Below, piece after piece: positions 1-24,119 of a stretch of DNA of 24,119 bases. This DNA is from a virus. The notes below the pieces were generated by a model, which had not been told where the DNA came from, searched no databases, and was given only the letters and a program-made list of their open reading frames with translations. The stretch is taken from positions 1 to 24,119 of IMG/VR virus record IMGVR_UViG_3300015204_000010. One strand, written 5' to 3'. Position numbers and translations under genes: made by a program. Numbering within the stretch: the stretch's first letter is position 1; the number at the start of each line of letters is the position of its first letter.

Positions 1-28
1 CAGCGATTGATCGGCGCGCTTCTGTGTA

Positions 29-298
29 CTACGACTGCTCGGCCTTGTCCAATTCGGCATTGTAGCGCTGGATCGCGCAGCGCGCTTGTATCTCGGCGTC
101 CTCCCAGCGGTTGCGGCTGGCATTAGTTCCACTTACCATATAGGTCACCCAAGCCTCGCTTGCATTATGCTGTGTCTCTATCATTAGAATGTATGCGATC
201 TGCAATGCGAAAGTTATCGCGCCGCGCCTTTTCTGCGTCTCATAGATGCTTTTTAACACATTATTCTGCGCGCGTCGTGTCGAAGCTGCGGCATACAT
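29..298 (-). CDS. Small late protein, paralogue of its upstream neighbour
   Basis: This 89-aa protein is the last gene of the minus-strand block inside the window. Its ATG has a strong AGGAG site 7 bases upstream, so I keep this start even though it overlaps the preceding gene by 38 bp. I recognise no named family. It is probably mostly helical, with a hydrophobic stretch near residues 27-40 (ITFALQIAYILMIE). Its second half resembles the neighbouring 77-aa protein: both share the pattern A-x-x-A-W-x-x-Y, then G, then R-x-x-W-x-x-A-E. The two look like a tandem duplication. Position after the endolysin suggests an accessory lysis or morphogenesis role, but this is inference from position alone. 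Confidence 0.7.
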   Translation of the reverse strand: MYAAASTRRAQNNVLKSIYETQKRRGAITFALQIAYILMIETQHNASEAWVTYMVSGTNASRNRWEDAEIQARCAIQRYNAELDKAEQS

Positions 299-494
299 TT
301 TCGTACTCCTGCGCAGCCAGCACCTGACGGCACTCAGCTTCTATCCAATTCTGGCGTGTTTCGCTACTCCCCTGCCGCTGATACTCCGCCCAGGCGTCTA
401 AGGCGTCCGATTGTGCGTTTAATGCGCACACCCGCGCGACGTAGACGATTATCGGCCCTTTGGCGGTTCGCATTTTGGTCTCATCGTCATTCAT
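261..494 (-). CDS. Small late protein, paralogue of its downstream neighbour
   Basis: This 77-aa protein has its likely ATG at 494, five bases after the endolysin stop codon (502-500), with a G-rich stretch (GTGGGG) upstream. The same frame is open further upstream inside the endolysin gene, but that extension would overlap the endolysin coding region heavily and I reject it. The protein has no recognised domain. Residues from about 30 on (DALDAWAEYQRQG, then R-x-x-W-x-x-A-E) align with the next gene, and the spacing of Ala-Trp, Tyr, Gly, Arg and Trp is kept. It is probably helical and soluble. Its function is unknown. Confidence 0.65.
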   Translation of the reverse strand: MNDDETKMRTAKGPIIVYVARVCALNAQSDALDAWAEYQRQGSSETRQNWIEAECRQVLAAQEYENVCRSFDTTRAE

Positions 495-499
495 TAGTT

Positions 500-2239
500 T
501 TACCCCACGTACAAGCCACCCTGATGTGGTGCGGGCGATTGTGCCAGTGCTTGCGCGAACTGTTCGCTTGGAACAGCCCAGTTGTGCCCTTGATCGCGTT
601 TGTTTGCCCACCAGTCGGGATCGTTCACGTACACATTGGCCGCATCGTAGCCGGTGATAAGCACGAAGTGGCCGCCGTGATCGGCTTGATTCTCCCGGCC
701 TGTCAGCGGCGCATAACTGATCAGCGCGAACGGTGGCCGTCCGCCATCGATCTCCGACTTGATCAGGTCGATCGTCAGGCTGCCCGTCTCGGTGAGCGTT
801 AGGCCGTGCCGTCCGGCCAGCGCGATCACGGCGGCGGTGCTTAGCCCGGTATCATTCTGTGCGAGCGTCGTTTGAGCGGCCAGAGTGTCGATCGGCACGT
901 CGGGCTTACCCGTGAAGCCCAGGTACATCGCCACGACTGCCGCGCCGCAGTCGTTACGGAAACGCCGCGCGTCCGGATCTTCCTGAGAACGGTACGGGAC
1001 GGCGAGCATCTTCACCCCGGCAGGCGGCACAATTGCCACCTGCCGGGACTTAGCGAACTTTGCCAGTGCCGTCAGTGCTGTATCGATGTCGGCATCCTGC
1101 CACCCGCCGAAGCTGCCGACAGTCCAGCAGTTTACCGATACCAGCTCCTCAAAATCCTTACTGGCATCGAGGTATACACCCACGAATGAAAGTAGGGCTT
1201 CCGTACCCTGAAACGCACCGCGCGTGAAGGCGTCTGCAAACTCCATGTACACCAGCGGCGGACGAGCGTTCACAGGTACAGCGGCATACAAGCGCTGCGG
1301 ACGGAACTCGTAATACTGCCCCTGGCCGTTCGGGGATAGTTCCCCGGCGGGCGTGTTTGGCGCACAGTAGATATGCAGGCCGACGATGTGCCCGTTCGAC
1401 TTGGCATAGGTAAGCGCTTCGGCCATTGTTGCCCATTGATCCGGCTCAGGCTGTCCAATGGCATATCCGCCGATCGCCAGCTTGTAGCCGAGCGTGTCGG
1501 CTTCCTGCATACAGCCAAGCCAGAACTCGTTATGCCGATCGGCAAACGGGACTTCGTTCGCTACCTGAATATAGCCATGCGCGATACTGTGTACAGCCTT
1601 GAAGCCGTCCCACCCGGCGATCTTTTCCGAAATGAACTGTCGCCCGAAGGCGATCGCCGCTGCCGCATCGGGTGGGACGTTGATCGTTTCCGCGTCCGCG
1701 CCAAACTTACGCAGGATCACGTACTGTACACCGTCCCGGATCAGCTCGGCGGCCATATCGGGATCGTCCAGCACGGTCACGCCTGCCGGGATCGCGCCAG
1801 CGGCAATGTAGCCGCGCACGGCGTCCCGATCGTTTTCCAGAATGTGGAGGCCGATCCGGTTTTGCGGCGACGGCTTAGACTGCGAGAGGTATTCCCCTGC
1901 ACACCAGCCGAACGCGCCATCAAACGTTTTTACATACTGCCAATGATGTCCATTTGCGATATGCGCCTCGGCTGGCGTCAGCACGTCTAGCGGCGTTCCG
2001 TGCGGCATGGTACGCAGGATCGGGGCAGTCGTAGCCGGAGCGGCGCGCATGTTTACGGCGTCAGTTGTGTAAGCAATATACAAAGTCGTTTGCCCGCCGA
2101 CATTTACCGTCACGCCGAGCGCCTGATCGAGCAGGTTGGCCGACAGGGTAATCGTCTGACTATTCAGCGTGATCGTGACAAGTGCCGCAGGATCACATTT
2201 CGTCAGCGCGGCTTTGAGGGCATCGAGGGTATCAGTCAT
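500..2239 (-). CDS. Modular endolysin: SH3, TIM-barrel glycosidase-like and C39-like peptidase parts
   Basis: This 579-aa protein begins at an ATG with AAGGAG six bases upstream. Three parts are visible. Residues about 58-120 look like a bacterial SH3 (wall-binding) domain (VNMRAAP..., then GWCAGEYL). Residues about 127-395 look like a TIM-barrel glycosidase: an Asn-Glu pair at 228-229 (QVANEVPF) suits a clan-A acid/base, and Glu333 (VYMEFADA) suits a nucleophile. Residues about 410-575 look like a C39-like papain-fold peptidase, with NDCGAA around Cys431, His524 in GGHFVLITGYD and an Asp near 540. It has no signal peptide, so release would need a holin. Cutting both sugar and peptide bonds of peptidoglycan is inferred from the domains. 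The wall-hydrolase role is well supported, but the glycosidase family is less certain. Confidence 0.85.
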   Translation of the reverse strand: MTDTLDALKAALTKCDPAALVTITLNSQTITLSANLLDQALGVTVNVGGQTTLYIAYTTDAVNMRAAPATTAPILRTMPHGTPLDVLTPAEAHIANGHHWQYVKTFDGAFGWCAGEYLSQSKPSPQNRIGLHILENDRDAVRGYIAAGAIPAGVTVLDDPDMAAELIRDGVQYVILRKFGADAETINVPPDAAAAIAFGRQFISEKIAGWDGFKAVHSIAHGYIQVANEVPFADRHNEFWLGCMQEADTLGYKLAIGGYAIGQPEPDQWATMAEALTYAKSNGHIVGLHIYCAPNTPAGELSPNGQGQYYEFRPQRLYAAVPVNARPPLVYMEFADAFTRGAFQGTEALLSFVGVYLDASKDFEELVSVNCWTVGSFGGWQDADIDTALTALAKFAKSRQVAIVPPAGVKMLAVPYRSQEDPDARRFRNDCGAAVVAMYLGFTGKPDVPIDTLAAQTTLAQNDTGLSTAAVIALAGRHGLTLTETGSLTIDLIKSEIDGGRPPFALISYAPLTGRENQADHGGHFVLITGYDAANVYVNDPDWWANKRDQGHNWAVPSEQFAQALAQSPAPHQGGLYVG

Positions 2240-2378
2240 CGTGTCTCCTTAGTAAATGATGCGGTCGCTAGTTCGCCCGGCTTGGCGGCGGAAGTACTTT
2301 CGCGCTGAGCGTCGCAAACACCGGCGCGCCCGGCGAGATAGCGCGGCAGTAACCGAGTATTATATCGCAATTATGCTT
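2240..2378 (-). promoter_or_regulatory. 139-bp gap before endolysin, possible promoter
   Basis: This is the longest gap in the lysis part of the block. A perfect TATAAT lies on the minus strand at 2364-2359, just after the metallophosphoesterase stop, but I find no good -35 box 16-18 bp upstream. A GC-rich self-complementary patch (GGCGCGCC) sits near 2320. The gap may carry an extra promoter, or a leader for separate expression of the endolysin. The support is weak. Confidence 0.25.
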
Positions 2379-3524
2379 TTATTGCTGCGGAGGCAACCCG
2401 CGATGAGGGCGGATTAAGCGAATAGTCGAGCGGTCGGTGTACCAAATGCCCGCAATCTGCCGCTGCTCGAAAACCAGACAGCCGATCGAGGCCGGAGACC
2501 ATTTGGGTTGGTAGTTTGTTTTATATCGTTCAACGCGCGGCTCAAACGCTGCGCCAGGCTCGACAAGCACCTTGTTCCCGGAGTCGTGTTCAATCAGGCA
2601 GACGCGATGAACGTGCGCCTGTACCAGCAACGCGGGCGCACGCAGACCGAGCGTATCCCTCCACTTGTCAACCCATAGCGACAATTTATTTACCGCATCA
2701 CCAGCCTTAGAACCACAGTGATTCATGTGCGAAATGATGCAATCGCCCAACACCAGCATATATTGCGACTCGCCTAACTCTTTCGATGTGCTGTCCGGCA
2801 TGTGATATTCCCACCGGGTACACGCGCGCTCGACGCGATCGGCAGGAAATCCCTCGAACAGCACATCGAAAGGATCTTGCCAGAAATCCAGCAATTCGAT
2901 CGGAAGCAACTCGGCGGCTTTGCGAGCCGCCCAGTCGTCATGATTTCCCCTGATGCAGCTTATCCTTGCGGTTGTCCCTTCCAGGAGCATTTCAATCCAC
3001 GCGCGAACGTTGGCGATCTCGGTTCGGAGTTTCGTGCGCTTGTTTAGCTCAGCAGGCATTGCCGGATGCGCCGATACTTCCTGACTGTCCAGCAGGTCGC
3101 CCGCCAGTACGATAAGATCGGGCTGTTCGGCGATCGCCGCGCCGAGGATATCCGCCGACGGATGACCGTGTAAATCTGCAATCACCATCACCTTTCGCAT
3201 ATCCGCAAAAGGCTGGGCGGGCCTAGCCTGAATATCCGATGAAGCTCCCAGGTAAGCCCTCAAAAGCGCTCTGCGATCATCTACGGTATAAGTAAGCTCG
3301 CCCGTGCCAGCGAACGCAAAGGGGCGCGAGTGAGCGGCGGGCGGCTGATCTGGCTCGGCGAACGGCTCTAATGGCCTGTTGAGTCTTGCCCAGCGCCGGA
3401 CGGCACTCCGGACGGCTTCGCGCTCAATAGGCGGGCTGAACGTGCGAGCAATGTCGCCCCACGATTCTTTGCCGCCATTGTCTTTGTGCCGCGCCCAGAG
3501 TGCGCCGCCGTCGAGTTGCAGCAT
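2379..3524 (-). CDS. Calcineurin-like metallophosphoesterase with N-terminal helix-turn-helix-like segment
   Basis: This 381-aa protein carries the ordered metal-binding motifs of the calcineurin-like phosphoesterase superfamily: DLHGH (Asp117, His119), GDLLD (Asp143), GNHDD (Asn194, His195), SHMNH (His266) and QAHVHR (His304, His306). Together these form a di-metal centre that hydrolyses phosphoester bonds. Residues about 19-50 (WGDIARTF, then VRRWARLN) look like a DNA-binding helix-turn-helix similar to those of phage terminase small subunits. A Pro-rich linker separates the two parts. The ATG lies one base past the stop of the preceding gene. The substrate is unknown; nucleic-acid, cyclic-nucleotide and protein phosphatase activities are all possible. 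Finding such an enzyme between a holin-like gene and the endolysin is unusual. Confidence 0.85.
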   Translation of the reverse strand: MLQLDGGALWARHKDNGGKESWGDIARTFSPPIEREAVRSAVRRWARLNRPLEPFAEPDQPPAAHSRPFAFAGTGELTYTVDDRRALLRAYLGASSDIQARPAQPFADMRKVMVIADLHGHPSADILGAAIAEQPDLIVLAGDLLDSQEVSAHPAMPAELNKRTKLRTEIANVRAWIEMLLEGTTARISCIRGNHDDWAARKAAELLPIELLDFWQDPFDVLFEGFPADRVERACTRWEYHMPDSTSKELGESQYMLVLGDCIISHMNHCGSKAGDAVNKLSLWVDKWRDTLGLRAPALLVQAHVHRVCLIEHDSGNKVLVEPGAAFEPRVERYKTNYQPKWSPASIGCLVFEQRQIAGIWYTDRSTIRLIRPHRGLPPQQ

Positions 3525-3525
3525 A

Positions 3526-4143
3526 TCAGCCCTGCGGCGGAATGGTTGTCACGGGCGGGAGCGACTGCGTGATGCTGCGTCTGGCGGCTTCGGCAGTCAA
3601 TTGATCGAACAGCGAGGAAACGTTCTCAGCGCCATGAACCACTGCCGAAGTCACGAGCGCTGTGGCCACAACGACGGGCACTTCCGAGACGATCGGCGCG
3701 ACTGGCGACGCAATTAAGGCGGCAACCTTTGACGCCAGCCAGGATTCATTCGCCCGGACTTTGACATCCAGATCGTCCACCGCCTGCTGTACCAGCGACT
3801 CCCATTCGGCTTGCGACACAAAGCGCTTAACGAGACCGATCGGCAATAGTACCGTCCCGGCGTGGATCACCGGCGGCAGAAGCGCGTAAAACTGATCAGC
3901 GATCGCTTTTTTGTCGGCGGTCGTCAGTGTCTTGTCGATGTCTGCTAACAGGCTTTCGGAAAGACTTGCCGCGCCCGCAACGGCTTCGCGCGCATATGAC
4001 TCAAGAGTGCGCAGGATGGCGATCTTAGTTGCGCCGTGCGTGTGTCCCAAAATGCGGCGGATCACGAGTAAGCTGGCGACTGAGGCCAGCAACAGGGCAA
4101 AGGCGACTACGAACGCAGTGGCATCCTGGGTGGTGAAGATCAT
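3526..4143 (-). CDS. Membrane-anchored helical protein, holin-like candidate
   Basis: This 205-aa protein has one clear N-terminal membrane segment (about residues 8-30, FVVAFALLLASVASLLVI). An Arg-rich turn and a long, mostly helical soluble part follow. A second moderately hydrophobic Val/Ala-rich stretch lies at about 146-170 (APIVSEVPVVVATALV). The organisation recalls LLH-type phage holins (one N-terminal transmembrane helix plus a helical tail), and it lies in the same operon as the endolysin. The start has AAGGAA eight bases upstream. Holin function is inferred from topology and position. An inner-membrane structural or lysis-control protein would fit equally well. Confidence 0.6.
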   Translation of the reverse strand: MIFTTQDATAFVVAFALLLASVASLLVIRRILGHTHGATKIAILRTLESYAREAVAGAASLSESLLADIDKTLTTADKKAIADQFYALLPPVIHAGTVLLPIGLVKRFVSQAEWESLVQQAVDDLDVKVRANESWLASKVAALIASPVAPIVSEVPVVVATALVTSAVVHGAENVSSLFDQLTAEAARRSITQSLPPVTTIPPQG

Positions 4144-4176
4144 GAGATAGTTTCCTTGTGCGGTAAAATTACGAGG

Positions 4177-4569
4177 TTACGGCGTGCAGCTAAACACACC
4201 TTCGGTAAGCGTTAGGCTGGCATCCCAATAACTTTCCGGAGGCACTTGGCCGTTTGCCGGATTGTACTGATACGCCATTACATGCAAATGACGAACGGCG
4301 GCAGGGAATGCGATCGTTTGCGTAAACTCATTCATCAGCCCTATGCCGGAAGGCGGCGCGGGATAATGCGCGCTGGACAGCCACGCGCCAGAGTCCGCAT
4401 CCACTAAGCTGATCTGGTACGGCAAATCCTTAGCCAAAATACCGTATACCGAAGCGGCGGTACACGGTGAGCGAAACGACACGCTGCTGTTGTAGGGGCG
4501 GATCGCGGCGGCTCTTGCCCTAATTACGATCAGCATCAAAACGAACAAGAGTAAAGTGCGTGTTTTCAT
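4177..4569 (-). CDS. Secreted small protein of unknown function
   Basis: This 130-aa protein starts with a typical signal peptide: MKTR, then a hydrophobic core LLLFVLMLIVI, then a possible Ala-rich cleavage region (ARAAA, near residue 20). The mature part is beta-rich, with two Cys residues (about 36 and 128) that could form a disulphide linking its ends. No lipobox Cys follows the signal, so it is not a classical outer spanin. Its ATG overlaps the stop of the upstream membrane coiled-coil gene by four bases (ATGA), with AAAGGA upstream. This suggests coupled expression and possibly joint action. I recognise no family. Confidence 0.65.
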   Translation of the reverse strand: MKTRTLLLFVLMLIVIRARAAAIRPYNSSVSFRSPCTAASVYGILAKDLPYQISLVDADSGAWLSSAHYPAPPSGIGLMNEFTQTIAFPAAVRHLHVMAYQYNPANGQVPPESYWDASLTLTEGVFSCTP

Positions 4570-5498
4570 GGCGTTCCTTTTGATTTGCGAGGCGCGACAG
4601 GCGAGTGAATGGTAGCCGGGCTGGGCGGATCTACTTCAGGGGTTGATAATTCGGTTGCATTACTTTGTGCGCTAGTCGCTACGCTGTGGTAGCGCTGAAG
4701 ATCCTCTGTTAATGTAGCATCTTCGGCCTCGGCGGGAAATACGTTAATATCTACCAGCGGTCCCGTACCGACTTGCGCTTGCACCTGCAACGCTTTTACC
4801 TCAGCAGCCAGCTCCCCGGCCAGTTTGCGACTCGTCGTAGCCTCCGATTTCAGACGATTGACTTCATTGCGCAGCCGCTCAATCTCCCTCGTCTGATCGC
4901 CCATTTTTCGCTCAGCGTCCGCCAATTCGTCGATCTTACGCGTCATCGCCGTGCGCATGTCGCTCAATTCTTTTTGCAGCAGCTCGACCTTTATTTCCTG
5001 GCGACTGGTCGCGTCGGCACTTGCTCCGAGATCCTTTACAAGCCGGGCGATGTCGGCGCGCATTGCTTCCATTTGTCCGGCGCTGCTGGTCTGGAGTTCC
5101 TTAAGCTCGGCTTCGGCAGACTTGGCCTGTTCGTGTGCGTCGGCAATTTCGACGCGCGCCAATTCTAGCGCGTGTTCCCACAGCTTCGATCTATTGATGT
5201 AGTCGATCCGCATATCGTCTACCAGTTTGCCGATCCGATCGCGCTCCTCGCGTTCGTGCTTAGCCGACTCAAGCACGAAGTCGTGTTCCTTGTCCTGGCG
5301 CGTGATCGCTGTGATCTGCATTTGCTCGATCGCGTCCTGGACTTTTGCGTGATCCTTGATCCGTTCAGCGCGCGCTTCGATCGACGCTTTTACCAGCAGC
5401 AAGCAAGCGCCGACAACCGTCACGCCGATCACGGCTAAGGCGATCACGGCAGTGCGTATCTCGACGGGAAGCGACGAGAGAAAGCTATTGAAATCCAT
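4566..5498 (-). CDS. Membrane-anchored long coiled-coil protein
   Basis: This 310-aa protein has a single N-terminal transmembrane helix (about residues 15-36, AVIALAVIGVTVVGACLLLV). Residues about 40-235 are charged coiled coil with heptad-like spacing, for example ELADAERKMGDQTREIERL. The tail is Pro- and Ser-rich and probably disordered (from about 240). An N-terminal anchor followed by a coiled coil recalls inner-membrane spanins, but the protein is about twice their usual length and the partner gene downstream lacks a lipobox. A role in envelope disruption, or in bridging membrane and wall, is only a guess. The start has AAGG seven bases upstream and lies nine bases after the previous stop codon. 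Confidence 0.65.
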   Translation of the reverse strand: MDFNSFLSSLPVEIRTAVIALAVIGVTVVGACLLLVKASIEARAERIKDHAKVQDAIEQMQITAITRQDKEHDFVLESAKHEREERDRIGKLVDDMRIDYINRSKLWEHALELARVEIADAHEQAKSAEAELKELQTSSAGQMEAMRADIARLVKDLGASADATSRQEIKVELLQKELSDMRTAMTRKIDELADAERKMGDQTREIERLRNEVNRLKSEATTSRKLAGELAAEVKALQVQAQVGTGPLVDINVFPAEAEDATLTEDLQRYHSVATSAQSNATELSTPEVDPPSPATIHSPVAPRKSKGTP

Positions 5499-5507
5499 AG
5501 CCGCGCC

Positions 5508-5939
5508 TTATGTGATAAATTCGATCAGATCGGCCAGCGTATTTGCCAGCCGCTGGATGCCCGGATTGTTCAGTTCAACGGGGAGCGCTCTGATCCACGC
5601 CAAATCGTCCGCCAGGCTCGCCGTCAATTCAGCCTTGCGCCGCGCCAAAGCCGCCGCCGCTTCCTGATCGGGATGCGGTTTACTGGCATCGTGCGCGCCA
5701 ATGACGCGCTCGACGGCGGCGATCTCGTCGTCCGTAATATCCGGCGTTACAGTTACGCGGACTGTCTTTGTTGTGTTTGGTTCGATCGTCTGTCTTCCAA
5801 ACATATCTGTTATCAGCACGCCGCTCGCGTGCCCGATAAAACTTACCAGCTTGCCGCCGATCGCAGCGTGCAACTCTTCCATGATCAGCGGAACGTGATA
5901 AGCGTCCAGCTTGTGAACAAGATCCGTGTTTTCTGTCAT
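5508..5939 (-). CDS. Unknown late protein downstream of fibre-like gene
   Basis: This 143-aa protein is read from the ATG at 5939, five bases after the upstream stop, the same spacing seen at other joints of this operon. An in-frame ATG at 5957 would add six residues and overlap the previous gene by 13 bp. The N-terminal part includes a Gly/Ile-rich stretch (IGGKLVSFIGHASGVLITDMFG). The middle is acidic, and the C-terminal part (about 90-143) is helical with many Ala, Arg and Glu residues. No family is recognised. Its position suggests a tail-fibre accessory, chaperone or lysis-cassette protein. Confidence 0.6.
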   Translation of the reverse strand: MTENTDLVHKLDAYHVPLIMEELHAAIGGKLVSFIGHASGVLITDMFGRQTIEPNTTKTVRVTVTPDITDDEIAAVERVIGAHDASKPHPDQEAAAALARRKAELTASLADDLAWIRALPVELNNPGIQRLANTLADLIEFIT

Positions 5940-5944
5940 TTGGT

Positions 5945-6565
5945 TTAGACTTCCCATAAGGCGCTTCTTATCCAGCCCGTCACTGCGCTGGTCACTGTTC
6001 CGGCGCTAGGTGCGTTAATTTCCCAATTGCGCCAGTAAAGCGCTACGGAATACGTTGTATTGGCGACAAGGCCAGTGAATACAAACGGCACTGTCACGAA
6101 GCCGCTGGCATTAATGGCTGAGTTATTAAGCGTATAACTGCCTTGCCCTGCCGTTAGCGGGCTGCCTACCGATCCGGTGTCGTAGGTAACGAGTGAGCCG
6201 TTGTACGCACCGAGCAGAAGACCAACAGTAAACCATACTGTCGCGGCTTGGTTCGCGGGCGATGACAGGTTGGAAAACGGAAAAGTGTACAGCCCGGCGA
6301 CGCGCCCGCTTTGGGTGACAAAAGAGTTGTGCGCCGAGGCGCCCGCTACGCCGCCCGTCCCGTTATCCACCTGGGTAAAGAGTGCCGTTCCCGGACTGGT
6401 GGCTGTGGCCGCCGTCGCCAGCGTCACATTTGAATAGAGCGCGACGGTGCTTCTTAGCAGCTTTCCGCCGAGCAAATAGGGGAAGTTGGCGAACATCTGG
6501 TTTAATTCAGTTGCGCCAATATTGTCGCCACTGAGGTGGCTAGTGTTGGGTGTTGTGTATGGCAT
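5945..6565 (-). CDS. Beta-rich putative tail fibre or receptor-binding protein
   Basis: This 206-aa protein is rich in Gly, Ser, Thr and Asn with alternating hydrophobic residues, which suggests a beta-sandwich or fibre. A short helical N-terminus with GATELNQMFANFPYLLGG could attach to the tail tip. The C-terminal part (about 120-206) resembles a jelly-roll-like virion domain and ends in IRSALWEV. It sits directly downstream of the tail-tip gene, where siphophages often place receptor-binding or upper-fibre proteins. The role is inferred from composition and position. The start has AAAGG about 12 bases upstream, which is weak. Confidence 0.6.
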   Translation of the reverse strand: MPYTTPNTSHLSGDNIGATELNQMFANFPYLLGGKLLRSTVALYSNVTLATAATATSPGTALFTQVDNGTGGVAGASAHNSFVTQSGRVAGLYTFPFSNLSSPANQAATVWFTVGLLLGAYNGSLVTYDTGSVGSPLTAGQGSYTLNNSAINASGFVTVPFVFTGLVANTTYSVALYWRNWEINAPSAGTVTSAVTGWIRSALWEV

Positions 6566-6580
6566 CGGTTAAGTTAGCCT

Positions 6581-8593
6581 TTACAGGGATAGTCTGGTAG
6601 TTGAGCCGAGCAGTCCATACACAGGATCGCCGAGCGTCCAATACGTGTTGTCGTCCATCTTTTCAGCGATCACATCTTGTTGGATGTTCGTAAGATCGGC
6701 CTTTAGCGTCAGCCCGATCACTTTATAGCGCTCACTGGTACTTCCTCCGGATACGTTCATATACAGTTGTTGGTTTTGCAGCGTGATCAGCGACTCGATG
6801 TCATAGCCCAGCGCGGCGACATGTTGCCCGTTGAACACCCCGGCGATGCTGTTCCAGTACGACGGCGAAAAATGGACTTTTGTTGCGCGAAATACGGGCA
6901 GGTGATACCGGCTCAGCAAATAAGAGGCGTACACCTTCGCAAAAGTCGCGTTGGTGTTCAGCGTCAGCTTGGTGGTCGTGTCGTTGTAGCCATAGAGGTT
7001 GATGCTGCTTGCGTCAAAAGCATCCATTGTGATGGGGTTGTCCTGCACAAGCAGAGTGCCGCGCACTTGCAGAGTCGTCATATACAGAGTACCAGTCGCG
7101 GCATTGGTGATCGTCAGGTCGAGTTGCGCGCCGCTGATCCGGTACTGGAATGTTATTTGCAGCGGTGCATAAAAGGTGTAGTCGGTCGCTCGGCCATCGG
7201 CGCGCTCATTGGCTACCCAATCCGTACCCGCTACCAGGGGAAGTATCAGATCCTTAGCTCCCGCCGCCTTGCCGGATGTCTGATTAACAAACGGCAGACT
7301 GACGGTGATCGATCCTTGTCCTGGCACGGCAACAATGGCAGTAGCCTTAGCAACTACTGTACTCGTAATGGTTTGGGCTGGCGTGATGACAACGTTGATG
7401 TGGTTGAATACTTCGGTGATAGGTATCCCGGCATCCACCGTATACCCACCTGGGGCGGCAGTAAAGGTAGAGGTAGCTTGCCGGAATTGCCGTGCGTTGT
7501 TGCGCCATACGGGGACGCCGTAGGGTGTCACAAAAAAGCGCCCACCTTCACTCTCGGTCACTTCCTTGATCGCGTCCCAGGCGGTCGTGGAATACTTGCC
7601 CCACTGCATTCCTGCGTTGGGAAAGAACTGCGTCCCCACGTCGATCGAGGTCATCGGTACGGCGTCTGCTACTGCGGTCGGCTGCGTGAAAGTGAACGCG
7701 CCCGATCCGCTGAGACTGAATTGCGTGGCAACGTTTCCGGCGAGTGTGCTGGTAATGACAACGCTTGTCTGTCCGGCCATTGGAACGTTGTCGTATACGG
7801 TCGCAATCACATAACTAGGTAACGCGCTTTGTGCCCCGTAAATGACGTTTATGCCTTCGATTTGGTTGATCGAGGCTGCAAAGTCGGTAGCCGCCGAAAA
7901 GCGTGTTGCGCCGATATATACGCTGTTCGGAGTAATACACGGATAGGTATTCGTGAATGTATACGTGCCAAACTTCCCAAGCGTTGATCCGCTCAGGTTA
8001 TAGTCTGCATCCAGCACATAAATAACGTCCCCGACGCTCGGAATGCCGGTAAATACGACTGTCCCGTTTTTAAATGGCGCATTAAGTGCATTATTGATGA
8101 TCACCGGCACGAGGTTGTCCCCGGTTCGATTATATAGCAGCGGCATATTGATCTTAGAGTGCTTCAGCACGCCGATCAGATCTTCCAGCTTCAATATCGC
8201 CTCCTTTTGTGGGATACTACTGGAAGTTGGCACTATATCGACCATGTAGCCGGTAAAGATCGTCTGGCTGCTACCGCCTCCGATCGGCCCAAGCGAGACT
8301 GTCGTTTGCTGGCGCGGCGCGATCGGGTGAACGGGGTTGATAAATAAGCCGCTGCTACTCTGTTGAAAAAGCGGCGAGAAGATCGGAAAGCCGCCCACGC
8401 TGTACGGCGCGTTGGGCACACCGCCATTGTCAAGCGTAATGTCGCATGTCCCGCTGTCGGCCATAACCTCGTGTGGCGTGCGAAAGCCGCGCGTCAGCAC
8501 AAGTTTTTTAAAATAGCCTTCGATCGGTTGGGCGGTATGGGCAGGGTAATATCCCCAATTGATGTAAATATTTGAGCCAGTTAAAATAGTCAT
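6581..8593 (-). CDS. Tail-tip (minor tail, baseplate hub-like) protein with inserted beta domain
   Basis: This 670-aa protein has features of the tail-tip proteins that follow tape measure genes. Near residues 30-60 it shows a TRG...ADSGTCDITLDNGG pattern, then SPLF and TIFTGYMVDI (111-120), as in minor tail proteins that begin with a distal-tail-like barrel. Residues about 338-366 (AWDAIKEVTESEGGRFFV, then VPVWRNN) match the hub segment typical of these proteins. Between them, about 176-304, lies an extra beta-rich domain (TYTF, NSVYIGATR, then TSVVITSTLAGN) of the kind found in phage adhesion modules. The gene overlaps the tape measure stop by four bases (ATGA). It probably forms the tip that contacts the cell; host specificity by the inserted domain is inference. 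Confidence 0.8.
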   Translation of the reverse strand: MTILTGSNIYINWGYYPAHTAQPIEGYFKKLVLTRGFRTPHEVMADSGTCDITLDNGGVPNAPYSVGGFPIFSPLFQQSSSGLFINPVHPIAPRQQTTVSLGPIGGGSSQTIFTGYMVDIVPTSSSIPQKEAILKLEDLIGVLKHSKINMPLLYNRTGDNLVPVIINNALNAPFKNGTVVFTGIPSVGDVIYVLDADYNLSGSTLGKFGTYTFTNTYPCITPNSVYIGATRFSAATDFAASINQIEGINVIYGAQSALPSYVIATVYDNVPMAGQTSVVITSTLAGNVATQFSLSGSGAFTFTQPTAVADAVPMTSIDVGTQFFPNAGMQWGKYSTTAWDAIKEVTESEGGRFFVTPYGVPVWRNNARQFRQATSTFTAAPGGYTVDAGIPITEVFNHINVVITPAQTITSTVVAKATAIVAVPGQGSITVSLPFVNQTSGKAAGAKDLILPLVAGTDWVANERADGRATDYTFYAPLQITFQYRISGAQLDLTITNAATGTLYMTTLQVRGTLLVQDNPITMDAFDASSINLYGYNDTTTKLTLNTNATFAKVYASYLLSRYHLPVFRATKVHFSPSYWNSIAGVFNGQHVAALGYDIESLITLQNQQLYMNVSGGSTSERYKVIGLTLKADLTNIQQDVIAEKMDDNTYWTLGDPVYGLLGSTTRLSL

Positions 8594-11370
8594 GCCCTGG
8601 CACTCCCCAGAACTACGCCACGCTTTCCTGCCTCGTTTTGCAGCGTGTCGAAGAAAGCAGACACATCCGTGACCCCGTGAAACTGTGGGTTGTGCAGGTT
8701 GATCACCGTCTGGGTGCTGGCAGCGCTATTGCCAGCGCTCTGGGACGCAAAAGCCGCACCAGAGGCCGCCGAATTCATAGACTGCCCGCTCGACCCACCG
8801 CCACCGTTCGCCCAGCCCTGCCATGCGCCACCACCACCACGACCACCACTGGGCGCCGGTGGCCCCATCGCTCCCGGTAAATTGGCGTTCATCGCCGCGT
8901 CGGGCGGAATGCCCGCTAAAAGCGCTTGCGCCGCGCCCATTCCCATTGTTCCGCCGGGCAAAAACTGCAACAGTGGCCCCATCGCTTTTAAAATATTGAT
9001 GATGGCGTTTAGGACGGTTCTTTCCATGCTGTTGAACGCATTGGAGATAACGATCGGTAAATTAAGAAATGCCAATTGGATAGTATCCGCTGCCGTCTTT
9101 AGCGCGTCTCCTATTTTATTCCAGCCTGTTTTTACCGTTTCAGGATCGATACCCAGCAAAGTAGTTACAAACTTTACGAAGCCGTCTATCACTCCGCCAA
9201 CGATATTCCCCAGCGCCGTCACGATATTTTTGATGCCGTCTGCCAGTGCCGAGAATACGCCGCCAAGATCGCCATTTCCTAAACTGTTTACCGCTTTGAT
9301 AATGTCCGCGATCGCTGCTCCAAACGGTTGAAGGGCGTCTGCGATCCCCTTAATTACGCCTGCACCCAACGTAACTACCAGAACGCCGATCCCAGCGGCG
9401 GCCCCTGAGATGATCTTGAAAATATTTTCAATACCGGACAGGTCGAGTCCCTGAAAGTTTTTGACAAAGCCCTGTACCCCGGAAACAATAGCGTCTACTG
9501 CTGGTTTAATGGAGTTGGTCCAGAGCGTGTTAAGAGGTGTTGTAATAGACGTCACCGTGCTCGGATCAATATTGAATAACTTGACAAAAGCCTTGCCCAC
9601 CTCCGGCAAGGCCGAATTAGTGACCCAACTTCCCAAATTTGACACAATTAAAAGAATACTGGCGGTAATAGACGGTAACGCCGTGTTTCCCCAAGCAACA
9701 ACAGCCGCAGCTATTGAGGGAATGTCCACGTTGAACAGTTTGGTAATCGCCGCGCTGATAAGCGGTATGCCGGTACCAGTTACCCATTTGCCAATGTCGG
9801 AGGCCAAGTTAGTCAGCACGTAAGTAACTGTCGATAGCAGGCTGCCCGCCTCATTGCTCACTCGCGTACCGAAGTCAGGGATCAGCACAGCGTCCTGTCC
9901 GCCGCCGTCGCCCGCATCGCCGCCCATCTGCCTTCCGCCTGCCCTTCGGGGCTGCCGCCCGCTTTGCTGGTTATCGCCCGGCATACCGGTTGCCGCTTGG
10001 CTTGATGGCGGGTTAAAGATGTACTGCAACCCGTCCATTACGTCCGTGCCGATCGCCTTGAATTTATCAATAGTGGGCTGTATGGCGTTCCACACGCCGA
10101 GCACCGCATCGCGCACACCGCCGAAGTTCGTGGCAAACGCCGCCGCGAGTCCCGCAATGCCCAGGATGATCAGCCCGACCGGAGACAAAACAAGTCCCAG
10201 CACTACGCCGATCGAGCCGATCGCCGCCACGACTGGCCCGATCGCTGCGACCAGGATACCGATTACAATCCCGGCCTGAATAATGCCCGGATCTAAGTTG
10301 GTGGTAATGGCAGATACAACGCTGGTAATGCCAGTTATGATGCCGGACAGTACTGGAAGCATCTGTTGCCCAATTACAGCTAGCAGATCGGTAATAGCAT
10401 GGCTGGCAATGTCCAATTGTCCGGCGAATGTGCCGCCTGCTGCTTGCGCTGCGCCGCCGAACTCATGTTCAACTTCTGCGAGGATGAGCTTTTGAGCGCC
10501 CATCATATCACCCGATCTCTGCATGGCCTTAATCTGTTCTTTTTGCGCCTCGGTGAACGAAACGCCGATCCGCATTAAAGCCGTTAGCCCTTTGGCGGGA
10601 TCTTCCAGCGCTTTGCCGAGTTGGACCGTAGAGGACTTAAGATCTTGCCCCATCGCGGTGGACATATCGAGCACTGCCTGCGTCGCCTGCGGGAATACAT
10701 CCTTTCCTACACTTCGGAAAGTCAGCATCATCGCTTCACTGCTGATGATCGAGTCTTTGCTGTACCGCGTTTCCTCGCTGAACCCTTGCGCTAACTGCTG
10801 TAAGGCGTCGCTCGTCATATGGGTAACTTGCGCTGTTTGAGCCGCTGCATCTACCCAAATTTTTTGACCGACGGTGTTAGCGCCGAGCGCCGCATTAAGT
10901 TTGTCGCGCTTTTCGATCTCCTGATCAATTGTCACAGACAAGATCTGATGAGCGCCTTTAGCCCTCCCTAATTGAGCTTCATGCTGCGCGATCTGAGCGT
11001 TCAACATCTCGACTTGAGAACGCATTTTGTCGGCTTTAGCGCCAGTGGCTTCGGTCGCCACCGCCCAGTGTCCGGTAGAGGCCGAAGCCGCTTCGGTATG
11101 ATCGGCAGTGACAAACAATTCTTGATTTAGCTGAGCTAAAGCCGCCTCGTGATCACTGGCAGCCTTGATCGCTAATCCGAATCCGGCCACGATCGGCGCG
11201 GTAAGGCCGATCGTGGCGGCAGCGCCAAACTCACGCAAATTTCTAGTGACGCCGGAAAATGCGTCACCAAAAATACCCAATGCGCCCATGCTTTTTTGAA
11301 GCGCAGGGGTAAAGTCGTCTTGTAACGACAGCACGCCAAAAAGCGAGGAGACTTGCGTTCCGTCAGGCAT
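8590..11370 (-). CDS. Tail tape measure protein
   Basis: This 926-aa protein sets tail length and is later ejected. The N-terminal third holds the typical segment with AMGQDLKSSTVQLGKALEDP followed by GLTALMRIGVSFTEAQKEQI (about residues 245-290). Helical coiled-coil sections surround it. Hydrophobic helices lie at about 335-415 (IIQAGIVIGILVAAIGPVV, IGVVLGLVLSPVGLIILGI), and repeated Ala/Ile/Gly-rich helices follow towards the C-terminus. Two Gly-rich linkers are present, one in the middle (near 475-495) and one near the C-terminus. At about 0.15 nm per residue, the length predicts a tail near 140 nm. Its ATG overlaps the stop of the frameshifted chaperone (TGATG). Confidence 0.95.
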   Translation of the reverse strand: MPDGTQVSSLFGVLSLQDDFTPALQKSMGALGIFGDAFSGVTRNLREFGAAATIGLTAPIVAGFGLAIKAASDHEAALAQLNQELFVTADHTEAASASTGHWAVATEATGAKADKMRSQVEMLNAQIAQHEAQLGRAKGAHQILSVTIDQEIEKRDKLNAALGANTVGQKIWVDAAAQTAQVTHMTSDALQQLAQGFSEETRYSKDSIISSEAMMLTFRSVGKDVFPQATQAVLDMSTAMGQDLKSSTVQLGKALEDPAKGLTALMRIGVSFTEAQKEQIKAMQRSGDMMGAQKLILAEVEHEFGGAAQAAGGTFAGQLDIASHAITDLLAVIGQQMLPVLSGIITGITSVVSAITTNLDPGIIQAGIVIGILVAAIGPVVAAIGSIGVVLGLVLSPVGLIILGIAGLAAAFATNFGGVRDAVLGVWNAIQPTIDKFKAIGTDVMDGLQYIFNPPSSQAATGMPGDNQQSGRQPRRAGGRQMGGDAGDGGGQDAVLIPDFGTRVSNEAGSLLSTVTYVLTNLASDIGKWVTGTGIPLISAAITKLFNVDIPSIAAAVVAWGNTALPSITASILLIVSNLGSWVTNSALPEVGKAFVKLFNIDPSTVTSITTPLNTLWTNSIKPAVDAIVSGVQGFVKNFQGLDLSGIENIFKIISGAAAGIGVLVVTLGAGVIKGIADALQPFGAAIADIIKAVNSLGNGDLGGVFSALADGIKNIVTALGNIVGGVIDGFVKFVTTLLGIDPETVKTGWNKIGDALKTAADTIQLAFLNLPIVISNAFNSMERTVLNAIINILKAMGPLLQFLPGGTMGMGAAQALLAGIPPDAAMNANLPGAMGPPAPSGGRGGGGAWQGWANGGGGSSGQSMNSAASGAAFASQSAGNSAASTQTVINLHNPQFHGVTDVSAFFDTLQNEAGKRGVVLGSARA

Positions 11371-11920
11371 CAGTGTTCCATTGTTCTGATAGTTTCGTCT
11401 GCGTCAAGCAGATCAAGAATGCCGCAGGCGTCCGAGTAAGGCATGGCATCAATTTCGGCGGGCAGGACATGCAGCAGCATGGCAAGCCTTAAGCGCACGA
11501 TCGCCTGATTCTCTTCAGGCAGAAGGCTTACCTGAAGAGGGAACAGGGTCGCCTCTGTCAGTGCGCTGCCGATCCCCCCGATGCGTTCCCCGTTTCCTGC
11601 GCGGCATAGTACGCCGCGATCATCGGCTGGAACTTGTCACCGCGCAGCCAGTCGAGCGACTCGCCTTGCGACCAGTCAATCGACGCCGGAGCGTCTTTTA
11701 CGATCCAGCTAGGTGGCACGTCGATCAGCGCTTTGCAGATATAAGTCTGCATTCCGGCAAAAGCGTCGATCATAGTCTGCGGATCAGCGGACGCTTGCGC
11801 GTCGTTCATTTTTTTCTGAATGAACAGCGCTTGCTTGGCTTCCTTCCAGGACACGCGGCTAAAGTCAAAGGTCGGCACGGGTTCAACTGGCACAGCAGGC
11901 AGATTTGGCATGTCGCTCAT
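11370..11920 (-). CDS. Tail assembly chaperone, long form made by -1 frameshift (G-T type)
   Basis: This is the predicted fusion of the 120-aa chaperone with a downstream open frame. Ribosomes slipping back one base on GGGGGGA (minus strand 11579-11573, in the X-XXY-YYZ register) leave the zero frame after residue 116. They then read a further 67 codons starting IGSALTEATLFPL and ending DLLDADETIRTMEH. The extra frame ends in a TGA at 11372-11370 whose last base is the first base of the tape measure ATG. This matches the lambda G/GT arrangement, in which the long form binds the tape measure protein. The extension has no start codon of its own near its beginning, which supports expression by frameshift. 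The fusion would be 183 aa. The frameshift is inferred from sequence. Confidence 0.85.
11558..11920 (-). CDS. Tail assembly chaperone, short form (G type)
   Basis: This 120-aa protein is the zero-frame product. The ATG at 11920 overlaps the major tail protein stop (TGATG) and has GGAG seven bases upstream; a TTG one codon earlier is less likely. It is acidic and helical, with SWKEAKQALFIQKKMNDAQA near residues 24-43 and an acidic Trp-containing middle (IDWSQGESLDWLRGD). Size and position between major tail protein and tape measure match the G-type chaperones, which coat the tape measure protein before the tube polymerises. It ends NASGGSAAH just after the slippery run. Confidence 0.85.
   Translation of the reverse strand: MSDMPNLPAVPVEPVPTFDFSRVSWKEAKQALFIQKKMNDAQASADPQTMIDAFAGMQTYICKALIDVPPSWIVKDAPASIDWSQGESLDWLRGDKFQPMIAAYYAAQETGNASGGSAAH
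11573..11579 (-). promoter_or_regulatory. -1 ribosomal frameshift slippery heptamer GGGGGGA
   Basis: Six G residues and an A sit in the codon register G GGG GGA near the end of the short chaperone frame, six codons (including the stop) from its end. Slippage by one base joins it to an open frame that runs exactly to the tape measure start. The type of signal and its position are conserved among tailed phages. Confidence 0.85.
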
Positions 11921-12339
11921 CAATAAACTCCGCCGCTAAACATATCGACTGTTGGTGCGGCTGCCCCGACTGCGCTCATCGCGAACATAACCTTGTCCTT
12001 AACGACTTTCTGAGTAAAGCCGCCATCTGACCACACGATTTGTTGAACATGGCGCGGTTTCGTGCTGACGTTTCCTTCAGGTCCGTATTCGAGTGTGTGC
12101 AGTGTTCCCGGCGCGAGGAGACCGCCCAGCAACGCGCCGACACTGCCGACGATGTACGCAAGCGTTACCTTCCAGGCCGTTTCGTTAATTCCGGCGGCCA
12201 TCTGCTTATGTACAGCGCCTGTTCCGGCGGTGACATCCATCGTCGAGTTTTTCACGCTGGGGTTGGCTTCGCACCAATAAGCACCGATGTTCACGCCGTC
12301 GATCGCGATGTAGGGCGTATTACCATTGTAAGCGGGCAC
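11920..12339 (-). CDS. Major tail tube protein
   Basis: This 139-aa protein starts with GTG at 12339, with AAAGGA eight bases upstream. The sequence opens with NGNTPYIAIDGVNIGAYW, a pattern of tail-tube proteins that begin on a beta strand. It then has alternating strands with many Gly, Thr and Val residues (for example ETAWKVTLAYIVG) and a charged FTQKVVKDKVMFAM strand near the end. Its position, downstream of the tail terminator and before the chaperone pair, identifies it as the tube subunit. It is short for the family but within the range of small siphophage tubes. The assignment rests more on position and composition than on a diagnostic motif. Confidence 0.8.
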   Translation of the reverse strand: MPAYNGNTPYIAIDGVNIGAYWCEANPSVKNSTMDVTAGTGAVHKQMAAGINETAWKVTLAYIVGSVGALLGGLLAPGTLHTLEYGPEGNVSTKPRHVQQIVWSDGGFTQKVVKDKVMFAMSAVGAAAPTVDMFSGGVY

Positions 12340-12341
12340 AG

Positions 12342-12803
12342 TTAGTTCCTTTCCATTCTGAACTTGTATCGCGCCCCATCGTGATAGATGGGGCGTGCGT
12401 TTTCCACGTTTTCGATCATGTGAAGCGACTGCTCTTTAGTGGCCGTCGCAATGTTCCAGAACGAGCCGCCGAGCAACTTGCTCGGCGGCGCGTACCCTGG
12501 CAGTCCGTTATCGATCGTTCCGGCATCGTGCAGTAGATCGTTAATACGGCCTGCTCCTGCAAACGAAGTTTCCATGTCATCCGCAACGCACTTGATGTAC
12601 ATCACCGTGATCGCGCCCGGTACGCGCGTCCACATCGGCTCAATGTCGCTAACCATCACCATAATCACATACGGGCGCGTGTTTCCGTTTCCGGTCTGCG
12701 TGCTTTCCGTGTTGTAGATCCGGCTGCCCCACATCTCCGTGCCGTTTTGCGCAAGCTGTTGGATCACGGCGCGATACAATGCGGCTACGTTGGACTCAGC
12801 CAT
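12342..12803 (-). CDS. Tail terminator / tail completion protein
   Basis: This 153-aa protein sits between the gp10-like gene and the major tail protein, the place of the lambda gpU or SPP1 gp17 type tail terminator. These cap the tube and join it to the head. The N-terminal helix (ESNVAALYRAVIQQLAQNG) followed by strands (PYVIMVMVSDIE, AITVMYIKCVADD) and another helix suits that alpha/beta fold. Its ATG overlaps the upstream gene by eight bases and has no strong ribosome binding site, so translational coupling is likely. Confidence 0.7.
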   Translation of the reverse strand: MAESNVAALYRAVIQQLAQNGTEMWGSRIYNTESTQTGNGNTRPYVIMVMVSDIEPMWTRVPGAITVMYIKCVADDMETSFAGAGRINDLLHDAGTIDNGLPGYAPPSKLLGGSFWNIATATKEQSLHMIENVENARPIYHDGARYKFRMERN

Positions 12804-13224
12804 GTATGTTCAGCGCCGTCCGCGCGTCCGCTTCCAGTCTGCCGCCCGTGCTCCAGTTGTCGAAAACGGGACCAATGAACGGGCGCGCTTCCATGTTTCC
12901 AGTGCCCAACTCCAGATAGATCCCGTAAGAAACGCCATCACCGACGTAAACCGTATGTTCACGCTGCGAGTCTTTTTCCCACCGGATCGACGCTCGCAGC
13001 GCACCGGTATCCGGCGTTGGCGGATGTCCCGGCAACGATGCCACATGTTCCGCGCCGCCGTGCATGTAAGTGCGTCCGGGCGGTGAAGTCCCCATGCTGA
13101 GCTTTACTTCACCGACCATCTGCTCAGCTACCCCGGCCAGCCAGCTATCAACATTGCCGCCGTTTTGGGCGATAATGCGAGCCGCTACGCTTACATCCAT
13201 CCGGTAGGTTGCCTCACTGCTCAC
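12796..13224 (-). CDS. HK97 gp10-like neck/tail protein
   Basis: This 142-aa protein has a GTG start overlapping the preceding stop (GTGA). It shows the family pattern: a helical N-terminal region, a central TPDTGALRASIRWE segment (about 69-82), and the characteristic YLELGTGNMEARPFIGP (about 102-118) before a last helix. The Gly-Thr-rich loop followed by RPF is the hallmark of HK97 gp10-like proteins, which act at the head-tail joining region. The loop between about 46 and 68 is His/Gly/Pro-rich. Confidence 0.9.
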   Translation of the reverse strand: MSSEATYRMDVSVAARIIAQNGGNVDSWLAGVAEQMVGEVKLSMGTSPPGRTYMHGGAEHVASLPGHPPTPDTGALRASIRWEKDSQREHTVYVGDGVSYGIYLELGTGNMEARPFIGPVFDNWSTGGRLEADARTALNIHG

Positions 13225-13610
13225 GGCTGATCCCCTCGTTCTCGCGTGATATAGGCCACGTTTGCCACGCTGTCGGTATCCGCTTCCTGCAAGCTCGCGA
13301 TGTCATAGCGAAGGCCGTTCACGGTGACGCGCATCCCCAGCCCTAGCGCCGTCAAGGGGCCAACGATCAGCCGGTAGTTGTCTTTGATCGACAAGGCATC
13401 TCCGATCAAGCCTGACATCGGACGTACCCGCTTTGTGGTATCGATCAGACGGCACGGAACCTTCGTCGCGATAATCACCCATCGGTTGATCTGTTCGCCG
13501 TATTGCCCCGTGCCCGGAGCGCGCTGCTCGATCAGGCAGATGTCCGTCAGAAAGCGACTGAGCGCTTTAGCAACGACGCCTAAACTGTGGGTGGGAACAG
13601 CGCGCGGCAT
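13221..13610 (-). CDS. Head closure / head-tail adaptor protein
   Basis: This 129-aa protein is mostly beta: strands include WVIIATKVPCRLI, NYRLIVGP, MRVTVNGLRYDIASL and VANVAYITRER. A small beta barrel reading out as variable, oxidised or reported values such as VNGLRYDIASLQEADT is typical of SPP1 gp16-type head closure proteins (stoppers). Its ATG follows the stop of the connector gene directly. It overlaps the gp10-like gene by four bases. The assignment rests on fold-like pattern plus conserved gene order. Confidence 0.75.
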   Translation of the reverse strand: MPRAVPTHSLGVVAKALSRFLTDICLIEQRAPGTGQYGEQINRWVIIATKVPCRLIDTTKRVRPMSGLIGDALSIKDNYRLIVGPLTALGLGMRVTVNGLRYDIASLQEADTDSVANVAYITRERGDQP

Positions 13611-14039
13611 TTACCAGCCCCATCCGCCGAGACTGCCAGCGTTCGGATCATACTGATTGTTCTGTCCCTGCTGCGTCTGGCTGTAGTTAGGCGGCGCGCT
13701 GTTCCCGGAGTCGGGACGGTACGTGTGTACCGTGCTTCCGTTGATCGCCGGGATATTCCACTGGCGCCGATAGTTTCTCAGCATGGCGTTATAGGTGTCT
13801 AACGCCTGTGCCGGGCTTACCGTCAGCCAGTCCGCCGTAAACGTTCGTTCCGATCCCAGCTTGCTTATCAACTGTTGGACCAGGACGATCGTGGTCATCT
13901 GATACGAGCCATACTCGCTCTGCATAAACGCGATCTCGGTGTCATCCCAGATCGGGTTAGTCGGATCACTATCACCGGTGTAAAACCTGATCCGCGCTAA
14001 GTCGGTATAGGGCGGAACAAGGTTGTAGGTAAACGGCAT
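13611..14039 (-). CDS. Head-tail connector (adaptor) protein
   Basis: This 142-aa protein has the pattern of gp6/gp15-like connector proteins: an N-terminal DLARIRFYTGDSD segment, WDDTEIAFMQSEYGS (about 31-45), then a long helix with VLVQQLISKLGS. A second segment carries a LDTYNAMLRNYRRQW helix. The tail is Gln/Asn/Gly-rich and probably disordered. Such proteins form a ring below the portal and bind the head closure protein. The ATG overlaps the upstream stop (TAATG). Confidence 0.8.
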   Translation of the reverse strand: MPFTYNLVPPYTDLARIRFYTGDSDPTNPIWDDTEIAFMQSEYGSYQMTTIVLVQQLISKLGSERTFTADWLTVSPAQALDTYNAMLRNYRRQWNIPAINGSTVHTYRPDSGNSAPPNYSQTQQGQNNQYDPNAGSLGGWGW

Positions 14040-14347
14040 TACCAGCCTACCATTCCGATACCACTGGTCGCAGCGCTGTATACGCTGACGTTTGTCACAT
14101 ACACCTCGTTCGCCATGACGAACGATCCAACAGCGTTAGCCGACCCGAACAGCACAAAGTCGAAGTTTGTAGGGCTGACAGTCGGCGCGGCAGGGTTATC
14201 GTTGAACTTAAAGTAAGCGACGGACGCGGACGCATTCGAGACGATCGCGTAACTCTGTCCGACAGGGAACGAAAGGACACTGGCGGTACTCGCTGTCAGT
14301 ACCCCTGTTGCCTTAGTAGACGGTCCGCGCGCTTGTGTTAGCCCCAT
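14039..14347 (-). CDS. Small beta-rich virion protein
   Basis: This 102-aa protein lies between major capsid and connector genes and overlaps both neighbours (TAATG at both joints). It is rich in Ser, Ala, Val and Phe with alternating strands (YAIVSNASASVAYFKF, NFDFVLFGSANAVGSFV, VYVTNVSVYSA) and has almost no charged residues, which suggests a beta-sandwich. A decoration or small head protein is likely. No named family is recognised. Confidence 0.65.
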   Translation of the reverse strand: MGLTQARGPSTKATGVLTASTASVLSFPVGQSYAIVSNASASVAYFKFNDNPAAPTVSPTNFDFVLFGSANAVGSFVMANEVYVTNVSVYSAATSGIGMVGW

Positions 14348-14784
14348 TAGCTCACCGTTACGCCGTTGAGTGACACGACGTAGAAGTTCCCCTGATAGGC
14401 CATCAGGATCGCGCTGTTGCCTTTAGCCGCCGTCCACGTCAGGACACCGGAAGCGCCCTTAGCGTTGAAGCCGACCGTGCCTTGCGTCACCGTGTGCGCC
14501 TGGGCAGTAGCAGACACGATCGTCAGCATCTTATAGTCATCGGTGCCGACGACTGGTGCTGGGATAGTCAGCGCTGCCGCCGCGCCCGCAGTGATCGCGA
14601 ATGCAGCATTGCCTAACGGAACGGTCATTGCACCGGATGCCGCGAGCGCCGTTCCCGGCTGAACAACCGCTCCGGACAGTCCGCCGGGGAAGTTGCCTTT
14701 ACGCAGGGTTCGATCGACTAGCCGCGTTACACCATCGTCGGCCTGAATGTGCGCGTTGAGAATGTCGAGGTTTGTTACAGACAT
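14347..14784 (-). CDS. Putative capsid decoration or head-fibre protein
   Basis: This 145-aa protein has a helical N-terminus (NLDILNAHIQADDGVTRLVD) and a beta-rich remainder. It includes a LTIPAPVVGTDDYKMLTIVS segment followed by AHTVTQGTVGFNAKGAS and a final LMAYQGNFYVVSLNG strand. This last pattern is common in small phage structural proteins encoded next to the major capsid gene, some of which are head fibres or decoration proteins. The family recognition is from memory and the exact role is uncertain. Its start has AGAGG six bases upstream. Confidence 0.65.
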   Translation of the reverse strand: MSVTNLDILNAHIQADDGVTRLVDRTLRKGNFPGGLSGAVVQPGTALAASGAMTVPLGNAAFAITAGAAAALTIPAPVVGTDDYKMLTIVSATAQAHTVTQGTVGFNAKGASGVLTWTAAKGNSAILMAYQGNFYVVSLNGVTVS

Positions 14785-14793
14785 TGGAACCTC

Positions 14794-15765
14794 TTAATAG
14801 GTATTGCCATACACAAAATACGGGTCATCCCACCCATACCCGAAGCGCGTATAGCCCCGGAAGTTAGCCTGCAAGTTGTAGTTCGCCGCCGGATCAACAT
14901 CGAATTGAAGCGGGATACGGTTGAACCACCACAGATGCATTTTCGCCATTTCGCTGTCGATCAGGAACCACGCATTGCCAGTCTGGGAAGGCAGGTTCAT
15001 ATAGCGCCACACAATCACCTGTCGGATCAGCCCTTGCCCGCGAACATAGTTCACGTCGTTGTTGGCAGTACCTGGACGGTTCATGCTGTTCATGATCGTG
15101 TACGCCTGATCTTCCAGTTCGGGACCTACAAGCAGCGTATCCGGCTCAATGCCGCGCAACTGCCCGCGATCGTCCACAAACCGGCGCATTGTCTTCCGGG
15201 TGGCGATGATGTTGTCATACGTCAGCGGCAGACTACCCGCGTTGGACTGCGTAATTGTCGGGTTGGCCGGGTTGATCGGATGTACCGTGCTGCACAACGG
15301 AAGCAGATCCGCGCCGAGCGGCTTCTTTCCGGTAACGGGCGTCTGGTACAAACCAGTCAAATCCGTTGTGTTGAACGCATTGGTAAACACAGATGCGCCA
15401 TGCTTTTCGGTGGTACGGGCGAACGCCGTAGCTAACATTTGTGTATTACGCGCGATCACGTTGTACTGATCATCGTCCATCAAGCGACGCTGTACGGTCA
15501 GTGCGTCCGTATACTCAATATGCGGTATGTCGGTCTTGAAGCCGGGATCGAACGCATCGTATTCAATGCGCCCGTTGAACGGCAGCACGTCGCCAAACCC
15601 GCCAACGCCGAGCACATGCTCAACAGCTTTGCTGCTGTCCGTCACATTGAACAGCTGAGGAACAGGGCTTTGCGCAACCAGAGCTTCAGTCTGCACGTAG
15701 AAAATTTGGCGTAAACCCGGCTCAAGCAGGTACGGCCAATTCGAGGCAACCATAGGGGTAGGCAT
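14794..15765 (-). CDS. Major capsid protein
   Basis: This 323-aa protein has the strongest ribosome binding site of the head module (AAGGAG, nine bases before ATG), as expected for the most abundant virion protein. It shows features of the Mu gpT-like / HK97-fold capsid group. These are the N-terminal GLRQIFYVQTEAL helix, then ATAFARTTEKHGASVFTNAF (about residues 112-131), a YDNIIATRKTMRRFVDDRG helix, PDTLLVGPELEDQA, the WFLIDSEMAKMHLWWFNRIP strand region, and a C-terminal RGYTRFGYGWDDPYFVYG. There is no long N-terminal delta domain, in line with the separate scaffold gene at 16539-17120. Confidence 0.9.
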   Translation of the reverse strand: MPTPMVASNWPYLLEPGLRQIFYVQTEALVAQSPVPQLFNVTDSSKAVEHVLGVGGFGDVLPFNGRIEYDAFDPGFKTDIPHIEYTDALTVQRRLMDDDQYNVIARNTQMLATAFARTTEKHGASVFTNAFNTTDLTGLYQTPVTGKKPLGADLLPLCSTVHPINPANPTITQSNAGSLPLTYDNIIATRKTMRRFVDDRGQLRGIEPDTLLVGPELEDQAYTIMNSMNRPGTANNDVNYVRGQGLIRQVIVWRYMNLPSQTGNAWFLIDSEMAKMHLWWFNRIPLQFDVDPAANYNLQANFRGYTRFGYGWDDPYFVYGNTY

Positions 15766-15787
15766 TGTTTAGTCTCCTTGACCTTGC

Positions 15788-16246
15788 TCAGCCAGCGGTA
15801 GTATTGGAAAACGAAACAAATGCCAGAATGTTGCCCACGTCGTCAAGCGCGGAAATGGTCCACAGGATTATTGAACCCGTACCCGGAAGGGCAGAGAGCT
15901 TAACCTGCTTCTGACTTACCAGGTCAATTGTCTTGGTCGCGCCGTTAGCGATCGCGGTCGTCGTGGGCGAGTCGCTTGATACCCTAAAGATGTGCTCTTT
16001 ACGGATAATGCCGACTTCTACCAGATCGCCGCTTGTCGCATTTGCCGTCGGGCGAGGCGCAAGCGCGTAAGCCGTCACTTCGCTGACCGGCGCGGCGCAC
16101 GGCTTGAGATACCCGGTAGTTGGATCGACTACGAGCAGATCGCCCGGCATAATAGCAGTCGTGCCAAGCACCGGCAACTTTTGCACGATTGGGGCGCGGT
16201 TCGTCCCGACGTTGTTGCTGTCGAAAATAAAGCCCTGCGTGGGCAT
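15788..16246 (-). CDS. Putative capsid cement / head stabilisation protein
   Basis: This 152-aa protein starts at the ATG at 16246, with AGGAG seven bases upstream; the frame is open for seven more codons but without a good start signal. The protein is beta-rich, with a PGDLLVVDPTTGYLKPC segment (about 34-50) and a GDLVEVGIIRKEHIFRV strand pair typical of head decoration proteins. The position immediately before the major capsid gene matches that of cement proteins that lock onto capsomers after expansion. It is compositionally similar to the protein at 18492-18914. Confidence 0.7.
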   Translation of the reverse strand: MPTQGFIFDSNNVGTNRAPIVQKLPVLGTTAIMPGDLLVVDPTTGYLKPCAAPVSEVTAYALAPRPTANATSGDLVEVGIIRKEHIFRVSSDSPTTTAIANGATKTIDLVSQKQVKLSALPGTGSIILWTISALDDVGNILAFVSFSNTTAG

Positions 16247-16340
16247 AGTGTACTCCTGTGATCGCATGCCGATCTCGCGGAAGCGCTTTCAGGGTCAACC
16301 TGTCAGCAAGTACACTCTGCGCGCCAGGCACAGGGTGGTG

Positions 16341-16357
16341 GGGTGTTTCAAACACCC
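16341..16357. promoter_or_regulatory. 17-bp perfect dyad, operator-like
   Basis: GGGTGTTTCAAACACCC has 8-bp perfect arms about a single central base. A one-base loop is too small for an RNA hairpin, so a protein-binding operator is more likely. It lies about 95 bp upstream of the cement-protein start and inside the non-coding gap. Confidence 0.55.
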
Positions 16358-16496
16358 ATATATGCGAGTTATTAACACCAGTTTATCACTCTTTTGCAGA
16401 AGTCAACTAATTGTTTATATAGTCCTGAAACACTTTTTATATACAAAGCAAGTTAACGATATGTCGATCCTGATAAGAACTCTTGTCGGAAGCAAT

Positions 16497-16529
16497 ATTA
16501 GGTGGTTGAACGGGTTCAGCCCACCTAAT
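16497..16529 (-). terminator. Compound stem-loop after the scaffold gene
   Basis: ATTAGGTGG (16497-16505) pairs perfectly with CCACCTAAT (16521-16529). Inside the loop TGAAC and GTTCA pair again around GG. On the minus strand the structure begins ten bases after the scaffold stop codon. No run of T follows, so it would be a weak or factor-dependent terminator, an mRNA-end stabiliser or a processing site. Confidence 0.5.
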
Positions 16530-16538
16530 TGACAGGAG

Positions 16539-17120
16539 CTAGACTTGTTCGACTTTGCGCTTGCGTGCGGCGTATTGTGCCGGTGTGATACCCAGACTTT
16601 TCGCAATGGTGATTTCTGCGCCTGTCAGGTCGGACATTTGCACTGCTTCGCCGCTAGTACCTGCATCCAAGTTCGGAGCGCGGCGCTGTGCCAGCATCGG
16701 GGTCGCGGTATCAAGCCACTTTGCCAGCATCACCGGATCGTAAGCCGACGGCACAAGCGAGCGGACAGACTCAGGCAGCCCGGAAATGCGGCGGTTGTTC
16801 GACTCAACGATCGTCTGTTCGATCGCCGCCGCGCGAGCCGCCTGTGCTTCCAGCTCCGTCACCCGTAGCGCTCGCTGCTCAGCGAGCGTCTGCCATTGTC
16901 CGGCCTGAGCGAGACGCTCTTGTTCGGTCTTAACGGCTTTCTCCTGAGCAGTACGGAGTTCCCCTCGCCGATCGGCGGCCTCTTTACGCGCGTCGGCGAT
17001 CAGTTTTTGCCCCCATGGCGGGAGCGATGAAATATCTTCGGCCTGCAGGGTTACGGGAATTTCTGCGACAACAGGTATTGTGTCGATCGGCTCGGTCGGC
17101 GGTATAACAGCGTTTCCCAT
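16539..17120 (-). CDS. Capsid scaffold protein
   Basis: This 193-aa protein is read from the ATG at 17120 (GAGG ten bases upstream), five bases after the previous stop. The first 30 residues are Pro/Val/Ile-rich. Residues about 40-110 form a charged helical coiled coil (LIADARKEAADRRGELRTAQ, then ALRVTELEAQAARAAAIEQT). The C-terminal half includes LPESVRSLVPSAYDPVMLAKWLD and a basic end (AQYAARKRKVEQV). A coiled-coil core with a basic C-terminus that can contact the capsid subunit is typical of phage scaffolds, and the position before the capsid gene fits. No protease gene is visible nearby. Confidence 0.8.
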   Translation of the reverse strand: MGNAVIPPTEPIDTIPVVAEIPVTLQAEDISSLPPWGQKLIADARKEAADRRGELRTAQEKAVKTEQERLAQAGQWQTLAEQRALRVTELEAQAARAAAIEQTIVESNNRRISGLPESVRSLVPSAYDPVMLAKWLDTATPMLAQRRAPNLDAGTSGEAVQMSDLTGAEITIAKSLGITPAQYAARKRKVEQV

Positions 17121-17125
17121 GTGGT

Positions 17126-17497
17126 TTATTCCTCTATCCAGTGCCAGGTATTCGGTAAACAATGATGTGCGCGATCGGGTTTCGCGTAAGTGAGGCCGGA
17201 CATCCAACGCACTTCGATCCCAGCGCTACCGTTTGGATCGTTCATGCCGTCGGTGAACGCCTGAACGTTTATTGTCTGATCGTCGTCGCCGTAGATGCGC
17301 GTAATGATCGCTGGGCGGGCCGACATCCAACTCAAATGGTTCAACTTCAGCGAGTAAGCGATCACTATTGCGCCGATAAACGGCTTGCGCGGTTCGGCCA
17401 ACGTAACAGGCAGCTCAGCGATCACCTGTTCGGCGATCGCCGGAATGTCTTGCGGGATAGGAACTTTGTTATTGATCGTAGTAGTTTTGGGCGGCAT
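17126..17497 (-). CDS. Unknown phage protein between MuF and scaffold genes
   Basis: This 123-aa protein starts at the ATG at 17497, with AAGGAA ten bases upstream, and overlaps the minor head gene by 29 bp; upstream extension of the frame would run deep into that gene. The N-terminal part is Pro/Ile/Val-rich. The middle (ARPAIITRIYGDDDQTINVQ, then AFTDGMND) and the end (GLTYAK, then NTWHWIEE) resemble a small beta-barrel protein that recurs in tailed-phage head operons and has no known role. The recognition is from general pattern only. Confidence 0.65.
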   Translation of the reverse strand: MPPKTTTINNKVPIPQDIPAIAEQVIAELPVTLAEPRKPFIGAIVIAYSLKLNHLSWMSARPAIITRIYGDDDQTINVQAFTDGMNDPNGSAGIEVRWMSGLTYAKPDRAHHCLPNTWHWIEE

Positions 17498-18488
17498 CGC
17501 CGAGTATTCCTTTAAGACTTGCTTCCTGGACCATATCCCCGAACAACGGATCTGACGTGTGCTGCACGAAGTCCATGAGGCTAACTGCGCCATCCTGCCA
17601 CGCCGCATAGTTGGCGTTGCCCATGATTGTCTGTTGACGATCGTCCGTTTGGGCGTTAAGCCAGTCTTCGCCTGACTGAACATCGACCGGACGACCTTTC
17701 ACAATAAAGACGGACGTGCAGCGTCCGTTCCAATGGTCATCAACTCGTTCGTCAATGTCCATCTCCGATCCGTTCAGCGCAAGACAACTCAGACAGGTCC
17801 TATTGTCCAATACTGCAATGCGCACCTGTCCTTGCAGAATGTCAGCGTTAGCGAGGCCGTGCGCTACCTGCGCATCGCGATAGCCTGTCATTTGGAGCGT
17901 GCGCATTATAGTTTGTGCGGTGCTGCACGGGATCGTGCTGACTGCGTTAGAGATGTCTTCCCCGATCTCGCGCGGGTTCATGCCTGCCACGATCTCGCGC
18001 AACGCCAGATCGCCAATTTGCTGAGCAACGCCAGTGCCGTATTGATCGAGCATGTCCCGCCACGCCTGATCGGTGGTGTACTGCAAGATCGCCCGGATAG
18101 CTTCGGGATCGGGTGATGCCCATTGGTATTGAAGCGCCTCAGCGCCGCTTAGAGCAGCGCGCGGCACGATCTGAGCCGCTGCGCCGATCGCACTATGCAG
18201 CAGCGCGTCGGCGGCCATGTCGATCAGACGCGCATCTCCTTTCAGCGTATCGCCCAGATCGGCCAGATATGCACGCAGGATCGGGTTATCGGCAGTTAGC
18301 TTTTCTTTCGCCGCCATCAGCCGATCGATCTCCTGCTGCAACTGGTGGTCGCGCACGAACATTACTCCGCCGGTAAGCGATCGGTCGATCGACTGCAACA
18401 CCTGTCCGGCTACCTGATCGAAGCCTTTATCAAGCAGGCGATCGATCAGCGCCTTGAGGGTTTCGGCGTAATTGAGCGGCAGGTTCAA
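17469..18488 (-). CDS. MuF-type minor head (head morphogenesis) protein
   Basis: This 339-aa protein shows the MuF signature near residues 224-260: AVLDNRTCLSCLALNG, then DDHWNGRCTSV. The paired Cys (232 and 235), His252 and Cys257 may bind a metal. Upstream helices include the segment with GDLALREIVAGMNPREIGED (about 159-178) and TAQTIMRTLQMTGYRDAQVA, which is also typical. These proteins sit at the portal vertex and act in head assembly or DNA ejection. The likely start is the TTG at 18488, just after the upstream stop, with only a poor AGG in front; the next ATG would drop 42 residues. Weak initiation suits a low-copy minor protein. Confidence 0.85.
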   Translation of the reverse strand: MNLPLNYAETLKALIDRLLDKGFDQVAGQVLQSIDRSLTGGVMFVRDHQLQQEIDRLMAAKEKLTADNPILRAYLADLGDTLKGDARLIDMAADALLHSAIGAAAQIVPRAALSGAEALQYQWASPDPEAIRAILQYTTDQAWRDMLDQYGTGVAQQIGDLALREIVAGMNPREIGEDISNAVSTIPCSTAQTIMRTLQMTGYRDAQVAHGLANADILQGQVRIAVLDNRTCLSCLALNGSEMDIDERVDDHWNGRCTSVFIVKGRPVDVQSGEDWLNAQTDDRQQTIMGNANYAAWQDGAVSLMDFVQHTSDPLFGDMVQEASLKGILGDAAQNYYDQ

Positions 18489-18491
18489 GGA

Positions 18492-18914
18492 TCAGACCTG
18501 AGTTGCCAGCGGTTGGAGCAGAATACTGGTGGCGCTGACAGGGATACCCAGCACAGCAGGCCACCATGTGGCGATATTCGTCACAAGATCGGCGGCGGGA
18601 GCCATATTACCCGCGCCTGCACCCGACGCTACCAACGGCGAGCGCGTAGTGAACGCTGGCGTGGCGGTGATAGTGATGAAGCCACCCGTTTGTACTGAAA
18701 CGGGTTGCCCGACTGCGGCAGAGTTTAGGGCAATCCCGGCGGCCTTACTGAGTGGCGCACTGGCGGACGCATTGCACACCTTATAGGTGTTGCTTGATAG
18801 TTCCAAATACGCGACTTGTCCGGCGACGATCGCGACTCCGGCATAGCGCGTATTGTCGATGATAGCGCCTGCACCGGGCGCGACGGACGAAGAGGTAACG
18901 GCGTAGTCTGCCAT
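18492..18914 (-). CDS. Cement-like protein (DUF2190-type) between portal and MuF genes
   Basis: This 140-aa protein is nearly free of charged residues and beta-rich. The stretch VAIVAGQVAYLELSSNTYKV, followed by KAAGIALNSAAVGQPVSVQT, is the pattern of DUF2190-like capsid decoration proteins: a metabolically silent beta barrel with a GxALxxAxxGxxVxV core. A start with AAGGAA eight bases upstream is clear. Its place between the portal and the minor head gene is unusual, because such proteins more often flank the capsid gene. It might decorate the portal vertex or capsid. Confidence 0.7.
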   Translation of the reverse strand: MADYAVTSSSVAPGAGAIIDNTRYAGVAIVAGQVAYLELSSNTYKVCNASASAPLSKAAGIALNSAAVGQPVSVQTGGFITITATPAFTTRSPLVASGAGAGNMAPAADLVTNIATWWPAVLGIPVSATSILLQPLATQV

Positions 18915-18926
18915 AGCGAAGTTTCC

Positions 18927-20615
18927 TTATTGTGTCTTCTGAACGGGTTGAGGTTTTTGTGGGGCGGTGGGTTGAGCAGGCACGGGCGGCGCGTTTGCCG
19001 CTCCTGCGATGGGCGCGCCGATCGGTGACGGCGACATGGGCGGCTTGTAATTGCCAAAGGCTGGCATTGCGCTGGTGACGGCTAACAGGTTATTGCGCGA
19101 CTGAGACTGTTTGGCGTCGATGATGTCGGAGATCTTGGTCGAACTCCAGTCAAACACTGGCGAGACGATCTCCAGGAACGTTTCATCGTCTATCTTGCCC
19201 TCGATCGCCAGTGCGTTTTGAACTAGTGTCGCGTCGTTGCGCAGTTCGGCGTCCTGCCAAACAGCGTTCCAGGCGTCCACGTCCGGCGGAAGATCCATGC
19301 CGAATGCGGTATCGATGTCGTGCGCCAGTTCCATGCAGCGCTCCCACGAGCCGCCGAGTTTAACCTGCGATCGGCGCGCTTTGCCGATCAGCCCGATCTC
19401 ACGCTGTTTAAGCGCTTCGCCGCTGGCTGCCGCATCCGATCCCATGAACTCCGGCGACGGTGTTTGAGTGATCCGGTGCATCTGTTCGATTACCCAATTC
19501 GACATGTCGAGGTATTGTGCGCTTTCTCCGCCTGCCAGCCGGGTAAGACTGGCAACCTCACCTTGCATGAGCGGCGTTGTGGAGATGACAATGATCGATC
19601 CCGGTGTCAGATCGGCGGGTGGATTGAAGCCAGTCGCTACTAAAAGCCCGAAGGCGTTCAGTTCGCTGTTGATCACCATGCTGTACATCATGCGGTTTAG
19701 CGTATCCTGGAGCGATATGCAGTCTCGCAACTCGCTGTACCCGTAATTGTGTCGCCCCCGGTTCCGGAAATGCACTACGGGCACGCCGATCGGCTCAGCG
19801 GCATCGCCGATCCCCGTTGCCCAGTCGGTCACTTGATCGTCCGTGCCGAGCGGTAACACCGTGCCGCCACCTGCGTCGGCGGCATACTTGTATATTTTGC
19901 CGGGCAGGTAAATATTGATGCGCACACCTAGCCCTACTGAACCGCGTCGGCTGCTGGTGTGCCACACCTTAACTGCGGCCAGCATCTGTTCGCTGTCGGC
20001 ACTGTCGTACAGGACGGCGATCCCAGAGCGGCCATCGTAAGCCAGTTCATGTTTGAGGATCGGTATTTGCAGATCGTTATCGAACGCCACCATTACGAAT
20101 GTGTCGCCGTCTCGCAGTACCGCCTCGTGTACATCAGCCTGCAAAGCGTCAAACCGCGACTTGCGCAGGATCTTTTCAGCCCATTCGTTTGCATCCTCGG
20201 CAGGATCGGCATCGTCCTGATCGTCTTCTGTGTCAGGAGAGTCCGGCGTGAGTGCAGTTGGTGGCGGCGTTTTGGGCTTAGGCGGTGGCGGATCGTCGTC
20301 TTCGATCTCGGCCTTTATTCCGTCAAGAATCAACCGATCGGCTTCCGCCTGCACGATCAGCGGCATGTAGTTATCGTTGAACTGGATACCCGGCCTGTTT
20401 GCCCGCAGCATTCGCCGCATTTCGTCAGTCATCCATTCGGGATGATTGCCGTCGTAGTAGTCGCGATAAAGTCGCACGGCTTGCGCCCGGATGCTCTGCT
20501 GAGATACCCATGTCGAAACGTTGCGATCGATTAGTTCTTCGAGAATTTCAGAGATTTGCGAAAGCGAGAAGATCCCCTGCGGCTGATCGCCGGTGAGCAT
20601 AGGCGAAAACACCAT
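18927..20615 (-). CDS. Portal protein
   Basis: This 562-aa protein forms the ring through which DNA enters and leaves the head. It matches the SPP1 gp6-like portal pattern: N-terminal LYRDYYDGNHPEWMTDEMRR (about 49-68), NYMPLIVQAEADRLIL, the wing region, GVPVVHFRNRGRHNYGYSEL (about 275-295), LQDTLNRMMYSMVINSEL for the stem, and SPEFMGSDAAASGEALKQRE with a crown helix. An unusual acidic and Pro-rich insertion (about 104-142, including DDDPPPPKPKTPPP and several Asp/Glu runs) lies in the wing. The C-terminal 50 residues are Pro/Ala-rich and probably disordered. Its ATG overlaps the stop of a 56-aa ORF (TAATG), with AGAGG eight bases upstream. Confidence 0.93.
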   Translation of the reverse strand: MVFSPMLTGDQPQGIFSLSQISEILEELIDRNVSTWVSQQSIRAQAVRLYRDYYDGNHPEWMTDEMRRMLRANRPGIQFNDNYMPLIVQAEADRLILDGIKAEIEDDDPPPPKPKTPPPTALTPDSPDTEDDQDDADPAEDANEWAEKILRKSRFDALQADVHEAVLRDGDTFVMVAFDNDLQIPILKHELAYDGRSGIAVLYDSADSEQMLAAVKVWHTSSRRGSVGLGVRINIYLPGKIYKYAADAGGGTVLPLGTDDQVTDWATGIGDAAEPIGVPVVHFRNRGRHNYGYSELRDCISLQDTLNRMMYSMVINSELNAFGLLVATGFNPPADLTPGSIIVISTTPLMQGEVASLTRLAGGESAQYLDMSNWVIEQMHRITQTPSPEFMGSDAAASGEALKQREIGLIGKARRSQVKLGGSWERCMELAHDIDTAFGMDLPPDVDAWNAVWQDAELRNDATLVQNALAIEGKIDDETFLEIVSPVFDWSSTKISDIIDAKQSQSRNNLLAVTSAMPAFGNYKPPMSPSPIGAPIAGAANAPPVPAQPTAPQKPQPVQKTQ

Positions 20616-20785
20616 TAGATAAACCTCTTAGCCTTCTTTTGAGCGCCTTTATAGTCGATGTGCAGATCGCGATACCACCAGCGCCACGCGACCATTTCGT
20701 AAGCATAGACTCTGTTGTACCAGTACATCCAGGGACGATCAGGCGTAGTGTTTGCTTTTCCCGGCAAATTACCGTAAACGATCAT
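20615..20785 (-). CDS. 56-aa aromatic-rich protein between terminase and portal genes
   Basis: This short gene was found by reading the minus strand between terminase and portal. Its ATG at 20785 overlaps the terminase stop by four bases (ATGA), with AAGG six bases upstream. Its TAA overlaps the portal ATG (TAATG). Coupling at both ends and complete filling of the gap argue that it is real. The protein is strikingly aromatic: five Trp and seven Tyr, with PWMYWYNRVYAYEMVAWRWW in its middle, then a basic tail (KGAQKKAKRFI). It has no family that I recognise. A small portal- or terminase-associated factor is possible by position. Confidence 0.7.
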   Translation of the reverse strand: MIVYGNLPGKANTTPDRPWMYWYNRVYAYEMVAWRWWYRDLHIDYKGAQKKAKRFI

Positions 20786-22224
20786 ATGAACCTTCTTACT
20801 TCTGGCGTTAACGGCTTGCGATCGAGCATCAAATACGCGCCCGACGTGGCGTCTACCTGATCGTCGTGTGCGCCCATCGGGAAACTGGTCAGTTCATCGA
20901 TGTACGCGGGCGTCCAGGCGCGATTGAGCACATACACCTGCCGCGATCCGGCGCGTGCCGCAAAAGGAAGCGCGCGCGTCAGCTTGTCAGCTTCGGGACG
21001 ATAGCCCTTGATGTTGTACTGGAATAAAACCGGATCGCGCGTCAGTTTGTCCACCGCTCGGCTTTGGAAGTACGCAACTTCAATGCCGAGCGAGACTTCA
21101 GTCCCGTCAAGCAGCGCAACACGTTTAATTTCGTTAGGCACTTCGTCCCATTCTTTTTGCAGGCGCACCACGTCCAGAATGATCAACAGTCCCGTCTTCG
21201 TCAGACCCATCAGCAGACCAACGGTGTAATCAGCGGTATCGCGACTGGACAGCGCCAAGTCCCAGAAACGAACGCGGCGCACAATGTCGGCGGGCGCATG
21301 ATCGATCCGCTGTAAGTTGGCCGCCTTGAATAGTCCGCCTTCTTTCGACATTGGACTTTGCTGATAAAGAGCCGAGAATGGATATTCGCCAAGATCGGCC
21401 TTGATATCCAGCAGCTTGGCGCGATCGTACCATGGCGCACACAATGGCTCGCCCGGCTTCCGGCCAAGCGGATCGTTATCTTCTGCTAACGCCGGAAGTG
21501 TCAGGCACGTCCACTTATCGCGCTGTTCGAGCAGCAGGCGGCCATGCACATCGTCTTTGTGCCAACGGGTCATCACCGACACATGCGCAGCGCCCGGCTG
21601 TTTGCGGGTGAGAAGATCGCTCAGCAGCCAGTCCCAATCGCGATCCCGCTGGCCTGCCGACTCAACTTCTTCGCGCGATTTTACAAGATCGTCGGTGATC
21701 AGACAGTCAGCGCCCTTGCCTGTTACTCCAGCCCCTTTGCCAACGGCGTCAAGTCCACCTTCATGATCAGCAATGTCCCAGTGATCTTTGGCTTGACTGT
21801 CGCTCGCCATACTGATCCCGAACACTTGCTGATAGCGCCGCAGCCGCATAATTGTTCGCACTTGTCGGCTATTTTTAGTCGCAAGTGACTGGTTATAGCT
21901 GGCAAGAATGACGCGCTTGTTCGGGTTTCGTCCTAGAAAATACGCAGGCAGCATATGCGAGATCTTCCGCGTTTTTCCATGTCGAGGCGGCAACTCGATC
22001 ATGAGATTGCCGATTCCAGACTGGCCGTTTGTCTCGATGTACTCTACTACTAGCTGTAAATACTTATCGATCATCGCCAAATGCGGATGATGTTCGTAGC
22101 GCGGCCACACAAATCGGCTGAACAGCGTGAAGTCTTCCCGTACCATCGATGCAATGGCACGATCGACTAACTGCCGGTCCGCGTGTCCGATCAATGCCTC
22201 ATTAGTCAAGGGTATGTCGATCAA
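20782..22224 (-). CDS. terL: Terminase large subunit
   Basis: This 480-aa protein is the packaging motor ATPase and nuclease. I choose the TTG at 22224, which overlaps the small-subunit stop (TTGA); the frame is open upstream but only as a shadow of that gene. Walker A is PPRHGKT (about residues 79-85), Walker B is LITDD (175-179), and VMTRWHKDDVHGRLL (about 217-231) is the coupling region typical of this terminase type. The C-terminal RNase H-like nuclease begins with RFWDLALS (Asp322) and ends with HDDQVDATSGAY (Asp454, Asp455, Asp458). All key acidic residues are present, so the enzyme looks intact. An ATG at 22146 is an alternative start that would drop 26 residues. Confidence 0.95.
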   Translation of the reverse strand: MIDIPLTNEALIGHADRQLVDRAIASMVREDFTLFSRFVWPRYEHHPHLAMIDKYLQLVVEYIETNGQSGIGNLMIELPPRHGKTRKISHMLPAYFLGRNPNKRVILASYNQSLATKNSRQVRTIMRLRRYQQVFGISMASDSQAKDHWDIADHEGGLDAVGKGAGVTGKGADCLITDDLVKSREEVESAGQRDRDWDWLLSDLLTRKQPGAAHVSVMTRWHKDDVHGRLLLEQRDKWTCLTLPALAEDNDPLGRKPGEPLCAPWYDRAKLLDIKADLGEYPFSALYQQSPMSKEGGLFKAANLQRIDHAPADIVRRVRFWDLALSSRDTADYTVGLLMGLTKTGLLIILDVVRLQKEWDEVPNEIKRVALLDGTEVSLGIEVAYFQSRAVDKLTRDPVLFQYNIKGYRPEADKLTRALPFAARAGSRQVYVLNRAWTPAYIDELTSFPMGAHDDQVDATSGAYLMLDRKPLTPEVRRFI

Positions 22225-22697
22225 GCGTTCACACTGGAAACCGTTGCTGAATAGCGCTTGTAAGCCATCGTGATGATCGACATCCGATCGGCGTCCGATA
22301 GTCCGTCTAATGTCAGCGCGCTCATTTCGTGTCCTGCACTGGTGAGATCGGTTTTGACTGGCGCATTCAGGCCAAGCAGCGCGGCGCGCCGTTCCATGAT
22401 GCGCAATACACGATCGATAACCAGCGTTTCGCCCTTTAGTGCTTTCGGCCAAAGTGCCGATAACATCATGTCGAGACGCGCCACTTCCAAATCGCGCACC
22501 GATCCGGCGGCGTCTACCGTTTCTTTCCTGACTGCGGCCATAACCGTTGTCAGATCGCGGCCTACTGTAGAATAGGGAACATCCAGCTGATCGGCGATCT
22601 GACGGATCGTCAAACCACGCAGACGATAGGCGTATACGTCGCGTTGGCGCGTTTCTCTAAGTTCGCGAGCGCCGGTCTTCTGATGCGTGAGCGGCAT
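22221..22697 (-). CDS. terS: Terminase small subunit
   Basis: This 158-aa protein is the DNA-recognition partner of the large terminase and the first gene of the late operon. Residues about 19-53 form a helix-turn-helix (YRLRGLTIRQIADQLDVPYS, then TVGRDLTTVM). A helical central part (about 68-112) with ARLDMMLSALWPKALKG and VIDRVLRIMERRAALLGL resembles the oligomerisation region of such subunits. GGAAG lies four bases before the ATG, close to the optimum. It overlaps the large subunit gene by four bases. The leftward promoter with a dyad lies about 20-50 bases upstream. Confidence 0.9.
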   Translation of the reverse strand: MPLTHQKTGARELRETRQRDVYAYRLRGLTIRQIADQLDVPYSTVGRDLTTVMAAVRKETVDAAGSVRDLEVARLDMMLSALWPKALKGETLVIDRVLRIMERRAALLGLNAPVKTDLTSAGHEMSALTLDGLSDADRMSIITMAYKRYSATVSSVNA

Positions 22698-22713
22698 TGT
22701 CTTCCAAAAATTG

Positions 22714-22742
22714 CTTGATATGTATTTTACACGAATATCAAG
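22714..22742. promoter_or_regulatory. Dyad CTTGATAT/ATATCAAG bracketing the late promoter -10
   Basis: CTTGATAT (22714-22721) and ATATCAAG (22735-22742) are perfect 8-bp arms separated by 13 bp, with centres 21 bp apart, about two helical turns. The -10 candidate TAAAAT of the terminase promoter lies in the spacer. This is the expected geometry for an operator controlling the late operon. Confidence 0.5.
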
Positions 22743-22751
22743 GAATGCAAC
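22724..22751 (-). promoter_or_regulatory. Candidate leftward promoter of the terminase/late operon
   Basis: On the minus strand TAAAAT (22729-22724) is preceded by TTGCAT (22750-22745), a 15-bp spacer, or by GTTGCA (22751-22746), 16 bp. Both are below consensus. The predicted start would be about 20 bases upstream of the small terminase ATG. The non-optimal boxes suggest a need for an activator or a phage-specific factor. Confidence 0.45.
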
Positions 22752-22933
22752 TAACTAATAAACGAGTAGTAGCGATCTCATTGCTATTGTGTTTCATTTA
22801 TGCAGATAGTCCGACGCCCATTTTTCAAGTGCCTGCGCGCCCGGCTCACTTATTTTCACCCCGATCAGCCCCTGCGGGCGCGTAAGAGATTCAGGTGCTT
22901 ACAGATTGGTAGCCATTCCGTTCAAATTAGGGG

Positions 22934-22962
22934 TTGACACAATCTGCAGGCCCGTCTATAAT
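22934..22962 (+). promoter_or_regulatory. Consensus sigma70-type rightward promoter
   Basis: TTGACA (22934-22939) and TATAAT (22957-22962) are both perfect and are separated by exactly 17 bp. Transcription should begin near 22969 and run into the helix-turn-helix gene. Such a perfect promoter in a phage usually needs a tight repressor. Confidence 0.88.
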
Positions 22963-23006
22963 AGTCTTATAAATACGGACGATTTCCTGTCTGTATTTAT
23001 AAGACT
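22963..23006 (+). promoter_or_regulatory. Inverted repeat with 18-bp arms at the start of the rightward transcript
   Basis: AGTCTTATAAATAC (22963-22976) and GTATTTATAAGACT (22993-23006) are perfect 14-bp arms. After one G/T mismatch, GAC and GTC extend them to 18 bp about an 8-base loop. The left arm begins directly after TATAAT and covers the transcription start. It can act as an operator, or, from about 22969, as a 5'-terminal mRNA stem of about 12 bp. No T run follows, so a terminator is unlikely. Confidence 0.75.
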
Positions 23007-23044
23007 GACCAGTTCGCTAAGATATGATAAGGCACACAGCGACC

Positions 23045-23224
23045 ATGTTAACCGCCAAGTCCAATTCCCCACGCAATTTGATTGTGACTCTGATCGAAGA
23101 GTATCAATCGACCATTAAGGTAGCGCGCGCGCTGAACGTTGCGCCGAACACTGTCCGCTGGCACTTGAAAGCCGCGAAGTACGCGTTCAATAAAGACGCG
23201 CGCAAGTGGGAACTGCAGGCGTGA
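23045..23224 (+). CDS. Small helix-turn-helix protein, first gene of the rightward operon
   Basis: This 59-aa protein is read from the ATG at 23045, with AAGG 12 bases upstream. An in-frame ATG at 23024 would give 66 aa but has no ribosome binding site. Residues about 11-43 (NLIVTLIEEYQSTIKVARAL, then NVAPNTVRWHLKAAKY) are a clear helix-turn-helix: helix, AxxL turn with NVAPNTV, and recognition helix VRWHLKAA. The end is KWELQA. It has no other domain. It is directly downstream of the strong promoter and large inverted repeat and could be an autoregulator or a regulator of the late promoter. It is shorter than usual Cro/CI repressors and its target is unknown. Confidence 0.7.
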   Translation: MLTAKSNSPRNLIVTLIEEYQSTIKVARALNVAPNTVRWHLKAAKYAFNKDARKWELQA

Positions 23225-23370
23225 TATATCAGCCGCACCCTGAGCGCGCGCTCGCCACCTTCTACTGCGATACACCGCGCAGCCACCGACAGGCGCAAGG
23301 CGTAGCAGCGATCCGCAGCCTGCCGCCTCACCCAGTAATGCGCACGCCATACTTCGCTCGCCTCGATTAA
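23221..23370 (+). CDS. Possible 49-aa coupled ORF
   Basis: A GTG at 23221 overlaps the stop of the helix-turn-helix gene by four bases (GTGA), the coupling used by several late genes here. The frame ends in TAA at 23368-23370, 19 bases before the next gene. It begins with YQPHPERALATFYCD and contains RSHRQAQGVAAIRSLPPHP. It is basic, with several Pro and His residues and one Cys. No family is recognised. The coupling and the complete filling of the gap are the only support. Confidence 0.45.
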   Translation: MIYQPHPERALATFYCDTPRSHRQAQGVAAIRSLPPHPVMRTPYFARLD

Positions 23371-23389
23371 CGACGAAAAGGACAACACG

Positions 23390-24109
23390 ATGACAACCAT
23401 TCCAGCGACTTCTACGATCCCGAACTTCAGCAACGCCTCGCTGCTGCGCATCCTGAATGGTCTCGAGGCGTGCCCGAACAGCATCGCGTTTGTCGATAAG
23501 CAAACAGCGCGGGAGGCGCTGGCAAACTGTGCGAGCCTCGGTTGGATCGATTGGCTGATCAAGGCCGCCGACGGCAAGTTTGGACTTCCCGCTGCCACAT
23601 GGCAGGCTGGGCGCAAGGCGGCAGAAGCAAAGTGGCAGGACTCGCTTGACGCGGCAGACGCCAAGCGGCAGGCCGCGCTCGACACAGTAGACGTCACTTG
23701 GCGGGCCGCGCTCGACGTGGTAGAGGCCAAGTGGCGTCCTTTGAGCGACGCGGTAGAGGCCAAGTGGCGACTTGAACTCGACGCGGTAGAGGCCAAGTGG
23801 CAACCTGAAATCAGCGCGATCGACGCCAAGAGGCGGGTCGAACTCAGCGCGGTAGACGCCAAGTGGCGGACTTTGAGCGAAATAGCAGAACGCGCGCGGC
23901 GGACTGAGTTTAGCTCGGTCGATGCCAAGTGGCGACCTGAACTCGACGCGGTAGAGGACACATGGCGGACTGAGTTCTGGGCGGCCGACGACAAGGGGCG
24001 GACTGAGCGAAACGCGGTAGACGCCAAGTGGCAGACTGAGCGAAACGCGGTAGACGCCAAGCGCTTAGCAGATATTAAAGCATTGTTCGTATTCGCCGAT
24101 TGCAACTAA
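23390..24109 (+). CDS. Hendecad-repeat protein with conserved N-terminal domain-like region
   Basis: This 239-aa protein starts at an ATG with AAGGA eight bases upstream. Residues 1-70 are a non-repetitive part, with SLLRILNGLEACPNSIAFVD and REALANCASLGWIDWLIKAA. Residues about 71-228 are a run of 11-residue units, consensus E-L-D-A-V-E-A-K-W-R-x. The Trp register falls at 71, 82, 104, 115, 126, 137, 159, 181, 192 and 214, replaced by Arg or Gly at 93, 148, 170, 203 and 225. Core residues are spaced 3-4-4, as in hendecad coiled coils. Pro at 117, 139 and 183 would kink a continuous helix. The first part weakly recalls phage and bacterial Imm5-like 'putative immunity' proteins (AxxxC, WxxWL, then Ala-rich repeats and an ADI end). 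That is recalled by eye, and function is unknown. Confidence 0.8.
   Translation: MTTIPATSTIPNFSNASLLRILNGLEACPNSIAFVDKQTAREALANCASLGWIDWLIKAADGKFGLPAATWQAGRKAAEAKWQDSLDAADAKRQAALDTVDVTWRAALDVVEAKWRPLSDAVEAKWRLELDAVEAKWQPEISAIDAKRRVELSAVDAKWRTLSEIAERARRTEFSSVDAKWRPELDAVEDTWRTEFWAADDKGRTERNAVDAKWQTERNAVDAKRLADIKALFVFADCN
23603..24073 (+). repeat. Tandem 33-bp degenerate coding repeats
   Basis: About fourteen units of 33 bp, each coding one 11-residue repeat, lie inside the last gene. The best conserved core is GACGCGGTAGAGGCCAAGTG (for example near 23748 and 23781), with variants in the other units. Units are in frame and diverged, so copy number can change without a frameshift. The lack of stop codons on the opposite strand is a by-product of the repeat. 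Confidence 0.85.
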
Positions 24110-24119
24110 CCAACGCCTG

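What the first reader, a model, noticed from the sequence alone, without database searches (positions are those of the whole stretch)
23390..24109. Trp-register hendecad-repeat protein in a phage early-type operon
Fifteen successive positions, exactly 11 residues apart, carry Trp ten times, and the hydrophobic spacing is 3-4-4, the hallmark of hendecad coiled coils. A Trp in a repeated core position is rare. Pro in three units argues against one long rod and for segmented helices. The gene follows a DNA-binding protein and a perfect promoter, so it should be strongly expressed early. The first 70 residues weakly recall Imm5-like immunity proteins. The protein could be a superinfection-exclusion, anti-host or toxin-neutralising factor, but function is open.
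Basis: partly seen in the sequence, partly recalled or inferred. Interest (0 to 1): 0.72.

Follow-up and report, generated by a model that had tools for sequence, protein, structure and literature searches.

The report
Early phage protein with Trp-hendecad rod
An early-type gene of an uncultivated phage encodes a small helical head joined to a long rod made of 15 eleven-residue repeats, and it turns out to belong to a widespread, apparently unstudied group of phage proteins that combine different heads with the same kind of variable-length rod.

Summary
P0001 (23390-24109, +, 239 aa) has 15 positions exactly 11 residues apart, ten of them Trp, and its hydrophobic period fits an 11/3 helix. Direct library and database searches found no relative.

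A profile built without P0001 from 116 IMG/VR proteins shows that residues 17-60 are a degenerate member of a common phage N-terminal 'cap' (C-x18/19-C-x4-W-x2-W; E=4.7e-8 single test). In relatives this cap is usually joined to an Ala-rich region, matched by Pfam Imm5_like in 13 of 37. In ten-odd others it is joined to Tyr hendecads ('AEYxRVTAPAx'). P0001 itself lacks the Imm5_like domain.

Its Trp repeats are closest to those of proteins with unrelated caps (DUF7666 and an 'HHE..RIxYIL' cap). The group is therefore modular: at least six cap classes share hendecad rods. Two phages 99.8% identical over 9.2 kb differ by exactly two repeats in this gene. Neighbours are mostly replication and recombination genes.

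Best reading: an early host- or defence-directed binder, in which the cap gives specificity and the rod gives length and oligomerisation. The architecture is well supported. The function is inferred.

The parts
22934..22962 (+). perfect sigma-70 type promoter TTGACA-17-TATAAT
   Evidence: 12 of 12 matches
22963..23006 (.). 18-bp inverted repeat, 8-nt loop, directly after the -10 box: operator or leader hairpin (role inferred)
23024..23224 (+). 66-aa helix-turn-helix-like protein, first gene of the operon (start could be 23045)
   Evidence: weak HTH matches only, best E=0.0012
23221..23370 (+). 49-aa ORF starting GTG, overlapping the HTH stop as GTGA
   Evidence: sequence
23390..24109 (+). P0001, 239-aa cap plus Trp-hendecad protein
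23438..23569 (+). N-terminal cap, residues 17-60: C28-x18-C47-x4-W52-x2-W55, degenerate member of the phage cap A family; modelled as four short helices
23600..24094 (+). 15 hendecad units, residues 71-235, consensus WRxELDAVDAK; the last unit is degenerate

Best explanation
P0001 is a modular early phage protein. A small four-helix cap (residues ~15-64) is followed by a continuous or once-broken amphipathic rod of hendecads whose W/L/V strip forms the core of a coiled coil, probably by self-association. It belongs to an apparently undescribed phage protein group in which several unrelated caps are attached to hendecad rods of variable repeat number. Most likely it acts early as a stoichiometric binder of a host or defence component: the cap supplies target specificity, and the rod supplies oligomerisation, avidity or spacing and is tuned by gain and loss of 33-bp units. 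Shown here: the repeat, the cap homology, the cap/rod mosaic, repeat-number change between near-identical phages, several copies per genome, and a neighbourhood of replication and recombination genes. Inferred: oligomerisation, early expression and the binding target. Confidence in the architecture is about 0.85, in the host- or defence-directed binding role about 0.3.
For: Cap: an HMM from 116 IMG/VR caps, P0001 excluded, hits residues 17-60 with E=4.7e-8 (single test) and 5e-4 among 9,669 sequences including 2,500 shuffles of P0001; the next hit is 0.16. In the reverse test the cap alone, against 22,341 ORFs, returned cap-family genes as its top-ranked hits (best 4e-5). Rod. Cap/rod mosaic: hendecad proteins carry at least six cap classes, and the closest rods to P0001 (E 1e-52 to 6e-23) have a DUF7666 cap (L293) or an HHE..RIxYIL cap (L300, L303), with L304 having a further N-terminus. 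Repeat-number change: L229 and L286 are 99.8% identical over 9,228 bp but differ by exactly two units, 170 versus 192 aa. Copy number: seven tandem cap A genes in L153/L154, and up to 15 model matches per record for hendecad types, with several matches possible per gene. Context: neighbours match DNA polymerase, DnaB helicase, primase, Erf, resolvase, recombinase and methyltransferase families. L220, whose TerL is related to the window's, has its hendecad operon diverging from the terminase genes in the same arrangement as the window. Link to inhibitory proteins: 13 of 37 cap A proteins match Imm5_like.
Against: P0001's cap lacks the R and D of the conserved C-x-R-x-D-W core and is the most divergent member seen apart from L225, so it may have lost the ancestral cap function. 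Nothing ties any member to a measured activity. Unit-to-unit pN/pS is 0.86, so selection on the repeats is not shown. Long single helices are readily predicted with high confidence, and pTM is only 0.52. No solved structure matched the whole protein or the cap. An association with Lar-like anti-restriction genes, seen in two loci, did not hold across the other loci.
Confidence: 0.45

Rival explanations
1. The rod is a lipid-surface amphipathic helix of the apolipoprotein type: 11-mer repeats lie flat on the host inner membrane, for example to exclude superinfecting phage or to organise replication at the membrane.
For: The best sequence match in the PDB is apolipoprotein A-I (E=0.0047). Related Trp-hendecad proteins match Pfam Apolipoprotein at 7e-7 and 2e-4. 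Trp is typical of membrane interfaces.
Against: All matches are far below Pfam's cut-off of 90 bits and are expected for any charged 11-mer repeat. The hydrophobic strip is narrow (three positions), acidic residues flank it directly, and the opposite face is A/T/P rather than acidic (unit table), which suits a coiled coil better than a class A lipid helix. There is no transmembrane segment or signal peptide apparent in the sequence.
Confidence: 0.15
2. It is a regulatory or scaffolding partner of phage DNA replication or recombination, acting with the neighbouring early genes rather than on the host.
For: Neighbours across loci are mainly polymerase, helicase, primase, annealing and resolvase families. 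In vir526 the cap gene lies between a DnaB-like ORF and exonuclease/Sak4 genes.
Against: Accessory and anti-host genes also sit in early regions. Almost no isolated phage record matched the cap or rod queries, and the proteins occur in many paralogues and vary in length, which is unusual for a core replication partner.
Confidence: 0.25
3. It is a toxin-neutralising immunity-type protein: the cap is a remnant or partner of the Imm5-like fold and the rod replaces the Imm5_like domain.
For: Cap A is fused to Imm5_like in 13 of 37 relatives. Tandem arrays of such genes resemble polyimmunity loci described for bacterial immunity genes (PMC3482391).
Against: P0001 has no Imm5_like match and the cap lies outside the Imm5_like match region in L101 (51-167). 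No toxin gene was recognised in the window. The immunity function of Imm5_like is itself a prediction.
Confidence: 0.1
4. It is a selfish or low-value repeat expansion within a decayed gene, with no selected function.
For: The 33-bp DNA repeat is unstable in relatives, the cap is degenerate, and unit pN/pS is 0.86. Antisense frames are open too.
Against: The frame is intact over 239 codons with promoter, ribosome site and operon. The same W/L/V register and R/Q2, D/E9 and K11 preferences recur in independent phages and in two MAG contigs with different caps.
Confidence: 0.1

Closest known systems
Phage cap A proteins (C-x18/19-C-x4-W-x2-W head), e.g. vir526_00023 of BK063670 (phrog_18326) and more than 100 IMG/VR loci; no function assigned
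   Same: Cap of about 45 residues with both Cys and both Trp at the same spacing; early region.
   Different: Most have an Ala-rich, Imm5_like-type body and the C-x-R-x-D-W core; P0001 has ASLGW and a Trp-hendecad body.
Phage Tyr-hendecad proteins 'AEYxRVTAPAx' with cap A (L229, L286, L240, L178, L057, L225)
   Same: Cap A plus 11-residue repeats with an aromatic in a fixed core position; similar total plan, and L225 shows a similar loss before W (ARLGW).
   Different: Tyr instead of Trp, A-E-Y-x-R-V unit instead of A-K-W-R-x-E-L-D-A-V.
Trp-hendecad proteins L293/L301 (DUF7666 cap), L300/L303 and L304 (other caps)
   Same: Almost the same unit (AKWKPERDAVDAKW, AKWRPELDAVDAKW); E 1e-52 to 6e-23 over the rod.
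   Different: Unrelated N-terminal domains and different C-terminal tails.
Pfam Imm5_like PF21805 and Imm5 PF14423
   Same: Found next to cap A in many relatives; helical.
   Different: Not present in P0001.
Apolipoprotein A-I 11-mer repeats
   Same: Charged amphipathic 11-residue helix repeats.
   Different: Sub-threshold match, different charge layout, no evidence of lipid binding.

Membership tests
Phage cap A family (defined here) | Profile match over the ~45-residue cap | tested here: met
   E=4.7e-8 with P0001 excluded from the profile; reverse search
Phage cap A family (defined here) | Two Cys and two Trp at conserved spacing | tested here: met
   C28, C47, W52, W55 align with the family
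Phage cap A family (defined here) | C-x-R-x-D-W core (R and D at 90% or more) | tested here: not met
   P0001 has C-A-S-L-G-W; L225 shares the loss of D. The R/D frequency is inflated because the scan pattern selected for it
Hendecad coiled coil | 11-residue period with core positions spaced 3-4-4 | tested here: met
Hendecad coiled coil | Oligomeric helical rod | not testable with these tools
   Helix predicted; oligomer state not modelled
Imm5_like PF21805 | Profile match (cut-off 25 bits) | tested here: not met
   No match at E<=10 for the whole protein or residues 1-70
Imm5_like PF21805 | Neutralises a cognate toxin | not testable with these tools
   No assay; predicted only for the family
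Apolipoprotein PF01442 | Profile match (cut-off 90 bits) | tested here: not met
   12.2 bits, E=0.14
DUF7666 PF24703 | Profile match in the N-terminal part | tested here: not met
   No match in P0001; present in L293 (E=2.5e-7)

The most novel reading that the evidence does not exclude
Phages carry a combinatorial protein system in which interchangeable small caps are swapped onto hendecad rods whose length changes by recombination of 33-bp units, giving a rapidly diversifying set of early binders, often many per genome, directed at variable host or defence targets.
Probability: 0.2. Interest if true: 0.85.

Novelty: new variant of a known kind. Interest (0 to 1): 0.5.

Why it matters
The window protein is one entry point into a large group of phage proteins that are annotated, where at all, as hypothetical, and that a limited literature search did not find described. 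The group shows head swapping, variable repeat number between near-identical phages, and many paralogues in early regions, which are patterns usually tied to host-phage conflict. It gives concrete sequence signatures (the cap motif and the A-[KE]-[YW] step of 11) with which to collect members and test a function, and it explains why an Imm5-like resemblance was felt.

Tried and rejected
Direct searches of P0001 gave no usable match: Pfam, PHROGs, NCBIfam, PADLOC, IMG/VR, isolated phages. Plasmids were searched only with a recalled consensus and gave nothing. PDB gave only weak apolipoprotein-type matches. The way in was that recalled consensus of the phage cap, which was then replaced by fetched sequences and tested with P0001 left out. 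A link to Lar-like anti-restriction genes, suggested by L286 and L101, was tested over the fetched loci with a motif and rejected (1 near versus 2.9 expected; a first, stricter motif was unsuitable). Homology of cap A and the commoner cap B (C..Q..LF...FG.SV.VTEALC...DKFDW) is only suggestive (hhalign p about 0.001-0.004, low probability), and P0001 does not match cap B (0.5 bits). Foldseek of the whole model and of the cap gave nothing significant. Paper searches for phage hendecads, DUF7666 and repeat/paralogue terms gave nothing relevant. No Rfam or tRNA match in the window.

Full report
What is there. The window is the whole of an IMG/VR virus record of 24,119 bp. Most of it is a tailed-phage structural cassette on the minus strand (portal, Mu-like major capsid, terminase large subunit). 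To the right of the terminase genes a short plus-strand operon begins at a perfect TTGACA-17-TATAAT promoter (22934-22962). An 18-bp inverted repeat lies at the expected start of transcription (22963-23006). The operon holds a 66-aa HTH-like gene, a 49-aa ORF overlapping its stop codon (GTGA at 23221-23224), and P0001 (23390-24109), which ends ten bases before the contig does. What follows P0001 is unknown.

The observation. The eleven-residue register is real and far beyond chance: 15 positions, Trp at ten, lag-11 identity 0.44 against 0.094 in shuffles, and a hydrophobic moment peak at 98.2 degrees. The unit consensus is W-[RQ]-x-E-L-D-A-V-[DE]-A-K. On an 11/3 helix W1, L5 and V8 fall within about 33 degrees of one line, flanked by acidic positions 4 and 9 and basic positions 2 and 11. 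This is arithmetic from the register and fits a hendecad coiled coil better than a class A lipid helix. AlphaFold2 with 44 family sequences gives helices 15-24, 29-35, 40-46, 50-60, 68-172 and 177-235 (mean pLDDT 87.6, pTM 0.52). The cap alone gives the same four short helices at lower confidence (76.2). The helix is not broken at Pro 117 or 139, so the idea of Pro-segmented helices is not supported, with the usual caution that such models favour long helices.

Finding the family. Direct searches failed. A recalled consensus for a phage cap found vir526_00023 (BK063670), and a degenerate DNA pattern for C-x-R-G/A/V-D-W-x-x-W then returned 120 stretches (scan stopped at its limit), nearly all encoding cap proteins. 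With P0001 excluded, the HMM of 116 caps matches residues 17-60 at E=4.7e-8 (one test) or 5e-4 among 9,669 sequences including shuffles of P0001, with the next hit at 0.16. A second profile gave 1.3e-7 (its alignment had contained P0001, so it is less independent). In reverse, the 66-residue cap searched against 22,341 ORFs returned cap-family genes as its top-ranked hits. P0001's cap is degenerate: it keeps C28, C47, W52 and W55 but reads ASLGW where the family has xRGDW. L225, a hendecad protein, shows an intermediate state (ARLGW).

The Imm5 lead. Of 37 full-length cap A proteins, 13 match Pfam Imm5_like (best 9e-10) and one matches Imm5. In L101 the match starts at residue 51, after the cap.

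The rod. Scans for A-[KE]-Y repeated three times at step 11 gave 120 stretches before the limit; the Trp version gave 13. Most of the Tyr hits are 'AEYxRVTAPAx' rods of variable length. Clustering the upstream regions gives at least six classes of cap on these rods: B (54 sequences), C (11), A (10), D (6), E (4) and smaller ones including DUF7666. P0001's rod is most similar to rods with other caps: L293 (DUF7666), L300 and the identical L303 in a Bryobacterales MAG contig, and L304 in a Zixibacteria MAG contig. Heads and rods have therefore been exchanged. Cap A is found on two body types, so the exchange works both ways.

Repeat number. L229 and L286 are 99.8% identical over 9,228 bp but their cap A hendecad genes encode 170 and 192 aa, a difference of exactly two units. 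Paralogues are common: seven tandem cap A genes in L153/L154, and many hendecad model matches in G003, G007 and G016 (several matches can fall in one gene).

Context. In L286 the gene lies upstream, on the same strand, of a run of resolvase, helicase, exonuclease, ssDNA-binding, DNA polymerase and primase genes. Among 82 same-strand neighbours of hendecad genes the families matched most often are DNA polymerase, DnaB helicase, Erf annealing proteins, resolvases and recombinases, with only two terminase families in the list (only the first 25 of 90 families are shown, and there was no control set). L220, whose terminase is related to the window's (30% over 269 aa), has its hendecad operon diverging from the terminase small and large subunit genes, as in the window. 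Early-region placement is thus supported by position; expression timing is not measured.

Mechanism. The most likely working model is a binder: a specific small head on an oligomeric rod whose length is adjusted by unit gain and loss. That the target is a host or defence component is inferred from early placement, accessory distribution, many paralogues, rapid structural change and the Imm5_like link. It is a minority-confidence statement (about 0.3), with a replication partner as the strongest rival. Selection on the units could not be shown (pN/pS 0.86).

Novelty. Each ingredient (hendecads, DUF7666, Imm5_like) is known. A limited search of an open-access library found no description of a cap-swapping hendecad group in phages. 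P0001 is a divergent Trp variant of that group, so I rate it a new variant of a known kind, with the group as a whole deserving more interest than the single gene.

Noticed in passing
window 22963-23006: 18-bp inverted repeat (94% complementary, 8-nt loop) directly after the -10 box of the perfect promoter; operator or leader hairpin.
   Followed up: partly
window 22221-22697 (-): Gene next to the terminase large subunit matches a PHROG labelled 'RNase E' (phrog_645, 3.6e-24) with an HTH region; by position it looks like a terminase small subunit, so the label may be wrong.
   Followed up: no
window 500-2239 (-): Possible lysis protein combining an SH3_3 domain with a C39-like peptidase domain.
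   Followed up: no
L153/L154 2148-5894: Seven tandem paralogous cap A proteins with near-identical heads and C-terminal tails but shuffled Ala/Trp/Tyr-rich middles.
   Followed up: partly
L229 and L286: Near-identical phage contigs differing by exactly two 33-bp units in the cap A hendecad gene.
   Followed up: yes
L173, L203, L206, L213, L220, L227 and others: A second, commoner cap (C..Q..LF...FG.SV.VTEALC..HADKFDW.WAA..LL) on hendecad rods, often several genes in a row; possibly a distant relative of cap A, unproven.
   Followed up: partly
L303 7288-7917 and L300 2993-3619: The same Trp-hendecad protein occurs in a Bryobacterales MAG contig and in an IMG/VR contig, hinting at an acidobacterial host for that phage.
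   Followed up: no
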